Shown: in pieces, positions 1-64,000 of the stretch | Position numbering within the stretch: position 1 is the first letter of the stretch | Layout: every line of letters starts with the position of its first letter | Made by a program: the position numbers and the translations under genes | Origin: Sediminicola luteus | Lineage (GTDB): Bacteria; Bacteroidota; Bacteroidia; Flavobacteriales; Flavobacteriaceae | Assembly: GCF_002514735.1 (NCBI RefSeq) | Contig: NZ_KZ300476.1 | Span: forward strand, 496,001 to 560,000 | DNA length: 64,000 nt | Direction of reading: 5' to 3' | Notes under the pieces: generated by a model | The model's database searches: none | What the model was told of the DNA's origin: nothing | Seen by the model: the letters and a program-made list of their open reading frames with translations, nothing else

Positions 1-534
1 TGGATCGAGCACCACCTGATCAAAGGGGGTATGATCCGAATTGAGCCCCAATTTTTTCTCCGGACCCATTAAAACGGCTGTTCGCGATACTTCGGCCCCG
101 GTGCCACTTATGGTAGGTATACCCACATGGTACAGACCGGGTCGTTTTACCAAATCCCATCCTTGGTAATCGGCCGCACTACCCGGGTTGGTCATTAACA
201 AAGCTACCGCTTTGGCCAAATCGAGTATACTGCCCCCGCCCAAGCCGATGATCCCGGAAGGTATTTCCTCGAAATTATCTTGTAACAGGGCCACCAAGCG
301 ATCTACTTGTTCCGTTTTGGGTTCTTCGGTGGTATCTATAAAAATGAGTCGGTCTTCAAAACGCAAAGGCAATTTTCCGAGTAGCGGCTTATCTTCAAAT
401 ACGGCATCGACTAGATAAATAAAAGGTGCCTCGGTATTTCTGCGTTTGGGCATCAATATGCTATCCAATTGGTCTATACAGCCCGGGCCATAGACTACCC
501 GAGGTACCATTGGAAAATTTCTGAATTGCCCCAT
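1..534 (-). CDS. kdnB: Iron-containing alcohol dehydrogenase, KdnB-like (3-deoxy-D-manno-octulosonate 8-oxidase), C-terminus cut by window edge
   Basis: Reading from ATG at 534 the protein starts MGQFRNFPMVPRVVYGPG and runs off the left edge after about 178 residues. A GGGSILDLAK NAD-binding loop near residue 100 and the segment IPTISGTGAEVSRTAVL near residue 142 are typical of family III iron-dependent alcohol dehydrogenases. KdnB oxidises C8 of Kdo so that KdnA can add an amino group, giving 8-amino-Kdo for lipopolysaccharide. The specific KdnB call rests on the N-terminal pattern and on kdsB lying two genes upstream; the catalytic metal ligands are outside the window. It is the downstream gene of a minus-strand group with the HAD hydrolase (15-base gap). 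Another sugar or polyol dehydrogenase remains possible. Confidence 0.75.
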   Translation of the reverse strand, partial: MGQFRNFPMVPRVVYGPGCIDQLDSILMPKRRNTEAPFIYLVDAVFEDKPLLGKLPLRFEDRLIFIDTTEEPKTEQVDRLVALLQDNFEEIPSGIIGLGGGSILDLAKAVALLMTNPGSAADYQGWDLVKRPGLYHVGIPTISGTGAEVSRTAVLMGPEKKLGLNSDHTPFDQVVLDP

Positions 535-549
535 ATATCAGTGTTGGTT

Positions 550-1248
550 TTACAAATATTTTAAGACCCCACGAATGGAATCCAAACTTAAATAGGTATC
601 GGAAGCATGGTCACCTTGTACCATTTCGTGCTGCCAAGTGGTATGGAACGGAATATGGATGGCCTGTGCCCCGATGTTTACGATAGGCAACACATCCGAT
701 TTCAAGGAGTTACCTATCATCAGGAATTTCTCGGCCGGAATACGCAAATGCTCCAACAAATTGCTATAGTTAGTTTCCTTTTTCTCACTTAGCACCTCTA
801 CATGATGAAAATATTGGGCCAAACCGGATTTTTCCAGCTTCCGCTCTTGATCTAACAAATCGCCCTTGGTCACCACCATAACATGATATTTGGGAGATAA
901 GGTCTTGAGTACCTCTTCTACCCCATCGAGCAATTCTACCGGATGGTTGATCATTTTCTTTCCGATTCCGATAATCTTATCCAATACTTCCAGAGATACC
1001 CTGCCATTACTGATTTCCATGGCCGATTCGATCATTGAGAGCATAAAGCCCTTGACCCCATAACCATACAGGGCCAGGTTGTCCATTTCTTTTTTGAACA
1101 ATTCTTGATCGATCTTGTTTTTGGTCTCGTATCCTTCCAACAAAGAAGCAAAGGCTTCCTCGGCCTCCCTGAAATAAGTTTCGTTTACCCAAAGGGTGTC
1201 GTCGGCATCGAAGGCGATGTATTCTATTTTCGAAAAATCTACTTCCAT
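550..1248 (-). CDS. HAD-superfamily hydrolase (subfamily IA, YjjG-like)
   Basis: A 232-residue HAD phosphatase. The nucleophile motif is at residues 14-18 (DADDT), followed by a helical cap. Motif II is VVTKGD near residue 126 (Thr in the usual Ser/Thr position) and the acidic motif is IGNSLKSDV near residue 198. The substrate cannot be read from sequence. It overlaps the end of kdsB by 10 bases and is followed after 15 bases by the KdnB-like gene, so it may act on a phosphosugar in Kdo metabolism. It is not a canonical KdsC: the length and cap differ and the nucleophile motif is DADDT rather than the DGVLT type. Confidence 0.85.
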
Positions 1249-1967
1249 ACGGCCTTGGCTTTGGCAAGATCATCGGGGGTATCGATCTCGATACCGGTAA
1301 CATGGGTCTCCACCATTTTTATTTTTTTTCCGTATTCCAAATAACGGATGGCCTCTATCTTTTCCGTGGCTTCCAAGGCCAACATAGGTAAACGCTGAAA
1401 ATCCATTAGGGCCCTTTTACGAAAGGCGTACACTCCTTTATGCTTAAAGTATTTGGCCCCGGCATTGATATCGCGTGGATAGGGAATCGGTGCCCGTGAG
1501 AAATAGAGGGCAAAGTCTTTATTATCGACGATAACCTTTACGTTATTCGGATTATTGATGTCTTCCAAAGCGGTAATCGGGGTCATTAAACTCGCCAGAT
1601 CAATCTCTTCGGTTTTGTCTTGCTCGAACACCTTTACCAAACTGGCCAAACTTTCCTTTTCAGTAAAAGGCTCATCTCCCTGAACATTTATGATGATATC
1701 GACCTCCATATCGGATACCGCCTCAGCGATGCGATCGCTACCACATTCATGTGCTTTTTGGCTCATCATGGCCTTGCCTCCGGCCTCGGTAATGGTATTG
1801 AAAATGGTTTGGCTATCGGTAACCACGATAACCTCGTCGAACAAGCCGGTATCGCGGGCCGCTTCATAGGTACGGACGATGACCGGTTTTCCGGCAAGAT
1901 CCTTCATCAATTTCCCAGGAAATCGGGAAGCCGCGTAACGGGCCGGGATCATGGCAATAATCTTCAT
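1239..1967 (-). CDS. kdsB: 3-deoxy-manno-octulosonate cytidylyltransferase (CMP-Kdo synthetase)
   Basis: A 242-residue nucleotidyltransferase of the usual KdsB length. It opens with [19 protein letters not shown], the CTP-binding signature, and contains VQGDEPF at about residue 95 (metal and CTP binding) and [12 protein letters not shown] around residue 150. It activates Kdo, or 8-amino-Kdo if the neighbouring KdnB-like enzyme is used, with CTP for transfer to lipid A. It is first in a three-gene minus-strand group with the HAD hydrolase and the dehydrogenase. No clear TAnnTTTG promoter was found in the 93 bases upstream. Confidence 0.96.
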
Positions 1968-2060
1968 CTAGTCTTAATTAGGTTAACTGACTGGGGTTAC
2001 ACTTCTTTTATCCGACCTAAAGCATTCCTTATTCACACCCGTACTGGAAAAAATCAGAAT

Positions 2061-2639
2061 TTAAGGGTTGACCGCCCCTTTTTTCGGACGTAGTTTTCTA
2101 TAGATCTTAAAAATGAGGGCTAAAATAAGAATAACTAAGATGGCGGCAATAACCGGTGCGAAAATTGACGCGGTAGAAACCACTACACTGGCACCAGTCT
2201 CGGTGGCCGACACCAATGGATTGGCCAAACCGCCCGTACTTGCCGTTGATGCCAACCTGCCGGTGGCATTCGCCCCTTTAATGGCCGTTGCCGTACCGCC
2301 CCCGGCGATTATCGCCAAGGTCCAGGTTACCATAGGGTCGAGACCGGCCACGGTACTTACCATAACCGCCGTACCCGCGATGGCGGCCAAAGGCACCGCA
2401 ATACTGTCCAAAAGATTATCGAACCAGGGAATGAAATAGGCAAAGATTTCCAATACCATGGCCACGCCTAAACAGACCAATGCCGGTAAAGTACCGATCC
2501 AGGCCCAGTTGTCGTTCAGTTCCCAAATATTGAAATAGGCCGCCAAACTTAGGGCGAACATGGGCAAAAAGACCCGAAAACCCACCGAAGCGGCCAGGCC
2601 CACACCCAAAAATATACTAAGTATCGTATCTGAATCCAT
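2061..2639 (-). CDS. DUF4126 family membrane protein
   Basis: A 192-residue hydrophobic protein with about five to six membrane segments, glycine/alanine-rich loops (SVGFRVFLPMFALSLAA near residue 19; GGGTATAIKGANATGR around residue 113) and a basic tail KIYRKLRPKKG. The pattern matches DUF4126, inner-membrane proteins of unknown function common in Bacteroidota. It stands alone: 93 bases separate it from kdsB and about 108 from the helicase gene upstream, and no promoter of the family consensus is obvious. Confidence 0.85.
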   Translation of the reverse strand: MDSDTILSIFLGVGLAASVGFRVFLPMFALSLAAYFNIWELNDNWAWIGTLPALVCLGVAMVLEIFAYFIPWFDNLLDSIAVPLAAIAGTAVMVSTVAGLDPMVTWTLAIIAGGGTATAIKGANATGRLASTASTGGLANPLVSATETGASVVVSTASIFAPVIAAILVILILALIFKIYRKLRPKKGAVNP

Positions 2640-2747
2640 GTAAATGTGTTAGTGTATCTTATTGTACGAATAGCGAAAAACGTGCCGTTTTGCATCAACA
2701 TTCATCTGCCAAGGCCACGCTTACTATCTTGTCTTAAATATACACTA

Positions 2748-4184
2748 TTAGTCCGCTTCGAAAAAATCATCCTTGAATCCGATCAGGTAGAGTTTCTTTT
2801 TAGCTCGGGTTATGGCGGTATACAGCCATCGCAAATACTCGCGATCCGTTCCATTGGGTAAGTAAGGTTGTTCTACGAAGACCACGTCCCATTGCCCCCC
2901 TTGCGATTTATGGCAGGTCATGGCATAAGAGAATTTCACCTGAAGGGCATTAAAGTATTTGTTGTTCTTTACGGCCATAAAGCGTTTGTAGTTCGACTTT
3001 TCGTTGGCGTAATCTTTGTTTACCTCTTGATATAGCCTGTTTCCGTCTTCGTATGACAAAGATGCCGCTTCGGCCGTAATGGTATCTAACAACAGAACGG
3101 TTTCAAAGGGGCTCATATTCGGGTAATCGACCATCTTTACCTTAACCTCGGCAAAAGAGAAACCGTACAACTCCTTTATGGCAAAAATCTCGAGTACTTC
3201 GATAATATCACCATTAGCTATAAACCCGGCCTCGGAATGGGGTTGCAACCAAAAATAATTGTTCTTGACCACCATCATATAATCGCCAACGGCAATCTGG
3301 TTCTCTAAAAACAAAATCCGTTCGCGTATATTGGCGTTGTATAGATTCGCCCTTTTATTAGAGCGCACGATAAAGGCCGTTTCTTCGCGCCCATGTTCCG
3401 AATAAGCACTATCTATAGCCTCTTGTACTTCGTGCCCATCTACCAACCTTTGTATGTCGGTATACCCCTCCAAAGCAAATTGGGGTTGTATATCAAAGGC
3501 ATCCTCTAAATCGAGCCGTAAACGGGTAGCGTTGGAGAGTATTCCGGAATCCGCAGCCTGTCGTACTACCTCATCCAATAGCTGTTCGCTAACCTCCTTA
3601 TTATATTGTAACGCCAAACGGTCTGGATCTAAAGCCGGACTAATACTTAAATGTACGGGGGGCAACTGGGCCACATCGCCCACCAACATCAACTTACAGT
3701 TATGGCCCGAATACACATATTGCATTAAATCGTCGAGCAAGGAGCCATTTTCAAACAATTTGGAATCGGATGGGGCATCCGGGATCATAGAGGCCTCATC
3801 GACAATAAATACCGTATCTCGATGTTTGTTGGGAGACAGAACGAATTTTACCCCGCCCCCTTTTTCCTTGCGAGGTACATATATTTTTTTATGGATGGTC
3901 AGTGCCGTGGTTTTGGCATAATTCCCCATTACTTTGGCCGCCCTACCCGTGGGCGCCATTAAAACGGCCTTGGCCCGGGCCTTCCACAAATTTGAAACCA
4001 CCGTACCCAACAAGGTTGTTTTACCCGTACCCGCAAAACCTTTTAACAAGAACACCCTATCTTTTTCCTTACCTAGAATAAAGTGCGCCAGTCCGTTAAG
4101 GGTCTCATCTTGTTTTTCGGTGGGTTGATGCGGGAAACCTTCCCGTAAAATCCGGTAAAATGCTTTGGTATCGATTACTTCCAT
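2748..4184 (-). CDS. ATP-dependent RecD-like DNA helicase (SF1B)
   Basis: A 478-residue helicase. Walker A is KGFAGTGKTTLL near residue 48, followed by MAPTGRAAKV (motif Ia), the DEAS Walker B segment in VFIVDEASMI around residue 128, GDVAQLPPV (motif III) near residue 168, and a C-terminal UvrD_C_2 region with MTCHKSQGGQWD and LYTAITRAKKKLYLIG. It has the core of RecD2/Pif1-type 5'-3' helicases without the long N-terminal part of Deinococcus RecD2, the usual size in Flavobacteria. It probably acts in DNA repair. A TATCTTTG promoter element ends seven bases before the ATG, so the mRNA may be leaderless. Confidence 0.9.
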   Translation of the reverse strand: MEVIDTKAFYRILREGFPHQPTEKQDETLNGLAHFILGKEKDRVFLLKGFAGTGKTTLLGTVVSNLWKARAKAVLMAPTGRAAKVMGNYAKTTALTIHKKIYVPRKEKGGGVKFVLSPNKHRDTVFIVDEASMIPDAPSDSKLFENGSLLDDLMQYVYSGHNCKLMLVGDVAQLPPVHLSISPALDPDRLALQYNKEVSEQLLDEVVRQAADSGILSNATRLRLDLEDAFDIQPQFALEGYTDIQRLVDGHEVQEAIDSAYSEHGREETAFIVRSNKRANLYNANIRERILFLENQIAVGDYMMVVKNNYFWLQPHSEAGFIANGDIIEVLEIFAIKELYGFSFAEVKVKMVDYPNMSPFETVLLLDTITAEAASLSYEDGNRLYQEVNKDYANEKSNYKRFMAVKNNKYFNALQVKFSYAMTCHKSQGGQWDVVFVEQPYLPNGTDREYLRWLYTAITRAKKKLYLIGFKDDFFEAD

Positions 4185-4191
4185 GAACCCC

Positions 4192-4199
4192 CAAAGATA
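4192..4199 (-). promoter_or_regulatory. -7 element of the RecD-like helicase promoter
   Basis: On the minus strand the sequence is TATCTTTG, an exact TAnnTTTG match. It ends seven bases before the ATG at 4184. Transcription starting the usual six or so bases downstream would begin at or next to the start codon. No TTG is present at the usual -33 spacing, which lowers confidence. Confidence 0.5.
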
Positions 4200-4224
4200 G
4201 CGAAGGAAAATGCCCTAAAAACTT

Positions 4225-4252
4225 TTGCGATAAAAAAAAAATTGTAGATTTG
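4225..4252 (+). promoter_or_regulatory. Promoter of the 4286-6298 operon (TTG-N17-TAGATTTG)
   Basis: TTG at 4225-4227, 17 bases, then TAGATTTG at 4245-4252, a full match to the Bacteroidota primary-sigma consensus. The expected start near 4258 leaves a leader of about 27 bases before the ATG at 4286. Confidence 0.75.
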
Positions 4253-4285
4253 TCACAACCACTAAACATAATTAACACTTAAGAA

Positions 4286-4936
4286 ATGAAAACCCTTATA
4301 CAAGTAGTACTTTGGCTCGTGTGTATCTTTTTGGGATATCAAATTTACCAATCTGTAAACGCTCCCATCAAGTTTAAGAAAGTGAAGCAAGAGCGTTTTG
4401 CCGAAGTAATTTCTTCATTGAAGGACATCCGTAATTCCCAGGAGGCTTACAAAACCGTAAACGGGGTTTTCGCCAAGGACTTCAATAGCTTGGTAAAATT
4501 TGTTGATACCGGAAAATATGTAATCACCCAACAGCGTGATTCTTCTTATATGGAGTATGACAAAACCTATCAAATCGACCTTTTGAAAGAGGTTAAGATA
4601 ATTGACACCCTTGGTTTTGTTGCCGTAAAGGATTCTTTGTTCAAGAACAGCGACCGTTATAAGACTATGATGAACGTTCCCAACGCCCAAAACGGTGAGA
4701 AGTTCGAAATGAAATCCGCTACAGTTGAAAAGAGTGGCTACAAAGCATCCGTATTTGAAGCCAAGGTCAAAAAAGACGTAGTGCTTTACGATCAACCCCA
4801 AGATTTAAGAGAGCGTGAAAACGTTATGCAAAGTGTAGAGGAAGTAAATGGCGCTGAGATTACCGTAGGTTCATTGGACGATGTTAGTACCAACGGAAAC
4901 TGGCCTCCTATCTATGACAAAAAAAGTGACAACTAA
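4286..4936 (+). CDS. Membrane-anchored protein of unknown function
   Basis: A 216-residue protein with one N-terminal membrane segment (residues 4-22, LIQVVLWLVCIFLGYQIYQS) and a soluble remainder that would lie in the periplasm. After the anchor comes a helix-rich stretch (RFAEVISSLKDIRNSQEAYK) that resembles the start of pseudopilin-like proteins, but no prepilin cleavage site is evident. I do not recognise a family with a known function. The gene heads an operon with the DUF3822 gene (23-base overlap) and rsmD, and the same set is a familiar arrangement in Flavobacteria. Confidence 0.85.
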   Translation: MKTLIQVVLWLVCIFLGYQIYQSVNAPIKFKKVKQERFAEVISSLKDIRNSQEAYKTVNGVFAKDFNSLVKFVDTGKYVITQQRDSSYMEYDKTYQIDLLKEVKIIDTLGFVAVKDSLFKNSDRYKTMMNVPNAQNGEKFEMKSATVEKSGYKASVFEAKVKKDVVLYDQPQDLRERENVMQSVEEVNGAEITVGSLDDVSTNGNWPPIYDKKSDN

Positions 4937-5744
4937 TACCGAAGATTTACATATTTCGGATTACCATACATTGTCCATTCAAGTGAGCTTGAATGGACTT
5001 TCTTTTTGTGTTTTCGATACTTTGGCCAAAAAGGTCTTGCTTACCGAAAAGACCAGCTTTACGGAAGCCGTACCCCCAAAGCGGATAAAACAATCGTTAC
5101 AGGCCCATTTGGCCAAACACGGCATTGACGGCAAAGCTTTTTCCAAAGTGACCGTTATACATCGTAACCCTAATTTCAGCTTGGTTCCAAAGGCGTTGTT
5201 CGACTCCAAGAAATTGGCACACTACCTTAAATTCAATACCGAAATCGACAAAGACCAACATATCGTTTTCGACGATTTGGAACATGCCGACATGGTAAAT
5301 GTGTACACGCCATTTGAGAACATAAACAATTACCTCTACGACCTTTTCGGCGACTTTGAATCACAGCACAGCTCTTCGGTAATGATTTCGTCATTATTGG
5401 CAGATGCCAATCGCGATGCCGCAGCCAGTTGTTATGTATATTTCGGGGAACAGCACATGGACCTAACCATAGTGCAGCAAAAGCGATTACTACTGCATAA
5501 TATTTTTGAGATCAATGCCCCCGAAGACGCCACCTATTATCTTTTGTTCGCTTTGGAACAATTAAAATTAGACCCAGAGACGACCCCGGTCAAAACCTTT
5601 GGTAACATAGAGGAAGGCGACTCCCTATATCAATTGATACATACCTACATCGAAAAACTAGGGGTTTTCGTGGTGGAAAATCCAGCCTATTTGACCGAAT
5701 CGGAAAGCGAAGCCATCGACTTTACGGTAATGAAGACCTTATAA
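4914..5744 (+). CDS. DUF3822 family protein
   Basis: A 276-residue soluble protein recognised as DUF3822, a Bacteroidota family of unknown function that habitually sits before rsmD. The start is taken at ATG 4914 (MTKKVTTNTEDLHI); the longer frame from 4881 lies deep inside the preceding gene. Alternating strand and helix segments (SIQVSLNGLSFCVFDTL; SCYVYFGEQHMDLTIV near residue 170) suggest an actin-like ATPase-type fold, but this is inference. Its stop TAA shares a base with the ATG of rsmD, implying translational coupling. Confidence 0.9.
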   Translation: MTKKVTTNTEDLHISDYHTLSIQVSLNGLSFCVFDTLAKKVLLTEKTSFTEAVPPKRIKQSLQAHLAKHGIDGKAFSKVTVIHRNPNFSLVPKALFDSKKLAHYLKFNTEIDKDQHIVFDDLEHADMVNVYTPFENINNYLYDLFGDFESQHSSSVMISSLLADANRDAAASCYVYFGEQHMDLTIVQQKRLLLHNIFEINAPEDATYYLLFALEQLKLDPETTPVKTFGNIEEGDSLYQLIHTYIEKLGVFVVENPAYLTESESEAIDFTVMKTL

Positions 5745-6298
5745 TGCGTATAATCTCCGGTACCCACAAAGGAAAGCGACTGGTAGCCCCAAAGAACCTA
5801 CCCGTTAGACCCACAACCGACATGGCCAAAGAATCGTTGTTCAATATTCTGAACAACCACTATTTCTTTGAAGACCTATCTGTACTCGACCTGTTCTCAG
5901 GCACGGGTAATCTGGCCTATGAATTTGCCTCCCGAGGTGCCGTTCAAGTCACCGCTGTAGACATTAATGCCCATTGTGTGCGCTATATAGACCGTACCGC
6001 ACAACAACTCGATTTTCCGATTACCGTTATTAAAAGCGATGTTTTTAAATACCTGGAACGCGCTCGAATAGCTACGGATATCATCATAGCCGATCCGCCC
6101 TATGACCTGCCCAAATCGGAATTCGAAAAAATCGTAACCATGGTTTATGAGAATGACCTACTCAAAGAAAATGGGGTTTTGATTTTGGAACATTCCAAGC
6201 ATACCGATTTAACGGATCTGGCCCATTTTTCCGATGCCCGTAAATATGGTGGTAGCGTATTTAGTTTCTTTTATGCCGAAACAGAAGAAGAAGACTAA
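5744..6298 (+). CDS. rsmD: 16S rRNA (guanine(966)-N2)-methyltransferase RsmD
   Basis: A 184-residue class I methyltransferase. MRIISGTHKGKRL and RPTTDMAKESLFNIL are the RsmD N-terminal signature. VLDLFSGTGNLAYE (about residue 47) binds S-adenosylmethionine and IIADPPYDLP (about residue 118) is the DPPY catalytic motif for an exocyclic amino group. It methylates G966 of 16S rRNA during 30S assembly. Start and upstream stop overlap as TAATG. It is the last gene of its operon and converges with rnpB about 190 bases on. Confidence 0.95.
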   Translation: MRIISGTHKGKRLVAPKNLPVRPTTDMAKESLFNILNNHYFFEDLSVLDLFSGTGNLAYEFASRGAVQVTAVDINAHCVRYIDRTAQQLDFPITVIKSDVFKYLERARIATDIIIADPPYDLPKSEFEKIVTMVYENDLLKENGVLILEHSKHTDLTDLAHFSDARKYGGSVFSFFYAETEEED

Positions 6299-6487
6299 GC
6301 CCTTATCCCAAATTTTTCTAAACGGATCACCCAAACCGTATACATTTTAAAAGACGAAAAATCTAAGGTCGATTATTAACGTGCATGTAGCCAGTATGCT
6401 TTGCGCTTAGTTGGCTTGCTATGTCTTCTTTTGTAATTCAGATATTATATTTATTTCCTATTTAATCGAATTCAGGTTAAAAAGTAA

Positions 6488-6815
6488 AAAGCAGGCCATA
6501 AGCCGGGTTCTGTACCCCGCGAACAGGGTTCCCTATCATTTATCTAGGCCATGGATTACCCCATGGCTCGATCCGCCTACCCTCCAGCATGGGCGTGCAA
6601 CCCTCCCCCGACCAAGGTCGGGACGCTGGTATACATGGCGTTTCACCACATAGAGTTTACCTGATTTCACTACAGCATTACCTGTACATACTTTCTGCTG
6701 CACTTGTCCTCGCTTTTCAACGGACGGGTGTTACCCGCTATGTCACACTACGGTGCCCGGACTTTCCTCCCCTTACCGAACAAGTTCGGTTCGCAGCGAT
6801 AAGGTGGCCTGCTTA
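6488..6815 (-). ncRNA. rnpB: RNase P RNA (bacterial class A)
   Basis: Read on the minus strand, the conserved core GAGGAAAGTCCGGGC lies at 6769-6755 and the 3' signature ACAGAACCCGGCTTA at 6513-6499. The ends pair as helix P1 (AAGCAGGCCA near 6815 with TGGCCTGCTT near 6488), which defines the gene limits to within a few bases. The RNA is the catalytic subunit that trims tRNA 5' ends. The P1 strand is followed by a T-rich run that may serve as terminator. Short open frames on both strands here are spurious. Confidence 0.96.
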
Positions 6816-6820
6816 GCCGC

Positions 6821-6828
6821 CAAAGGTA
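6821..6828 (-). promoter_or_regulatory. -7 element of rnpB promoter
   Basis: TACCTTTG on the minus strand ends six bases before the predicted RNase P RNA 5' end. Because that end is fixed by helix P1, this calibrates the distance from TAnnTTTG to transcription start in this genome at about six bases. No TTG at the usual -33 distance was seen. Confidence 0.7.
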
Positions 6829-6894
6829 AGCCAATTGTTGATAATTTAAGTAACTACCCTGCCTTTCATTACCCAATGAATGCCCCCGTATTGC

Positions 6895-6902
6895 TATATT
6901 TG
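6895..6902 (+). promoter_or_regulatory. -7 element of dnaX promoter
   Basis: TATATTTG is an exact TAnnTTTG match. It would start RNA near 6908, about 20 bases before the TTG start codon of dnaX. No TTG was found at the -33 spacing. Confidence 0.5.
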
Positions 6903-6927
6903 CCCTATTCGTTAACCCATTTCGCCT

Positions 6928-8001
6928 TTGGAACCTTTTGTAGTATCGGCACGGAAATATAGACCCCAGACATTTAAAGATGTGGTGGGCCAAGCTTCCA
7001 TTACCAATACCCTACTCAATGCCATTAACAACGACCATTTGGCCCAAGCCTTATTGTTCTGTGGCCCTAGAGGGGTTGGTAAGACCACCTGTGCCCGTAT
7101 CCTGGCCAAAAAGATAAACCAAAGCGATACCGATAGTGAGGACGAGGATTTCGCTTTCAATATTTTTGAGCTCGATGCGGCCTCGAACAACTCGGTTGAC
7201 GACATTCGTAGCCTTATTGACCAAGTACGGATTCCGCCTCAAGTAGGGCAATACAAGGTCTATATTATAGATGAGGTACATATGCTGTCGCAGTCGGCTT
7301 TCAACGCCTTCTTAAAGACCTTGGAAGAACCGCCCAAGCATGCCATTTTTATCTTGGCCACTACCGAGAAGCATAAAATAATACCGACCATATTATCGCG
7401 TTGCCAAATCTTCGATTTTAAACGCATTACGGTTACCGATGCCGCCGAATACCTCAAGTACATAGCAGAAAACCAGGGTATAGAAGCCGATCCGGATGCC
7501 TTGCACATTATTGCCCAAAAGGCGGATGGCGCTATGCGCGATGCCCTTTCCATTTTTGACCGGGTAGTCAGTTTTTCGGGCAACAAACTCACCCGTAAGG
7601 CCGTTACCGAAAACCTGAACGTACTCGATTACGACACCTATTTCGAGGCTACCGATTTAATTTTGGCCCATGACATCCCGGGCTTGTTGTTACTTTTCAA
7701 CAAATGCCTGGCACAAGGTTTTGACGGCCATCATTTTATTGCCGGTCTGGCGTCACACTTCAGGGATTTAATGGTATGCCAACAACAAAGCACCATATCG
7801 CTTTTAGAAGTCGGGGAAACCGCCAAGGAAAAGTATCTAGAACAGGTAAAAAAAACCGGACTGGCCTTTTTGATTCAGGCTTTGGAAATCGCGAATACTT
7901 GCGACTTAAAATATAAGACCAGCCAAAATAGGCGTTTGCTCGTCGAACTTGCCCTAATGAAACTGGCCTCTATCGGATTCGATGGAGAAAAAAAAAAGTG
8001 A
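6928..8001 (+). CDS. dnaX: DNA polymerase III subunit gamma (short product of dnaX)
   Basis: A 357-residue clamp-loader ATPase. It begins at TTG 6928 (then EPFVVSARKYRPQTF); an in-frame TAA at 6913 excludes anything longer. Walker A is CGPRGVGKTT near residue 45, DEVH (Walker B) is in VYIIDEVHMLSQ, and LSRCQ is the arginine-finger (SRC) motif. The four-Cys zinc module of E. coli DnaX is replaced by an acidic linker (SDTDSEDEDF). The frame ends EKKK-TGA at an A10 run (7988-7997). The missing tau C-terminus continues directly in the -1 frame, so this is either the gamma product of programmed slippage or the result of a one-base homopolymer error. Confidence 0.93.
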   Translation: MEPFVVSARKYRPQTFKDVVGQASITNTLLNAINNDHLAQALLFCGPRGVGKTTCARILAKKINQSDTDSEDEDFAFNIFELDAASNNSVDDIRSLIDQVRIPPQVGQYKVYIIDEVHMLSQSAFNAFLKTLEEPPKHAIFILATTEKHKIIPTILSRCQIFDFKRITVTDAAEYLKYIAENQGIEADPDALHIIAQKADGAMRDALSIFDRVVSFSGNKLTRKAVTENLNVLDYDTYFEATDLILAHDIPGLLLLFNKCLAQGFDGHHFIAGLASHFRDLMVCQQQSTISLLEVGETAKEKYLEQVKKTGLAFLIQALEIANTCDLKYKTSQNRRLLVELALMKLASIGFDGEKKK

Positions 8002-8690
8002 GCACCCTAGTTAAAGGTGCCCTACTCTTACCCATAATACCCGCTTCCCATTTTAGGAACGAACCACCGAAACCCGTTATACAACCCAGTACGGGAGACC
8101 GGGCTGAAAAATCTACAGCCGAGATTTCATCGATTGAGGTAACCAAACCCAAAACCGTTACCCCTACCCCAGCTCCGGTCGAAAAACCGAAGATTACTTT
8201 AAAAAAGCTGGACATCAACCAACCCAAACAACGGGTATCGGGTCTATCGTTATCTAGCCTACGAGCCAAAAAACAGCACGAACTCAACAGACAAGAGCAG
8301 GAAGAAAAACCCGAAAACCTACCCAAGGATGCCTTTACGGAAGCCGACATGCAACGGCATTGGCACGATTTCGTTGAAAAGATAAAAGGTGAAGGGAAAC
8401 ATATTTTAGCCTCCAATCTCAATACGGATGTGCCGAAAATGAAAAATGCGGAAACCATTTGGATCGAACTGCCCAATGAGACCATGAAAAAGGAAATTGA
8501 GCGCGACCAATACGACCTAATGGTTTACCTAAGGCAAAAGTTGAACAACTATAGCGTAAACCTCTATATCACCATAAACGAGGAAACCGCCAAAAAATAC
8601 GCCTTTACCCCTCAGGAAAAATACGAGAAGATGCGGGAAAAGAATCCGGCCATAGAAAAACTAAGGCGTGGATTTGATTTGGAGATTTAA
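7998..8690 (+). CDS. dnaX: Tau-specific C-terminal part of DnaX, read in the -1 frame
   Basis: These 230 codons begin GTG-AGC-ACC immediately after the A10 run and have no credible independent start; homologous DnaX proteins are continuous through this point. The first half is a Pro/Lys-rich linker (KPKTVTPTPAPVEKPK). The second half is a compact domain (FTEADMQRHWHDFVEKIK ... KLRRGFDLEI) matching the C-terminus of Bacteroidota DnaX, which contacts the polymerase. A -1 shift on A-AAA-AAG joins it to the 357-residue upstream part to give a tau of about 587 residues, the normal size in Flavobacteria. Confidence 0.85.
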   Translation: MSTLVKGALLLPIIPASHFRNEPPKPVIQPSTGDRAEKSTAEISSIEVTKPKTVTPTPAPVEKPKITLKKLDINQPKQRVSGLSLSSLRAKKQHELNRQEQEEKPENLPKDAFTEADMQRHWHDFVEKIKGEGKHILASNLNTDVPKMKNAETIWIELPNETMKKEIERDQYDLMVYLRQKLNNYSVNLYITINEETAKKYAFTPQEKYEKMREKNPAIEKLRRGFDLEI

Positions 8691-8754
8691 CATCACTCAA
8701 AATTTAACCAACTTATTTTACAACACACCGTTACTTAACCATAGCATAAAATTG

Positions 8755-10287
8755 TTACTCAGCACATTTTGCATTTTGCAAATCCAATAAACTAGGATTA
8801 TATAGATTTCCAGAACACATATATTCTTCTCCAGGCTCTCCATAAAATCCTTCCCCTAAATTTCCGTTTTGAAGTAACGAGTTAAGCCCACAATAATCTG
8901 ACAATTGGGCGTTTCCAATAAAAACGATTTGTTCAACACTTTCAAGGTTTTCCAATCCTGTTAAGTCCTTTATTAAAGTACCTTTGACCTCGAATTTACC
9001 TTTAATCGATTTAATCTTTTTTAAATCTTCTAGGGTTCTGATTTCTTTTTTCTCATTATCAACCCAGCTTTCACTTATAGTTAAATCCCCATCAATAGTA
9101 TGATAGTAATCCCTGACTGTGAGTTGACGAATATCATATGTATCATGAATCGAATAATCTCCGTGATAAACTCCTTCTGGTATTTCATTTGAACAATCAG
9201 AGTACACAATATCATAAACACTAGGATTATATCTATTAAAGGAGGTTAAACCAAAACCACCACTATACCCCTTGTTTTGAATCAATGATTTAATACCGCA
9301 ATAATTATATAGCGCAAAATTCCCACTAATCCGAATATCTACGACGCTTTTAATTGAAGAAAGCCCATTTAAATCTTCTATGAGTTCATTTCCTTCAACA
9401 ATTAAATCCTCTTTAATACTTGTAACCTCTGAAAGACCATCTAAATTCTTAAGTTTCGGATGATTTTTAATACGTAAATTATCCCCTACCTCTTGTATAT
9501 TCGACAAACCATTTAAGTTAGTAAGCTCCTTATTAGACAGTAAGCTTAAATAACTAGACAGCTTAGTTACACCAAGAAGCGCATCTATGTCTTTCAATGC
9601 ATAATTAGATAACAATTGAATACTAATCCCAACATCTAGATTTTCTAACCCATCTAGATTCTCTAACTTACCAGTACTAACTACCTGAAGACTACCTACA
9701 TAAACTATTTCGTTCAGACTAGCAAGACTAGTAATCTGGGACACAGTATTAATATTCCCAATATTTAAGGCCCCTGTAATTTCGGTATATCCTAATTGAG
9801 CAAAGCTCTCAACTTCATCTTGGGTATTAAGTACCACTGAACCTTCAAATATTGAATCTACGCCAAAACCACTAATCAAAATACTTTCATCCCCTTCTGT
9901 AGCGTTTGACTCAATTTCAATGGAACCACTATAATCAAGTATTTCCGAAGGACTAAAAGTAACTACAAACTCCTTGGTCGTATCTGGAGAAATATTTACA
10001 GATGTAACATCTATTGTAAAACCACTAGGCAGCCTTACATTATTTATATTCAAAGTAGAATTACCCGTATTCTGAACACTGAAAATTCTGGTAGTCGTGA
10101 TTCCAACAACAACATCACCAAAGTCAATCTCATTGGAATCATCAATTAACACATTAATAACTGCCGTTTCTTCAACTTTGGATTCAGGCACTTCCTTTAC
10201 CTCTTCTTGATCATTTGAAGAACAACAAGACAAAGTAAAAACAAAAAACAACAAGAATGTGCCGAGGAAATACCTTACTAAATTCAT
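8755..10287 (-). CDS. Lipoprotein with choice-of-anchor domain and L-domain-like leucine repeats
   Basis: A 510-residue probable outer-membrane lipoprotein. The signal peptide ends in a lipobox (FTLSCC, Cys21 or 22), followed by an acidic linker. Residues about 50-140 form an Ig-like ASH/choice-of-anchor D domain (GDVVVGITTTRIFSVQNTGN). From about 165 onward there are repeats of the type LENLDGLENL and LTNLNGLSNI, resembling receptor L-domain solenoids, in two blocks each closed by a Cys-containing cap (YCGIKSL and YCGLNSL). The gene is clearly more AT-rich than dnaX and the ebo genes beside it, suggesting accessory origin. Function unknown; surface binding or adhesion is a guess. Confidence 0.8.
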   Translation of the reverse strand: MNLVRYFLGTFLLFFVFTLSCCSSNDQEEVKEVPESKVEETAVINVLIDDSNEIDFGDVVVGITTTRIFSVQNTGNSTLNINNVRLPSGFTIDVTSVNISPDTTKEFVVTFSPSEILDYSGSIEIESNATEGDESILISGFGVDSIFEGSVVLNTQDEVESFAQLGYTEITGALNIGNINTVSQITSLASLNEIVYVGSLQVVSTGKLENLDGLENLDVGISIQLLSNYALKDIDALLGVTKLSSYLSLLSNKELTNLNGLSNIQEVGDNLRIKNHPKLKNLDGLSEVTSIKEDLIVEGNELIEDLNGLSSIKSVVDIRISGNFALYNYCGIKSLIQNKGYSGGFGLTSFNRYNPSVYDIVYSDCSNEIPEGVYHGDYSIHDTYDIRQLTVRDYYHTIDGDLTISESWVDNEKKEIRTLEDLKKIKSIKGKFEVKGTLIKDLTGLENLESVEQIVFIGNAQLSDYCGLNSLLQNGNLGEGFYGEPGEEYMCSGNLYNPSLLDLQNAKCAE

Positions 10288-10373
10288 AAGTTTTTCTTAA
10301 TAAAACGCCCTTTGTTACGTTTTATTATCTCTCACAACTTATTAAAAAACTTACCTCTTTTTTAGACAAAAAA

Positions 10374-10715
10374 TTACTTCGGTGTACGCCACCAATACAG
10401 CAACATCACCAAGGCATTGATACCCAAACCTAGGGCTTCCCTACCTTCCTCAATATTTTTGATATCGCCTCCGTCTATACTAAGCCCTTCGTAGGTCTCT
10501 GGCCAAAAAAGAATACCACCGATTACAAAAAGTACGGCCAAAATCATATAGACCATCTTCGGAAGCGCATTGACAATAAACAATAAAGAAGCCACTACGG
10601 CCGCCCCATAGATAAAATACCACAAGGTGGCGTCTTGGTCGTTGGCATTCACGCTGGCAGCCCATACAAAATAGCCACCAAAGGCAAATGCGAGGATTTT
10701 AAAGAACACCTTCAT
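10374..10715 (-). CDS. TMEM220-family membrane protein
   Basis: A 113-residue protein with four hydrophobic segments: residues 5-20, 30-47, 51-68 and a last one ending LVMLLYWWRTPK. The pattern FGGYFVWAASVNANDQDA ... LWYFIYGAA matches transmembrane family 220, whose function is unknown. The ATG lies 15 bases after the stop of eboF on the same strand with no terminator between, so it is probably the last gene of the ebo transcript. It is not among the six named ebo genes, which makes it a candidate extra component. Confidence 0.82.
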   Translation of the reverse strand: MKVFFKILAFAFGGYFVWAASVNANDQDATLWYFIYGAAVVASLLFIVNALPKMVYMILAVLFVIGGILFWPETYEGLSIDGGDIKNIEEGREALGLGINALVMLLYWWRTPK

Positions 10716-10730
10716 AATCTTATATTTTGG

Positions 10731-12107
10731 TTATTGATCAACAATATGTCGTTTGAGCAAATCGTACACTCCGACCGCTTCCAACCCCTCAGGGAACTGA
10801 CAGTCCAGGTGATTGGTAATGAACACCGGATGATCTTCTTTCTTTTTTGGAATACAACCATGCGAGCCTTTTACCAATTCTGGTTTTAGGGGAATTACAT
10901 CCATCACAGTCCTAAAACCCAGTTTTTTCTTGATGAGTTTACCAATGATTTTGGGCACTACAAATGGGTCTTGGGGATCGGTGAACATTTCCACCGGATC
11001 ATAACCGGGCTTTTTATGGATATCGACCATACGTGCATAATCGGGTGCCACGGCATCGTATTCCCAAAAATAATAGGTAAACCAGGCGTTTTCTTCCGCA
11101 ACCAAAACGATATCACCACAACGATCGTGGTTTAATCTATACTCTTCCAACGCATCACCATGTAAGACCTGCGCTATTCCCGCTTGCCCCTGCAATACTT
11201 GCAAAACCATTTCCTTTACCCCTGGGTCGTTCAGATAAATATGGGCGATTTGATGATCGGCCATAGCAAAGGCCTTTGAAGCACCGGCATCCAACAATTC
11301 CAGACCTCGCTCAACGCGAATCTGTAGTAAGTTGGCCGCCCGCAGCATCCGATTGATATGTATGGGCGTATCTACATCGGTTATACCATATTCGGACAAC
11401 AACACTACACGCGCTCCCTTAGCTTCGTAATAATCGACCAATTGGGCCACTACCCCATCTACTTCTTGCAGGTCTTTGGCGATTTTCGAAAAATCGTTCC
11501 CATGCCGTTGTACGTTATAATCTAAATGCGGCAGATAGATAAAAGTGAGTGTAGGATCGTGTTTTTTATCGGTATGTATACTGGCATCGGCGATCCATTG
11601 ACTGGATTTTATGGAAGTTTTAGGTCCCCAAAAATGGAACAGCGGAAACTCGCCCAACTCTTGTTTAAGACCGTCGCGAAGTTCGGCCGGGTGTGCATAA
11701 AAATCGGGCGTCTTTCTTCCGTCTGCCAAATAATTAGGCCTTGGTGTGGCCGAAAAATCGACCGTAGAATACATATTGTACCACCAAAACATATTGGCGC
11801 AGCTAAAGTTTGGATCAAGGGCTTTGAGTTCGTCCCAAATCTTGGGCGCCTCGACCAACTTATTCGATTGTCGCCATAGTTTTACCTCGCACTCATCTTT
11901 AAAGTACCAACCATTGGCCACTATACCGTGCTCTTGAGGCCATTTACCCGTGAGATAAGTAGATTGGGCCGTACAGGTAACCGCCGGCAACACCGGTTTA
12001 ATAGTGGCCCCCTTTCCCCTATCTTGAAACGCTTGGATAAAAGGGGTGTGTTCCCCAATCAATTTTTGGGAAAGCCCAACTATATTAATAACAACCGTTT
12101 TGTTCAT
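10731..12107 (-). CDS. eboF: EboF: alkaline-phosphatase/nucleotide-pyrophosphatase family protein
   Basis: A 458-residue phosphodiesterase/phosphatase-superfamily protein. The N-terminus VVINIVGLSQKLIGEHTP resembles the metal-binding start of this family but with Gly where many have Asp. The nucleophile Thr is in VLPAVTCTAQSTYLTGK (about residue 44). Later ligands are in LPHLDYNVQRHG, LLSEYGITDV and GSHGCIP. No signal peptide is visible. In ebo clusters EboF is one of the core proteins; its substrate is unknown. The ATG at 12107 shares a base with the EboE stop (TGATG), implying coupling; a GTG three bases upstream is the alternative start. Confidence 0.9.
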   Translation of the reverse strand: MNKTVVINIVGLSQKLIGEHTPFIQAFQDRGKGATIKPVLPAVTCTAQSTYLTGKWPQEHGIVANGWYFKDECEVKLWRQSNKLVEAPKIWDELKALDPNFSCANMFWWYNMYSTVDFSATPRPNYLADGRKTPDFYAHPAELRDGLKQELGEFPLFHFWGPKTSIKSSQWIADASIHTDKKHDPTLTFIYLPHLDYNVQRHGNDFSKIAKDLQEVDGVVAQLVDYYEAKGARVVLLSEYGITDVDTPIHINRMLRAANLLQIRVERGLELLDAGASKAFAMADHQIAHIYLNDPGVKEMVLQVLQGQAGIAQVLHGDALEEYRLNHDRCGDIVLVAEENAWFTYYFWEYDAVAPDYARMVDIHKKPGYDPVEMFTDPQDPFVVPKIIGKLIKKKLGFRTVMDVIPLKPELVKGSHGCIPKKKEDHPVFITNHLDCQFPEGLEAVGVYDLLKRHIVDQ

Positions 12108-13303
12108 CACGATTCAAATTCGCTTTTTAACCACTGCAACTCCCGAATAATACAAGCCCCCATTTCGGTCTTTAAGTCAGCCGGAAGCACATCCCAGGTA
12201 TAGGTTTCCACCTCCCAGTGCTCGCTTACCGCGTGGGTTTTGGCATAATCGACCACAGCTTTTATTTGGTCTTGGGTACTTTGTAAAAGTCCGTAACGTT
12301 CCAAGAAAATAGGCACATGAAAATGGGCACGTAATTCGGTAAAATCGCCTTTGTGCGCCAATAAATCGGGCAGATCGGCATAGGTTTTCACCCCTTCTTC
12401 AGTTTGCTGGGTTACTTGGTGCAAATAAGTGCTTTCGTCAAAGGCTTCCAGCACTTGCCACACCTTATTAGGCTCGGCATCGAAAAGTATGCGCAGGGCG
12501 GCACTTACCTGTACCTTACCCACTTGAATTCCGGCTTGTTTTAGGGCCCCTAGCGTATATTCCGGACTTTCATAGGCTAGGGCAAAATGACAGATATCGT
12601 AACAGAGGGTCAAATGCCTCTTGATCAGTCGTTCCGCTTCCTCAGCAGAAACCCCTAACTCGTTTTGAAACTTAGGCTTACCCAATCTCAACAGATACTC
12701 TTGAAAGAAATCGAGTACTTCCGGGCTGTTTTCCAAAAACCCATCGGGTTCGGGCTCAATATCAAGATGCAGGTATTTACCGGTTTCTTTCTCCAATTGA
12801 TGCAAGTACAGTGCCACTTCCAGCATTTGACTTGCCCCTTTCTCCAGAGCCCCTTCAGATTCAGATTGGCCTTTAAACCAATGCCGATAACCCACCGGAT
12901 TGGTCGATACCCCGCCAGACATACCTTGGGGTAAAATCTGGGAGAGTATAAAAAGCAACCGTTTGCTATAGTCTAATCGGGCCTGGGTGATCCAGTCAGG
13001 GGCATGCACCTGATCTTTTACCACCGTATTATGAAAACTACCGAATGGAAAACCGTTCATGGTAAACACATAGGTATCCGTCTCGGCCATCCAGTTTACG
13101 AATTCAGTCAAGTTATTTCCCTCCAGAAGTTCTTTGGAAGCGATATCGGACAAACGCAGACCAATCCCAAAAGACTTATCAGGACTCACCTCGGTCTTAA
13201 TCCTCGGAATATATTGTTTCAGTTTATCAAACACCTCTTCCCAATGCTCTCCCGCATGGATGTTGGTACAATAACTAATATGTCCGAAAGGGCTTAACTC
13301 CAT
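12107..13303 (-). CDS. eboE: EboE: TIM-barrel metabolite-traffic protein
   Basis: A 398-residue protein from ATG 13303 (MELSPFGHISYCTNIHAGEHW); a GTG at 13318 would add five residues. The opening HISYCTNIHAGE, the segments STNPVGYR, LDIEPEPDG (about residue 182) and LCYDICHFAL (about residue 232) are spaced like metal-binding positions of xylose-isomerase-like TIM barrels. This is the family called EboE in ebo operons; its reaction is not established. It overlaps the end of eboD by 10 bases and the start of eboF by one. Confidence 0.9.
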   Translation of the reverse strand: MELSPFGHISYCTNIHAGEHWEEVFDKLKQYIPRIKTEVSPDKSFGIGLRLSDIASKELLEGNNLTEFVNWMAETDTYVFTMNGFPFGSFHNTVVKDQVHAPDWITQARLDYSKRLLFILSQILPQGMSGGVSTNPVGYRHWFKGQSESEGALEKGASQMLEVALYLHQLEKETGKYLHLDIEPEPDGFLENSPEVLDFFQEYLLRLGKPKFQNELGVSAEEAERLIKRHLTLCYDICHFALAYESPEYTLGALKQAGIQVGKVQVSAALRILFDAEPNKVWQVLEAFDESTYLHQVTQQTEEGVKTYADLPDLLAHKGDFTELRAHFHVPIFLERYGLLQSTQDQIKAVVDYAKTHAVSEHWEVETYTWDVLPADLKTEMGACIIRELQWLKSEFES

Positions 13304-14445
13304 TGATTCAATTGCCACATGGCCTTTTTCATGGTCTCTTTATCAATGGTATCTACATCTACCTTTTTACCGATTTCGGAAATTAGGGTAATACACAGTT
13401 CCCCGCCCAAATGTTCGCGAAACTCTTCCAAACCAACCAAAAGACTATCTTCTTGCCCTTTTTCAATGGGTATTTTAAGCTCGAAACCACTATCGGTTAA
13501 GGTGGTTTTGATACGTTCTAAGGTCGTGGCATCGATCATACCTATTAAATGGGCATAGGTAACATCTAGGGCCATACCAATGGCCACCGCCTCACCATGA
13601 CGCAGTTCGTATTGGGTCAATTGCTCCAATTTATGGGCCGCCCAATGACCAAAATCCAACGGACGGGACGAACCACTTTCGAAAGGATCTCCGCCTTGGG
13701 CAATATGCTGCATATGCAATTCGGCACAGCGATGGATCAAATACTGCATGGGTTCCATCTCGCGACGCGCTAAGGCCTTGGCATTAGCCTCTAGATAGCC
13801 ATAGAAAGTGGCATCTTTGATCAAGGCCACCTTTACCGCTTCAGCGATTCCGGAAACCCAATCGCGTTTTTCGAGGGTGGTTAAAAAATCACTATCGTTT
13901 ATAATGGCAAAAGGCGGGGCGAAAGTGCCCAAAAAGTTCTTTTTGCCAAAAATATTCACACTGTTCTTTACCCCCACTGCAGCATCGTTCTGTGAGAGTA
14001 CCGTAGTGGGGATACGTATCAACTTAACCCCCCTATGGGCAATGGCAGCGGCATAACCGACCATATCTACCAACGCACCTCCACCAATGGCCAATACAAA
14101 AGAATGTCGGCAGATTCGGTTACCATCGATAGCTTCCAATACCGCATTCAAATGGGCTGTATCTACCTTGGCCTTTTCACCTCCGGAAACCACCAGTACT
14201 TCGGTAATGACCATATTATCGGCAAAGTGTTTTCCATAGGCCGCAATCTTATCGCTTAAATCTGGATGCGCTTGAGACACGGCATCATCTACAACGGCCA
14301 ATAGCTTCACCTTACCTTGCGAGCTATAGTCTTTTAACAGCTCATACAGCAAAGGATTATCGGCCCCAAAAACATCTTGGGTAAAGTGAAGGGTATAATC
14401 ATATTCAACGGCAAAACGCTGCCGTATCGGTTTTAAAAACTCCAT
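13294..14445 (-). CDS. eboD: EboD: 3-dehydroquinate synthase-like protein
   Basis: A 383-residue protein of the dehydroquinate synthase fold. The NAD-binding GGGALVDMVGYAAA (about residue 121) and the zinc-ligand positions are kept: Glu in GIAEAVKVALIKD, His in LDFGHWAAHKLE and His in LRHGEAVAIGM. It could therefore be catalytically active on a sugar-phosphate-like substrate, unlike degenerate paralogues. Lying inside the ebo operon, it is taken as EboD rather than the shikimate enzyme AroB. The gene starts nine bases after eboC stops. Confidence 0.92.
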   Translation of the reverse strand: MEFLKPIRQRFAVEYDYTLHFTQDVFGADNPLLYELLKDYSSQGKVKLLAVVDDAVSQAHPDLSDKIAAYGKHFADNMVITEVLVVSGGEKAKVDTAHLNAVLEAIDGNRICRHSFVLAIGGGALVDMVGYAAAIAHRGVKLIRIPTTVLSQNDAAVGVKNSVNIFGKKNFLGTFAPPFAIINDSDFLTTLEKRDWVSGIAEAVKVALIKDATFYGYLEANAKALARREMEPMQYLIHRCAELHMQHIAQGGDPFESGSSRPLDFGHWAAHKLEQLTQYELRHGEAVAIGMALDVTYAHLIGMIDATTLERIKTTLTDSGFELKIPIEKGQEDSLLVGLEEFREHLGGELCITLISEIGKKVDVDTIDKETMKKAMWQLNQWS

Positions 14446-14454
14446 ATCTGCAAT

Positions 14455-15351
14455 CTACGTAACAGCGAATTGCTTCGCCAAGAATTTAGACAGCGGTAAC
14501 AACAACAGCACCAAAAGTGCCATTTGCCATACCCCTGCCGCGGCACACCAAACCGAAGCGAGCAATACAACGCCCATAACCCCGGCAATTACCGCTTTTT
14601 TAATATTCGTGGGACTATTTTGTGAATACGCCCGAAACAGCGGAAGATACACAAATCCGGTAAACAGCAGGGCAAATGGTAGTACATACCACAGATTTCC
14701 AAGGCCGTTTGCCACCCAAAGCAGACTTACTACAACCGTTGCGTACATTATGCCCGCAACCACGATCTGCAACTTATTTTTCCCGAAAACCTCGCCCCTA
14801 CTGATCAAGGTAATGGCATAAATATAAACTACGGGTACCAAAGCGAACCACCAGTTTTCTACCAACCCTAAAACAGACATACCCAACAACAGATTGAGCC
14901 CCCTACAGCTTCCCATGACCAATGGCCCAAAAAAGCCGTGTTTTTTGGCTAAGGCATCGTACAATAGTATCGCCAAGGCCAAAGCCAAGGCCAAACTGCC
15001 GGCCAAGACATGTACCAAAAAAGCTAAGGCCACACCAATAGACATCAAGGAGGCACCAAATAAAGAGGCCGCTTTTACTGCAATAAGACCACTAGGTAAA
15101 GGGCGCTCGGGCCGCTCGACCCGATCAATGGGCAGATCGAAAACATCGTTTAAGATTACACCTGCAGCATACAGCAACACACTTGAACTGAGCAATACCA
15201 AGAAATCCAACCATGGTACTGCAGACCAATTGGAGCCTTGAATGGCTACAAAAGCCCCAGCCAAAGAAGCCCCGGCCACAATATCGGCTGCACTCGTAGG
15301 TAAATTGGCCGGTCGGGCCAATTGCAGGTATCCTTTTAGTTTTGGGTTCAC
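14455..15351 (-). CDS. eboC: EboC: UbiA-family prenyltransferase
   Basis: A 298-residue integral membrane protein with about eight to nine segments. The first aspartate-rich motif is NDVFDLPIDRVERPERPLPS (about residue 68), the prenyl-diphosphate site of UbiA enzymes. The second expected region, LLYDALAKKHGFFG with GSCRGLNLLLG, keeps one Asp only, so the second motif is weaker than in UbiA. It probably joins an isoprenoid to an unknown acceptor at the inner membrane. Its GTG or ATG region abuts eboB: the eboC start at 15351 coincides with the last base of eboB. Confidence 0.92.
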   Translation of the reverse strand: MNPKLKGYLQLARPANLPTSAADIVAGASLAGAFVAIQGSNWSAVPWLDFLVLLSSSVLLYAAGVILNDVFDLPIDRVERPERPLPSGLIAVKAASLFGASLMSIGVALAFLVHVLAGSLALALALAILLYDALAKKHGFFGPLVMGSCRGLNLLLGMSVLGLVENWWFALVPVVYIYAITLISRGEVFGKNKLQIVVAGIMYATVVVSLLWVANGLGNLWYVLPFALLFTGFVYLPLFRAYSQNSPTNIKKAVIAGVMGVVLLASVWCAAAGVWQMALLVLLLLPLSKFLAKQFAVT

Positions 15352-16259
15352 TACTCTATATGCTCACTATCAATCCTAGGCGTTTGTCCCCTTAGGATAC
15401 TATTATCATTGAACAATTGCGACTGATCGATGCCCTTGGCGTTCTTCCAGTGTTCTTCTTTCATAACCCCGGTTTGGCTGTAGGCCTCCAAGGCGTTACT
15501 ATAACAAGTTTTGATCACATCTTCGCGCGATACGCCCGAACGCAACATTAAACCTGCCGTTTTTGGTACGGCCATAGGATCGCTTATACCCCAATCGGCC
15601 GAACTGTCGACAATAATGCGCTCACTTCCAAAACGTTTTACCACTTCTACCATACGGGCATTTCCCATTTTCGTTTTCGGATAAATGGTAAAGGCCGCCC
15701 AAAACCCTTTATCGAGTACATCTTGCACCGTTTCCTCATTGTTATGATCAATGATTACCTGCGAGGGCTTAAGGCCATGCTCCAAACAGACTTCCATACT
15801 TTTGCGGGTACCTTCTTTTTTATCGCGATGGGGGGTATGTACCTGTACCAAAAGATCCAATTCCTTGGCCAACTCCAATTGGGCCCTGAAATACTTGTCT
15901 TCGGCCGGGGTTTGATCGTCATAGCCGATCTCTCCGATACCCACCACATTTTCTTTATGCAGATATAAGGGCAACAACTCCATTACTTGTTCGGCCAAAG
16001 CTTCATTGTTGGCCTCTTTGGAATTTAAACCTATCGTACAATAATGTTTGATCCCGAACTGACTGGCACGAAAAGGCTCCCACCCCACCAAACTGCTAAA
16101 ATAGTCTTGAAAACTCCCAATCTGGGTACGGGGTTGGCCCAACCAAAACGAAGGTTCGATTACGGCCACTACGCCGGCGGCAGCCATGGCTTCATAATCG
16201 TCGGTCGTACGGGCCGACATATGTACGTGGGGGTCTATAAGCATCAACTTCTCTTCCAT
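15351..16259 (-). CDS. eboB: EboB: TatD-like metal-dependent hydrolase
   Basis: A 302-residue amidohydrolase-fold protein. Metal ligands appear in order: DPHVHM (residue 9 on), Glu in GIGEIGYD (about residue 108), His in QVHTPH (about 140), His in IIDHNN (about 170) and Asp in IVDSSADWG (about 218). It resembles TatD DNases but has the extended form found in ebo operons. It is separated by one base from eboA and overlaps eboC by one. Substrate unknown; hydrolysis of a small metabolite or conjugate is inferred from context. Confidence 0.91.
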   Translation of the reverse strand: MEEKLMLIDPHVHMSARTTDDYEAMAAAGVVAVIEPSFWLGQPRTQIGSFQDYFSSLVGWEPFRASQFGIKHYCTIGLNSKEANNEALAEQVMELLPLYLHKENVVGIGEIGYDDQTPAEDKYFRAQLELAKELDLLVQVHTPHRDKKEGTRKSMEVCLEHGLKPSQVIIDHNNEETVQDVLDKGFWAAFTIYPKTKMGNARMVEVVKRFGSERIIVDSSADWGISDPMAVPKTAGLMLRSGVSREDVIKTCYSNALEAYSQTGVMKEEHWKNAKGIDQSQLFNDNSILRGQTPRIDSEHIE

Positions 16260-16260
16260 A

Positions 16261-17106
16261 TCAATTCTTTAAGGTATTCCAATTCAATTCATTTGTTTGT
16301 ACGGCCTCGCTAAACTCAGGATATATCCCTAACAGCGCCTTGGCTTGGGTATTGGTGGCATTTGAACAACATAAGGTCGCCGCCTTGCGCTCTACCGGAT
16401 CTTCACTCTGGAACAAACGCTCCATATCTTCTAACAACACCCCTTCTAAATAATGGGTTACCGGTCGCCAAATATGGGCATCGATAGTTCGCGAAGCCGC
16501 CCAACGTTCGTGGGCATAGTCGGACACGATACGGGCCAAATCGGCATTGCCTCGAGCTTCTATATCACGTATACCATTCAAATCGCTTTGGATAAAAGCA
16601 GCCTTTAGGAACATTTGGTTCCATTGCTGGTCATTAAAATGTAGCGCCGGATACGGATTATCTTGGGAAATGGCATCGAAAACCGTCCCAATATTGGTTC
16701 TTAGCGCATCTACCGCCGTATCCCTAAAATATGCAGCCTGGGGAAGGAAATGAAGATACTTTAAAAAGGTCTCCAATTCGGTAATATCGGCCACTTGGGT
16801 CAGTTTGACCACCTTGTCCTTAAAAAAATCAAAGTCTTGCTCCAACACATATATCAAGAGATACATACGGGCTATTTCCAGCTCGTTTGCCCTATGCGAT
16901 TTAAAGTATCCCAAGCCGCTATCCTCCCCATCCTCGATTTCGAGTACATTAGAGGTCGCTTTCCTAGCCAACAACGTATAGGTCAAGAACAAATCTTTAG
17001 CAGATTGGTTCGCTACTATTATTTCTGATTTTTCCGACAACCATTGGGCCACGGAATCTGTAAGTAAAGGCAATATTTTATCGGACCTTAACATGGGCAA
17101 CAACAT
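16261..17106 (-). CDS. eboA: EboA domain protein
   Basis: A 281-residue, almost entirely helical soluble protein without catalytic motifs, matching the EboA family that heads ebo operons. Recognisable positions are the FRDTAVDALRTNIGTVFDAI stretch near residue 128 and RWAASRTIDAHIWRPV near residue 203. HEAT-like helical packing and a scaffold role are inference. The start is ATG 17106 (MLLPMLRSD), with a second ATG four codons on. It is the first gene of the operon and diverges from miaE; a 7-base inverted repeat lies 26 bases upstream of it. Confidence 0.88.
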   Translation of the reverse strand: MLLPMLRSDKILPLLTDSVAQWLSEKSEIIVANQSAKDLFLTYTLLARKATSNVLEIEDGEDSGLGYFKSHRANELEIARMYLLIYVLEQDFDFFKDKVVKLTQVADITELETFLKYLHFLPQAAYFRDTAVDALRTNIGTVFDAISQDNPYPALHFNDQQWNQMFLKAAFIQSDLNGIRDIEARGNADLARIVSDYAHERWAASRTIDAHIWRPVTHYLEGVLLEDMERLFQSEDPVERKAATLCCSNATNTQAKALLGIYPEFSEAVQTNELNWNTLKN

Positions 17107-17131
17107 TTTTTCGGACTCCTATTTTTGGTTT

Positions 17132-17152
17132 CCTATCCAAATAACGGATAGG
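17132..17152. promoter_or_regulatory. Perfect inverted repeat between eboA and miaE
   Basis: CCTATCC at 17132-17138 and GGATAGG at 17146-17152 are separated by seven bases. The repeat lies 26 bases upstream of the eboA ATG, where the operon promoter should be. It could bind a repressor or activator of the ebo operon, or form a short hairpin in its leader. No exact TAnnTTTG element for eboA was found. Confidence 0.4.
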
Positions 17153-17220
17153 CCCTAGTTTACAACTCCATTCTAAAGGGATTCGTATGCCAAATTGCGT
17201 ATAATCCCAGTAATTATCGC

Positions 17221-17248
17221 TTGCTAAGTTCAATTATTTTTACCTTTG
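17221..17248 (+). promoter_or_regulatory. Promoter of miaE (TTG-N17-TACCTTTG)
   Basis: TTG at 17221-17223, 17 bases, then TACCTTTG at 17241-17248. RNA would begin near 17254, 12 bases before the ATG at 17266. This argues against a TTG start at 17221 for miaE. Confidence 0.75.
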
Positions 17249-17265
17249 GAACAAATATTTTACAG

Positions 17266-17847
17266 ATGCTAGGCCTAAAATTACCGACCGACCCCAGATG
17301 GGTCAATATTGTTGAGAAAAACATAGCCGAAATACTAACCGATCATGCGTATTGCGAACAAAAAGCGGCCAGCATGGCCATTTCTTTGATCGTAAAATTC
17401 CCGGAAAAAGTAGATTTGGTACAATCGATGACGGCTTTGGCCCGTGAAGAAATGGCCCATTTTAAAATGGTGCACGATTGGATCATAAAACGAGGTTATG
17501 AACTGGGCCGGGAACGTAAAGACGAATATGTGGTGGCCCTTCATAAGTTTTTCCCCAAGGGAGGAAGCCGCAATACCCATATGATACACCAATTGTTGGT
17601 AGCCGCCCTAATTGAAGCCCGAAGCTGCGAACGTTTTCGTTTATTATCTGAAAACATAGCCGATAAGGAATTGGCTGAATTTTATCGTGATCTTATGGTA
17701 AGTGAGGCCAATCATTATACCATGTTTCTAAAATTCGCCAGGGAATATGGCGACCGGGCCGAAGTGGACCAAAAATGGGAAGATTTATTACAATATGAGG
17801 CCGAACTAATGAAAGAGCTCGGTAAAAAAGAGACTGTGCACGGATAA
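17266..17847 (+). CDS. miaE: tRNA-(ms2io6A)-hydroxylase
   Basis: A 193-residue non-heme diiron enzyme that hydroxylates the isopentenyl group of ms2i6A37 in tRNA. The start is ATG 17266 (MLGLKLPTDPRWVNIV), which fits family length and lies just behind the promoter. Iron ligands: Glu in LTDHAYCEQKAA, the ExxH of REEMAHFKMVH, Glu in LIEARSCERF and the second ExxH in SEANHYTMF. It stands alone, diverging from the ebo operon and closed by a strong terminator. Confidence 0.93.
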   Translation: MLGLKLPTDPRWVNIVEKNIAEILTDHAYCEQKAASMAISLIVKFPEKVDLVQSMTALAREEMAHFKMVHDWIIKRGYELGRERKDEYVVALHKFFPKGGSRNTHMIHQLLVAALIEARSCERFRLLSENIADKELAEFYRDLMVSEANHYTMFLKFAREYGDRAEVDQKWEDLLQYEAELMKELGKKETVHG

Positions 17848-17869
17848 TTAACCATTATAACAAAATATA

Positions 17870-17904
17870 AAAAGACCGTTGTTTACCGCAACGGTCTTTT
17901 TTTT
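17870..17904 (+). terminator. Terminator of miaE
   Basis: GACCGTTG pairs with CAACGGTC across a seven-base loop, the stem is extended by A/T pairs and followed by eight T. A rich run on the 5' side makes it potentially bidirectional. Confidence 0.92.
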
Positions 17905-18017
17905 ACCCTAATCCCAACTTTTTAAAAAACAACACGTTACCACAACCTACTACCCTACCTAACACCCTGGACTTCCCTCAGTTTGAAAAAATCGGGTTTT
18001 ATGACAAATATCATTTG

Positions 18018-18037
18018 TTTTTAATTATTCTAAATAA
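18018..18037 (+). repeat. Operator-like 20-mer, copy 1
   Basis: TTTTTAATTATTCTAAATAA, 19 of 20 bases identical to a second copy at 18079-18098. It ends three bases before the -33 TTG of the porin promoter. Both copies are preceded by CATTTGT. The segment resembles AT-rich half-palindromes bound by iron regulators, but the regulator is not known. Confidence 0.6.
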
Positions 18038-18040
18038 ACG

Positions 18041-18071
18041 TTGTGAGTTAAAAATAGAGCACATACATTTG
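18041..18071 (+). promoter_or_regulatory. Promoter of the porin/imelysin/DHOR genes (TTG-N20-TACATTTG)
   Basis: TTG at 18041-18043, 20 bases, TACATTTG at 18064-18071. The expected start near 18077 is directly before the second operator-like repeat, leaving a leader of about 20 bases. Confidence 0.72.
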
Positions 18072-18078
18072 TTGTCTA

Positions 18079-18098
18079 TTTTTAATTAATCTAAATAA
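18079..18098 (+). repeat. Operator-like 20-mer, copy 2
   Basis: TTTTTAATTAATCTAAATAA, offset 61 bases from copy 1. It covers about +1 to +20 of the predicted transcript and touches the porin ATG, so a bound protein would block the start of transcription. Confidence 0.6.
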
Positions 18099-19447
18099 TG
18101 CAACTTAGAACTTTCTTGTTCGCTACCCTAGGATTCTATGCCATTCAAATAGGCAGCGCACAAACCGACGATAGAGATCAGCTTAAAAAGGAACTTAAAG
18201 AAGAAATACTTGCCGAGCTAACCCTAGCTGCCGATTCCCTTAAAAAAGAGGACCCTTTATTTCAATGGAGCAAGTTTACCCTTCACGGTTATGGCGTCGT
18301 AAACTATTATGCCAACGACCACGATACCGACCCAGACCTAAGAAACAAATTCGACGCGGAAAGGCTGAACTTGTATTTGAACTATCATTTCAACAAAACC
18401 TTCGCCTTTAAATCGGAAATCGAAATCGAACATGGCGGTACCGGAAGTACTTTGGAGCTCGATACCCAAGAAGAATTCGGTGAATTTGAAACGGAAATCG
18501 AGGCCGGAGGGGAAATCCAACTCGAGCAAATCTATATCGACATCAAAGCTACCCCATGGTTGGGCATCAAAATCGGAAAGTTTAAAAATTACTTCGGTAC
18601 GGCCCAAAACCTCGATACCCCTGACGAATATTTTACCACCTACCGGCCCGAAATGGAAAACACCTTGCTTCCCGTAGGGTTTTATGAAACCGGGGTAGAT
18701 TTCTACGGTACTTTTGCCAAACGCTTCAACTATCATTTGGCCGTGACCAGCGGTTTCGATTCTTCGGGCTTTAGTTCGAGAAATTGGATTCGGGGTGGAC
18801 AACAGACCAAATTCGAAATGGTAAACGCCGATGCCTTAGCCTTAATGACTCGCTTGGACTATAAATTCGGCACCCACAAAAATACGTATGCCGGCGTCGC
18901 TTTTTATATCGGGGATGCCGCTGCAAACCGACCCAAGGACGACATTAACGAAACCGCCTATGTAACTATGGCCGAGGCCCACATTACCATAGACGAACAC
19001 CCCTGGCGATTTAGCACCATGGGGCTTTATGGTCAGGTCGAAAACTCGGCCCTCATATCGCAACGCAATGCCAACCTACCCAACGCCCTTGGTGCCAAAC
19101 GTACCCCTGTCGGAAAAAATGCCGTGGGTTTTTCCGCAGAACTAGGCTACGATATACTACCCCTGCTCGTAAACAACACCAAAAACATGATGCTATACCC
19201 TTTCGTTCGCTACGATTATTACGATACCATGCACCGGGTAGAATCGCCAGTAATCAACAATCCCCGATGGGAAAGGAACAGTTATACCGGAGGAATTAAC
19301 TGGTTCATCCACCCCCAAATTATCTTAAAAACACAATACAACTATAAAAAGTTAGGGTCTATGCACAACGACCCTACTACACTGGAGCCCACCGGAGAAA
19401 AGCAGGTTGACAGGACTTTCTCTACCGGTGTCGGTTTCCGATTTTAA
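18098..19447 (+). CDS. Outer-membrane porin, OprP/OprO-like
   Basis: A 449-residue protein with a signal peptide (residues 1-21, ending IGSAQ) and a short coiled-coil-like stretch DDRDQLKKELKEEILAEL, then many amphipathic strands ending in a terminal aromatic (GVGFRF), as in 16-18-strand beta barrels. GKFKNYFGTAQNLDTPDEYF resembles phosphate-selective porins O and P. It is first in a group with an imelysin lipoprotein (38-base gap) and a di-heme protein, so its cargo here is more likely related to iron or another metal than to phosphate. Confidence 0.85.
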   Translation: MQLRTFLFATLGFYAIQIGSAQTDDRDQLKKELKEEILAELTLAADSLKKEDPLFQWSKFTLHGYGVVNYYANDHDTDPDLRNKFDAERLNLYLNYHFNKTFAFKSEIEIEHGGTGSTLELDTQEEFGEFETEIEAGGEIQLEQIYIDIKATPWLGIKIGKFKNYFGTAQNLDTPDEYFTTYRPEMENTLLPVGFYETGVDFYGTFAKRFNYHLAVTSGFDSSGFSSRNWIRGGQQTKFEMVNADALALMTRLDYKFGTHKNTYAGVAFYIGDAAANRPKDDINETAYVTMAEAHITIDEHPWRFSTMGLYGQVENSALISQRNANLPNALGAKRTPVGKNAVGFSAELGYDILPLLVNNTKNMMLYPFVRYDYYDTMHRVESPVINNPRWERNSYTGGINWFIHPQIILKTQYNYKKLGSMHNDPTTLEPTGEKQVDRTFSTGVGFRF

Positions 19448-19485
19448 TTCTAATCATCTATTTCAAACATTTCATTTTTCACATT

Positions 19486-20568
19486 ATGAAAACCTATTTT
19501 AATCCTAGAACACTCTTAACCCTTTTGGCCGCCTCCATAATTATAGCCTGTAGTTCAGACGACAATGGCGGAGAAACCCCACAACCTAAATCAGACTATA
19601 AAGGCGAACTAACCAATACGGCCAATAACGTAATAACCGAAACCTATAAAACCTTAAACGACCGGGCCTTGGCTTTACAAGCCGCCGTAAACGACTTTAC
19701 CATTGGCGATGATGCCGATTTTGAAACTGTAAAAACCGCTTGGAGAGAGGCCCGTTCGCCTTGGGAACAATCAGAAGGCTTCTTATACGGACCCGTGGAT
19801 ACAGAAGGTATTGACCCTGCCATAGATTCGTGGCCTGTAGATGTAAACGCCATTGATGCCCTATTAGCCAGTAGCGAGCCAATTACCGCCACCCTTTTGG
19901 CTACCAATGATGATGCCCGTGGTTTTCACACCATTGAGTATTTCATATGGGGTCTGGACGGATTTAAAAAATCGGGCGACCTAACCGAGCGGGAAGTAGA
20001 ATACCTAAAGGCCGCTACTGCAGATTTCCAATCTAAAACCCAACAGTTGTACGATGGCTGGAAAGCCAGTGGCGGAAACTATGCCGCCAACTTTATCAAC
20101 GCTGGGGAAAACGGAAGCCTATACACCTCACAAGTATTGGCCCTAACCGAATTGGTAGATGGCATGATTACCATTGCCGATGAAGTAGGTAACGGAAAAA
20201 TCGAAGATCCTTTGAACGGAAATGGAGGTAACGCTAAGCCTGAGGCCGAAGAATCGCGTTTTAGCCACAACTCCAAAAAAGATTTTGCCGATAACATCCG
20301 TAGTATCCAAAATGTTTACTTAGGCGATTATGCCGCCGTATCTGGAAAAGGTTTGACCGATGTCGTTACCGCCAACAATGCCGATCTAAACACCAAGATC
20401 ATCGATCAAATTGCCGATGCCATTACTAAAATCGAAAGTATCCCCGGTACTTTCACCAATGCCATTGCTAACAATAGAAACGAGGTAGCCAGTGCGCAAA
20501 CTGCGGTCAAGACCTTGCAAACCACTCTGGAAAGTGAACTAAAACCACTGATCCAAAACCTTAAATAA
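19486..20568 (+). CDS. Imelysin-family lipoprotein (IrpA/EfeO-like)
   Basis: A 360-residue lipoprotein: lipobox IIACSS (Cys22), acidic linker, then the helical imelysin domain. The diagnostic GxHxxE motif is GFHTIEYFIWG (about residue 145) and WREARSPWEQSEGFLYGPV (about residue 85) is the other conserved block. Imelysins are iron-regulated periplasmic or surface proteins thought to bind metal. It lies between a porin and a DHOR protein; the imelysin plus DHOR pair matches the IrpA-IrpB arrangement described for iron acquisition. Confidence 0.93.
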   Translation: MKTYFNPRTLLTLLAASIIIACSSDDNGGETPQPKSDYKGELTNTANNVITETYKTLNDRALALQAAVNDFTIGDDADFETVKTAWREARSPWEQSEGFLYGPVDTEGIDPAIDSWPVDVNAIDALLASSEPITATLLATNDDARGFHTIEYFIWGLDGFKKSGDLTEREVEYLKAATADFQSKTQQLYDGWKASGGNYAANFINAGENGSLYTSQVLALTELVDGMITIADEVGNGKIEDPLNGNGGNAKPEAEESRFSHNSKKDFADNIRSIQNVYLGDYAAVSGKGLTDVVTANNADLNTKIIDQIADAITKIESIPGTFTNAIANNRNEVASAQTAVKTLQTTLESELKPLIQNLK

Positions 20569-20575
20569 CAATCAC

Positions 20576-20618
20576 AGCCCCTTGGGTGTCAGGAACCAAG
20601 GGGCTTGTTTATTCTTTT
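20576..20618 (+). terminator. Terminator or attenuator between imelysin and DHOR genes
   Basis: AGCCCCTTGG (20576-20585) pairs with CCAAGGGGCT (20596-20605), a perfect 10-base stem, followed by a T-rich run. It lies between two genes expected to work together, so it probably lowers expression of the second gene rather than ending the operon. Confidence 0.8.
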
Positions 20619-20624
20619 AAAGCT

Positions 20625-22010
20625 ATGATACGTAAACTCCTCTATGCGATTCCTATTGGGATATTGCTGATTTCCTGTCAAGACGACAACGAAACACCAC
20701 CACAACCCCTAGATCTCACTGCCCGCCTAATGGCCGGTGGGGAAACCACGGTACATTCAGCCACTAGTATTGCCTTTGAGACACCAGCACCAAATATGAC
20801 CGCCAAAAACCTAGCGCTGCACTTGGCTGGAGACGCCCAATTTGAAGCTGTTTTCGTAACGGCGCCTGCAGAGGTAAACCAAGGCCTTGGACCGATTTTC
20901 AACAACAAAACCTGTATTGAGTGTCACCCTAAAGACGGCAGGGCCGCTTTTCCCACTGGAGATATTAATGCTTTAAGTGGCTTCTTTTTAAGAACCAGTG
21001 TCCCTGGTAAAGATCCACATGGTGGCCCGGTCCCTACCCCCGGATTTGGATTACAATTACAAAACCAGGCCATCCGTAATTACGAACCGGAGTTAAAGTT
21101 TAAGGTTACCTATACCGACATTGTCGAAACCCTTGCCGACGGAACTAAGATCACGCTTAAAAAACCGAATTATAGTATTACCGACCCTTACACCACTTTT
21201 CCAGCCAACGCCATGTTATCGCCACGAATCGGCCCTCCCGTATTCGGACTAGGCCTACTTGAAGCCATTCCGGAATCGGTAATTCTTTCGAGACAAGATA
21301 TTGACGATTCTGACGGTGACGGCATATCCGGTAAAGCCAATTATGTATGGGATCCCGTGGCCGAAAAAATGGCCGTGGGCCGCTTTGGCTGGAAAGCCAA
21401 TACCGCAACGGTCTTACTACAATCAGCCGGGGCCTATAAAGAAGATATGGGGATAACCAACTATGTCTTTCCCATAGAAGCCGGAGTAGATCAAAGCAAC
21501 GGTAACGACGGCTTGGGCGATGACCCCGAAATTGCCGATAGTATTTTAGATGAAGTCACTTTGTATTGTCGTACCCTGGGCGTACCGGCCCCAAGGAATA
21601 TCGATAGTCCTCAAGTACAAAAAGGTGCCGAAATCTTCGAAACCATCGGATGCGCCCAATGCCATGTTCCCCAGCAGACATCGGGCAATTTTCCAGGCAT
21701 ACCATCGATTTCCAATCAAACCTTTTACCCTTATACCGATATGTTGTTACACGACATGGGTGAAGGTCTAGCCGACGGCAGGCCTGATTTCTTGGCAGAT
21801 GGGAACGAATGGAAAACCCGGCCACTTTGGGGCATTGGGTTAACCCAATTGATCAACGGACATACCGATTTCTTACACGATGGGCGTGCCAAAAACCTCA
21901 CGGAAGCCATTCTATGGCATGGCGGTGAAGCCTTAAAAAGTAAAGATTCCTTTAAGGAGTTATCGACAGCGGACCGGGAAAGTCTTTTAGCCTTTCTGAA
22001 TTCGCTTTAA
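20625..22010 (+). CDS. Di-heme oxidoreductase-family lipoprotein (DHOR, DUF1111; IrpB-like)
   Basis: A 461-residue lipoprotein from ATG 20625 (MIRKLLYAIPIGILLISCQ; Cys19); a longer frame from 20586 would begin inside the hairpin. Two c-type heme sites are present, CIECH (about residue 99) and CAQCH (about residue 343), with conserved DGDGISGKANYVWD and GRFGWKAN between. The distal block ends HTDFLHDGRAKNLTEAI. DHOR proteins resemble di-heme peroxidases. With imelysin it probably changes the redox state of iron or copper at the cell surface. Confidence 0.92.
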   Translation: MIRKLLYAIPIGILLISCQDDNETPPQPLDLTARLMAGGETTVHSATSIAFETPAPNMTAKNLALHLAGDAQFEAVFVTAPAEVNQGLGPIFNNKTCIECHPKDGRAAFPTGDINALSGFFLRTSVPGKDPHGGPVPTPGFGLQLQNQAIRNYEPELKFKVTYTDIVETLADGTKITLKKPNYSITDPYTTFPANAMLSPRIGPPVFGLGLLEAIPESVILSRQDIDDSDGDGISGKANYVWDPVAEKMAVGRFGWKANTATVLLQSAGAYKEDMGITNYVFPIEAGVDQSNGNDGLGDDPEIADSILDEVTLYCRTLGVPAPRNIDSPQVQKGAEIFETIGCAQCHVPQQTSGNFPGIPSISNQTFYPYTDMLLHDMGEGLADGRPDFLADGNEWKTRPLWGIGLTQLINGHTDFLHDGRAKNLTEAILWHGGEALKSKDSFKELSTADRESLLAFLNSL

Positions 22011-22033
22011 CTAGTGTTTGTTCCAGTTAGTTG

Positions 22034-22062
22034 AAAAGAGGTCGTTTTACGGCCTCTTTTTT
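22034..22062 (+). terminator. Terminator after the DHOR gene
   Basis: AAAGAGGTCG pairs with CGGCCTCTTT (one G-U pair) across TTTTA, followed by T residues. It closes the porin-imelysin-DHOR group. Confidence 0.85.
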
Positions 22063-22111
22063 ATGGGTACCGCCAAACTCCCGAAGGCTACAGGAATTAC
22101 ACCAAGGTAGT

Positions 22112-24187
22112 CTATTCTCCTAATTTGGCCTGATAGTAGTCGTAACTCGCAAATTGTGACCGTACTTTAGGGCGGTCGTCTCGTAAATAGGCATTGTCTT
22201 GGGACGCAGAGAACACCCGGGCCTTTACATTATCGCGCCAAGAAATCTCAAAAGTATCCAGTAATTCCTGCTTTACGTCTTCGTCATAAATAGGACAGCT
22301 CACCTCTACCCTATAATCGAGGTTTCGGGTCATCCAATCGGCTGAAGAGATGTACACTTGTGGATCGCCCCCATTCCCGAATATGTACAATCGGGGGTGT
22401 TCCAAAAATTTATCGACCACACTAATGGCTTCAATATTTTCACTCATACCCTCTACCCCTGGTATCAAACAACAAATACCCCTTACGATTAGCTGTACCT
22501 TAACCCCGGCCCTACTGGCCTCATACAGTTTATCTACCATCTTATATGAAGTCAGGGAATTCATTTTCACCTTAATATAGGCTTCCTTGCCTGCCTGCGC
22601 ATTTTCGATCTCTTGATCGATCATCTCCCTAAAAGCGCCCTTGGTATAATGCGGGGACACCAACAGGTGTTTGTATTTCTTCAACAGATAATTGGCATCG
22701 AAAAATTCGAACACCTTACCTAAATCCTTTAAAATACCTTCATGGGCCGTGAATACAGTATAATCGGTATAAATCTTCGCGGTAGATTCATTAAAATTAC
22801 CAGTACTGATAAAACCATAACGTTTTAAGCCTTGGGCTTCTTCCCGTTCTACCAAACAAATCTTACTGTGTACTTTTAATCCGGGCACCCCGAAAATCAG
22901 ACGAATTCCCTCGGCCTGTAGTTGTTCGGCATAAGCAATATTGGCTTGCTCATCGAAGCGGGCCTGTAACTCGATCTGCACGGTAACCTGTTTCCCGTTT
23001 TTTGCGGCATTTATCAAACTGGCGGCCACTTGCGAATTATTGGCCAAACGATACACTGTCAGCTTAATCGCCTTTACCTTCGGATCCAAAGCTGCCTCCC
23101 TTAAAAATCTAATTACATAGGAAAACGACTGGTAAGGGGTATAGATCATATAGTCTTTATGGGCAATCTGCTCCAAAATACTGCCCTCGGCATCCAAACC
23201 TTTTACAGGCAATGGCTCTATAGGGGCATACATTAGATCTTTACGCCCTAAACTAGGGAAGCCCATATAATCGCGACGGTTATGGTAGCGCCCACCGGGT
23301 ATAACACTATCGGTATCTTCAATACCCATCTTACCTTTTAGGAACTGTAGGGTATCGGAAGCTATGCTCTTGTCGTAGACAAAGCGCACGGGATCACTCA
23401 TTTTTCGGTGATCGACACTAGAGGATATCTTCTCGATAAAACTCTTCGAAAGATCATTATCGATATCCAACTCGGCATCGCGGGTAATTTTGATCATATG
23501 GGCCGAAATGCTCTCAAATGGGAACATATTGAAAATGGTGCCCAGATTGTATCGGATAAGATCATCGAGTATAATGATACAGTCGTTGCCGTCTTCCTTG
23601 GGCAACACCACAAAACGATCGACCCCCTTGGGTATTTCGATCAGGGCGTATTGAAGCCCTGGTACCACATTTTCCTCCTCGGCCTGCAACTGCATACGAA
23701 CGGCCAAATAGGCCGCCGTATCCTTAAGGGTCGGAAAATCGGTTTCATCGCCCAGGATTATGGTCATCAAAACCGGACTTACCTTATCTAAAAAATACTG
23801 TTTGGCAAAAGCTTGTTGGCGCTCAGAAAGTTCATTCTCTTTAACGATAAAAATACCTTCGTCGCGTAACTCATCCTCAACTTGCCCCAGTATCTCAACA
23901 CTTTTAGCCTGTAAACGGATAACCTCGGTAGTAATCTCCTCCAAAAGATCCTTTGCTTTTTGTCCGCCCAATTCACTCTTCCCCTTTTTACCGGCATTTA
24001 CGATACGTTTTACCGTAGCATAACGCACCTTAAAGAACTCATCGAGATTATTGGAGAAAATACCTAAAAAGCGTAATCTTTCGATCAAAGGGACGTTTTC
24101 TTTATCGGCACTTTCCTGTAATACACGTTCGTTGAATTTTAGCCAACTGATCTCGCGGTTTATATATTGGTTTTTGGTTTTGTTCAT
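22112..24187 (-). CDS. ppk1: Polyphosphate kinase 1
   Basis: A 691-residue PPK1 of full family length. The N domain opens with YINREISWLKFNERVLQE. The phosphorylated active-site His lies in VHSKICLVER (about residue 433) and the second catalytic His is in HPRLYIFGNGG. SADWMTRNLDYRVEV is the C2-domain signature. It makes long-chain polyphosphate from ATP at the inner membrane. Its start overlaps the sixA-like stop by four bases (ATGA), so the two are translated together. Confidence 0.97.
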   Translation of the reverse strand: MNKTKNQYINREISWLKFNERVLQESADKENVPLIERLRFLGIFSNNLDEFFKVRYATVKRIVNAGKKGKSELGGQKAKDLLEEITTEVIRLQAKSVEILGQVEDELRDEGIFIVKENELSERQQAFAKQYFLDKVSPVLMTIILGDETDFPTLKDTAAYLAVRMQLQAEEENVVPGLQYALIEIPKGVDRFVVLPKEDGNDCIIILDDLIRYNLGTIFNMFPFESISAHMIKITRDAELDIDNDLSKSFIEKISSSVDHRKMSDPVRFVYDKSIASDTLQFLKGKMGIEDTDSVIPGGRYHNRRDYMGFPSLGRKDLMYAPIEPLPVKGLDAEGSILEQIAHKDYMIYTPYQSFSYVIRFLREAALDPKVKAIKLTVYRLANNSQVAASLINAAKNGKQVTVQIELQARFDEQANIAYAEQLQAEGIRLIFGVPGLKVHSKICLVEREEAQGLKRYGFISTGNFNESTAKIYTDYTVFTAHEGILKDLGKVFEFFDANYLLKKYKHLLVSPHYTKGAFREMIDQEIENAQAGKEAYIKVKMNSLTSYKMVDKLYEASRAGVKVQLIVRGICCLIPGVEGMSENIEAISVVDKFLEHPRLYIFGNGGDPQVYISSADWMTRNLDYRVEVSCPIYDEDVKQELLDTFEISWRDNVKARVFSASQDNAYLRDDRPKVRSQFASYDYYQAKLGE

Positions 24188-24675
24188 GCTTTGAGTTCTT
24201 TAGGAAACAGTAGTTTGGTGGTTTTACCTTCGCTAACCTCGGCCCATTGATCTTGCGAAAAGGTTATACGGGCCAATCCGGCCGTGGGGAGATTCTCTAT
24301 GGAACGGCTCCCAAAAAAATTGACCAAATTGGTAAAGGCATAATTATGGCCAAAAATAAACACGGTATGTAAATTATCGTTTAAGCTTTTTATAAATCTG
24401 TGTACAGATTCTCCCGAAAAATCATACAAATCTTCGACAAGCTCAATTTTATCCGCCGAGTAACCCATTTCGTGCGACACAAGCACGCTGGTAGCTTGGG
24501 CCCGCTTGGCCGGACTGGTATATACGGCATCAGGCTGTATGTTGTTTTCACGGAGCCATGACCCAATTAAACGGGCGTCGTTGGTACCACGGGATTTTAA
24601 GGGGCGCTCTCGATCTGAAACCTGATGCTCCCAGGAAGATTTTCCGTGTCTGATAAAGTAAAGGGTCTTAGGCAT
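24184..24675 (-). CDS. SixA-like histidine phosphatase
   Basis: A 163-residue member of the histidine phosphatase superfamily. RHGKSSW (residue 9 on) holds the catalytic RHG, and YTSPAKRAQAT (about 52) and FGHNYAF (about 108) hold the other pocket residues. Members act as phosphohistidine or small-molecule phosphatases. It is directly upstream of ppk1 with a four-base overlap, so a link to polyphosphate or inorganic phosphate metabolism is plausible but unproven. Confidence 0.9.
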   Translation of the reverse strand: MPKTLYFIRHGKSSWEHQVSDRERPLKSRGTNDARLIGSWLRENNIQPDAVYTSPAKRAQATSVLVSHEMGYSADKIELVEDLYDFSGESVHRFIKSLNDNLHTVFIFGHNYAFTNLVNFFGSRSIENLPTAGLARITFSQDQWAEVSEGKTTKLLFPKELKA

Positions 24676-24741
24676 AACCGGAAGTGCTAGCCTATAAAAA
24701 TACGCTTCCCGGCTTAAGAAACCGCATTTTCCATTAAAAAA

Positions 24742-25386
24742 TCATGGAGACAATCGTTCAATGGTAAACGAATAATCCGATTGGAGGCTGTAGCGAATAC
24801 GATCATGTAATCGATTGGGCCTGCCTTGCCAAAATTCCAGCTTTTCGGGCCGTACCAAATACCCACCCCAGTGGTCGGGACGTGGCACTTCTTTTCCTTC
24901 ATATTTGGCTTCGGCTGCTTTTAGTTTTTCCTCTAAAAACTCTCTAGAAGGTACTACCTGTGACTGTTCCGAGGCAATGGCTCCCAATTGGCTGCCTACA
25001 GGCCGCGATTCAAAATAACCATCGGAAAGGTTGGGTGCCAATTTCTCGGCCTTCCCCTTTATAATTACCTGACGCTCCATATTGGGCCAGAAAAACGACA
25101 AGCACACCTCCGGATTTGCCGCGATAGCCTTGCCCTTATCACTTTCGTAATTGGTATAAAAAATAAAACCTTCGTAAGTATATTGCTTGAGCAGCACGAT
25201 CCTAGCCGCCGGAAAGCCATCGGCACCGAGGGTAGACAAGGTCATGGCATTGGGTTCTTCCACACCCCGGAATTCCTCTACCTCATAAAACCACTTTTGA
25301 AACAACTCCATAGGATTTTCCGGAAGATCGGACTCCAACAATTGTTTCTTTTCGTATACCTTTCTGTAATCGGTAAGATCTTTCAT
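24742..25386 (-). CDS. pdxH: Pyridoxamine 5'-phosphate oxidase
   Basis: A 214-residue FMN enzyme of standard length, oxidising pyridoxine or pyridoxamine 5'-phosphate to pyridoxal 5'-phosphate. Family blocks: NAMTLSTLGADGFPAARIVLL, GFIFYTNYESDKGK, SFFWPNMERQV, FESRPVGSQLGAIASEQSQ and the C-terminal EFWQGRPNRLHDRIRY. It lies 66 bases upstream of sixA. The upstream 150 bases carry a tandem repeat array. Confidence 0.96.
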   Translation of the reverse strand: MKDLTDYRKVYEKKQLLESDLPENPMELFQKWFYEVEEFRGVEEPNAMTLSTLGADGFPAARIVLLKQYTYEGFIFYTNYESDKGKAIAANPEVCLSFFWPNMERQVIIKGKAEKLAPNLSDGYFESRPVGSQLGAIASEQSQVVPSREFLEEKLKAAEAKYEGKEVPRPDHWGGYLVRPEKLEFWQGRPNRLHDRIRYSLQSDYSFTIERLSP

Positions 25387-25397
25387 GCCTTAGTATG

Positions 25398-25466
25398 CTA
25401 GTGAAATAGTAATTAGTGGGCTAGTGAGTCAGTAAATAGTGACCTAGTGAATTAGTTTACAGTGCG
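25398..25466. repeat. Three tandem 23-base repeats
   Basis: Units begin CTAGTGA at 25398, 25421 and 25444, each exactly 23 bases and built of smaller TAGTGA/TAGTAA/TTAGTG sub-units. The array fills the space between pdxH and rnz, contains stop codons in all frames and matches no gene. Confidence 0.85.
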
Positions 25467-25514
25467 CAAGTAATTTTCAGCTAGCCGATAGTATACAAAG
25501 TTCAACAATTCGGA

Positions 25515-25540
25515 TCAAAAAAAAGGAGAGTCACCCCTTA
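25515..25540 (-). terminator. Terminator of rnz
   Basis: On the minus strand AAGGGG and CTCCTT pair (one G-U) around TGACT and run into eight T. The hairpin begins on the stop codon of rnz. Confidence 0.75.
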
Positions 25541-26443
25541 AAACTGGAACTCTTTACCGTCCTCGGCCAAATGCACATGGTCAAAAACGGTTTCCGCTTC
25601 GGCCTTAAAATGGTCGAGATTGGTGTATCGGGTCGAATAATGCCCCAAGATCAACTGTGAGACTTGGGCCTTTTGGGCAATGGTAGCCGCATCTATGGCC
25701 GTACTGTGCTTGGTCTTACCCGTAAGCCTTCGCTCCGACTCCAGAAAAGTAGATTCATGGTACAACACCTTTACATTTTGCAATAAAGGCACAATATCTT
25801 CTTTGTACACGGTGTCGCTACAGTAGGCATAACTCCACGGATGCGGCGGATTATCGGTGAGTAGGGTATTCGGTATAATACGACCATCTTCCAATACCGC
25901 ATCTTTTCCGTTCTTCAAATTTTGAAAATCGCAAACGGGTATATCGTATTTCCTAACCTCTTCTATATTCAGTTTGCGCTCGCCCAATTTTTCCTTGAAC
26001 AAATAACCATTGGTATAAATGCGATGTTCTAAAGGAATGGTATACACGGCTATAGCATCATCCTCAAAAATGAGTTCGGAAGTTTTAGATTCCAATTCAT
26101 GGAAAACCAAATCGTAATTGGTCCATGAGTCGCCAACTTTAAGCATTAAGGTAACCGCTTCCTTAATACCTTTTGGACCATAAATATGCAGTTCTTTTTC
26201 GCGCCCCAACAACTTGAAGGTGGACAATAAACCCGGAAGGCCGAAAAAATGATCCCCGTGCAAATGGGAGATGAAAATATGGTCGATCTTCGAAAAACGA
26301 ACCTTCTGCTTACGCAACTGCATTTGGGTACCTTCGCCACAATCGATCAAAAACAAACGGTTCCGCAACTCCAACACCTGGGCAGACGGATTGGTCATGG
26401 AACGGGGCGTAGCGGCATAACAACCAAGGATCTTAAGCTTCAT
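25538..26443 (-). CDS. rnz: Ribonuclease Z
   Basis: A 301-residue metallo-beta-lactamase-fold endonuclease that cuts tRNA precursors at the 3' end. The zinc motif is SHLHGDHFFG (about residue 60). Further ligands are in LEHRIYTNGY, AYCSDTV (about 210), LYHESTF and LGHYSTRY (about 269). Length fits RNase Z of Bacteroidota. It is the last of a minus-strand group pyrR-pyrB-small protein-rnz, 39 bases after the small protein. Confidence 0.96.
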   Translation of the reverse strand: MKLKILGCYAATPRSMTNPSAQVLELRNRLFLIDCGEGTQMQLRKQKVRFSKIDHIFISHLHGDHFFGLPGLLSTFKLLGREKELHIYGPKGIKEAVTLMLKVGDSWTNYDLVFHELESKTSELIFEDDAIAVYTIPLEHRIYTNGYLFKEKLGERKLNIEEVRKYDIPVCDFQNLKNGKDAVLEDGRIIPNTLLTDNPPHPWSYAYCSDTVYKEDIVPLLQNVKVLYHESTFLESERRLTGKTKHSTAIDAATIAQKAQVSQLILGHYSTRYTNLDHFKAEAETVFDHVHLAEDGKEFQF

Positions 26444-26482
26444 AAGGCTTTAGGTTTATCGACATTTACGCAAAAAACGGGC

Positions 26483-26815
26483 CTAAAAGCCCAAATCGCG
26501 CTCAATTTCTTCCATTTCAATAAAATCCATAGCCTCTTGCAAAGTGGGTACCACACAAATACTTTCGGGCAGTTCGTCGTAAGACACCTTAGCGGTTACC
26601 AACACAAACGATCGTTTCTTGCCCCTATGGTTATCGGACAAGGGCTGGAATTCCAATACCTGGCTTACGGTGAGATCTTCGAAGGAAAACAATTTCACCA
26701 CCAAATTGTCGTGGGTCAAATCCTCCAATTTTGCATTTAAGTTGGCGATAAAAGCCTGTATATCTATATCCTCTTGGGAAACTATGGTGGTCGTTCCTTG
26801 TTTATCTATTATCAT
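26483..26815 (-). CDS. Small conserved protein upstream of rnz
   Basis: A 110-residue soluble alpha/beta protein (IDIQAFIANLNAKLEDLTHDN; SFVLVTAKVSYDELPE; VPTLQEAMDFIEMEEIERDL). The layout resembles a STAS-like fold, but no motif confirms it. Databases sometimes call this family ribonuclease Z because of its neighbour; it contains no nuclease motif. Its start overlaps the end of pyrB by four bases (ATGA). Confidence 0.85.
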   Translation of the reverse strand: MIIDKQGTTTIVSQEDIDIQAFIANLNAKLEDLTHDNLVVKLFSFEDLTVSQVLEFQPLSDNHRGKKRSFVLVTAKVSYDELPESICVVPTLQEAMDFIEMEEIERDLGF

Positions 26816-27744
26816 ATGGATTTGATTTTAGAGGCCAGTAGATAAATTACCGCCATACGTACGGCAACCCCGTTTTCTACTTGGTCCAAAATAATGGAAT
26901 GTGACGAATCGGCCACGGCACTGGTTACCTCTACCCCCCTGTTAATGGGCCCGGGATGCATAACCACGATCTCTTTATCGAGTTGGTTCAGGCGCTCCAT
27001 GGTAAGTCCGTATTGCATGGCATACTCCCGTGTTGATGGAAAATAGCTAATATCCATACGTTCATTCTGTACCCGAAGCATATTGGCCACATCGCACCAG
27101 GCCAGGGCTTTTTGAAAATCGGTCTCTACCGACACCCCCAAATCCCCGATGTATTTAGGAATTAAAGTTTTAGGCCCACATACCTTTACCTCGGCCCCCT
27201 GCAACTTTAAGGCATAGATATTGGACAAGGCCACGCGCGAATGCAATATATCGCCCACGATTAACACCTTTTTACCGGCTACATCGCCCAAACGTTCGCG
27301 AATGGAGAACGAATCGAGTAAAGCCTGTGTGGGGTGTTCATGGGCCCCATCGCCGGCATTTATGATGGCGGCGTTTACATGCTTGGCCAAGAAAATGCCC
27401 GCCCCAGGGTTAGGGTGGCGCATAACCACCATATCTACCTTCATCGAAAGGATGTTGTTCACCGTATCGACCAAAGTCTCACCCTTTTTCACCGACGATT
27501 GTCCGGCTGAAAAATTCACGATATCGGCCGACAGGCGTTTTTCGGCCAATTCAAAAGACAATTTGGTTCGGGTACTGTTCTCGAAAAAGATATTGGCAAT
27601 GGTAATATCACGCAAAGAGGGAACCTTTTTAATGGAACGGTTGATTACCTCCTTAAAATGGTCCGCAGTCTCAAAAATGAGCTGGATATCGTCCTCGTTC
27701 AGGTATTTGATCCCCAACAAATGATCCACACTCAGTTCAGCCAT
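26812..27744 (-). CDS. pyrB: Aspartate carbamoyltransferase catalytic subunit
   Basis: A 310-residue enzyme of standard length making carbamoyl-aspartate in pyrimidine synthesis. The carbamoyl-phosphate motif is NSTRTKLSFE (about residue 55). MRHPNPGAG, HPTQALLD (about 138) and HPGPINRGVE (about 264) complete the active site. It follows pyrR by 42 bases, and that gap holds a hairpin with a T run, so transcription into pyrB may be controlled there. Confidence 0.96.
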   Translation of the reverse strand: MAELSVDHLLGIKYLNEDDIQLIFETADHFKEVINRSIKKVPSLRDITIANIFFENSTRTKLSFELAEKRLSADIVNFSAGQSSVKKGETLVDTVNNILSMKVDMVVMRHPNPGAGIFLAKHVNAAIINAGDGAHEHPTQALLDSFSIRERLGDVAGKKVLIVGDILHSRVALSNIYALKLQGAEVKVCGPKTLIPKYIGDLGVSVETDFQKALAWCDVANMLRVQNERMDISYFPSTREYAMQYGLTMERLNQLDKEIVVMHPGPINRGVEVTSAVADSSHSIILDQVENGVAVRMAVIYLLASKIKSI

Positions 27745-27756
27745 ATTCTTGTATAT

Positions 27757-27779
27757 AAAAAAGGGACGCCCAGCGCCCC
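27757..27779 (-). terminator. Hairpin terminator between pyrR and pyrB
   Basis: On the minus strand GGGGCGC-TGG-GCGTCCC (one G-U pair) is followed by six T. It lies just after the pyrR stop. As pyrB must be expressed, this is probably an attenuator. No exact copy of the B. subtilis PyrR-binding loop was seen upstream of it. Confidence 0.75.
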
Positions 27780-27786
27780 AAAACGA

Positions 27787-28326
27787 TTAATCTTCAATTA
27801 AATAAACGGCATCGACGCCGTCGTTCTCTTCCCAGAGCACCTTTACCTTTTCGTGGTTTATCGCATCTACCTGTCGGCCCCTATAATTGGGTTGAATGGG
27901 CAAATGCCTACTAAAACGACGATCGATCAAAGTCAACAGCTCTATCTCCGAAGGTCTCCCGAAGGACTGTAGGGCCGTTAGGGCCGCCCGGATACTTCTA
28001 CCGGTGTACAATACATCGTCTACCAAAACCACTTTTTTGCCTTCGATCAAAAAATCGATATGGGTACTGTTGGCCTGTAAGGGTTTATCGCCCCGTCGGA
28101 AATCGTCCCTAAAAAAGGTAATGTCGAGTAAGCCCAACTGAACCCCATCGGCTCCATATTCCGCTTTTAGGATATGTTCTAACCGTTGGGCAAGGTATTT
28201 ACCCCGAGGCTGCAAGCCCACCAAAACGGTATCGGAAAAATCGAGATGGTTTTCCAGTAGTTGACAAGCCAGTCGGTGTAAAATGATATTGATCTCTTTG
28301 GCAGAAAGTAGTTCTTTTTGACCCAT
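27787..28326 (-). CDS. pyrR: Bifunctional pyr operon regulator / uracil phosphoribosyltransferase PyrR
   Basis: A 179-residue phosphoribosyltransferase. The start is ATG 28326 (MGQKELLSAKEINIILHRL), which matches family length; a longer frame from 28374 runs through the promoter. The PRPP loop is KVVLVDDVLYTGRSIRAA (about residue 95). PyrR binds pyr mRNA in response to UMP in Firmicutes; whether it does so in Bacteroidota is less clear. It is first in pyrR-pyrB-small protein-rnz and is followed at once by a terminator hairpin. Confidence 0.94.
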   Translation of the reverse strand: MGQKELLSAKEINIILHRLACQLLENHLDFSDTVLVGLQPRGKYLAQRLEHILKAEYGADGVQLGLLDITFFRDDFRRGDKPLQANSTHIDFLIEGKKVVLVDDVLYTGRSIRAALTALQSFGRPSEIELLTLIDRRFSRHLPIQPNYRGRQVDAINHEKVKVLWEENDGVDAVYLIED

Positions 28327-28353
28327 AGTGCTAATCGGCTCGGTACCGGATAA

Positions 28354-28361
28354 CAAAAGTA
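28354..28361 (-). promoter_or_regulatory. -7 element of the pyrR promoter
   Basis: TACTTTTG on the minus strand, 27 bases before the pyrR ATG. No TTG at the usual -33 distance was found. Confidence 0.5.
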
Positions 28362-28385
28362 GTGAATAATTCAAAAAGGCCCGAC

Positions 28386-29888
28386 TTATTCTTTAAGCAA
28401 GGAATCCAATATAAATTGAGTCTTTGGTGCATATAATCGATAGTTGCCCTTGCGCACAACTTCTCCTTGTTTATTAATAATCATATGTGTCGGGAAAGCT
28501 TTTACGGCATAGAATTTTAAGATATCATCTATCTCCTCTTTACCAAATTGAAAATGAACCCCACTAACTTGGTTTACCTTTATGAACTCATTTCCTTTTT
28601 TATGATTTAAATCCATTTGCAAATACACAAATTCTATTGGCTGGCCTTCGTATTTTTCGTGTTTAATCGGTCCACTCTTAACCATATCCGCATGACAAGG
28701 AGCACACCAACTCGTCCAAAAATCTACCAACACAACCTTATTAGTTTCTTTTTGAATTAAACTATCCAAAATTTTCATTACGCCTTCTTGCTTAATATCA
28801 TAAATACTATAGGCTTCAATCGACTCTAGAGGAATTCCTGACTTTTTCAACTTAACATACTCCTTCAAAAGCCTCTCCTTTAACGATGGATCTTGGATTA
28901 GCGAAAAAAGATGCTCTTGCTGGGCTTGAAAAGATTTTAAAGTATAGTTCTCTAATTGGCTTTTCCCAAATAAATACAACGCATAATCCCTTTGCCGCGC
29001 ATTTGTAAAACTGTTGTAGGTTAAATCTAACCATGCAGTCATATTATTAGGATCAATTTTTCTATTATCACGTTTGTTCAAATAGGTCAAATACAAGGCT
29101 CTTGTATACCCGAAAGCTTCATTTTCCACCAAACCTTCAGACACATGAATCTGCTCTATGTCATTTTCCATCGATTCCGTCAAGGTCAAATTGTATCTCA
29201 CACCATCAACACTTTGTTGCCCATTAACTTGGCTAGCATTCCCAAATACATCAGACACTTTCGCGTGCCTTTCAGAAAAATTCACATTATACAACGCATA
29301 CTTTAGTAGTCTTTGGAAACGTTCATTAAGTAATTCAGAATGTAAGGTTGTCCGCAAGCCTCTTGAGACCATACTTTCCTCCAACATTCCATTCAAAACA
29401 TTGCTGTTTATCTCTTGAACACTATCAAGGGTTGTCACATAGGAATCTCCATCTAGCAGGGTAGTTCTTGGATTCAAGTCATCTCCTAAATCTTTCTTAG
29501 CATAAAACCGATTCAAGAAAACATTATCTTCGACACCATCCCCTTCAATAAGCATTTTCTGTTCTCCCGTTAAATCAAGCGTTACAAAAATACTGTCACC
29601 GGGTTTAGTATATACGTAGGTGTGGGAGAATGGAGTGATTCGAAAAGTTTGGGGGATTTCTTGTTCAAATTCTAATCGAAAACTTCCGTCTTTAGAAAAA
29701 TCGGCCACATCCAATTCGCGGCGGAATCCAGGAAAGGGCTTGATCTTTAGTAAACGTAAGCCTTCATAAGTGTCATAATTCAGAACTTTTCCGGTAACGA
29801 TGGTTTTCGACCGTGTTGACCCCTCTTTCTTTTTAACATCTTGACAAGACAGAAACAGAAAGACTATTACAAGAGCGAAGTATTTCAT
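28386..29888 (-). CDS. TlpA-like thioredoxin-domain lipoprotein
   Basis: A 500-residue periplasmic lipoprotein. The lipobox is FLFLSC (Cys15). Residues about 28-115 look like a beta-sandwich (DUF4369-like) domain, then a long helical region, and the C-terminal 140 residues form a thioredoxin domain with WCAPC (about residue 389) and cis-Pro in FPTHMII. It probably reduces or exchanges disulfides in envelope proteins. It is AT-richer than its neighbours and stands alone. A TTG-N18-TATTTATG sequence upstream is one base off the promoter consensus. Confidence 0.88.
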   Translation of the reverse strand: MKYFALVIVFLFLSCQDVKKKEGSTRSKTIVTGKVLNYDTYEGLRLLKIKPFPGFRRELDVADFSKDGSFRLEFEQEIPQTFRITPFSHTYVYTKPGDSIFVTLDLTGEQKMLIEGDGVEDNVFLNRFYAKKDLGDDLNPRTTLLDGDSYVTTLDSVQEINSNVLNGMLEESMVSRGLRTTLHSELLNERFQRLLKYALYNVNFSERHAKVSDVFGNASQVNGQQSVDGVRYNLTLTESMENDIEQIHVSEGLVENEAFGYTRALYLTYLNKRDNRKIDPNNMTAWLDLTYNSFTNARQRDYALYLFGKSQLENYTLKSFQAQQEHLFSLIQDPSLKERLLKEYVKLKKSGIPLESIEAYSIYDIKQEGVMKILDSLIQKETNKVVLVDFWTSWCAPCHADMVKSGPIKHEKYEGQPIEFVYLQMDLNHKKGNEFIKVNQVSGVHFQFGKEEIDDILKFYAVKAFPTHMIINKQGEVVRKGNYRLYAPKTQFILDSLLKE

Positions 29889-29969
29889 ATCGTGTTGGTT
29901 TGGAAATTAAAACTACATAAATACCAAACACGATTTTTATACAAATCGTTAAATCACATAAAACCCACA

Positions 29970-30000
29970 AAACAAAAAGCCCGGGCAAAACCCGGGCTTT
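29970..30000 (-). terminator. Terminator of rpsA
   Basis: A perfect 10-base stem, AAAGCCCGGG with CCCGGGCTTT, loop of five; on the minus strand it continues into a T-rich run. It lies 22 bases after the rpsA stop. Confidence 0.92.
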
Positions 30001-30022
30001 CGTTATAAAGAAAGAATATTTC

Positions 30023-31858
30023 TTACTTCTTCTTAGAATCGGCTTCCATTTTGGCTTTCAAGGCCATAAGGGCTTCGTTAGCATCTCCAAGGGTTGGCTT
30101 GGCCTCATCGGCAGCAGCGGCAGCCTTACGCTGGGCAGCTTTGATGTTGCGTTGCTCTTCTTCCCTGAATACAGCGGTATGGCTAGCTACCACACGCTTA
30201 AAGTCCTTACTGAACTCAATGATCTTGAATTCGGCGGCTTCACCTTTCTTAAGCTTGCTTCCGTCTTCTTTTTCCATGTGACGCGATGGAACAAAGGCTA
30301 CGATATCTTCGTTCAACTGAACGGTAGCCCCTTTATCTACCACCTCTAGGATTGAAGCATTGTGGCTAGAGCCCAAAGCGAACTCTTGCTCGTACTTATC
30401 CCATGGGTTCTCGGTAGTCTGCTTATGACCCAAGCTTAGCTTACGGCCATCAACATCCAATTCCAATACTTCCACTTCCAAAGTATCGCCAACATTTACG
30501 AACTCAGATGGGTGCTTCACTTTCTTGGTCCAAGAAAGGTCAGAGATATAGATCAATCCGTCGATACCTTCTTCCATTTCTACGAACACACCAAAGTTGG
30601 TAAAGTTACGTACGATACCTTTGTGACGCGAGCCAACAGGGTATTTGGTAGTAATATCGGTCCATGGGTCCGGGGTCAATTGCTTGATACCCAATGACAT
30701 TTTACGCTCTTCGCGATCCATGGTCAAAACAACGGCATCAACCACATCACCTACTTTTACGAAATCTTGGGCCGAACGCAAGTGCGTAGACCAAGACATT
30801 TCAGAAACGTGGATCAATCCTTCTACACCTTCGGCTACTTCGATAAAGGCACCGTAATCAGCGATTACAACCACCTTACCTTTCACCTGGTCACCGATCT
30901 TGATCTCATCGCCAAGAGCATCCCATGGGTGCTTCTCTAACTGCTTAAGACCTAATTGGATTCTTGATTTGTTGTCGTCGAAATCCAAGATAACCACGTT
31001 CAACTTCTGATCCAATTCCACCACTTCGTTCGGGTGGTTGATACGGCTCCAAGAAAGATCGGTAATGTGTACCAAACCATCTACGCCACCAAGGTCGATA
31101 AAGACCCCGTAAGACGTGATGTTCTTGACCACACCTTCCAATACTTGACCTTTCTCCAATTGGGAGATGATCTCTTTTTTCTGCTCTTCGATATCGGCCT
31201 CGATAAGGGCTTTGTGCGAAACCACCACGTTCTTGAATTCGTGGTTGATCTTCACCACCTTGAATTCCATGGTCTTACCTACGTACTGATCGTAATCGCG
31301 AATAGGCTTCACATCGATCTGTGAACCTGGCAAGAAGGCCTCGATGCCGAATACATCAACGATCATACCTCCTTTAGTCCTACACTTCACAAAACCATTT
31401 ACGATTTCTTCTTTGTCGTGGGCGGCGTTCACACGATCCCATGCCATAATGGTACGGGCCTTACGGTGCGACAATACCAACTGACCGTTTTTATCCTCGC
31501 GGATATCGATCAAAACCTCTACGGTATCACCTACCTTAAGGTCTGGATTGTAACGGAACTCGTTCAAAGAAATAACCCCTTCACTCTTGGCGTTGATGTC
31601 AATAATGGCCTCACGCTCGGTCAAGTGGATCACCTTACCTTCAACTACTTCCTCATCGGCGGTATCTACGAAATTCTCAGATACCATTTGCTCAAACTCC
31701 TGTAGTTTAGAGTCGGCTACCCTTTCAATACCCTGCTCGTACTTTTCCCAGTTAAAGTTCTCTAGAAACTCAGCCGGATTTTGTACTTGCTCGGTGGGTT
31801 GTGCTACTTGGGCTTCCTGGTTTTCCTCGGCCGCCGGTGTTGTTTTTTCTTCAGCCAT
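30023..31858 (-). CDS. rpsA: 30S ribosomal protein S1
   Basis: A 611-residue protein with six S1 RNA-binding repeats after an acidic N-terminal tail rich in Glu, Ala and Gln. Repeats are marked by VKNITSYGVFIDLGGVDGLV, VVIADYGAFIEVAEGVEGLI and VRNFTNFGVFVEMEEGIDGL. The start is ATG 31858 (MAEEKTTPAAEENQ); the 12 extra residues of the longer frame are not family-like. S1 helps load mRNA on the 30S subunit. A consensus promoter gives a leader of about 104 bases with a possible stem. Confidence 0.97.
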   Translation of the reverse strand: MAEEKTTPAAEENQEAQVAQPTEQVQNPAEFLENFNWEKYEQGIERVADSKLQEFEQMVSENFVDTADEEVVEGKVIHLTEREAIIDINAKSEGVISLNEFRYNPDLKVGDTVEVLIDIREDKNGQLVLSHRKARTIMAWDRVNAAHDKEEIVNGFVKCRTKGGMIVDVFGIEAFLPGSQIDVKPIRDYDQYVGKTMEFKVVKINHEFKNVVVSHKALIEADIEEQKKEIISQLEKGQVLEGVVKNITSYGVFIDLGGVDGLVHITDLSWSRINHPNEVVELDQKLNVVILDFDDNKSRIQLGLKQLEKHPWDALGDEIKIGDQVKGKVVVIADYGAFIEVAEGVEGLIHVSEMSWSTHLRSAQDFVKVGDVVDAVVLTMDREERKMSLGIKQLTPDPWTDITTKYPVGSRHKGIVRNFTNFGVFVEMEEGIDGLIYISDLSWTKKVKHPSEFVNVGDTLEVEVLELDVDGRKLSLGHKQTTENPWDKYEQEFALGSSHNASILEVVDKGATVQLNEDIVAFVPSRHMEKEDGSKLKKGEAAEFKIIEFSKDFKRVVASHTAVFREEEQRNIKAAQRKAAAAADEAKPTLGDANEALMALKAKMEADSKKK

Positions 31859-32379
31859 AATGCTGATTAAAATTTGTATCCCATTGTGCGACAAAGGCTA
31901 ACACACACAACAGAAGTGTTTATATTCAAATAATCCCTTTTTCCTTTGTCAGGTGCTAAAAAGGAGTGCAAAAATACAACGAATAATGGGTTTTACCAAG
32001 CTCTTTTTGAGATACTTAGTTTAACCACAAAATTTAATTCAGCTATTTCCTCGCTACCCCCCCCTCTAAGCGGAAGAGGGGCTGGCTTGTACTACTATAG
32101 CTATAGGGAGAGATGAAAATACTGCTACAATCAGAAACAACCTCTTTATTTTCTTGTTTGGGCGTTTCCCTCCTACCGTCGGGCCGGGCTTTCTGTTGCA
32201 AATCCTCGCTCCTATCGGGCTGTGGGTTTTTCACGTCAATCCCTAACGCGCGACATAAGCCAACATAACTTTTTAACCTAGCTCTTTTCCCTAAAATCGA
32301 AAATGTACCCTACCTCTCGAATTTTATTAAGATAATTCGTATATTCAGCCTATCATTTAACCATTAAAACACACATTTC
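31859..32379. other. Divergent intergenic region between rpsA and the LysM gene
   Basis: It holds the rpsA leader and promoter (31859-31999). At 32043-32240 is a GC-richer block with a hairpin (CCCCTCT at 32061 pairing with AGAGGGG at 32075) and two imperfect direct repeats of the type CTCCTA-TCGGGC. A 63-codon frame on the minus strand here looks non-coding. In 32241-32379, upstream of the LysM gene, no consensus promoter was recognised. Confidence 0.6.
31969..31999 (-). promoter_or_regulatory. Promoter of rpsA (TTG-N20-TATTTTTG)
   Basis: On the minus strand TTG at 31999-31997, 20 bases, then TATTTTTG at 31976-31969. Transcription from about 31962 gives a leader of about 104 bases in which GACAAAGG and CCTTTGTC (31950-31943 and 31897-31890) could pair. 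Confidence 0.78.
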
Positions 32380-32760
32380 ATGAGCGTTAAAGCAAAGTAC
32401 CAGCCTGTTTTGGAACTTGGTGAGCAATTAGGTATCCAAAATGGCGATGTTTGGGAAGAAGCCGGTATCCTTAAGGTAAAAGGACAGGCAGCTACCCAGT
32501 ACGAAAAAAACATCATCTGGGACAAGATAAAGGAAATCGGAGGAGAGAGCCCGGCCGATATCAAAGCCAACATTACCGTAGCCGATGAGTCGGTTTACCA
32601 CCGCCATGTAGTAAAAAGCGGGGAGTCTTTGAGCAAGATCGCCAAACATTATTATGGCGACCCTATGAAGTACACGGCCATTTTCGAGGCCAACACCAAC
32701 ATTCTTAAAAACCCGGATGTAATCCATCCCGACCAAGAATTGGTGATTCCGAACCTATAG
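32380..32760 (+). CDS. LysM-domain protein
   Basis: A 126-residue protein: an N-terminal BON-like region (residues 1-70, ADIKANITVADES at its end) and a C-terminal LysM domain (YHRHVVKSGESLSKIAKHYY ... HPDQELVIPNL). The layout matches YgaU/LysM-BON proteins, which bind peptidoglycan or act in the envelope stress response. No signal peptide is seen, as is usual for this family. It is a single-gene unit closed by a strong terminator. Confidence 0.92.
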   Translation: MSVKAKYQPVLELGEQLGIQNGDVWEEAGILKVKGQAATQYEKNIIWDKIKEIGGESPADIKANITVADESVYHRHVVKSGESLSKIAKHYYGDPMKYTAIFEANTNILKNPDVIHPDQELVIPNL

Positions 32761-32785
32761 TTTTTATTCGGAAAGGTTTAAAAGA

Positions 32786-32813
32786 AAGCCCTGCAAAGTG
32801 CAGGGTTTTTTTT
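32786..32813 (+). terminator. Terminator of the LysM gene
   Basis: CCCTGCA-AAG-TGCAGGG, flanked by A/T pairs, followed by eight T. Confidence 0.92.
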
Positions 32814-32875
32814 ATTCCTAAAAACTAGTATAATATGTCGACATAGAAATTGTTGTAATTCCACAAACTCTTCGT

Positions 32876-33445
32876 ATGCCCTACAATGAACCTTCACTCT
32901 CAAAAGTTCTACTTATAACAAGCATCTCATGTCTTACACTCCTCTCATGCAAGGAAAATACCACGACTAAATCAATTGAAGAGATAGTGGTACGACATCA
33001 TGAAAATGCCTACACCGCTGTACCATCGAGTATAGACTCAACCTTATACTCTATAACGTATCACAAAAAGAAAGTCTTTCATGCCTTAGGACTTCAAGCG
33101 GATAACACTTTAGACTATGTACTTATTAAAGATCCAAATATGCTGGATACGTTTTACTATTTAGGACAAAAAATGCCCTGTGAATCCGAAAAAGTCCTCA
33201 TCCATGATTCAAAGCAATATATTGTTCACCGATTTTTACATGATTTACCAGATGGAGCCGATGAAGAAGGATACTTTTACGCCATAAACAACAGGATTGT
33301 TGCTTTCCGATCTCTACCCTGGCAAATAGCGGATATTTACGAATTCGACACCATTCCCTCCAACACTATATTAAACTCCGACACTACAGGATTCTACCGG
33401 CCAGTTAGGGGATTCGAAATCAAAACAGCTAAACAACATTACTAA
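32876..33445 (+). CDS. Small lipoprotein of unknown function
   Basis: A 189-residue protein with a signal peptide and lipobox LTLLSC (Cys25), then a mixed alpha/beta domain (STLYSITYHKKKVFHALGL; GYFYAINNRIVAFRSLPW). I do not recognise the family. It is AT-rich relative to rpsA and cmk, standing alone between the LysM terminator and cmk, whose end it overlaps by four bases in convergent orientation. Likely accessory. Confidence 0.75.
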   Translation: MPYNEPSLSKVLLITSISCLTLLSCKENTTTKSIEEIVVRHHENAYTAVPSSIDSTLYSITYHKKKVFHALGLQADNTLDYVLIKDPNMLDTFYYLGQKMPCESEKVLIHDSKQYIVHRFLHDLPDGADEEGYFYAINNRIVAFRSLPWQIADIYEFDTIPSNTILNSDTTGFYRPVRGFEIKTAKQHY

Positions 33446-34131
33446 CCCCCAATACGATCCTGGGCCAAACTATAGATACGCTCGAATTGGTCTTCCAAGC
33501 CCATATGGCTGTTATCGAAGGGTACGGCGTCCTCGGCTTGTTTTAAGGGCGAATGCTCGCGATGCGAGTCTATATAATCGCGCTCTTGTACGTTTTTCAA
33601 AATCTCGTCGTAATTCACATCGTCTCCCCTATCCAACAGCTCTTTGTAGCGTCTATGGGCCCTGGCCGAGGCCGAGGCGGTCATAAATATTTTCAGCTCG
33701 GCATCCGGGAAAACGACGGTGCCTATATCACGGCCATCCATAACCACACCTTTGTCGGCACCCATCCGGCGCTGTTCGGCCACTAACTTTTCGCGAACGG
33801 CCGCAAGCTCAGAAACGATACTGACTTTGGTAGAAACGGCCATAGTCCGTATCTCACGCTCTACGTTTTCACCGTTCAATATCATATCGGCCTTTCCGGT
33901 ATCCCCATTACGCTCGAACCTTAGATTAATGGCATCCAATTGAGACTCCAGTAACGGGGTATCCAATTGCTTGGAATCGTCTATCGCCCCGATCCGAATC
34001 GCGAAAAGGGTTACGGCCCTATACATGGCACCTGTATCTATGTACACATATTCCAATTTCTCAGCCAACATTTTGGCAATGGTGCTTTTTCCGGTGGACG
34101 AAAAGCCGTCTATAGCGATAGTTATTTTCAT
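33442..34131 (-). CDS. cmk: Cytidylate kinase
   Basis: A 229-residue (d)CMP kinase. The P-loop is IAIDGFSSTGKSTIAK (residue 5 on), YIDTGAMYRAVT (about 31) binds CMP, and VVMDGRDIGTVVFPDAELKI (about 148) is the family signature. The start is ATG 34131 (MKITIAIDGF); the seven residues before it in the longer frame are not conserved. It is transcribed away from lon with 118 bases between. Confidence 0.95.
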   Translation of the reverse strand: MKITIAIDGFSSTGKSTIAKMLAEKLEYVYIDTGAMYRAVTLFAIRIGAIDDSKQLDTPLLESQLDAINLRFERNGDTGKADMILNGENVEREIRTMAVSTKVSIVSELAAVREKLVAEQRRMGADKGVVMDGRDIGTVVFPDAELKIFMTASASARAHRRYKELLDRGDDVNYDEILKNVQERDYIDSHREHSPLKQAEDAVPFDNSHMGLEDQFERIYSLAQDRIGG

Positions 34132-34249
34132 TTTAATGCATTCAGGGTTCAAGACAAAGGATTCTAAAAGTACGTCATTCTTATAAACGAACCCATGAAA
34201 AAAATCAGGTTTTCCTTTTTCATTCAGGGGCTATTCCATTACTGACCGC

Positions 34250-36700
34250 TTATAGTTTTTTAGCATTTTTCACCTTTTGTTTGGTAACCGCTATATCGAT
34301 CACCTCACTCATTTCGGTTACATAATGAAAGGTTAGTCCTTTTAGATATTCTTCTTTAATCTCCAAGATGTCTTTACGGTTATCGGCACAAAGTATGATT
34401 TCTTTGATCTTGGCCCTTTTGGCGGCTAGAATCTTTTCTTTGATACCCCCAACCGGTAACACCTTACCCCGTAGGGTAATCTCACCGGTCATGGCCAAAC
34501 TTTTCTTCACCTTGCGCTGGGTATATAACGACACCAAAGAGGTCAGCATGGTAATACCGGCACTAGGTCCATCTTTCGGGGTAGCCCCTTCAGGAACGTG
34601 AATATGTACATTGTACTTATCGAACACCTCGACCGGTATACCAAATACTTCGGCATTCGACTTTATATACTCCATGGCAATAGTGGCCGACTCTTTCATG
34701 ACCTTGCCTAAATTACCGGTAATGCTCAGCGCGCCTTTACCTTTGGATAAAAGGGATTCGATAAACAAAATATCACCCCCGACCGAGGTCCAGGCGAGTC
34801 CGGTTACCACACCGGCCACATCGTTATTCTCGTACTTATCGCGCTCTAAACGGGCCGGTCCTAATACGGTTTCAATATCGGCATTGGACACTTTGACGTC
34901 GTACACCTCTTCCATGGCGATGTTCTTGGCCGCATAACGTACCATTTTGGCAATTTGCTTGTCCAAGGTTCGTACGCCAGATTCCCGGGTGTAACCTTCC
35001 ACGATCTTCTCCAACTGGGGTTTCCCTAACTTAAGATCCTTGGCCTTTAAACCATGCTCCTTTAATTGCTTGGGCAACAAATGGCGCTTGGCGATCTCGA
35101 CTTTTTCCTCAATGGTATACCCACTTACATTAATAAGCTCCATACGGTCGCGTAAGGCCGGCTGAATGCTGCCTAGATTGTTGGCCGTAGCTATAAACAT
35201 CACCTTAGAGAGGTCGTAGCCCATCTCCAAGAAGTTGTCGTAGAACTCGCTATTTTGTTCGGGATCCAATACCTCTAACATGGCCGAGGAAGGATCGCCT
35301 TGGTGGCTACTGGACAATTTATCGATCTCATCCAAAATGAAAACCGGATTCGAAGTACCCGCTTTTTTGATGTTCTGAAGAATGCGACCGGGCATAGCCC
35401 CAATATAGGTTTTGCGGTGCCCACGTATCTCGGCCTCGTCGCGCAAACCACCTAAAGACATACGCACATATTCGCGTCCCATGGATTCGGCTATCGATTT
35501 ACCCAAGGAGGTTTTACCCACGCCGGGAGGGCCATACAGACATAAAATGGGCGATTTCATATCGTTCCGCAGCTTCAATACCGCCAAATACTCTATAATG
35601 CGCCTTTTTACATCTTCTAGACCGTAATGGTCGCGATCTAAGATCTCTTGGGCTTTTTTGAGGTCGAATTTGTCTTTTGAAAATTCATTCCAAGGCAACT
35701 CCAAAAACAACTCTAGATAATTACGCTGAATGGAGTACTCGGCCACCTGTGGGTTCATGCGCTGCATTTTGGCCAGCTCTTTATTAAAGTGCTCGTTTAC
35801 CTTTTTGCCCCACTTTTTCTTTTTGGCCTGGGCCCGCATTTCGTCAATCTCTTCTTCATAAGACACCCCGCCCAACTCTTCTTGGATGGTCTTCATCTGC
35901 TGATGCAGGAAGTACTCCCGTTGCTGTTGGTCGAGATCGTTGCGTACCTTAGACTGTATATCGTTTTTAAGCTCCAATTTCTGAAGCTCCATATTCATAT
36001 GCTTTAAGGCGGCCAAAGCCCGTTCTTGCAGATCCCCGATCTCGAGTAACTCCTGCTTGTCGGCCACCCCCACATTAAGGTTGCTCGACACAAAGTTCAC
36101 CAAAAACGAATTGCTCTGAATGTTTTTAATGGCAAAGGAAGCCTCCGAAGGTATATTCGGACTATCTTTTATAATACGCAGGGCAATTTCCTTGATACCA
36201 TCGATTATGGCCATGAATTCCGGATCTTCGGCCTCTGGCCTTACTTCTACCGTTTCACGTATCGTGGCGGTCATATAGGGCTCCTCGGTAATCAGCTCGG
36301 CCAATTCGAAGCGTTTTTTACCCTGAATGATAATGGTAGTATTGCCATCGGGCATTTTCAACACCCTTAAGATACGGGCTACCGTACCCAAGGTATTGAT
36401 ATCGGCCAAGCCCGGATTCTCTACCGCCTCATCTTTTTGCGACACCACACCAATGACCTTAGAACCGTTGTTGGCATCGTTGATCAATTGGATGGAGGCA
36501 TCCCTTCCGGCCGTAATCGGAATAACCACCCCGGGAAAAAGAACCGTGTTACGCAAAGGTAAGATCGGCAAGGTTTCCGGTAAGGGTTCGTTGTTTATCT
36601 CTTCTTCATCTTCAGGGGTCATTAACGGAATCAATTCCTCATCTTGATCCAAGCCCTGCAATGACATGCTGTCAATATGTATGATTTTAGAATCTCCCAT
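34250..36700 (-). CDS. lon: ATP-dependent protease Lon
   Basis: An 816-residue Lon. The N-terminal substrate domain opens [20 protein letters not shown], the AAA module has [13 protein letters not shown] (Walker A) and FILDEIDKL (Walker B), and the protease domain has the catalytic Ser in [11 protein letters not shown] and Lys in [12 protein letters not shown]. The start is ATG 36700 ([16 protein letters not shown]); the longer frame adds 18 atypical residues. It degrades misfolded and short-lived regulatory proteins. It diverges from an ECF sigma gene. Confidence 0.96.
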
Positions 36701-36905
36701 AGCTAATATGTCGGCCAATCTGTCAGTTACCAAACGACTACCGACCCTCTTCATTATTGGTTAAGTCCCCTCAAGCTACTAAAAACGGTATTTGGGGGCA
36801 TATATTTCGCTATGGAAAGGGCAAAGGCTATGCCACAATGATTTTTTTTCAAGAAAACTGTAACAAAGGAAAAAAGGCCGCATCTTTAGGGTAAAGAATT
36901 ACTTT

Positions 36906-37460
36906 TTGAGCCAGCAAAATGAACATATCGATGTTCTGTTACAACAGTGTTTAGCAGGAAAGCAAAGCGCGCAATTCAAGGTATATCAAAAATACCAGAA
37001 AGCCATGTACAACACCTCGCTACGGATCGTAAAAGATAGTATGGAAGCCGAGGACGTAATGCAAGAGTCTTTTTTAAGCGCCTTTTCTAAACTGCATAGC
37101 TTTAAAGGGGAGGTTACCTTCGGGGCCTGGTTAAAACGCATTGTGGTAAACAACAGTATACAGCGGTACAACAAACGTAAAAAAGAAAACAGCACATCGC
37201 TGGAAGATCATTTATATAGGGTCGAAGATGATGATGTAGGCTCCCAGGATTATGGGGAGACGGAACGAAAGGCTCAAAAAGTACTTCAAACCATGAACCT
37301 ACTCAAGGAGAACTATAGAGTTTCTTTGACCCTTCATTTGATCGAAGGATACGATTATGACGAAATAAGCCAGATTATGGATATGAGTTACGCCAATTGC
37401 CGTACCACCATATCCAGGGCCAAGGACAGTTTACGAAAGAAAATGGCCCAACTGGTATAA
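36906..37460 (+). CDS. RNA polymerase sigma factor, ECF type
   Basis: A 184-residue sigma-70 family protein. Region 2 includes YNTSLRIVKDSMEAEDVMQE (about residue 36), and region 4 ends GYDYDEISQIMDMSYANCRT. Translation starts at TTG 36906 (MSQQNEHIDVLL); no in-frame ATG is available and flavobacterial homologues start at this point. It heads a four-gene group with an anti-sigma-like membrane protein eight bases on, DUF4097 and a GIN-domain protein, so it probably answers an envelope cue. Confidence 0.92.
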   Translation: MSQQNEHIDVLLQQCLAGKQSAQFKVYQKYQKAMYNTSLRIVKDSMEAEDVMQESFLSAFSKLHSFKGEVTFGAWLKRIVVNNSIQRYNKRKKENSTSLEDHLYRVEDDDVGSQDYGETERKAQKVLQTMNLLKENYRVSLTLHLIEGYDYDEISQIMDMSYANCRTTISRAKDSLRKKMAQLV

Positions 37461-37468
37461 CAATAGTA

Positions 37469-38035
37469 ATGATGGAAGAGAAAGACAACATAACCCAAAT
37501 GTTCGAGGATCTACGGGAACATTTCGACACCGAGGCCACACCGGCCGGGCACGAAATGCGATTCTTGGACAAACTGGCTCAGGCCCAGGGTACGGCCGTT
37601 ACCCAAAAGCCCAAAAGACAACTTTGGAAACCCCTTTCCATTGCCGCTTCTATAGCCATATTAGTGGCAGCAGGCCTCCTTTTTACGATGCAACCCCAAA
37701 GCACGGACGAACAATTGGCAGAGACCGCCCCTGAGGTTTCGAACACCAAGAACTACTATGCCGGGCTCATCGAAAGGGAAATCGCCAAACTCGAGACCGA
37801 GGCCACTCCTGAAACCCGCCAAGTAATCGACGATGCGCTTGCGCAATTGGAAAACTTGGAAAAGGACTATGAAAAATTAGAACAAGACCTCTTAGACGAG
37901 GGCAACCCAAAACTGTTGCTCAGTGCCATGATCACCAACTTCCAGACTAGGATAGACCTGTTGGAAAACGTGATGGAACAAATAGAGGAAATAAAAATGT
38001 ATAACAAACTTAACGATGAAAGCGATATTATATAA
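37469..38035 (+). CDS. Anti-sigma-like single-pass membrane protein
   Basis: A 188-residue protein: a cytoplasmic N-terminus (MMEEKDNITQMFEDLREHFD ... GHEMRFLDKL), one membrane helix (about residues 54-72, PLSIAASIAILVAAGLLF) and a periplasmic coiled coil (QLENLEKDYEKLEQDL). The layout and the position right after an ECF sigma gene fit an anti-sigma factor, although no zinc-binding anti-sigma motif is present. Two ATG codons (37469, 37472) are possible starts. It overlaps the next gene by 20 bases. Confidence 0.85.
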   Translation: MMEEKDNITQMFEDLREHFDTEATPAGHEMRFLDKLAQAQGTAVTQKPKRQLWKPLSIAASIAILVAAGLLFTMQPQSTDEQLAETAPEVSNTKNYYAGLIEREIAKLETEATPETRQVIDDALAQLENLEKDYEKLEQDLLDEGNPKLLLSAMITNFQTRIDLLENVMEQIEEIKMYNKLNDESDII

Positions 38036-39104
38036 AACTACCCTAACCCTCTTAACGCTCGTTACCCCGCTACTGCTTACGGCCAATACCGGCAAGCTTA
38101 AAGGCAAGTACGAACGCGAAAAGACCCTTAAGAAAGAGTATACCGTAAACCCGACCGCGCTCTTAAAAGTGAGCAACAGCTACGGCGACCTGAACATTAC
38201 GTCTTGGGACCAAAACAAAGTAGTGATAGAAGTACGGATTACCGTTAGTGGCAACAGTGAAGAAAAAGTCGAGAAAAAACTACACAGTATCGATGTAGAT
38301 TTCGAAAGCTCGCCATCCGAGGTTTATGCCAAGACCATCTTCTCCAAAAACAAAAGCTGGGGCTGGAACTGGGGGCGCAACAATGTTAGCATGCGTATTG
38401 ATTATAACATTAAAGTACCCGTAAAGAACAGTGTTTCGCTCTCCAACGATTATGGCGCCATTATCTTGGATCGTATAGACGGGCACGCCCGAATAAGTTG
38501 TGATTATGGTCGTTTAGATATTGGGGAACTACGTGGCAGGGAGAACCAGTTGAACTTCGATTATACCTCAAAATCTAAAATCGGCTATATGAACAGTGGT
38601 AAGATCAATGCCGATTATTCAGGGTTTACCATTGAAAAAGCCGGAAACTTGGATATCAATGCCGACTATACCAATTCGAAGGTCATAGAAATGGACGATT
38701 TGGAGTACCACTGTGATTACGGTAGCATCGAAATCGGAAAGGTTAACCATATAGATGGTAACGGAAGTTATCTAAGCTCAAGGATTGGAAAAGTGAATGG
38801 CAATTTGGATATCGTATCTGATTACGGTTCCCTAAAAATCGAGGAACTTACCGCCAATGCCGGCGATGTAAGCATCCGATCGGATTATACCGGAGTAAAA
38901 ATAGGCTATGCGCCTGAATACGAATTCACCTTTGAGATCCGTACCGAATATGCCGGCGTAAAAGGTAAAGACGATTTTGAGATAAACATCAGCAAAGAAC
39001 GCTCTTCGGAACGCTACTACAAAGGCTATTACGGTTCTAGCAACAGCAACAACCATATGTCCATCAACAGCGAATACGGCAGCGTTAGCTTTTATCAAAA
39101 TTAA
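38016..39104 (+). CDS. DUF4097-family beta-solenoid exported protein
   Basis: A 362-residue protein with a signal peptide (residues 1-23, TLLTLVTPLLLTANT) and a beta-helical body of short repeats such as ISCDYGRLDIGEL, INADYSGFTIEKAG, INADYTNSKV and IVSDYGSLKIEEL. The recurring DYG/DYT turns are the mark of DUF4097 adhesin-like solenoids, commonly found after ECF sigma/anti-sigma pairs in Bacteroidota. Function unknown. Confidence 0.88.
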   Translation: MKAILYKTTLTLLTLVTPLLLTANTGKLKGKYEREKTLKKEYTVNPTALLKVSNSYGDLNITSWDQNKVVIEVRITVSGNSEEKVEKKLHSIDVDFESSPSEVYAKTIFSKNKSWGWNWGRNNVSMRIDYNIKVPVKNSVSLSNDYGAIILDRIDGHARISCDYGRLDIGELRGRENQLNFDYTSKSKIGYMNSGKINADYSGFTIEKAGNLDINADYTNSKVIEMDDLEYHCDYGSIEIGKVNHIDGNGSYLSSRIGKVNGNLDIVSDYGSLKIEELTANAGDVSIRSDYTGVKIGYAPEYEFTFEIRTEYAGVKGKDDFEINISKERSSERYYKGYYGSSNSNNHMSINSEYGSVSFYQN

Positions 39105-39143
39105 TAACCCTTGTAATCAATCAACCCTTAATACAATTACATC

Positions 39144-39878
39144 ATGAAAAAAACGACAACACTTTTAACCTTGGCCCTTTTGAGCAGTGTTATGCTACAT
39201 GCCCAATGGTGGGGAAAACACATCAAAGGCAATGGAAACGTTACCGAGATCGAACGTTCGGTGGGCGATTATGACAAAGTAGCCGTAGCCGGAAACTTCG
39301 ATGTGTACTTGGTAGCCGGAACCGAAGGCGAACTGACCTTAAAGGGAGAATCCAACTTATTGGAGCACATTAAGACTGAGGTAAAGGATGGAAAACTGAT
39401 CATTAAGACCAAAAATAACGTAGAGCTACGTCCATCCAACTGGAAAAGTAAAGCCTTATCGATTACCGTACCAATTGAAGATATTTCTGCCGCTACCCTT
39501 TCGGGATCTGGCGATATTGTAGGTAAGACTTTGATCAAAGCCAATAAATTCCATACCGCCGTAGCCGGTTCCGGTGATATTACCTTGGAAGTAGATGCCC
39601 AATCGGTGTCCGCCGCCGTTTCAGGTTCTGGCGACTTACGTTTAGAGGGTACTGCCCAAGATTTTGAAGCCAAAGTAGCCGGTAGTGGCGACATACACGC
39701 CTTTGACTTAAGGGCCGAAAACGTGACCAGTGCCGTAAGCGGATCAGGCGATGTTCGGGTAAGCGCCAGTGGCTTATTAAAAGCCCGTGTCTCGGGATCT
39801 GGCGATGTGCATTATCGTGGCAACCCCGATAAAATAGACAGCAAAGTATCTGGTTCCGGCGATGTTTCCCGGAGCTAA
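39144..39878 (+). CDS. Head GIN domain protein (DUF2807)
   Basis: A 244-residue exported protein with signal peptide MKKTTTLLTLALLSSVMLHA. The GIN domain follows (VAGNFDVYLVAGTEGELTLK). The C-terminal half carries seven turns built on GSGD (LSGSGDIVG, VAGSGDITL, VSGSGDLRL, VAGSGDIHA, VSGSGDVRV, VSGSGDVHY, VSGSGDVSR), each a rung of a beta-solenoid. It is probably an envelope protein regulated by the ECF sigma at the head of its group. A terminator follows 21 bases after the stop. Confidence 0.93.
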   Translation: MKKTTTLLTLALLSSVMLHAQWWGKHIKGNGNVTEIERSVGDYDKVAVAGNFDVYLVAGTEGELTLKGESNLLEHIKTEVKDGKLIIKTKNNVELRPSNWKSKALSITVPIEDISAATLSGSGDIVGKTLIKANKFHTAVAGSGDITLEVDAQSVSAAVSGSGDLRLEGTAQDFEAKVAGSGDIHAFDLRAENVTSAVSGSGDVRVSASGLLKARVSGSGDVHYRGNPDKIDSKVSGSGDVSRS

Positions 39879-39899
39879 AAGCAGACAAAACAAGTAATT

Positions 39900-39927
39900 A
39901 AAAAAGCTTCCTTCGGGAAGCTTTTTT
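39900..39927. terminator. Bidirectional terminator with UUCG loop
   Basis: A perfect 12-base palindromic stem (AAAAAAGCTTCC with GGAAGCTTTTTT) capped by TTCG. It serves the GIN-domain gene on the plus strand and could also serve the convergent MFS gene. Confidence 0.92.
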
Positions 39928-39976
39928 ATTGATTATTGATTATTGTCTATTTTCTATGTTCTATTTTCTATGTTTT
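39928..39976. repeat. Array of seven heptamers
   Basis: Seven consecutive 7-base units: ATTGATT twice, ATTGTCT, then ATTTTCT-ATGTTCT and ATTTTCT-ATGTTTT. It directly follows the bidirectional terminator in the convergent gap. Confidence 0.85.
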
Positions 39977-40000
39977 TTTTAATACCGACTAACCAACATA

Positions 40001-41404
40001 CTACCCCTGCCTATCTTTTGGTACCCGGTACAATAACACAATACCGAACAAAAAGAAAAGGAACAAAAACAAAATACCGTTACGCATACTGCCGGTTATT
40101 TGATCGATAAAGGCAAAAATGACCATCCCGATAACAATACCGATCTTTTCGGCCACATCGTAGAAACTAAAATATGAAGTGGTGTCTTCCGTTTCAGGCA
40201 GAAATTTAGAGTAAGTAGAACGGGCCAAGGCCTGTATGCCCCCCATAACCAAGCCTACAATAGCCGCGGCAACATAAAACTGCAAGGGTGTTTCCATAAA
40301 GTAGGCATAAAAGCACAATCCCATCCATACCCCATTTACAGCAATCAAGGTTTTTATATTCCCATATTTACCCGAAGCATTCGAGGTAAGATAGGCGCCC
40401 AAGATGGCCACTAACTGGATTACCAAAATACTTACGATAAGCCCCATGGTTTTTTCACCATCGCCTCCCCAGGCAATTTCCTCCTCCCCGAAATAAACAG
40501 CGATAAGCATAATGGTCTGCACGGCCATACTGAATACGAAAAAAGCGTACAGGTAGCGTTTTAACCGTAGATCGGTCTGCAATTGGGCCCAAACACTTCT
40601 TAACTCGCGTAACCCGTTAAAGAAGATGGCCCGGGTAACCTTTTCACCATTCGAGGTACCTTTTGGTAAATAATAGAACGTATATTGACTGAACAAAGCC
40701 CACCAAATCCCAACGGTGACGAAAGATATTTTCATAGCCTCGAAAGAAGCCGCATCCTTTACAGATTTTTGGGCTGCGGCAATCTCGGCCTCCGAACCAT
40801 TGGCCAGAATCGCAGGGTCGATGCTCAAATCAAAACCAAACCATTGCGGAAACATAACCATCAAAAGGTTAAGTACCAACAACAAGACACTGCCAAAATA
40901 TCCTAAAGAAAAGCCCTTAGCACTAATTCCGTCTTGTTGTTCGGGAAAAGCGATATCGGGCAAATAAGAGTTATAAAACACCAAACTGCCCCAATACCCA
41001 ATTAGGCCCATAAAATAAAACAACAGGCTCAAATGGATCTTATCCGGAGTAATATCGAACCAATACAGCCCAATACAACCTACACTACCAACATAACAGA
41101 AGAATTTTAAAAAATTCATTTTATTTCCCACATAATCGGCAATACCCGACATAATGGGCGAACTTACGGCCACCACCAAAAAGGTAAACGCGGTAACAAA
41201 AGTGATCAAGGCCGTGCTTTTGAACTCCATACCAAAAGCCCAAACGGTTTTAAGCTCGGTTGTGGTAGACACGAACAGGGCCGAATAGAAAATAGGGAAA
41301 ATCGAAGAAGCGATGGTCAAGGTGTAGACCGAATTGGCCCAATCGTAAAAGGCCCAGGCGTTCAACAATTTTTTACTGCCTTTAGCCAATGGTTCTCTTT
41401 GCAT
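40001..41404 (-). CDS. MFS transporter, UMF1/Atg22-like
   Basis: A 467-residue permease with about 12 membrane segments. The start KLLNAWAFYDWANSVYTLTIASS is the signature of the UMF1 family related to the vacuole effluxer Atg22; GGIQALARSTYSKFLPE in the C-terminal half is the other conserved block. A soluble insert lies around residues 195-220. The substrate is unknown. It stands alone with terminator hairpins on either side. Confidence 0.92.
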   Translation of the reverse strand: MQREPLAKGSKKLLNAWAFYDWANSVYTLTIASSIFPIFYSALFVSTTTELKTVWAFGMEFKSTALITFVTAFTFLVVAVSSPIMSGIADYVGNKMNFLKFFCYVGSVGCIGLYWFDITPDKIHLSLLFYFMGLIGYWGSLVFYNSYLPDIAFPEQQDGISAKGFSLGYFGSVLLLVLNLLMVMFPQWFGFDLSIDPAILANGSEAEIAAAQKSVKDAASFEAMKISFVTVGIWWALFSQYTFYYLPKGTSNGEKVTRAIFFNGLRELRSVWAQLQTDLRLKRYLYAFFVFSMAVQTIMLIAVYFGEEEIAWGGDGEKTMGLIVSILVIQLVAILGAYLTSNASGKYGNIKTLIAVNGVWMGLCFYAYFMETPLQFYVAAAIVGLVMGGIQALARSTYSKFLPETEDTTSYFSFYDVAEKIGIVIGMVIFAFIDQITGSMRNGILFLFLFFLFGIVLLYRVPKDRQG

Positions 41405-41448
41405 CTGTATGGTTTTGGTTATTGGCGACTTAGCCTAATGACCAAGCC

Positions 41449-41481
41449 ACAAAAAAGCCGCTACCCGAAAACGAGCAGCGG
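41449..41481 (-). terminator. Minus-strand terminator downstream of the M48 gene
   Basis: GCCGCT and AGCGGC pair across 14 bases; on the minus strand the stem is followed by six T. It lies about 285 bases beyond the M48 stop and just upstream of the MFS start. Confidence 0.65.
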
Positions 41482-41693
41482 CCCAATATACAATATATCT
41501 TAGTAGCCACCATTCGTGACCGAATGTTAGAAACGAGAACGCTTCACTTCTAGAATAAAGAAAATAGACTTTTAGACCTTTAACGTTTAATGATTTCGTT
41601 TTACACAAAACACTTGATTAAACCAAAGAAGACAACTATTTCGGATTCGGATTGGTTTACGGACGAATAAAATGTAAGCGCCTTGTTTTCAAT

Positions 41694-41728
41694 AGTCTTT
41701 ATTCTTTAGTCTTTATTCTTTAGTCTTT
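41694..41728. repeat. Array of five heptamers
   Basis: AGTCTTT and ATTCTTT alternate: three copies of the first and two of the second, exactly in register every seven bases. Confidence 0.9.
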
Positions 41729-41765
41729 AACCAATAAGATTCGGATATCTGCGGGTTGCCACAAA

Positions 41766-42578
41766 CTATTTAAAGGTGGTTACCCCAAATTTTGCAGCTT
41801 CGGCTTTGGCGTTCGGCGCCCATTGGGTAAGATTGGCAATACGCGTATCATTAGAAGGGTGCGTACTCATGATTTCCGGCGGGGCTTCACCTCCACTGGC
41901 CTTCATACGTTTCCATAATTCGGCTGCCTCATCGGGGTTGTAACCCGCAATTGCCATGAGGGTTAACCCAATTTTATCGGCTTCCGATTCGTGTCCCCTA
42001 CTAAAGGGCAACATCCCTCCTACTTGAGAACCCAAACCGTAGGCTTGCATCCACATATCTTGGTTGGCCGCAGTTTGACCACTAGTGGCCACTGCCACGC
42101 CTACAGCGCCAATTTGCTGTAGGGTACCGGCACTCATACGCTGGGCGCCATGATCGGCCAAGGCATGGGCTACCTCATGACCCATTACCACGGCCACCCC
42201 TGTTTCTCCTTGACAAACCGGTAAGATACCCGTATAAAAAACGATTTTACCCCCTGGCATACACCAAGCATTAACCGTTTTATCGTCTACCAAGTTATAA
42301 TCCCAACGGTAATCTTTCAGATAGCCCGGGTACCCATTGGCATTAAACCAACGTTCGGCCGCCGAAGCAATTTTCTTCCCTACCCTTTCGATCATCTGCG
42401 CATCTGCAGTACCTTCAATTACTTTATTCTCATTTAGAAATTGATCGTATTGCGCAAAAGCCGTAGGGAAAATAGAACTATTGCTATGCATATTAAACAT
42501 CTTCTTTCCCGTAAACGGATTCGTCTTACAGGCTGCCACCATTAAAAACACCATGAGGGCCAATGCAATTTTCTTCAT
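41766..42578 (-). CDS. M48-family metallopeptidase lipoprotein
   Basis: A 270-residue protein with lipobox MVAACK (Cys17 from ATG 42578; an ATG four codons earlier is also possible). The zinc site is HEVAHALADHG (about residue 134) with the third ligand in ESEADKIGL (about 199). The layout is that of BepA/LoiP-type periplasmic proteases acting in outer-membrane protein quality control. It is monocistronic, diverging from the collagen-like lipoprotein gene. Confidence 0.93.
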   Translation of the reverse strand: MKKIALALMVFLMVAACKTNPFTGKKMFNMHSNSSIFPTAFAQYDQFLNENKVIEGTADAQMIERVGKKIASAAERWFNANGYPGYLKDYRWDYNLVDDKTVNAWCMPGGKIVFYTGILPVCQGETGVAVVMGHEVAHALADHGAQRMSAGTLQQIGAVGVAVATSGQTAANQDMWMQAYGLGSQVGGMLPFSRGHESEADKIGLTLMAIAGYNPDEAAELWKRMKASGGEAPPEIMSTHPSNDTRIANLTQWAPNAKAEAAKFGVTTFK

Positions 42579-42829
42579 CTTGTAATTCATTAAATATTAA
42601 GGATTAAGCCACATAAAGCAACACCTTAAGGTTAGTATTTTTCCGAGCTGAAATTACAAAATTATCTGATACCAAAACGAAGAACCTATCCCAATTCGAC
42701 CTTTGGCACCACCGGTTTGTTTTACTGCAAAATAATTTTTGGCATCCTTTTTGGTTATTACTAATTGAAACTGGGACATTGCACCTATAAAGCTGCCCCA
42801 ATGATGTGAAACGACAAAAACCAAAAGTT

Positions 42830-43393
42830 ATGAAAGCAAAGATTTTTACCCTAGTTATACTTTTCGCCTCTTTAGGCTTTATCGCTTGTGAAGGTCCGGC
42901 CGGACCTCCTGGACCTCCCGGATTCGACGGTATTAATGGTGCCGACGGTGCCGATGGCGCTACCGCCCTAAGCCAAGTTTTGGAAATAGAAGTCGATTTC
43001 AATGCCGCTAACGATTATGCTACTTTATATGAATTCCCAAATACCGTAGAGGTCTTTGAGGCCGATTTGGTATTGGTCTATTTACTTTGGGAAACCATTG
43101 ATGGCAGCGACGGTGAGCCCGTAGATGTTTGGCGCTTGTTACCCCAAACCCGAATTTTAGACCAAGGCTTATTACAATATAATTATGACCACACCTTTTT
43201 AGATGTAAACTTGTTCCTGGAGGCCGATTTTGACCTAGGTACCCTGCCCGATGGCGATACCCAAGATCAAGTTTTTAGAATAGCCATTGTACCGGGCGAA
43301 TTTGCCCAATCTGGGAAAATGGACCGAAGCAATTTGGCCGAGGTCATGAAAAAAATAGGGGTTACCGAAGAAACCGTAACGCGATTGCGTTAA
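42830..43393 (+). CDS. Collagen-like lipoprotein
   Basis: A 187-residue lipoprotein from ATG 42830 (MKAKIFTLVILFASLGFIAC; Cys20). Directly after the anchor is a short collagen-type stretch of Gly-X-Y triplets (GPAGPPGPPGFDGINGADG), then a compact domain of about 140 residues without recognised motifs. Such proteins are common, poorly studied surface lipoproteins of Bacteroidota. The gene is closed by a terminator. Confidence 0.88.
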   Translation: MKAKIFTLVILFASLGFIACEGPAGPPGPPGFDGINGADGADGATALSQVLEIEVDFNAANDYATLYEFPNTVEVFEADLVLVYLLWETIDGSDGEPVDVWRLLPQTRILDQGLLQYNYDHTFLDVNLFLEADFDLGTLPDGDTQDQVFRIAIVPGEFAQSGKMDRSNLAEVMKKIGVTEETVTRLR

Positions 43394-43413
43394 ACTATGA
43401 AGATGATGATTGT

Positions 43414-43442
43414 AAGCCCGGCCCTAGCAGCCGGGCTTTTTT
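43414..43442 (+). terminator. Terminator of the collagen-like gene
   Basis: AAGCCCGGC pairs perfectly with GCCGGGCTT across a seven-base loop, followed by T residues. Confidence 0.9.
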
Positions 43443-43447
43443 ATGGA

Positions 43448-43455
43448 TACTTTTG
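43448..43455 (+). promoter_or_regulatory. -7 element upstream of the msrB pair
   Basis: TACTTTTG, 43 bases before the first msrB ATG. No TTG is present at -33, where the preceding terminator lies. Confidence 0.45.
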
Positions 43456-43498
43456 AAAGGTCTATCCGACTAGGTCGTCAAAATAAAAAAACAGGATT

Positions 43499-43981
43499 AT
43501 GAAACGGATGTTACTAATGGGCATAGCCTTATTATGTATAAGTTGTCAAGGGATCGCCCAAGAGAAAAAGGAAGAAAAGAAACAGTTTCCTATTACCAAA
43601 ACCGATGCCGAATGGAAAGCCGAACTAACTAATATGCAATATTATGTGTTGCGTAGGGCTGGTACCGAGAGGGCTTTTAGTAGTGAGCTATTGGAAAATA
43701 AGGACAAAGGCACCTATGTCTGTGCGGCATGTGAAACCCCATTATTCAAGAGTAAACACAAATTCAGATCCGGTACGGGTTGGCCCAGTTTCGACCGTGA
43801 GATTAAAGGCAATGTGGCTTTTGATGTAGATTATAACATCGGATATGCCCGAACCGAAGAACATTGTGCCACTTGTGGCGGACATTTAGGCCATGTGTTT
43901 GACGATGGGCCTAAAAAAACCACAGGTAAAAGACATTGCATTAATGGGGCCGCCCTTAAATTCGTACCAGAAAATGAGTAA
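43499..43981 (+). CDS. msrB: Exported peptide-methionine (R)-S-oxide reductase, lacking the recycling Cys
   Basis: A 160-residue MsrB behind a signal peptide with lipobox LLCISC (Cys16). Zinc Cys pairs are CAAC (about residue 77) and CATC (about 124); the catalytic Cys is in RHCINGAAL. The position that usually holds the recycling Cys (SGCGWP) is Thr here (SGTGWP), so reduction must use another Cys or an external thiol. It repairs oxidised methionine in envelope proteins. It overlaps the second msrB by eight bases. Confidence 0.92.
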   Translation: MKRMLLMGIALLCISCQGIAQEKKEEKKQFPITKTDAEWKAELTNMQYYVLRRAGTERAFSSELLENKDKGTYVCAACETPLFKSKHKFRSGTGWPSFDREIKGNVAFDVDYNIGYARTEEHCATCGGHLGHVFDDGPKKTTGKRHCINGAALKFVPENE

Positions 43982-44378
43982 ATACCCAGTCGACAAATCG
44001 GAAGCAGAGTGGCAAGAGCAATTAGACGACATGGCTTTCCATGTCTTAAGGAACAAAGGCACGGAGCGCCCATTTACTGGGGAGTATGACCTGCATTTCG
44101 AAGACGGAAAATACCATTGCAAGGGCTGCGGAACCCTCCTTTTTGCAAGTTCCCATAAATACAATAGCGGCTGTGGCTGGCCGGCTTTTGACCAAGCCGA
44201 ACCCGGAAGCATTGAATACATCCGAGACACTACGCATGGCATGATCCGAACCGAAACGGTCTGTGCCAATTGCGGCGGTCATTTGGGCCACGTTTTTAAT
44301 GACGGCCCCAGGGAAACTACCGGACAGCGCTACTGTATAAATTCGGCCAGTTTGCACTTTAACAAACAAAATGACTAA
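43974..44378 (+). CDS. msrB: Cytosolic peptide-methionine (R)-S-oxide reductase
   Basis: A 134-residue MsrB without signal peptide, starting at ATG 43974 (MSKYPVDKSEAEWQEQL). Zinc Cys pairs CKGC and CANC, recycling Cys in SGCGWPAF and catalytic Cys in RYCINSASL are all present. It is the cytoplasmic counterpart of the exported enzyme immediately upstream, and the eight-base overlap suggests coupled translation. Confidence 0.94.
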   Translation: MSKYPVDKSEAEWQEQLDDMAFHVLRNKGTERPFTGEYDLHFEDGKYHCKGCGTLLFASSHKYNSGCGWPAFDQAEPGSIEYIRDTTHGMIRTETVCANCGGHLGHVFNDGPRETTGQRYCINSASLHFNKQND

Positions 44379-44390
44379 AACCTAACCGAC

Positions 44391-44921
44391 TTGGATTATA
44401 TTCCGCATTTTTTAGAAACCACGAGAAAGGAATTCGAACGTTTTAAAACCATGGGCGAACGTACCTTTGAACAACTAAGCGAACAAGAAATCCATTTTAC
44501 CTATGCACCCGACGATTTAAGTGTGGCCTTAATCGTTAAACATATGGTTGGCAATATGCTTAGTAGGTGGACCAACTTTTTGACCGAAGATGGGGAAAAA
44601 GACTGGCGTAACCGGGAAACGGAATTTGAAGCCCCCTATAGCACCAAAGCTGAAATGTTGGCGGCTTGGGAAACCGGATGGTCTTGTTTATTCAACGCCA
44701 TGGAGAGTATAAATCAAAACAACATGGACAAGCAGGTTTTTATAAGGGGACAAGCACACACTATTACCCAAGCCTTGCTCAGGCAACTAGCCCATTATCC
44801 ATCCCATATTGGGCAAATTATGTATTTAGGCAAAAGTATAAAAGGAGCCCAATGGCAAAGCCTATCCATTCCCAAAGGCGAATCGGAGGCCTTCAACAAG
44901 AAAATGTTCAACACCAATTAG
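44391..44921 (+). CDS. DUF1572 (DinB-like) protein
   Basis: A 176-residue four-helix-bundle protein. It starts at TTG 44391 (MDYIPHFLETTRKEFERF); no upstream in-frame ATG exists. Putative metal ligands of the DinB fold are His in IVKHMVGNM (about residue 50) and the histidines in LAHYPSHIGQI (about 138). DinB-like proteins include metal-dependent thiol transferases; the role of this branch is unknown. It lies 12 bases after the second msrB, so a role in thiol or redox chemistry is possible. Confidence 0.9.
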   Translation: MDYIPHFLETTRKEFERFKTMGERTFEQLSEQEIHFTYAPDDLSVALIVKHMVGNMLSRWTNFLTEDGEKDWRNRETEFEAPYSTKAEMLAAWETGWSCLFNAMESINQNNMDKQVFIRGQAHTITQALLRQLAHYPSHIGQIMYLGKSIKGAQWQSLSIPKGESEAFNKKMFNTN

Positions 44922-45085
44922 CCAATCAATCATGAGGGCTATTGCATCAATTTAAGTACACCAGAACAAAAAAGGATGTTTTTGTATTTTATGCGCAAAA
45001 GTTAGGGTAAAATCATTGTTCATACCCGTGGTTTTCATTACATTAGTCCAAGACATTACTGTCCAAAAACAAAACGCACACTATA

Positions 45086-46027
45086 ATGAAAACCACTAAA
45101 CTTTTCCTATTTCTATCTCTGCTGGTCTTAGGCCATGGCTTGCTATTCGCACAAGACGTTACTACGGTTGAAGCTATTGATGAAAACATAGGGGAAAATC
45201 TCGACTTGGAAGCTGTTGCCTCCGTCTTTACTGATTCAGAAGACTTAGAAGACTTCGAAAAACGATTGAACGACCCTAAAACCCAAATATCCAATCTAGA
45301 CCTTAACGGTGATGGTGAAGTCGATTACTTACGTGTATTGGAAAGTTCCAAAGACAATACCCATGTGGTCACCATTCAGGCCGTAATCGGTAAAAATCAG
45401 TTTCAGGACGTAGCCACAATAGATGTGGAAAAAGACGATAAAGGCGAAACCACCGTACAAGTTGTAGGCGATGTACATATGTATGGCCCTGGTTATATCG
45501 TCCATCCGATTTATGTACGTCCTCCCGTCATAATCATCTGGTTTTGGGGGCCAGTTTACCGTCCATGGCGCTCGCCCTACTATTGGGGGTATTACCCACC
45601 CTATTACCGTCCTTGGCGGCCACATCCGAGAAATGTTTATCGTACCCAAGTAAACGTGCACGTACATAAAGACATTACTTTTAACAGAACCTCGGTAAGG
45701 CAAAGTAAAACGGCCGTAGAAATCCAACGAAAAGACAGCAAAAAAGATTATTCCAGAAACCCTTCGCAGTATAAAAAAAGTAGTGATAAGGCTGCAACTG
45801 CCAAATCCAAAGCCGGCGACACCAAATCGACTGGCAAAAAGGTAGACGACAACTGGAAAACCGCTTCGGAAAAAGCAGGTAAAGATTCTAAGGTTAAGGA
45901 TAACAAGGTTTCCGTTCCCTCAAACAAAACACCTAAATCAAAACCTAGCAGTAAACCAGCCAACAAGCCAGCGACCAAACCCAAAAGCAAACCAAAAGCC
46001 AAGCCCAAAAAAGGGCGTAAAAACTAA
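45086..46027 (+). CDS. Secreted protein with EF-hand-like motif, aromatic/proline segment and lysine-rich tail
   Basis: A 313-residue exported protein (signal peptide ending GLLFAQ, about residue 23). An EF-hand-like loop DLNGDGEVDYL is at about residue 72. Residues about 135-190 are extremely rich in Pro, Trp, Tyr and Arg (PVYRPWRSPYYWGYYPPYYR), and the last 110 residues are a repetitive Lys/Ser/Pro tail (KPKSKPKAKPKKG). No enzyme motif is visible. A basic tail of this kind may bind envelope polyanions or DNA; that is inference. Confidence 0.87.
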   Translation: MKTTKLFLFLSLLVLGHGLLFAQDVTTVEAIDENIGENLDLEAVASVFTDSEDLEDFEKRLNDPKTQISNLDLNGDGEVDYLRVLESSKDNTHVVTIQAVIGKNQFQDVATIDVEKDDKGETTVQVVGDVHMYGPGYIVHPIYVRPPVIIIWFWGPVYRPWRSPYYWGYYPPYYRPWRPHPRNVYRTQVNVHVHKDITFNRTSVRQSKTAVEIQRKDSKKDYSRNPSQYKKSSDKAATAKSKAGDTKSTGKKVDDNWKTASEKAGKDSKVKDNKVSVPSNKTPKSKPSSKPANKPATKPKSKPKAKPKKGRKN

Positions 46028-46042
46028 AAGAATTTACCTCTA

Positions 46043-46078
46043 AAAAAGAGACCCAGCTTAAATAGGGTCTCTTTTTTT
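46043..46078 (+). terminator. Terminator of the secreted EF-hand-like protein gene
   Basis: AAAAGAGACCC pairs with GGGTCTCTTTT across a ten-base loop and is followed by T residues. Confidence 0.92.
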
Positions 46079-46245
46079 GTTCTAAATCCAGCCCCCCCCA
46101 CTGCCTATAATTTAGGTGGAAGATGACATACAATAAAGTGTAACTACCACTACCATTAAGACCTTACCTTCAAATTAACCCATCTTTTTAAGATCAGTTT
46201 GGATGTGACCAGTATTACACCCCATTAAACTTCGTTTTGGTTTCG

Positions 46246-46253
46246 TACCTTTG
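46246..46253 (+). promoter_or_regulatory. -7 element of the lpdA promoter
   Basis: TACCTTTG, expected to start RNA near 46259, which gives a leader of about 120 bases. No TTG was found at the -33 spacing. Confidence 0.55.
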
Positions 46254-46379
46254 GGGCTGCAAATTTTAATTTTGCATACCAGCTTAAGGCAAGCCCTAAG
46301 CTTGGCAACCAAAAATTCCAATAGTTTCGAGTGAAAATCCGAAACAATTAATCTCGATTATCGAGTAAAACATATATAT

Positions 46380-47771
46380 ATGAGCAATTTCGATGTTATC
46401 GTATTAGGCAGTGGCCCCGGAGGTTATGTAACCGCCATTAGGGCCTCTCAATTGGGCTTGAAAACAGCCATAATCGAAAAAGAAAGCCTTGGGGGTATTT
46501 GTTTGAACTGGGGCTGTATACCCACCAAAGCCCTTTTAAAATCGGCCCAGGTTTTCGAATACCTAAAGCACGCATCGGACTATGGTTTAACCGTAGACAA
46601 TGTAGATAAAGACTTTGATGCCGTAGTAAAGCGTAGTCGTGGTGTAGCCGAATCGATGAGTAAGGGTATCGAGTTTTTGATGAAAAAGAACAAGATTACC
46701 GTAATCAACGGATACGGAAAAGTTAAACCCGGTAAAAAGGTGGCCGTAACCGATGCCGATGGTAAAGAGAGCGAATACAGTGCCTCGCATATTATCATTG
46801 CCACCGGAGCCCGTAGCCGCGAGTTACCAAGCCTTCCCCAAGATGGCAAGAAAGTAATCGGATACCGTGAGGCCATGACCCTGCCCAAGCAACCCAAGAA
46901 ATTGGTCGTTGTAGGTAGTGGCGCCATTGGTATCGAATTCGCCTATTTTTATAATGCCATGGGTAGTGAAGTTACCGTGGTAGAATATATGCCAAACATT
47001 GTTCCTGTAGAGGATGAAGATGTTTCGAAACAATTGGAACGCAGCTTTAAAAAGGCCGGCGTAAAAATCATGACCTCGGCCGAGGTTACCCAAGTAGATA
47101 CTTCAGGCAAAGGGGTTGTCGTAAGTGTAAACACCAAAAAGGGTGAAAAAACCATTGAGGCAGATGTTGTATTATCTGCTGTGGGTATCAAAACCAATAT
47201 CGAGAATATCGGACTGGAAGATGTGGGCATCATTACCGATCGCGACAAAATCTTGGTGAACGATTATTATCAAACCAATATCCCAGGATACTATGCCATT
47301 GGCGATGTAACTCCAGGACAGGCCTTGGCACACGTTGCCTCTGCCGAAGGTATCCTTTGTGTAGAAAAAATCGCCAACATGCATGTAGAACCCATCGATT
47401 ACGGTAATATACCCGGTTGTACCTACTGTATTCCTGAAGTGGCCTCTGTCGGTTTAACCGAAAAACAAGCCAAAGAGAAAGGTTACGAGCTTAAAGTGGG
47501 TAAATTTCCGTTCTCTGCCAGTGGTAAAGCCAAAGCCGCCGGTACCCCTGACGGATTCGTTAAGGTTATCTTCGATGCCAAATATGGCGAATGGTTAGGT
47601 TGCCATATGATCGGAGCCGGAGTAACCGATATGATCGCTGAGGCCGTTGTGGCACGTAAACTGGAGACCACCGGACATGAGATTTTAAAGGCGATTCACC
47701 CCCACCCTACCATGAGTGAGGCGGTTATGGAAGCCGTTGCCGATGCTTATGACGAAGTAATTCACCTCTAA
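46380..47771 (+). CDS. lpdA: Dihydrolipoyl dehydrogenase
   Basis: A 463-residue E3 flavoenzyme. The FAD site is VIVLGSGPGGYVTAIRASQ, the redox disulfide is GGICLNWGCIPTKALL (Cys about 42 and 47), the NAD domain has VVVGSGAIGIEFAYFY, and the active-site His-Glu pair is in HPHPTMSEAVMEA near the C-terminus. It reoxidises dihydrolipoamide in the pyruvate and 2-oxoglutarate dehydrogenase complexes. DUF3817 follows 10 bases on. Confidence 0.97.
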   Translation: MSNFDVIVLGSGPGGYVTAIRASQLGLKTAIIEKESLGGICLNWGCIPTKALLKSAQVFEYLKHASDYGLTVDNVDKDFDAVVKRSRGVAESMSKGIEFLMKKNKITVINGYGKVKPGKKVAVTDADGKESEYSASHIIIATGARSRELPSLPQDGKKVIGYREAMTLPKQPKKLVVVGSGAIGIEFAYFYNAMGSEVTVVEYMPNIVPVEDEDVSKQLERSFKKAGVKIMTSAEVTQVDTSGKGVVVSVNTKKGEKTIEADVVLSAVGIKTNIENIGLEDVGIITDRDKILVNDYYQTNIPGYYAIGDVTPGQALAHVASAEGILCVEKIANMHVEPIDYGNIPGCTYCIPEVASVGLTEKQAKEKGYELKVGKFPFSASGKAKAAGTPDGFVKVIFDAKYGEWLGCHMIGAGVTDMIAEAVVARKLETTGHEILKAIHPHPTMSEAVMEAVADAYDEVIHL

Positions 47772-47781
47772 GGAAAACCAT

Positions 47782-48072
47782 ATGCTAAGATCATTTAGGA
47801 TCATAGCCCTACTTGAGGGCATCTCGTACCTATTATTGTTCGGTATCGGGATGCCCTTAAAGTATTTGGCTCAAATTCCAGAACCCAACATTTATATCGG
47901 TTACGCCCACGGACTCCTTTTTGTTTTGTTCGTTGCCGTAGGATTGTTATTTACCATGGAAAGCAAATGGGGCATGAAGAACTTCTTTATTTCCTTTGTG
48001 GCCTCGCTATTGCCTTTCGGTACTTTTTGGTTAGATAAGAAGTACTTGAAGCCCCTGGCCGAAAAGGCCTGA
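47782..48072 (+). CDS. DUF3817 family membrane protein
   Basis: A 96-residue protein with three membrane segments. FRIIALLEGISYLLLFGIGMP and GYAHGLLFVLFV are the DUF3817 pattern, and FGTFWLDKKYLK the C-terminal one. Function unknown. It is cotranscribed with lpdA (10-base gap) and its stop abuts the convergent Dph6-like gene. Confidence 0.9.
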   Translation: MLRSFRIIALLEGISYLLLFGIGMPLKYLAQIPEPNIYIGYAHGLLFVLFVAVGLLFTMESKWGMKNFFISFVASLLPFGTFWLDKKYLKPLAEKA

Positions 48073-48789
48073 TCAAGGAAGTAGATCACAATACCAAAAG
48101 GCATTGTCCCAGGATACCTCAACTTGGTAGCAATCTTCGCCATCTGAGCTAGGCGTATAGCTTTTCTTAACGATTTCACCCATTTTAAAGTCCACGGCCC
48201 GATTAAAAATGGGGCCGTCGTAAACAAAGGTGTGGAATTCCCCATTTTCACCACAGGGATCTATACCATCTGGTAAATCCGAAAGAAACGAAGCGTCCAA
48301 CTCGCGCCCGCAAAAAGAGGCATCGAGCAACTTGGCATTTACACAAACGGTAATGGCCTTAAAGCCTAAGTCTAAAAACTCGGTCATTAAGGTTTTGGTA
48401 TCCTTTTTCCAAAGCGGATAATGTCCTTTAACACCAACCTCTGCCAGTTTACCATCGCGATAGGCCCGCAGGTCTTCTAGAAATATATCCCCAAAAACCG
48501 TATCTCGATAGCCTTCTGAATACAGCTCCTCCATGGTTTTACGCATAACCGCATCGTAGGTAACCATGGATACGTTTCCGGCCAAGGCTACTTTTTGTAA
48601 CGGTAGCTTTAGGGCTTGTGCTTGCCGTTCTAAAAGCCCGTTACGCAATCCATGCATGGACACCCGATCAAAATCGGTATTTACGATGGTCAGTAAACGG
48701 TCGACTTGAAGCTTGGAGCCTTGTTGGATTTTATACAAAGCCAGGGCAGAATCTTTACCCGTACTCCAGTTAAAATAAGCCTTCTTCAT
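48073..48789 (-). CDS. Dph6-related ATP pyrophosphatase
   Basis: A 238-residue N-type ATP pyrophosphatase. The PP-loop is NWSTGKDSALALY (residue 7 on); HGLRNGLLERQAQAL, YRDTVFGDIFLEDLR and DPCGENGEFHTFVYDGP are family blocks. Eukaryotic Dph6 amidates diphthine, which bacteria lack, so the bacterial substrate is unknown; an amide ligation is likely. It is 8 bases downstream of the hexosaminidase gene on the same strand. Confidence 0.92.
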   Translation of the reverse strand: MKKAYFNWSTGKDSALALYKIQQGSKLQVDRLLTIVNTDFDRVSMHGLRNGLLERQAQALKLPLQKVALAGNVSMVTYDAVMRKTMEELYSEGYRDTVFGDIFLEDLRAYRDGKLAEVGVKGHYPLWKKDTKTLMTEFLDLGFKAITVCVNAKLLDASFCGRELDASFLSDLPDGIDPCGENGEFHTFVYDGPIFNRAVDFKMGEIVKKSYTPSSDGEDCYQVEVSWDNAFWYCDLLP

Positions 48790-48797
48790 AGGCTGGG

Positions 48798-50405
48798 CTA
48801 TTTTCTATTGGCCTTAGACAAAGGTGCCGGGTATATGCCTTTGGACTTCCACAACTCCATAAACTTGGGTAACTCTGCCACAAAACCATCAAAATCTTTC
48901 TGTTTTTTGGGCGTCCAGCCAACTTCGGCATAGGCCGCAATTCTTGGAAACACCATATAATCCATATAGCCAGAGGTCGGGATCCATTCGCCCCACATTT
49001 GGCAACCCAATCCTTTGATACGGTTATGGTATTTGGTATCTAATTTCTCTGGTATTGGATTAAAGTCGTAAGCTTTTTTCAATGAGATGCTCACATAGGG
49101 ATAATCTAAATAGGTAGCCCAATTAGCCGAGTTTACGATATCATAGCCCTCTTCTGCCGCTTGGGTCATTAGTTTAATATTACCTTTCCAAAAATGCACA
49201 ACGGTACCTTTGGCCAATTCTTCTTCGGCCCCATCATCTTTTTTATATTGGTAATCGTGTATGTTCTGGCCCATAATCTCGTTCCAGCCCATCATTCGCT
49301 TTCCCTTACCTTCTAAATACTTCGAGATACGATTGGTAAAAGCTACTTGCAAATCGGCAAAAGTCTTTAATCCGTTTTCCTTCATATAGGCCTTTATCTC
49401 AGCAGAGTTCTCCCAATGATCGTATTTGGCCTCGTCTCCCCCGATATGGACCACCTCCGATGGGAATAAGGCGATTACCTCGTCCAATACATCGGTTAGA
49501 AAGTTATACACCTTAGGGTCCGATACTTTGTAGATATCTTCACTCACACCAAATTTTATAGGCACTTCTATTTTTTTACCAGAAGACCCTAACCAAGGGT
49601 AGGCGGCAATGGCTGCTGATGAATGTCCGGGCATCTCTATCTCCGGTACGATGGTTATATGCCTTTCCGCCGCATATTTTACGATTTCCTTGATTTCTTC
49701 TTGGGTGTAATACCCTTCGTGAGGCACACCAGATTGAATTTCACTACGCCATTGGTCTGGCCCCACCTGGGTACTCGGACGTGTAGACCCGATTTCGGTA
49801 AGTAATGGATACTTTTTGATTTCGATGCGCCAACCCTGATCATCTACCAAATGCCAATGGAATACATTCATTTTTAGACGGGCCATCTCGTCCAATAGTT
49901 TTTTCACCTGTTCGGCTCCTTTAAAATAGCGGCCTTCGTCCAACATAAAGGCCCGCCATGCGAACCTTGGGGCATCGTTGATGGTAACAAAAGGTAAGCT
50001 ACCGTCTGTTCCTATCAGTTGAAAAAAACTTTGCAGGCCATAAAAAAGACCGGTTTCGTTAGAAGAGCGCACGGTTACACCCTTCTTGTCTACTTTCAAG
50101 GCATAGCCGCCTTTAACATCTTGTCTACCACTATCGAGTTTGAGTCTAAGCTGGGCATCTTCTGATTTGGAAACCACGAAAACACCTCCCAAATCTTCTT
50201 GTACCGCTTGCGTATCGATATAATTTACCAAGGCGAATAAACGCATGTCATTAACATGCAGTTTCAATTGTCTATCCAATTGAAACACACTGTTTTTTTG
50301 GCTGATGTTCGCGGGTTGGGGAATTATCCGAACCTTTTCTTGTGAAAGCACCGGGTTCAGGCTAAATAGTACTACTACGAGTACACTACTTAATAAGGTC
50401 TTCAT
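48798..50405 (-). CDS. Beta-N-acetylhexosaminidase, GH20
   Basis: A 535-residue exported glycosidase (signal peptide ending NPVLSQ, about residue 21). An N-terminal GH20b domain precedes the TIM barrel, which begins near FAWRAFMLDEGRYFKG. The catalytic Asp-Glu pair is in VVHIGGDEAKYDHW (about residue 320). It removes terminal N-acetylglucosamine or N-acetylgalactosamine from chitin-type or glycoprotein chains. No SusC/SusD pair is near, so this is not part of a canonical polysaccharide locus. Confidence 0.95.
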   Translation of the reverse strand: MKTLLSSVLVVVLFSLNPVLSQEKVRIIPQPANISQKNSVFQLDRQLKLHVNDMRLFALVNYIDTQAVQEDLGGVFVVSKSEDAQLRLKLDSGRQDVKGGYALKVDKKGVTVRSSNETGLFYGLQSFFQLIGTDGSLPFVTINDAPRFAWRAFMLDEGRYFKGAEQVKKLLDEMARLKMNVFHWHLVDDQGWRIEIKKYPLLTEIGSTRPSTQVGPDQWRSEIQSGVPHEGYYTQEEIKEIVKYAAERHITIVPEIEMPGHSSAAIAAYPWLGSSGKKIEVPIKFGVSEDIYKVSDPKVYNFLTDVLDEVIALFPSEVVHIGGDEAKYDHWENSAEIKAYMKENGLKTFADLQVAFTNRISKYLEGKGKRMMGWNEIMGQNIHDYQYKKDDGAEEELAKGTVVHFWKGNIKLMTQAAEEGYDIVNSANWATYLDYPYVSISLKKAYDFNPIPEKLDTKYHNRIKGLGCQMWGEWIPTSGYMDYMVFPRIAAYAEVGWTPKKQKDFDGFVAELPKFMELWKSKGIYPAPLSKANRK

Positions 50406-50445
50406 ATAGTCTGGTTTAATGGGTCTGGTAAATAAAAAGGTTTGA

Positions 50446-50862
50446 CTACCTTAAAAAACTCTCTAAGGCCAAATCGTAACCTTTTAGCCCGAAACCGATC
50501 ACTAGACCGGCGGCCCCGGCAGCGATATACGATTGATGACGGAATTCTTCACGGGTATAAGTATTGGAAATATGCAGTTCTACTACCGGCGTTTCTATGC
50601 CTTTAACGGCATCGCCAATACCCACAGAGGTATGGGTATATGCCCCTGCATTGAGTACGATACCATCGTTATTAAAACCCACTTCATGCAACTTATCTAT
50701 AAGTTCACCCTCTATATTCGATTGGTAATACTCCAATTGCAATTGCGGGTATTTGGCCTGTAAGCCAGCAAAATAATCTTCGAAGGTAGTACTGCCATAC
50801 ACCTCGGGCTCCCTTTTTCCCAAAAGGTTTAAGTTAGGGCCGTTTATGATACAGATCTTCAT
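50446..50862 (-). CDS. aroQ: 3-dehydroquinate dehydratase, type II
   Basis: A 138-residue type II dehydroquinase starting at ATG 50862 (MKICIINGPNLNLLGKREPE). Catalytic Tyr is in EVYGSTTFE, Asn in LNAGAYTHTS and His in VELHISNTYTREEFRH. It makes 3-dehydroshikimate in aromatic amino acid synthesis. The longer frame upstream adds 27 residues that are not family-like. It lies 40 bases upstream of the hexosaminidase gene on the same strand. Confidence 0.96.
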   Translation of the reverse strand: MKICIINGPNLNLLGKREPEVYGSTTFEDYFAGLQAKYPQLQLEYYQSNIEGELIDKLHEVGFNNDGIVLNAGAYTHTSVGIGDAVKGIETPVVELHISNTYTREEFRHQSYIAAGAAGLVIGFGLKGYDLALESFLR

Positions 50863-51002
50863 GTAATGTCTTTGGTTTTTTATGGAAGCCTTAAAAGTAT
50901 AAAAAAGAAATGACCTCCCTTGCCAAAAGCTACAGGAGGCCATTCATCCACAAATCATTTCTTATGATTACTTCTCCGCATTAAAAACACGGTCTTGGCA
51001 TG

Positions 51003-51033
51003 CAATACCTTTTCAATTTGGAAAAGGATATTG
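51003..51033. repeat. Inverted repeat between aroQ and the giant surface protein
   Basis: CAATACCTTTTC pairs with GAAAAGGATATTG (one bulged base) around AATTTG. There is no T run on either strand, so it is a weak terminator candidate for the minus-strand gene ending at 51079. Confidence 0.55.
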
Positions 51034-51078
51034 ATTGGTTTTTGAGAAACACTATGCCATATTTTCGTTTTTATTTTC

Positions 51079-54000
51079 TTATCTATACAGAGTAAAATGG
51101 CCCATAATAGGATCCATAGACTTGGCACCTGCGGTCTCTTCTACTACATACCAATAGTCTCCCGAAGGCAATGGCATGCCTTCATAGGTACCATCCCAAG
51201 GTTCTAAATACCCCAAACGGGCCACCACCCGGCCATATCGATCATATATCAAGGTTACCGCACCCGGATACTGATCGATATTGGTAGGTCGCCATTCATT
51301 ATTGGTGGTGTCGCCATTGGGCGTAAAGAAATTGGGGATATATATGGGGAAAAACTCTAATTCCATGGCTAAAACCCGTTCGCAACCCGCCGCATCGCGA
51401 ACCATCATTTCATATTCACCTGTTTCCGATATGGTAAAGTCGGTGTCAGGACCAAAAAAACTATTGTTAAAACGGAATTCGTAAGGAGGTGTACCGCCAT
51501 GGGCACTTAATTTTACCGTATTTTTTACACTGGTATCTGCAACAAAGCCTAAAGGTTTTATCTCTTGTACAATAAAAGGAAGCGCTTCGGTAACACATCC
51601 ATTTTTATAAGCAATGGTCAAATGATGCTCCCCAGGGCTCAAATTATGGAAATCTGGTTCAATTTGGGTAGTTTTAGAATCATTATCCAAGGTAAACAAC
51701 ACGCCATCCAACAAGGCCGGATCCATTTCCACTTCTAAACTATTTCGTATATCATCATTAGTTTCATAACAGTAATACACCATTTTCAAGGTAGAAGTTA
51801 AATCAACGGAAGGTGCCAGCTCTACCAACACTTCGGTAACACAACCAATACTATCGCGTACATATACGGTATAGATTTTACCTCCCGATAGCCCATAAAA
51901 TGAAGTGCGATCTATTTCGTAAGCCGCATTAAAATTGGTATTCAACGCAGTTTCATAGGGTGGGTATCCGCCTTCGATATCTACATGGATCACCCCGGTA
52001 AGATCGCCCATACAAAGTTCTTCTTCTATACTGGCGGTAGCCGTTAATGGCCTTATACCCGATATACTTGCCGAGGTCTCTCCCGAACAACCGGCAGAAT
52101 CGAATATTTGTACCCTAATGTTCCGATCTTCAAAAGTGTCTTGTATATAGGTCGCTTCCGTACCTGATTGTAGCAAGGTGTCGTCGCTACTGTCGTTGGG
52201 CGTATTGGCATCCCAATAAAAATCGAAACGACTCCAAGTTCCGGTTCCTCCGGTAAGTTGTTCTACAGGTACACGAACCAAAATACCACGACTTTGTTCA
52301 CCCAAGGCGTCACAAACAGGTGGTTCAACTATGGCTTCGGGCGTACTTATCTGAGGGTATACCATTAGCTCAACCGGATCGGTCACCGCCTCACAAAACT
52401 GTCCGTCTACCTCGGACCTTGCCATACGCCTGTACCAAGTCGTTGACGTTAAACTAGGGGGCTGGTAGTGCATTTGGGTGGCGCCTTCAATATTCTCGAA
52501 ATTGATATTGTCCAAACTTTGCTGCCATTGATACGATACACTGCCATAGGACTCAGCGGCCGTACTCTCTATTAGAATCGCTGCCTGGCTATCGTAACAA
52601 ATGGGTTCCGGTGTTGCCAAAACCCCTGCAGTTACACCATTTACCTGTATTTGAACAGCATTGGTCAAGGTTTCGCAACTATTCCCGTTTAATTCAGATA
52701 TCTCTTTACGTCTAAACCAAGTAGTCCCTTCCAAAATACCTGGGTCTAGATTTTCGCTTGTTTCAGCCGGTAAATCTTCAAACTGTTGTCCATCGGTACT
52801 CATTTGCCATTGGTAACCAAGGGTACCGCTGGCCTGCGGAGTTATTTGGGATAAAATGGTCTCGACATTTTCACCCGGACACACCACCCTATCAGGACCA
52901 ATGGTACCGGGGCTAATATCATTTACAACTAATTGTACCGGATCTGTTGGGGCATTACATTGTTGGCCATCGATATCGGAAATATCTACCCGACGATACC
53001 ACATATTTTCAGAAATAGGCCCTAAGGTCAATTGGGCCAACACTTCATTGGGCAAGTCTTCAAAGTCGACCCCATTTATACTATGTTGCCATTGATATTC
53101 GATATTTCCTTGGGCCTGAGGCGGCGTCTCTGTAGTTAAAGGAACAGGGGTATCGCCATTACAATACGTATCGGCACCTGTTATGCTTCCTGGAACTATA
53201 TCATTAACACGAAGCTGAACAACATTTGTGGTATCGGAACAATAATGATTATCTCTACGAGAATTATCTATACGTCTATACCATTGGTCGTTCTCTAATA
53301 CCGGAGGAACATAATTTTCATTGTTAGCCCCAGAAATATCGGTAAAGGCAATTCCATCGTCACTACCTTGCCATTGGTATTCGGGAACACCCAAAAATCG
53401 TGTAGATGTCCCAGTACCCAATTCGCCGGGCGTGGCACCCCTACAAAGAATTTGATTACCGACAATGGTACCTTGCGCATCAATACCGTTTACCCGAATG
53501 GAAATAGTGTTTGTTTCACGCGGACAGGTTTGCCCATTAATCTGGAACAAATCCAATCTTTTGTACCAACTATCCGTGGTAATGGAAGCTACGGTTAAGT
53601 CAGGGCTAGTTTCGCCAGGTATATCGGTAAAGTTTACCCCATCTACACTACTTTGCCATTGATGTGTATAGGCATTGATCGTTATCGGTGGTGTATCTTG
53701 ATTAATTACAGTGCTTCCGTCACCTAAACAAATATAATCTGGCCCGGTGATTACCCCAGGTATATCGCCATCCGGCACATTTACATCCAAGGTTCTAATA
53801 AACTCACAAGTACTGTTTCGAACCGTCAGGGTAACGGTATAATCACCTGGTTGGGCATAGGTATGCCGAATTCTTGGGTCGATACCGGAAGACCGACTCG
53901 TTCCATCTCCAAAATCCCAGAAATACTCATCAGCCCCACCTTGGGCAAAATGCTCGGACATACTGGCATCAAACTCGAATTCAGAGGTACAAGCATCCAA

Positions 54001-55134
54001 ACTATCTTCAAACCTTACCGAGTTTTCCTGAAAGACCGGTATGGTATATGACAAGGTTATCTTACAGGTTTGATTCACCAAAGAAGTCATGGTACAAGTA
54101 TATGTATCTCCCGGGACCGGGTTGTTTACCGTAATACTTCTTGTGGTGGCCCCATTACTCCAATCATATGAAAAACCATCGGGAGCACTGAGGTTAATAG
54201 ACTCCCCCGGGCAAAAATCACTCGTATCCAATTCAAAAGGCCTACACTGCATGGGTTCAAAATAAGCATACCCGAAGTGGGCTCCATAACCACAATCGGT
54301 TGTGGTGAATACCAAGGTTAGGTCTTGATTTGCAAAAGCGGATAAATCGATACCAACAGAGGCCCAATCTTTATAGACTACCCTTCCATTATTACAATCG
54401 TTAAAACCTGGTAAATTTGACGTAGATACTACTCTATAGTAGCCACAATCCCGATCAACCAAGTCTCCGTTGGAATCCAGAACACTCAATTCAAAGGCAG
54501 GCTGTTCATCATGAGGATGCCCCGGATCCTCTAAAACCACTGCGTAGCGATAAATAAACAAGGGGTTATCTGGATCTACCGTCATCCGATAATGGAGCGA
54601 CTCAGAACGTGAGCCAACCGAATCGTTACCTAAACGAATCGAATAATCGCTGCCAGGATAAATAGTTGGCAGGTTACCACAAGTATTAGGATCTAGGGTC
54701 GATTCTGTAATTATAGTATGCCGACCAGGTATAATCTGAGCATCAGTACCCATGTTAATGGGACAACACCTACCGATATAACCTTGCCAACGGTCATCAA
54801 AAACACCTCCGAAAACATTAGGGCATGAATAATTTGGCGGAGCGAAGTCAACCACGTTTGTTACTGGCTCTGAATAACTATTGTGATTATGACCTTCGGG
54901 GTCAGCCTGATGCATACCTGACCAATACTCAACATCCCTTGAATGGTCTTCATTGGCCATCATAACCACATGATTTCTATCCCTTTGGATTAAACCAGAC
55001 TTGGTACGCTTACTTGGCAGAACGAATGGCAAAAGAAGAAATAATGGTAAGTAGTTACGTAGACGCCCGAATTGGGTTTTCTTGAGATAATTGGAGCTAG
55101 ATGCACGCCCCAGTCGTTGGTTGAAAGGGTACAT
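51079..55134 (-). CDS. Giant multidomain surface protein with type IX secretion (CHU_C-type) C-terminus
   Basis: A 1351-residue protein from ATG 55134. A hydrophobic signal (NYLPLFLLLPFVLPS, about residues 28-41) is followed by a unique Cys-containing domain (to about 310), one PKD domain (EYFWDFGDGTSRSSG to DYTVTLTVRNS, about 375-445), five tandem Ig-like modules of about 92 residues (457-935) with YQWQ-S-DG-F and WYRR cores, a region of further beta domains, and a C-terminal gliding-motility-associated domain (FPIYIPNFFTPNGDTTNNEW ... GDYWYVVEE). That C-terminus targets export by type IX secretion and surface attachment (type B). Probable adhesin. Confidence 0.9.
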   Translation of the reverse strand: MYPFNQRLGRASSSNYLKKTQFGRLRNYLPLFLLLPFVLPSKRTKSGLIQRDRNHVVMMANEDHSRDVEYWSGMHQADPEGHNHNSYSEPVTNVVDFAPPNYSCPNVFGGVFDDRWQGYIGRCCPINMGTDAQIIPGRHTIITESTLDPNTCGNLPTIYPGSDYSIRLGNDSVGSRSESLHYRMTVDPDNPLFIYRYAVVLEDPGHPHDEQPAFELSVLDSNGDLVDRDCGYYRVVSTSNLPGFNDCNNGRVVYKDWASVGIDLSAFANQDLTLVFTTTDCGYGAHFGYAYFEPMQCRPFELDTSDFCPGESINLSAPDGFSYDWSNGATTRSITVNNPVPGDTYTCTMTSLVNQTCKITLSYTIPVFQENSVRFEDSLDACTSEFEFDASMSEHFAQGGADEYFWDFGDGTSRSSGIDPRIRHTYAQPGDYTVTLTVRNSTCEFIRTLDVNVPDGDIPGVITGPDYICLGDGSTVINQDTPPITINAYTHQWQSSVDGVNFTDIPGETSPDLTVASITTDSWYKRLDLFQINGQTCPRETNTISIRVNGIDAQGTIVGNQILCRGATPGELGTGTSTRFLGVPEYQWQGSDDGIAFTDISGANNENYVPPVLENDQWYRRIDNSRRDNHYCSDTTNVVQLRVNDIVPGSITGADTYCNGDTPVPLTTETPPQAQGNIEYQWQHSINGVDFEDLPNEVLAQLTLGPISENMWYRRVDISDIDGQQCNAPTDPVQLVVNDISPGTIGPDRVVCPGENVETILSQITPQASGTLGYQWQMSTDGQQFEDLPAETSENLDPGILEGTTWFRRKEISELNGNSCETLTNAVQIQVNGVTAGVLATPEPICYDSQAAILIESTAAESYGSVSYQWQQSLDNINFENIEGATQMHYQPPSLTSTTWYRRMARSEVDGQFCEAVTDPVELMVYPQISTPEAIVEPPVCDALGEQSRGILVRVPVEQLTGGTGTWSRFDFYWDANTPNDSSDDTLLQSGTEATYIQDTFEDRNIRVQIFDSAGCSGETSASISGIRPLTATASIEEELCMGDLTGVIHVDIEGGYPPYETALNTNFNAAYEIDRTSFYGLSGGKIYTVYVRDSIGCVTEVLVELAPSVDLTSTLKMVYYCYETNDDIRNSLEVEMDPALLDGVLFTLDNDSKTTQIEPDFHNLSPGEHHLTIAYKNGCVTEALPFIVQEIKPLGFVADTSVKNTVKLSAHGGTPPYEFRFNNSFFGPDTDFTISETGEYEMMVRDAAGCERVLAMELEFFPIYIPNFFTPNGDTTNNEWRPTNIDQYPGAVTLIYDRYGRVVARLGYLEPWDGTYEGMPLPSGDYWYVVEETAGAKSMDPIMGHFTLYR

Positions 55135-55325
55135 AAGTAGGTGTGTTTGTGGGTATTCCAAAGATATGGCCGAGCAAGAACCATTATTATACTTTTTAAG
55201 ATGTATTTACCTACATTTTAGATGTAATGGCCCTACCGTGAATAAAAACATAAAGTAAGCCTAGCATAAGTAGTCGATAAAGTGTCTAATTAATCCGGCT
55301 AATCGATATCTTGACCAAAGCTTCG

Positions 55326-55333
55326 TATTTTTG
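55326..55333 (+). promoter_or_regulatory. -7 element of xerD promoter
   Basis: TATTTTTG ends four bases before the xerD ATG, so transcription would start about at the start codon. A TTG at 55311 is only 12 bases away, too close for a standard -33 element. Confidence 0.5.
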
Positions 55334-55337
55334 GGTC

Positions 55338-56234
55338 ATGGATTGGAACCAAGCGATTACCCAATTTACCTCCTATTGTACCATTGAACGCGGCCTCTCT
55401 GCCAATACCGTTCAAAACTACTCTATGGATGTACAAAAACTGGTCGATTTTCTTTTAGCCAGATCCTTATCCCCATCTCCTTTAGACATTGAGCAAGAGA
55501 CCCTATCCCAATTTATTTACGAGCTGGCCAAACAAGTTAAACCCAGAAGCCAGGCTCGGGTACTATCTGGACTAAAAGCTTTCTTCGCCTATTTAGTTTT
55601 TGAAGACTACCGAACCGATAACCCTACCGATTTAATTGAATCGCCTAAAATTGGCCGGAAACTACCCGACACCCTTTCCGAAAACGAAATCGACGCCCTT
55701 ATTGCCGCCATTGATCTTTCAAAACCAGAGGGACACAGAAACAAAGCCCTTTTGGAAACCTTATATGGTTGTGGGCTTCGGGTATCGGAATTGGTCGCAT
55801 TGAGAATGTCTGACCTCTATTTTAATGAAGATTTTATCAAAGTCACCGGAAAAGGACAAAAACAACGCCTGGTTCCCTTAAGCACCTTGACTAAAAAATA
55901 CATAACGCAATATATTGAAGAACAAAGGGTACATATTCCTATAGTCCCAGAATTTAGCGACACCCTATTTTTAAATAGAAGGGGAAAACAACTTACCCGG
56001 GCCATGATTTTTACCATAATCAAACAACTGGCAAAAAAGATTGGGATGGATAAAAAGGTGAGCCCGCATACCTTTAGGCATTCTTTTGCCACCCATCTAT
56101 TACAAAATGGGGCCGATCTTCGTGCCATTCAGCAAATGCTCGGGCACGAAAGCATAACCACTACCGAAGTATACGTACATGTAGACCGTCAGCATTTGAC
56201 GGAGGTCATGGAAAAATTCCACCCTAGGGGCTAA
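55338..56234 (+). CDS. xerD: Site-specific tyrosine recombinase XerD
   Basis: A 298-residue recombinase of standard Xer length starting at ATG 55338 (MDWNQAITQFTSYCTIERGL). An N-terminal SAM-like core-binding domain is followed by the catalytic domain: Arg in GCGLRVSELVAL (about 148), Lys in VTGKGQKQRLVP, HTFRHSFATHLLQNGAD (about 242), LGHES and Tyr in TTTEVYVHVD (about 278). It resolves chromosome dimers at dif with XerC. No attachment site or mobile-element cargo is visible. It overlaps the NDH-2 gene end by four bases, convergently. Confidence 0.95.
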   Translation: MDWNQAITQFTSYCTIERGLSANTVQNYSMDVQKLVDFLLARSLSPSPLDIEQETLSQFIYELAKQVKPRSQARVLSGLKAFFAYLVFEDYRTDNPTDLIESPKIGRKLPDTLSENEIDALIAAIDLSKPEGHRNKALLETLYGCGLRVSELVALRMSDLYFNEDFIKVTGKGQKQRLVPLSTLTKKYITQYIEEQRVHIPIVPEFSDTLFLNRRGKQLTRAMIFTIIKQLAKKIGMDKKVSPHTFRHSFATHLLQNGADLRAIQQMLGHESITTTEVYVHVDRQHLTEVMEKFHPRG

Positions 56235-57523
56235 TCTTCAAAAGCCGAATAATCGCGTTTGTACGGCCGTATAATCAAACGGGCCTCACGATCAAAACGG
56301 ATATAATTATACACCCAATTCACGAATACTACTACCCTATTGCGAAACCCTATGAGGAAATAGAGATGTACGAACATCCAAATGAACCAAGCGAAAACCC
56401 CTTGAAAACGCATGCCTTTCATGTCTACCACGGCCTTATTACGGCCTATGGTCGCCATGGTTCCTTTATCTTTATAAGTAAAGGGTAACAATGGTTTTTG
56501 CGAAATAATCCGAAGTAGGTTTTTACCTAAATGCCTCCCTTGTTGCATAGCCGGTTGGGCCATCATGGCATGCCCATGCGGATAATCTTCCGTTTGCATG
56601 CAAGCGATATCACCTATAGCAAATACATTAGCTACCCCTTCTACCCGATTGTAGGCATCCACCTTTAGTCGGCTACCGCGAACCGTAATCTTCTCATTAT
56701 CCAATCCGGCTACCAAAGCCCCGGTGACCCCAGCGGCCCAGATTAGGGTTGCCGTTTCAAAATGAATTTCCCCTTTTGTTTTGGCCAATTTACCATCGTA
56801 ATCGGTTACCCGTGTATTTTTCCATATTTCTACCCCCAGTTTCTCCAAAAACATTTCAGCCTTTTCAGAGGCCACTGTACTCATTCCTGGTAAAATACGG
56901 TCTCCGCCTTGTACCAAATGAATCTGTACCCGACGTGTATCGAGATCCGGATAGTCTTTGGGCAATATTCCCTTTTTTATCTCGGCCAATGCCCCAGCCA
57001 ACTCCACCCCAGTGGGACCACCCCCTACGATTACGAAATTCATTAAGGCATCGCGCTTGGGTAGGTTATCGGTAAGTAAGGCCTGTTCAAAATTCTCCAA
57101 AATCAAACTTCGTAGGTTCAAGGCTTGGGGTATGGTCTTCATGGCCATACTGTTCGTGGCAATCCGTTCGTTCCCAAAAAAATTGGTCTTGGATCCTGTA
57201 GCAACCACTAAATAATCGTAGGACAAGTCACCAATGTTCGTATGAATGATATTATTATCCGTATCGATTTGGGCAACCTCGGCCAATCGGAAAAAGAAAT
57301 TCGGATATTCTTGCAATACCTTGCGGATCGGATAGGCAATGGAATCGGGTTCCAAGCCACCCGTAGAAACTTGATACAACAAAGGCTGGAAATTATGATA
57401 GTTGTGCTTATCTAGTAGTACCACCTGAACCTCGGTACCACTTAACTCCCGTGCCAAGGAAATTCCGGCAAAGCCACCCCCGATGATCACGACCCGAGGG
57501 TCGCTCGAAATTGGTATGTTCAT
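56231..57523 (-). CDS. ndh: Type II NADH:quinone oxidoreductase (NDH-2)
   Basis: A 430-residue flavoenzyme from ATG 57523. FAD-binding VVIIGGGFAGISLAREL (about residue 11), LLYQVSTGGLEPDSIAYPIR, NAD-binding FVIVGGGPTGVELAGAL (about 167) and VFAIGDIACM (about 295). The C-terminal part has an amphipathic/hydrophobic stretch (FAWFIWMFVHLYFLIGFRNR) anchoring it to the inner membrane. It passes electrons from NADH to quinone without pumping protons. Its promoter overlaps that of the divergent M20 gene. Confidence 0.94.
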   Translation of the reverse strand: MNIPISSDPRVVIIGGGFAGISLARELSGTEVQVVLLDKHNYHNFQPLLYQVSTGGLEPDSIAYPIRKVLQEYPNFFFRLAEVAQIDTDNNIIHTNIGDLSYDYLVVATGSKTNFFGNERIATNSMAMKTIPQALNLRSLILENFEQALLTDNLPKRDALMNFVIVGGGPTGVELAGALAEIKKGILPKDYPDLDTRRVQIHLVQGGDRILPGMSTVASEKAEMFLEKLGVEIWKNTRVTDYDGKLAKTKGEIHFETATLIWAAGVTGALVAGLDNEKITVRGSRLKVDAYNRVEGVANVFAIGDIACMQTEDYPHGHAMMAQPAMQQGRHLGKNLLRIISQKPLLPFTYKDKGTMATIGRNKAVVDMKGMRFQGVFAWFIWMFVHLYFLIGFRNRVVVFVNWVYNYIRFDREARLIIRPYKRDYSAFED

Positions 57524-57532
57524 CACAAAAAA

Positions 57533-57562
57533 TTGGTCTTCCAAATTTACGAAATACCTTTG
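57533..57562 (+). promoter_or_regulatory. Promoter of the M20 gene (TTG-N19-TACCTTTG)
   Basis: TTG at 57533-57535, 19 bases, TACCTTTG at 57555-57562. A start near 57568 leaves a leader of about 54 bases. Confidence 0.75.
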
Positions 57563-57574
57563 GCAAGCCTACAA
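57542..57574 (-). promoter_or_regulatory. Promoter of the NDH-2 gene (TTG-N22-TAAATTTG)
   Basis: On the minus strand TTG at 57574-57572, 22 bases, TAAATTTG at 57549-57542. A start near 57536 leaves a leader of about 12 bases. It overlaps the opposite-strand promoter almost completely. Confidence 0.65.
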
Positions 57575-57621
57575 AAGCTAATTTGGTTTTGGCTATATTT
57601 AACGATTCAACTGACTAAACA

Positions 57622-59052
57622 ATGACACTAAAACACACATTTTTTCTAGGGGTATTGGCCTGCTTTTCTCTGGGGCAAGCCCAAACCAGCTCCAAAGAGG
57701 TATTACGAAGCTTGGACCAAAAATCGGAGCAGTACGGAAAAATCGCCCAAGAAATTTTCGACTTGGCCGAAATGGGGTACCTCGAAGAACAAAGTTCAGC
57801 CTTGTTGCAACAAACCCTGAAAGAGGCCGGATTTACCATAAAAACAGGAGTAGCGGGTATACCTACCGCCTTCGTGGCCGAATATGGTAGCGGTAGTCCA
57901 GTTATAGGAATTCTTGGCGAATACGATGCCTTACCCGGCCTGTCGCAAGATCGGGTGGCCGAAAAACAAAGTTTGGGTAAAGCGGCCGGACATGCCTGTG
58001 GCCACCATTTATTCGGTACCGGATCTGCTGCGGCAGCCATAGCTGCCAAAGAATGGTTATCCCGAACCAAAACCCAAGGTACTGTGCGATTCTATGGTTG
58101 TCCTGCCGAAGAGGGTGGATCCGGTAAAGTGTATATGGTACGAGCCGGCCTATTCAACGATGTAGATGTAGCTTTGCATTGGCATCCTGCCTCGGTAAAT
58201 GCCGCCAGTGCTGGTGCAGCCTTGGCCAATAAATCGGCTAAATTTAGGTTCCACGGGGTTTCGGCCCATGCCGCGGGTTCTCCGGAAAGAGGTCGTTCTG
58301 CCCTAGACGGCGTCGAGGCCATGAATATGATGATAAACATGATGCGAGAACATGTGCCTGAAAAAGTGCGAATCCATTATGTTATTACCCAAGGCGGTAA
58401 GGCACCCAATGTAGTGCCCGACTTTGCGGAGGTCTACTATTATGCCCGCCATAACAGTAGGGATGTAGTTATCGATGTTTTTGACCGTATGGTAAAAGCA
58501 GCAGAAGGGGCAGCCCTAGGTACGGGAACCACCATGGATTATGAAATGATCGGCGGTACGCACGAGCTGCTGCCCAACCTCACCTTACAGAAACTAATGC
58601 ACGACAACCTCACTAAGGTTGGCGGACAAACCTATACCCCTTCCGAAAAAACCTTTGCCGACAAAATCGCGAAAAGCTTAGGGGCCAAAGATGGTGTTAA
58701 CGCCGATATGGCCTTAGCCGTACAACCCTATAAAGAAACTGCTAAAGCCTATGGTTCAACCGATGTGGGCGATGTTAGTTTTGCCGTACCTACCGTAGGA
58801 ATGGCTGCCGCAACTTGGGTGCCTGGTACCCCGGCCCATAGTTGGCAAGCTGTGGCCGCAGGCGGAACCGAAATTGGGAACAAAGGCATGATGATCGCTG
58901 CCAAATCGCTGGCTTTGACCGCCATTGATCTCTTTAAAAACCCGAAATGGGTACAAGCGGCCAAAACGGAATTTTTAGAACGAAGGGGAGCAGATTTCGA
59001 ATACATCCCGCTCCTGGGCGATAGGCCACCAGCCTTAGATTATAGAAAGTAA
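57622..59052 (+). CDS. Exported M20-family amidohydrolase (AbgB-like)
   Basis: A 476-residue zinc peptidase/amidohydrolase with a signal peptide (MTLKHTFFLGVLACFSLGQAQ). Metal ligands lie in GHACGHHLFG (about residue 116), YGCPAEEGGSGK (about 156) and ALHWHPAS. An inserted dimerisation domain starts near FHGVSAHAAGSPERGRSA. It is closest to the p-aminobenzoyl-glutamate hydrolase subunit B group, but the substrate in the periplasm is unknown. Closed by a terminator. Confidence 0.92.
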   Translation: MTLKHTFFLGVLACFSLGQAQTSSKEVLRSLDQKSEQYGKIAQEIFDLAEMGYLEEQSSALLQQTLKEAGFTIKTGVAGIPTAFVAEYGSGSPVIGILGEYDALPGLSQDRVAEKQSLGKAAGHACGHHLFGTGSAAAAIAAKEWLSRTKTQGTVRFYGCPAEEGGSGKVYMVRAGLFNDVDVALHWHPASVNAASAGAALANKSAKFRFHGVSAHAAGSPERGRSALDGVEAMNMMINMMREHVPEKVRIHYVITQGGKAPNVVPDFAEVYYYARHNSRDVVIDVFDRMVKAAEGAALGTGTTMDYEMIGGTHELLPNLTLQKLMHDNLTKVGGQTYTPSEKTFADKIAKSLGAKDGVNADMALAVQPYKETAKAYGSTDVGDVSFAVPTVGMAAATWVPGTPAHSWQAVAAGGTEIGNKGMMIAAKSLALTAIDLFKNPKWVQAAKTEFLERRGADFEYIPLLGDRPPALDYRK

Positions 59053-59056
59053 ACAC

Positions 59057-59083
59057 AAACCGGTGCCAAGCGCCGGTTTTTTT
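59057..59083 (+). terminator. Terminator of the M20 gene
   Basis: AAACCGGTGC and GCGCCGGTTT pair (one T-G) around CAA and lead into T residues. Confidence 0.88.
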
Positions 59084-59162
59084 GTAACAAATTATTTACT
59101 TCGCCTACTAATGGAATGAAACCGGAGTTGAAAGCTCCATTGTAAACCAACCTGAAACATAC

Positions 59163-59657
59163 GTGGACCAGAAACTGGAACAACATTTTGTGGCCTTACT
59201 CGAAGAGAACCAAAACATTGTGCATAAGGTTTGTAGCCTATACACGCATGATCAAGACGCCCATAAGGATCTTTTCCAGGAAATAACCATACAATTATGG
59301 AAAGCCTACCCCAAGTTTCGGGGCGACTCCAAATTCAGCACCTGGATGTATCGAGTGGCTTTGAATACGGCCATAACCTTGTACCGAAAATCTAAAAAAA
59401 GAGTAAGGACCCAAGATTATGATTCGGTCATTTTCAAAATTAAAACCGAAGATTATGACCCTACCGAAGAACAACAACTTAAATTAATGTACAAGGCCAT
59501 TAGGCAGTTGAACGATATTGACAAAGCACTTGTTTTCTTGTATCTGGAAGACAAAAACTATAAAGAAATAGCGGAAACTATGGGTATTAGCGAAGTTAAT
59601 GCCCGGGTTAAGATGAACCGCGTAAAAAATAAATTGAGAACTATCTTGAATCCCTAA
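59163..59657 (+). CDS. RNA polymerase sigma factor, ECF type (second)
   Basis: A 164-residue sigma factor starting at GTG 59163 (MDQKLEQHFVALLEENQNIV). Region 2 is around AHKDLFQEITIQLWKAYPKF and STWMYRVALNTAITLYRK, region 4 around LEDKNYKEIAETMGISEVNA. It is followed four bases later by a membrane protein and then a 62-residue protein, forming a compact three-gene unit distinct from the sigma group at 36.9 kb. Confidence 0.92.
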   Translation: MDQKLEQHFVALLEENQNIVHKVCSLYTHDQDAHKDLFQEITIQLWKAYPKFRGDSKFSTWMYRVALNTAITLYRKSKKRVRTQDYDSVIFKIKTEDYDPTEEQQLKLMYKAIRQLNDIDKALVFLYLEDKNYKEIAETMGISEVNARVKMNRVKNKLRTILNP

Positions 59658-59661
59658 TGCT

Positions 59662-60318
59662 ATGATGGATGAATTAGATTTGCTCAAAAAAGATTGGCAA
59701 CGTAAAGGGGATTATTTCCCCAAGGTTAGTAGTGATGAGATACACCAAATGATCTGGAAGAAATCGTCTTCTATAGTCAAATGGATTTTTATCATCAGTA
59801 TACTGGAATTCATTATTCCGCATTTATTCTATTTATTCCCCCCTTCGATGCAATTAAAGGAAGGTTTTGAAATGTACGATCGTATGGGAATTACCCCATG
59901 GTTCATTGGGGCCAGTGTATTACAGTACTCCATTATATTCTACTTTTTGTATCAATTCTATCGCAGGTACAAAGAAATATCGGTGTTGGACAACGCCAAG
60001 GCATTAATGGCCAAAATCCTAAAAACCAAGAAAACAGTTACGTATTACATTATAACTAGCCTTACCTTCTTGTTTATGACCTGTGTGTTTATTGCTGGTT
60101 ATTTCTATTTCATGGATGATATAGAACAAGTTTTGCAATTGCCTGAAAATGCGAAGAAAATATCCCCTACTAAACTTAAGAATATCTTCGCAGGTTCCAT
60201 TCTAGTACTTGGAATAATTGCCACGGTGTGTTTTGGTGGATTGTATTATTTGATATACGGCCTTTTACTGCGTAAACTGAACCGTAATTTCAGAGAATTA
60301 AAGAAAATGGAAATGTAA
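59662..60318 (+). CDS. Four-helix membrane protein, probable partner of the ECF sigma
   Basis: A 218-residue protein with a cytoplasmic N-terminus (MDELDLLKKDWQRKGDYFPK), hydrophobic segments at about 36-56, 81-96, 126-146 and 170-196, and a basic C-terminal end (RKLNRNFRELKK). The position directly behind the sigma gene suggests regulation of that sigma. It lacks a single-pass anti-sigma layout and known anti-sigma motifs, so this is inference. The family is frequent behind ECF genes in Flavobacteria. Confidence 0.82.
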   Translation: MMDELDLLKKDWQRKGDYFPKVSSDEIHQMIWKKSSSIVKWIFIISILEFIIPHLFYLFPPSMQLKEGFEMYDRMGITPWFIGASVLQYSIIFYFLYQFYRRYKEISVLDNAKALMAKILKTKKTVTYYIITSLTFLFMTCVFIAGYFYFMDDIEQVLQLPENAKKISPTKLKNIFAGSILVLGIIATVCFGGLYYLIYGLLLRKLNRNFRELKKMEM

Positions 60319-60333
60319 GCCCGACTAGGTTTA

Positions 60334-60522
60334 ATGAACATCGCATTACATTATTCAGGTAAACCAGATTACCTTAACGCCATTTCAGAAGTGTTCAACA
60401 ATCTCAAAAATCGGATTATGAACAACTCCAAGTTGACGGAAGGAGAACAGAATGAGGCGTTAAAAGAAATTGAAAATCAGCACAGAAAAGCGAAAAAAGA
60501 AGCCAAAACCAACCTATATTAA
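60334..60522 (+). CDS. 62-residue helical protein
   Basis: A short charged protein, MNIALHYSGKPDYLNAISEV at the start, then LKNRIMNNSKLTEGEQNEAL and a basic tail KAKKEAKTNLY. It begins 15 bases after the membrane protein stops, on the same strand, and has two predicted helices. No family is recognised. Position and composition favour a real gene, perhaps a small regulator of the sigma unit, but coding is not certain. Confidence 0.6.
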   Translation: MNIALHYSGKPDYLNAISEVFNNLKNRIMNNSKLTEGEQNEALKEIENQHRKAKKEAKTNLY

Positions 60523-60546
60523 ACTGCTGAAACTCGTTAAGACCAA

Positions 60547-61344
60547 TTAAAACTCCCGTTTCTTATTCTGCTCTTCGTAGGCCTGAAGCTGGTCTTTAGG
60601 TATTACCTTCAAAAATGATGGATGTTGTTCTATGGCATATTCCAACTTCTCAATTATCTCGGCCACCGATTCATTGTCATAATCAATCTCTAACGGATCC
60701 TTGATTACCATAGATTGCAGTATACCCTTCTTTTTAATAAACAGTCCTTTTTTATCAAATGACCTACGGAAGCCATCGATTACTACGGGTACTACTACGG
60801 GTTTGTATTTTTTAATGATATGGGCCGTACCTTTTCTTAAGGGTTTCCATGGGGTGGTGGTTCCTTGCGGAAAGGTAATTACCCACCCATCGTCCAAGGC
60901 TTTACCGATGTTGGAAATGTCACTGAATTTTACCTTGCGGTTTACATCTTGCCCTGCCGAACGCCATGTACGTTCAATACTGATAGAGCCGGCATAAGCC
61001 AATACTTTGGCCAACAAACTCTGTTTCATGGTCTCGGCCGCGGCCACATAATACAGGTTCAGTTTGGGTTGCCATAAATACCCCACATTTCGGATATTAT
61101 CTTCACGCCCACTTAAACTGGCATTGAATACATGGAACATGGCCACTACATCGGCAAAATAGGTTTGATGGTTACTTACAAACAGCACATTGGTCTCAGG
61201 TAAGTCCCGTAGTACCTGTGACCCCTCAATCTCTAGGCGGTTAAATCCCTTATAGCGCGAATGCGTTATAACACCGGCGATACGGATAAGCCATTTCTTT
61301 AAAAATAATATATGTCCGAAAGGGTTCTCTTTAAAAATCCCCAT
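60547..61344 (-). CDS. Lysophospholipid acyltransferase (PlsC-like)
   Basis: A 265-residue membrane-associated acyltransferase from ATG 61344 (MGIFKENPFGHILFLKK). The acceptor-binding catalytic motif is NHQTYFAD (about residue 58), with one more residue between His and Asp than the usual HX4D, and the phosphate-binding block is TFPQGTTTPWKPLRKG (about 161). It probably acylates lysophosphatidate or a related lysolipid; an aminolipid acceptor is also possible in this phylum. It lies 42 bases downstream of the NUDIX gene. Confidence 0.88.
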   Translation of the reverse strand: MGIFKENPFGHILFLKKWLIRIAGVITHSRYKGFNRLEIEGSQVLRDLPETNVLFVSNHQTYFADVVAMFHVFNASLSGREDNIRNVGYLWQPKLNLYYVAAAETMKQSLLAKVLAYAGSISIERTWRSAGQDVNRKVKFSDISNIGKALDDGWVITFPQGTTTPWKPLRKGTAHIIKKYKPVVVPVVIDGFRRSFDKKGLFIKKKGILQSMVIKDPLEIDYDNESVAEIIEKLEYAIEQHPSFLKVIPKDQLQAYEEQNKKREF

Positions 61345-61366
61345 AAAAGTTGCGTCGTTTGGTGCC

Positions 61367-61374
61367 CAAATGTA
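61367..61374 (-). promoter_or_regulatory. -7 element for the acyltransferase gene
   Basis: TACATTTG on the minus strand, 22 bases before the ATG at 61344. It lies in the gap after the NUDIX gene. No TTG at -33 was found. Confidence 0.45.
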
Positions 61375-61386
61375 CAAAATCAATGC

Positions 61387-62025
61387 TTATTGCGCCCGAA
61401 ACCATAAGTCCCTGATTTCCGACAACATCATGGCCGTGGCTCCCCACACCACATGATCTTGTAATATAAAAGCCGGCACTTTCATGGTATTCGCATAAGA
61501 CGTACTCAATTCCCTTTCTTGCACCGATTCAACCGCCAAGAACTCGGTCAAGGGTACTTTGACTAAGGCTTCCACCTCAGATTCCTGGATTATAAATCGT
61601 GGCTCTGCGGCACACCAACCCAAAAATGGGGTCACTAAAAAATTACTGGGCGGAATGTAGACATCGCTTAACTCACGTACCAAACGAATTTCATTAACTG
61701 GTACACCGACTTCTTCAAAAGTTTCCCGCAAGGCCGTATCCTGAATATGGCGATCATCCATTTCTACTTTCCCGCCGGGGAAGCCTATTTGGTTCGCATG
61801 TACCCCTTTATAGGTTTTTCTCAAAATCAATAAAAGCATCGTGTTACCTGATTCGTTTGGGTAGCACAAAGCCATAACCCCTGCCCTTTTGGCTTGTTCA
61901 GGCACTGTCATATGCTCCAAATCGCGACGACGCAAGGGCGGAACCATTTTCGCATGAGCCGATAGCCCGGGTAAGGGTAGATTTTTTATTTTTGGGAGTT
62001 GTTCTAAAAAAACGTTGAATTCCAT
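61387..62025 (-). CDS. NUDIX hydrolase, CoA pyrophosphatase type
   Basis: A 212-residue NUDIX protein. The NUDIX box is GGKVEMDDRHIQDTALRETF followed by EEVGV (about residue 84), fitting GX5EX7REUXEEXGU. The preceding VHANQIGFPGGK is the UPF0035 pattern of CoA-cleaving members (NudL type). Its ATG (62025-62023) overlaps the ATG of the divergent cyclophilin gene in the sequence CATG. Confidence 0.92.
   Translation of the reverse strand: MEFNVFLEQLPKIKNLPLPGLSAHAKMVPPLRRRDLEHMTVPEQAKRAGVMALCYPNESGNTMLLLILRKTYKGVHANQIGFPGGKVEMDDRHIQDTALRETFEEVGVPVNEIRLVRELSDVYIPPSNFLVTPFLGWCAAEPRFIIQESEVEALVKVPLTEFLAVESVQERELSTSYANTMKVPAFILQDHVVWGATAMMLSEIRDLWFRAQ
61987..61994 (+). promoter_or_regulatory. -7 element for the cyclophilin gene
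   Basis: TATTTTTG lies inside the NUDIX gene, 29 bases before the cyclophilin ATG. No TTG was found at -33. Confidence 0.45.
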
Positions 62026-62734
62026 GCGTAACTATTTGGCCGCTCTAGGGGCTTTGGCAGCCCTTTTTGGTTTCCATTCTTGTAAAGATACCCCAAAAAT
62101 GGAAGCCACACCCGAAGTTGAAGTTGTTGAAACCCTAAAAGACACCGTGGTTGTAGACTCCGCCGAAGAACCGGAAGAAGAACCTTTTCGGTTAAACGAG
62201 GATAATGCAATCGATTTTTTCTTCAACTACGCCAAGGATCTAAAGGAAACCAAGGTAAAAATCAGTACCAACCATGGCGATTTTACCATTCAACTCTACA
62301 ACAACGTTCCCTACCATAAGGCCAATTTTATTTATTTGGCCAAAGCCGGATATTTCGACAATACCTACTTCCATAGGGTCGTAAAGAATTTTATCATTCA
62401 AGGAGGTAATGCCGATAACAAGGAAACTTCACGGAAGAGACGGGAAATTGGTCGTTATCTGTTACCGCCAGACACCCGAAAAGGACACAAACATCATAGA
62501 GGTACCGTGTCTATGCCCAGTAGTGAGATAAACAACCCGCACATGCTGGCCTCACCTTATGAATTCTTTATCGTAGTCACCAAACCCGGATCGTACCATC
62601 TAGATGGGGAGTATACCCCTTTCGGTAAAGTTATATCCGGTATGGATGTGGTGGATAAAATCAATAATTTACCTGTAGATGACGGGGACTGGCCAAAACA
62701 AAACGTAGTCATTACCAAGGCCGAAGCCTTCTAG
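62024..62734 (+). CDS. Cyclophilin-type peptidyl-prolyl isomerase lipoprotein
   Basis: A 236-residue lipoprotein from ATG 62024 (signal MRNYLAALGALAALFGFHSC, Cys20), then an acidic linker rich in Glu and Val, then a cyclophilin domain: FTIQLYNNVPYHKANFIYL, YFHRVVKNFIIQGG (catalytic Arg region, about 118), PYEFFIVVTKPGSYHLDGEY and FGKVISGMDVVDKI. It assists folding of exported proteins. Its start codon overlaps that of the NUDIX gene on the other strand. Confidence 0.93.
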   Translation: MRNYLAALGALAALFGFHSCKDTPKMEATPEVEVVETLKDTVVVDSAEEPEEEPFRLNEDNAIDFFFNYAKDLKETKVKISTNHGDFTIQLYNNVPYHKANFIYLAKAGYFDNTYFHRVVKNFIIQGGNADNKETSRKRREIGRYLLPPDTRKGHKHHRGTVSMPSSEINNPHMLASPYEFFIVVTKPGSYHLDGEYTPFGKVISGMDVVDKINNLPVDDGDWPKQNVVITKAEAF

Positions 62735-62739
62735 CCCCC

Positions 62740-63354
62740 CTATGCTTTTTCATTGTATAAACTAGGTAAACTCACCTTAAAACGAACGGCCCATAAGCGA
62801 ATACCTATTACCGCAAGTATACCCAAAATGTAACAATAGGGTTCAGCCAAGGGGGTCAATCGGGCTAAAAAATATAAGCTTCCGCCTGCAATACAGGCCG
62901 TTGCATATATTTCCTTTCTAAAGATCACGGGAATCTCGTTACATAAAATATCGCGTATTACGCCTCCAAAACAGGCTGTCATAGTACCTAAGGCGATACA
63001 CATTATGGGTATTAATCCGGCCGTAAGCCCTTTCTCAATACCCACCAAAGTATAAAGTCCTATCCCAATGGTATCGAACAAAAACAACGACTTGGCCAAG
63101 TACCGAAGTTTTTCACGAAACAAAATGGCAAAGGTAACCGAAGCCATTATGGTAAAAATGTAAACTGAATCGGTGAGCCAGCCTACCGGTGTATTACCGA
63201 TGAGCATATCACGCAGCGTGCCACCACCAACAGCGGTCACAAAGGCAATGATAAAAACCCCGAAAGGATCTAAGCGCATACGCAAGGCAACCAATACCCC
63301 TGAGATAGCAAAGGAAATCGTACCTAATATGTCCAATACAAAGTAAAAATCCAT
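62740..63354 (-). CDS. TRIC-type channel family protein (UPF0126/YadS-like)
   Basis: A 204-residue inner-membrane protein with seven segments in two homologous halves; the two Gly-rich repeats are AFVTAVGGGTLRDMLIG (about residue 37) and GTMTACFGGVIRDILCNE (about 122). Bacterial members form trimeric cation-permeable channels related to animal TRIC. It ends five bases from the convergent cyclophilin gene. Confidence 0.93.
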   Translation of the reverse strand: MDFYFVLDILGTISFAISGVLVALRMRLDPFGVFIIAFVTAVGGGTLRDMLIGNTPVGWLTDSVYIFTIMASVTFAILFREKLRYLAKSLFLFDTIGIGLYTLVGIEKGLTAGLIPIMCIALGTMTACFGGVIRDILCNEIPVIFRKEIYATACIAGGSLYFLARLTPLAEPYCYILGILAVIGIRLWAVRFKVSLPSLYNEKA

Positions 63355-63386
63355 GATAGGTTTTTCAGTTCTTTAAAAAAAAAGAT

Positions 63387-63911
63387 TTAACGCCTGTAAA
63401 CCTCGATTTTTCGGATCAAACGGTCTTCTAGATAATCGCAACTTCCGGCCAATTCTACTAATATAAGACTAGCTTCCTTTTTATAAGCTTCAACTTTTTC
63501 TTCAGTCCAAAACTCCGGTGGCTGCTGCAAATTGGTAATGCGATCGGCCAATTTAACCAAGGCCACTTCACGTGGAAAGGTTTTTATCCGATCCAAACTA
63601 TCCTGCATCCGCTTTTCCTTGGGAAGGTTTTCATCCTTGGTCAAGGCTGATACACCAAAGGCTACCGGGCCATCGAACAGTTCGATCAATTCCAGCATAT
63701 CGGTATCCGTATCTTCCAAAGTATCGTGCAATAATGCCAACTGAACCGCAAAATCGAGGTCAAAATCGGGTTGCTGGGCATGGGCCAACATAACCTCCAT
63801 GGCCACGTTGGACACATGTGCCAAATAGTTGGTTTTGGTACCCGGCACTTGTTGCTTCGCATGCTTGGCACCTGCAAACCTTATGGCCTTTTGATAAAGT
63901 TCTTGCGTCAT
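63387..63911 (-). CDS. HD-domain hydrolase, MESH1/SpoT-like
   Basis: A 174-residue HD-superfamily protein. His in YLAHVSNVAMEVML (about residue 31), HDTLEDTDTD (about 63, with metal ligands and catalytic ED) and LVKLADRITNLQQPPEFW (about 119) match the pyrophosphohydrolase domain of SpoT and the stand-alone MESH1. It may remove the 3'-pyrophosphate of (p)ppGpp or act on another nucleotide. It is upstream of the TRIC-like gene by 32 bases. Confidence 0.88.
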   Translation of the reverse strand: MTQELYQKAIRFAGAKHAKQQVPGTKTNYLAHVSNVAMEVMLAHAQQPDFDLDFAVQLALLHDTLEDTDTDMLELIELFDGPVAFGVSALTKDENLPKEKRMQDSLDRIKTFPREVALVKLADRITNLQQPPEFWTEEKVEAYKKEASLILVELAGSCDYLEDRLIRKIEVYRR

Positions 63912-63926
63912 AGAAACTAATGTGGA

Positions 63927-64000
63927 TTACATACGTTGGGTGTAGTAGTTGTAATCTTTAAGTACCGTATCTATATATTGTCGATCATAGAGTTCGCTAC
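63927..64000 (-). CDS. C-terminal end of an unidentified gene, cut by window edge
   Basis: The minus strand reads ELYDRQYIDTVLKDYNYYTQ-RM then TAA at 63929-63927, an open frame to the window end with coding-like composition. Too short to assign a family. It is in the same orientation as the HD hydrolase, 15 bases upstream of it. Confidence 0.5.
   Translation of the reverse strand, partial: SELYDRQYIDTVLKDYNYYTQRM

Follow-up and report, generated by a model that had tools for sequence, protein, structure and literature searches.

A TMEM220-family membrane protein gene as a candidate partner of the ebo operon in Bacteroidota

The window analyzed here, a 64,000-nucleotide stretch of Sediminicola luteus DNA, contains the six genes of the ebo operon on one strand (the reverse strand) in the order ABCDEF. 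These are eboA (16261..17106), which encodes an EboA domain (NF035938, E 1e-42); eboB (15351..16259), which encodes a TatD-like hydrolase related to TatD; eboC (14455..15351), for a UbiA-like EboC (NF035940, E 1e-98); eboD (13294..14445), for a dehydroquinate-synthase-like (DHQS-like) sugar phosphate cyclase; eboE (12107..13318), for a TIM-barrel EboE (NF035939, E 3e-141); and eboF (10731..12110), for a member of the phosphodiesterase family PF01663. The six genes and their order are shared with the canonical operon of Bacteroidetes and Cyanobacteria (Open Biol 2016, PMC5133447; mBio 2018, PMC6282210; Ubi-297/EboC, PMC9235831), and the main texts of all three papers present ebo as six genes, A to F. 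Unlike the published operons, the one in the window is followed by a seventh gene, of the TMEM220 family, which in other genera lies before eboA.

This gene, the proposed Bacteroidota partner of ebo, occupies 10374..10715 on the reverse strand, begins with ATG and encodes a protein of 113 amino acids with four transmembrane helices. It shares the strand of eboF and is separated from it by 15 bases (10716..10730) in which neither a terminator-like site nor a forward promoter-like site was found. The sole terminator-like hairpin downstream of eboF, with a T-rich tail, is at the 3' end of the TMEM220 gene (10379..10395, reverse strand); the scan returned 16 such sites in the window against 10 expected in shuffled sequences, so that a hairpin of this kind is weak evidence alone. 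A common strand, a short gap and no intervening terminator are the marks of a gene belonging to the operon, and they were found in the relatives as well, where the gaps between TMEM220 and its ebo neighbor are mostly between -38 and +55 bases, similar to the gaps within the operon, and typical values are -17 to +25. A promoter between miaE and eboA would probably drive TMEM220 together with eboA-F. A sigma-70 promoter scan was set aside because it gave fewer matches than shuffled sequences and because the promoter type of Bacteroidota differs from sigma-70.

The site that holds ebo and TMEM220 is conserved, with a divergent miaE-like gene (17221..17847, forward strand) on the left and, in relatives, a convergent dnaX on the right. 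In the window, dnaX (6928..8690, forward strand) was observed as two overlapping frames of 357 and 230 aa, split at an A-rich run; the dnaX of relatives is a single ORF of ~600 aa. A frameshift, an assembly error and programmed frameshifting are all possible causes of the split. Between TMEM220 and dnaX there is also a reverse-strand gene (8755-10287) for a secreted protein of 510 aa resembling choice-of-anchor-D and leucine-rich-repeat proteins. Since dnaX directly follows TMEM220 in nearly all relatives checked, this gene appears to have been inserted.

The 113-aa protein is a full-length match to the Pfam family TMEM220 (PF15071), covering profile positions 1-100 of 100 (E 2.3e-20; 73.6 bits against a cut-off of 27). 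An AlphaFold2 model built with 23 family members (pLDDT 91.5) has four helices, at residues 3-25, 29-47, 53-70 and 85-110. The initial annotation had described a four-segment membrane protein starting 15 bases past eboF with no terminator between them, and the PF15071 match, the modeled helices and the scan for terminator-like sites all agree with this description. Two motifs characterize the protein, ND-x-D...W...Y and E-xx-RE-xx-G, and their residues N25, D26, D28, W32, Y36, E89, R92, E93 and G96 are near-invariant across 113 family members. Loop 1 has 2.0 acidic and 0.3 basic residues, while loop 2 and the termini are basic, and from this charge pattern both conserved motifs and their loops are predicted, by the positive-inside rule, to face the periplasm. 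Structural searches with the model gave a best E of 2.4 in Foldseek and a best Z of 8.5 in VIA-align (ROP bundle, VKOR-like), and no transporter fold was recognized by either. The VKOR-like match was dropped as a fold relative since its score lies in the range that generic helical bundles give and, with no convincing fold relative, we claim no function on the basis of fold.

No bacterial function of TMEM220 was found in the literature searched, and no mention of the family was found in the main text of PMC5133447. Relative to this literature, the link between TMEM220 and ebo is new. Human TMEM220 was reported to reside in the Golgi apparatus and to affect glycoprotein secretion (PMC6979480), from which we imply no functional link to the bacterial protein.

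Adjacency of TMEM220 and ebo on the same strand was observed in 53 of the 61 Flavobacteriaceae genomes that have both, with TMEM220 3' of eboF in 46 and just 5' of eboA in 7. Among 80 named EboE loci, TMEM220 lies directly before eboA in Mucilaginibacter, Pedobacter, Daejeonella, Ferruginibacter, Salegentibacter, Flagellimonas and Allomuricauda, after eboF in Arenibacter, Croceivirga, Robertkochia and one Cyclobacteriaceae genome, and near ebo in reverse orientation in Adhaeribacter. Some individual loci depart from these layouts. Two copies of TMEM220 are present upstream of ebo in L160 (genome G489) and in L189 (Salegentibacter sp. 24), and those of L189 come from different TMEM220 clades and lie on either side of genes for a 3-keto-disaccharide hydrolase and a cytochrome c protein. 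In Croceivirga thetidis (L213), the operon is interrupted between eboA and eboB by two long reverse-strand ORFs of 651 and 634 aa.

In the clade of the window genome, the locus reads miaE - eboABCDEF - TMEM220 - dnaX, and in six genomes lacking ebo it reads miaE - TMEM220 - dnaX. In four genomes, TMEM220 stays at the miaE-dnaX site and ebo is located elsewhere. On the TMEM220 tree, ebo-linked copies in preceding, following and convergent arrangements are scattered over several separate parts, and the linkage state requires 17 Fitch changes. The separate placement of the linked copies, together with their differing arrangements, indicates that the adjacency arose repeatedly, and its retention in dozens of genera argues that it is not due to chance.

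Across 328 Flavobacteriaceae genomes, TMEM220 was present in 61 of 66 with EboE and in 24 of 262 without (odds ratio, 121; p 3e-40). The exceptions were searched for EboC, which was absent from all 24 genomes with TMEM220 but not EboE and from three of the five with EboE but not TMEM220 (G313, G498 and G503). These three were rejected as examples of ebo without TMEM220, having lone EboE-like genes instead, so that TMEM220 is present in 61 of 63 true ebo-positive Flavobacteriaceae. The lone genes (L128, L131 and L132) adjoin miaE and may be remnants, or EboE may be used independently there. Among 296 sampled genomes from the phylum Bacteroidota, TMEM220 was found in 18 of 24 with ebo versus 21 of 272 without (p 2e-13).

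The association also holds where the genes are apart. Among unlinked ebo loci of Flavobacteriaceae, TMEM220 was present in the genome in 8 of 10 cases versus a background of 9% (p 6e-7), and for 26 of the 28 named Bacteroidota ebo loci that lack TMEM220 within 10 kb, the gene is present elsewhere in the genome. Physical hitch-hiking cannot explain co-occurrence in such genomes. Correlated evolution was assessed by Pagel tests on a dnaX tree of 134 Flavobacteriaceae, comprising all genomes with TMEM220, EboE or the TonB receptor described below plus 37 controls (trees were made with FastTree). For TMEM220 and ebo, the likelihood ratio (LR) was 35.9, a value reached in 0 of 100 null simulations (maximum, 18.4). 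The two evolve together on the species tree, far beyond chance. Random occurrence of TMEM220 with respect to ebo, which the initial annotation had named as grounds for refutation, is thus contradicted by the genome counts, by the Pagel test and by adjacency in at least three arrangements and several families.

The same annotation had proposed TMEM220 as a seventh member of the ebo operon. Within Bacteroidota, its occurrence, linkage and coevolution partly support this, but the membership is not universal. TMEM220 was found in none of 12 ebo-positive cyanobacterial genomes (and in none of 77 sampled cyanobacteria) and is missing from 6 of the 24 ebo-positive genomes of the phylum sample, which rules it out as a universal core gene. 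Its absence from ebo-positive cyanobacteria, even though ebo has a proven phenotype in Nostoc (PMC6282210), suggests that it is an accessory to ebo as found in Bacteroidota.

In 13 loci of the type lacking ebo, a gene for a TonB-dependent receptor (TBDR; cluster 19) was observed next to a long-form TMEM220. The TBDR is a stand-alone, highly conserved gene, represented by L106:9486-12308 and 28 orthologues (29 genomes in all) with 53-100% identity to the query. Its product has a barrel (PF00593, E 4e-27) and a plug (PF07715, E 1e-8), as do TonB-dependent siderophore receptors, whose model TIGR01783 is the nearest in NCBIfam but is matched at only 78-91 bits, below the cut-off of 223.5. In Flavobacteriaceae, the TBDR was present in 19 of 24 genomes with TMEM220 and without ebo, in 3 of 61 with both and in 7 of 238 with neither. 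Five genomes have TMEM220 with neither ebo nor the TBDR, and seven have the TBDR without TMEM220 and without ebo. Adjacency to TMEM220 is what first drew attention to the receptor, so the linked cases are in part a product of selection, and the fair test is provided by genomes with short-form TMEM220, in which the TBDR is always unlinked. Among these, it was found in 7 of 8 without ebo versus 2 of 51 with ebo (p 8e-7).

The dnaX tree gave the same picture. Among ebo-negative tips, TMEM220 and the TBDR are correlated (LR 27.2, 0 of 60 nulls), and among TMEM220-positive tips, ebo and the TBDR are associated with the opposite sign, being anticorrelated (LR 38.5-38.7, 0 of 60 nulls). In the clade of the window genome, about seven losses of ebo were counted by tree inspection, and the TBDR was present in all but one (G401). 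In the genus g286, one genome (G582) has both ebo and the TBDR and another (G441) has the TBDR only, as expected if the receptor, and with it import, preceded loss of ebo. None of the ebo loci examined had a receptor of this kind next to the operon. Outside Flavobacteriaceae, the TBDR was found in 0 of 20 genomes with TMEM220 and without ebo, with only 13 receptor candidates scored per genome. This rules out the receptor as a general rule of Bacteroidota and limits a make-or-import relationship to, at best, the family.

Pairs of this make-or-scavenge kind are familiar from bacterial physiology, cobalamin synthesis and uptake through BtuB being an example. As in such pairs, the receptor occurs in genomes without the biosynthetic operon and hardly ever in those with it. 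Unlike in such pairs, the partner TMEM220 is not an importer of the classical ABC or MFS kind, and the pattern was seen in Flavobacteriaceae alone.

Next, we considered what TMEM220 might do. The initial annotation had pointed to a pathway proposed to move a metabolite across the inner membrane. Outward movement is disfavored, in that TMEM220 survives the loss of ebo at the same site, usually together with the TBDR, and a role on the finished product is preferred instead; a protein that outlasts the biosynthetic genes while a receptor is present most simply performs a step on the finished compound. We therefore hypothesized that eboA-F may make a small molecule that acts in, or arrives at, the periplasm, and that TMEM220 may bind, import or use this product from the periplasmic side, where its conserved charged and aromatic residues are predicted to lie. 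In Flavobacteriaceae that have lost ebo, the dedicated siderophore-type TBDR would import the compound or a close relative and so feed the same TMEM220 step. The overall explanation, in which TMEM220 is a genuine, Bacteroidota-specific functional partner of ebo with both a postsynthesis step and import, appears to us about evenly balanced. The part of it that places TMEM220 after synthesis, at the periplasmic face of the inner membrane, binding, taking up or using the small molecule of eboA-F, is put forward tentatively, at somewhat less than even chances, from predicted topology and the pattern of gene loss.

Whether the ebo product is an exchangeable molecule, similar to a vitamin or siderophore, that is made by ebo-positive Bacteroidota and imported through the TBDR by some ebo-negative Flavobacteriaceae, with TMEM220 as the shared inner-membrane user or importer, is a more doubtful proposition, which we offer as a possibility only. 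In vitro, the EboC enzymes of Maribacter, Zobellia and Algoriphagus attach farnesyl groups to quinoline carboxylic acids (PMC9235831), in keeping with an ebo product that is small and lipophilic. The ebo operon is widespread, and the only phenotype found for it in the literature searched is scytonemin export in cyanobacteria. TMEM220 and the receptor that replaces ebo provide two handles on it, namely, a protein that is probably in contact with the product and strains in which the product should elicit a response. They would also offer a first clue to what the TMEM220 family, which has a human member too, does in bacteria.

A role in making or exporting the product, for example as a partner of EboC or as an outward carrier of an ebo-dependent metabolite over the inner membrane, would suit a four-helix membrane protein that is tightly linked to ebo and co-occurs with it almost obligately in Flavobacteriaceae. 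It would also be consistent with Nostoc, where the scytonemin monomer reaches the periplasm only with ebo (PMC6282210). We nevertheless regard such a role as unlikely. The 24 of 262 ebo-negative genomes that retain TMEM220, in some cases exactly where ebo has gone missing, all lack EboC, indicating that TMEM220 has a job without the biosynthetic enzymes; moreover, cyanobacterial ebo runs without TMEM220, and no transporter fold was recognized for its model. Chance insertion of ebo beside an unrelated TMEM220 gene resident at a fixed locus is very improbable. A single syntenic site, miaE-TMEM220-dnaX, does account for most cases in which TMEM220 follows eboF, and TMEM220 can occupy that site without ebo, but the arrangement of the linked genes varies across several loci and families, co-occurrence persists when the genes are unlinked, and their evolution is correlated on the species tree.

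The genes that surround TMEM220 and the TBDR elsewhere suggest a further reading, in which TMEM220 takes part in periplasmic sugar oxidation and co-occurs with ebo and the TBDR owing to a common lifestyle, without being biochemically connected in any direct way to the ebo product. Long-form TMEM220 and the TBDR lie in or by islands of this type in many ebo-negative genomes, with genes for GSDH, ThuA, cytochrome c, 3-keto-disaccharide hydrolase and GFO/IDH/MocA proteins. In L162, L189 and L211, genes for ThuA/GSDH/cytochrome c or 3-keto-disaccharide hydrolase lie next to ebo itself. The frequency of these islands keeps a lifestyle explanation in consideration. We judge it quite unlikely, since short-form TMEM220 at the miaE-dnaX site has no sugar genes there and a lifestyle explains neither the repeated adjacency in varied arrangements nor the opposite signs of ebo and the TBDR in TMEM220-positive genomes. 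In three loci (L162, L211 and L230), a large ThuA protein (with GSDH and cytochrome c) or a ThuA-like protein is encoded directly after ebo, which hints at a link between ebo and sugar oxidation.
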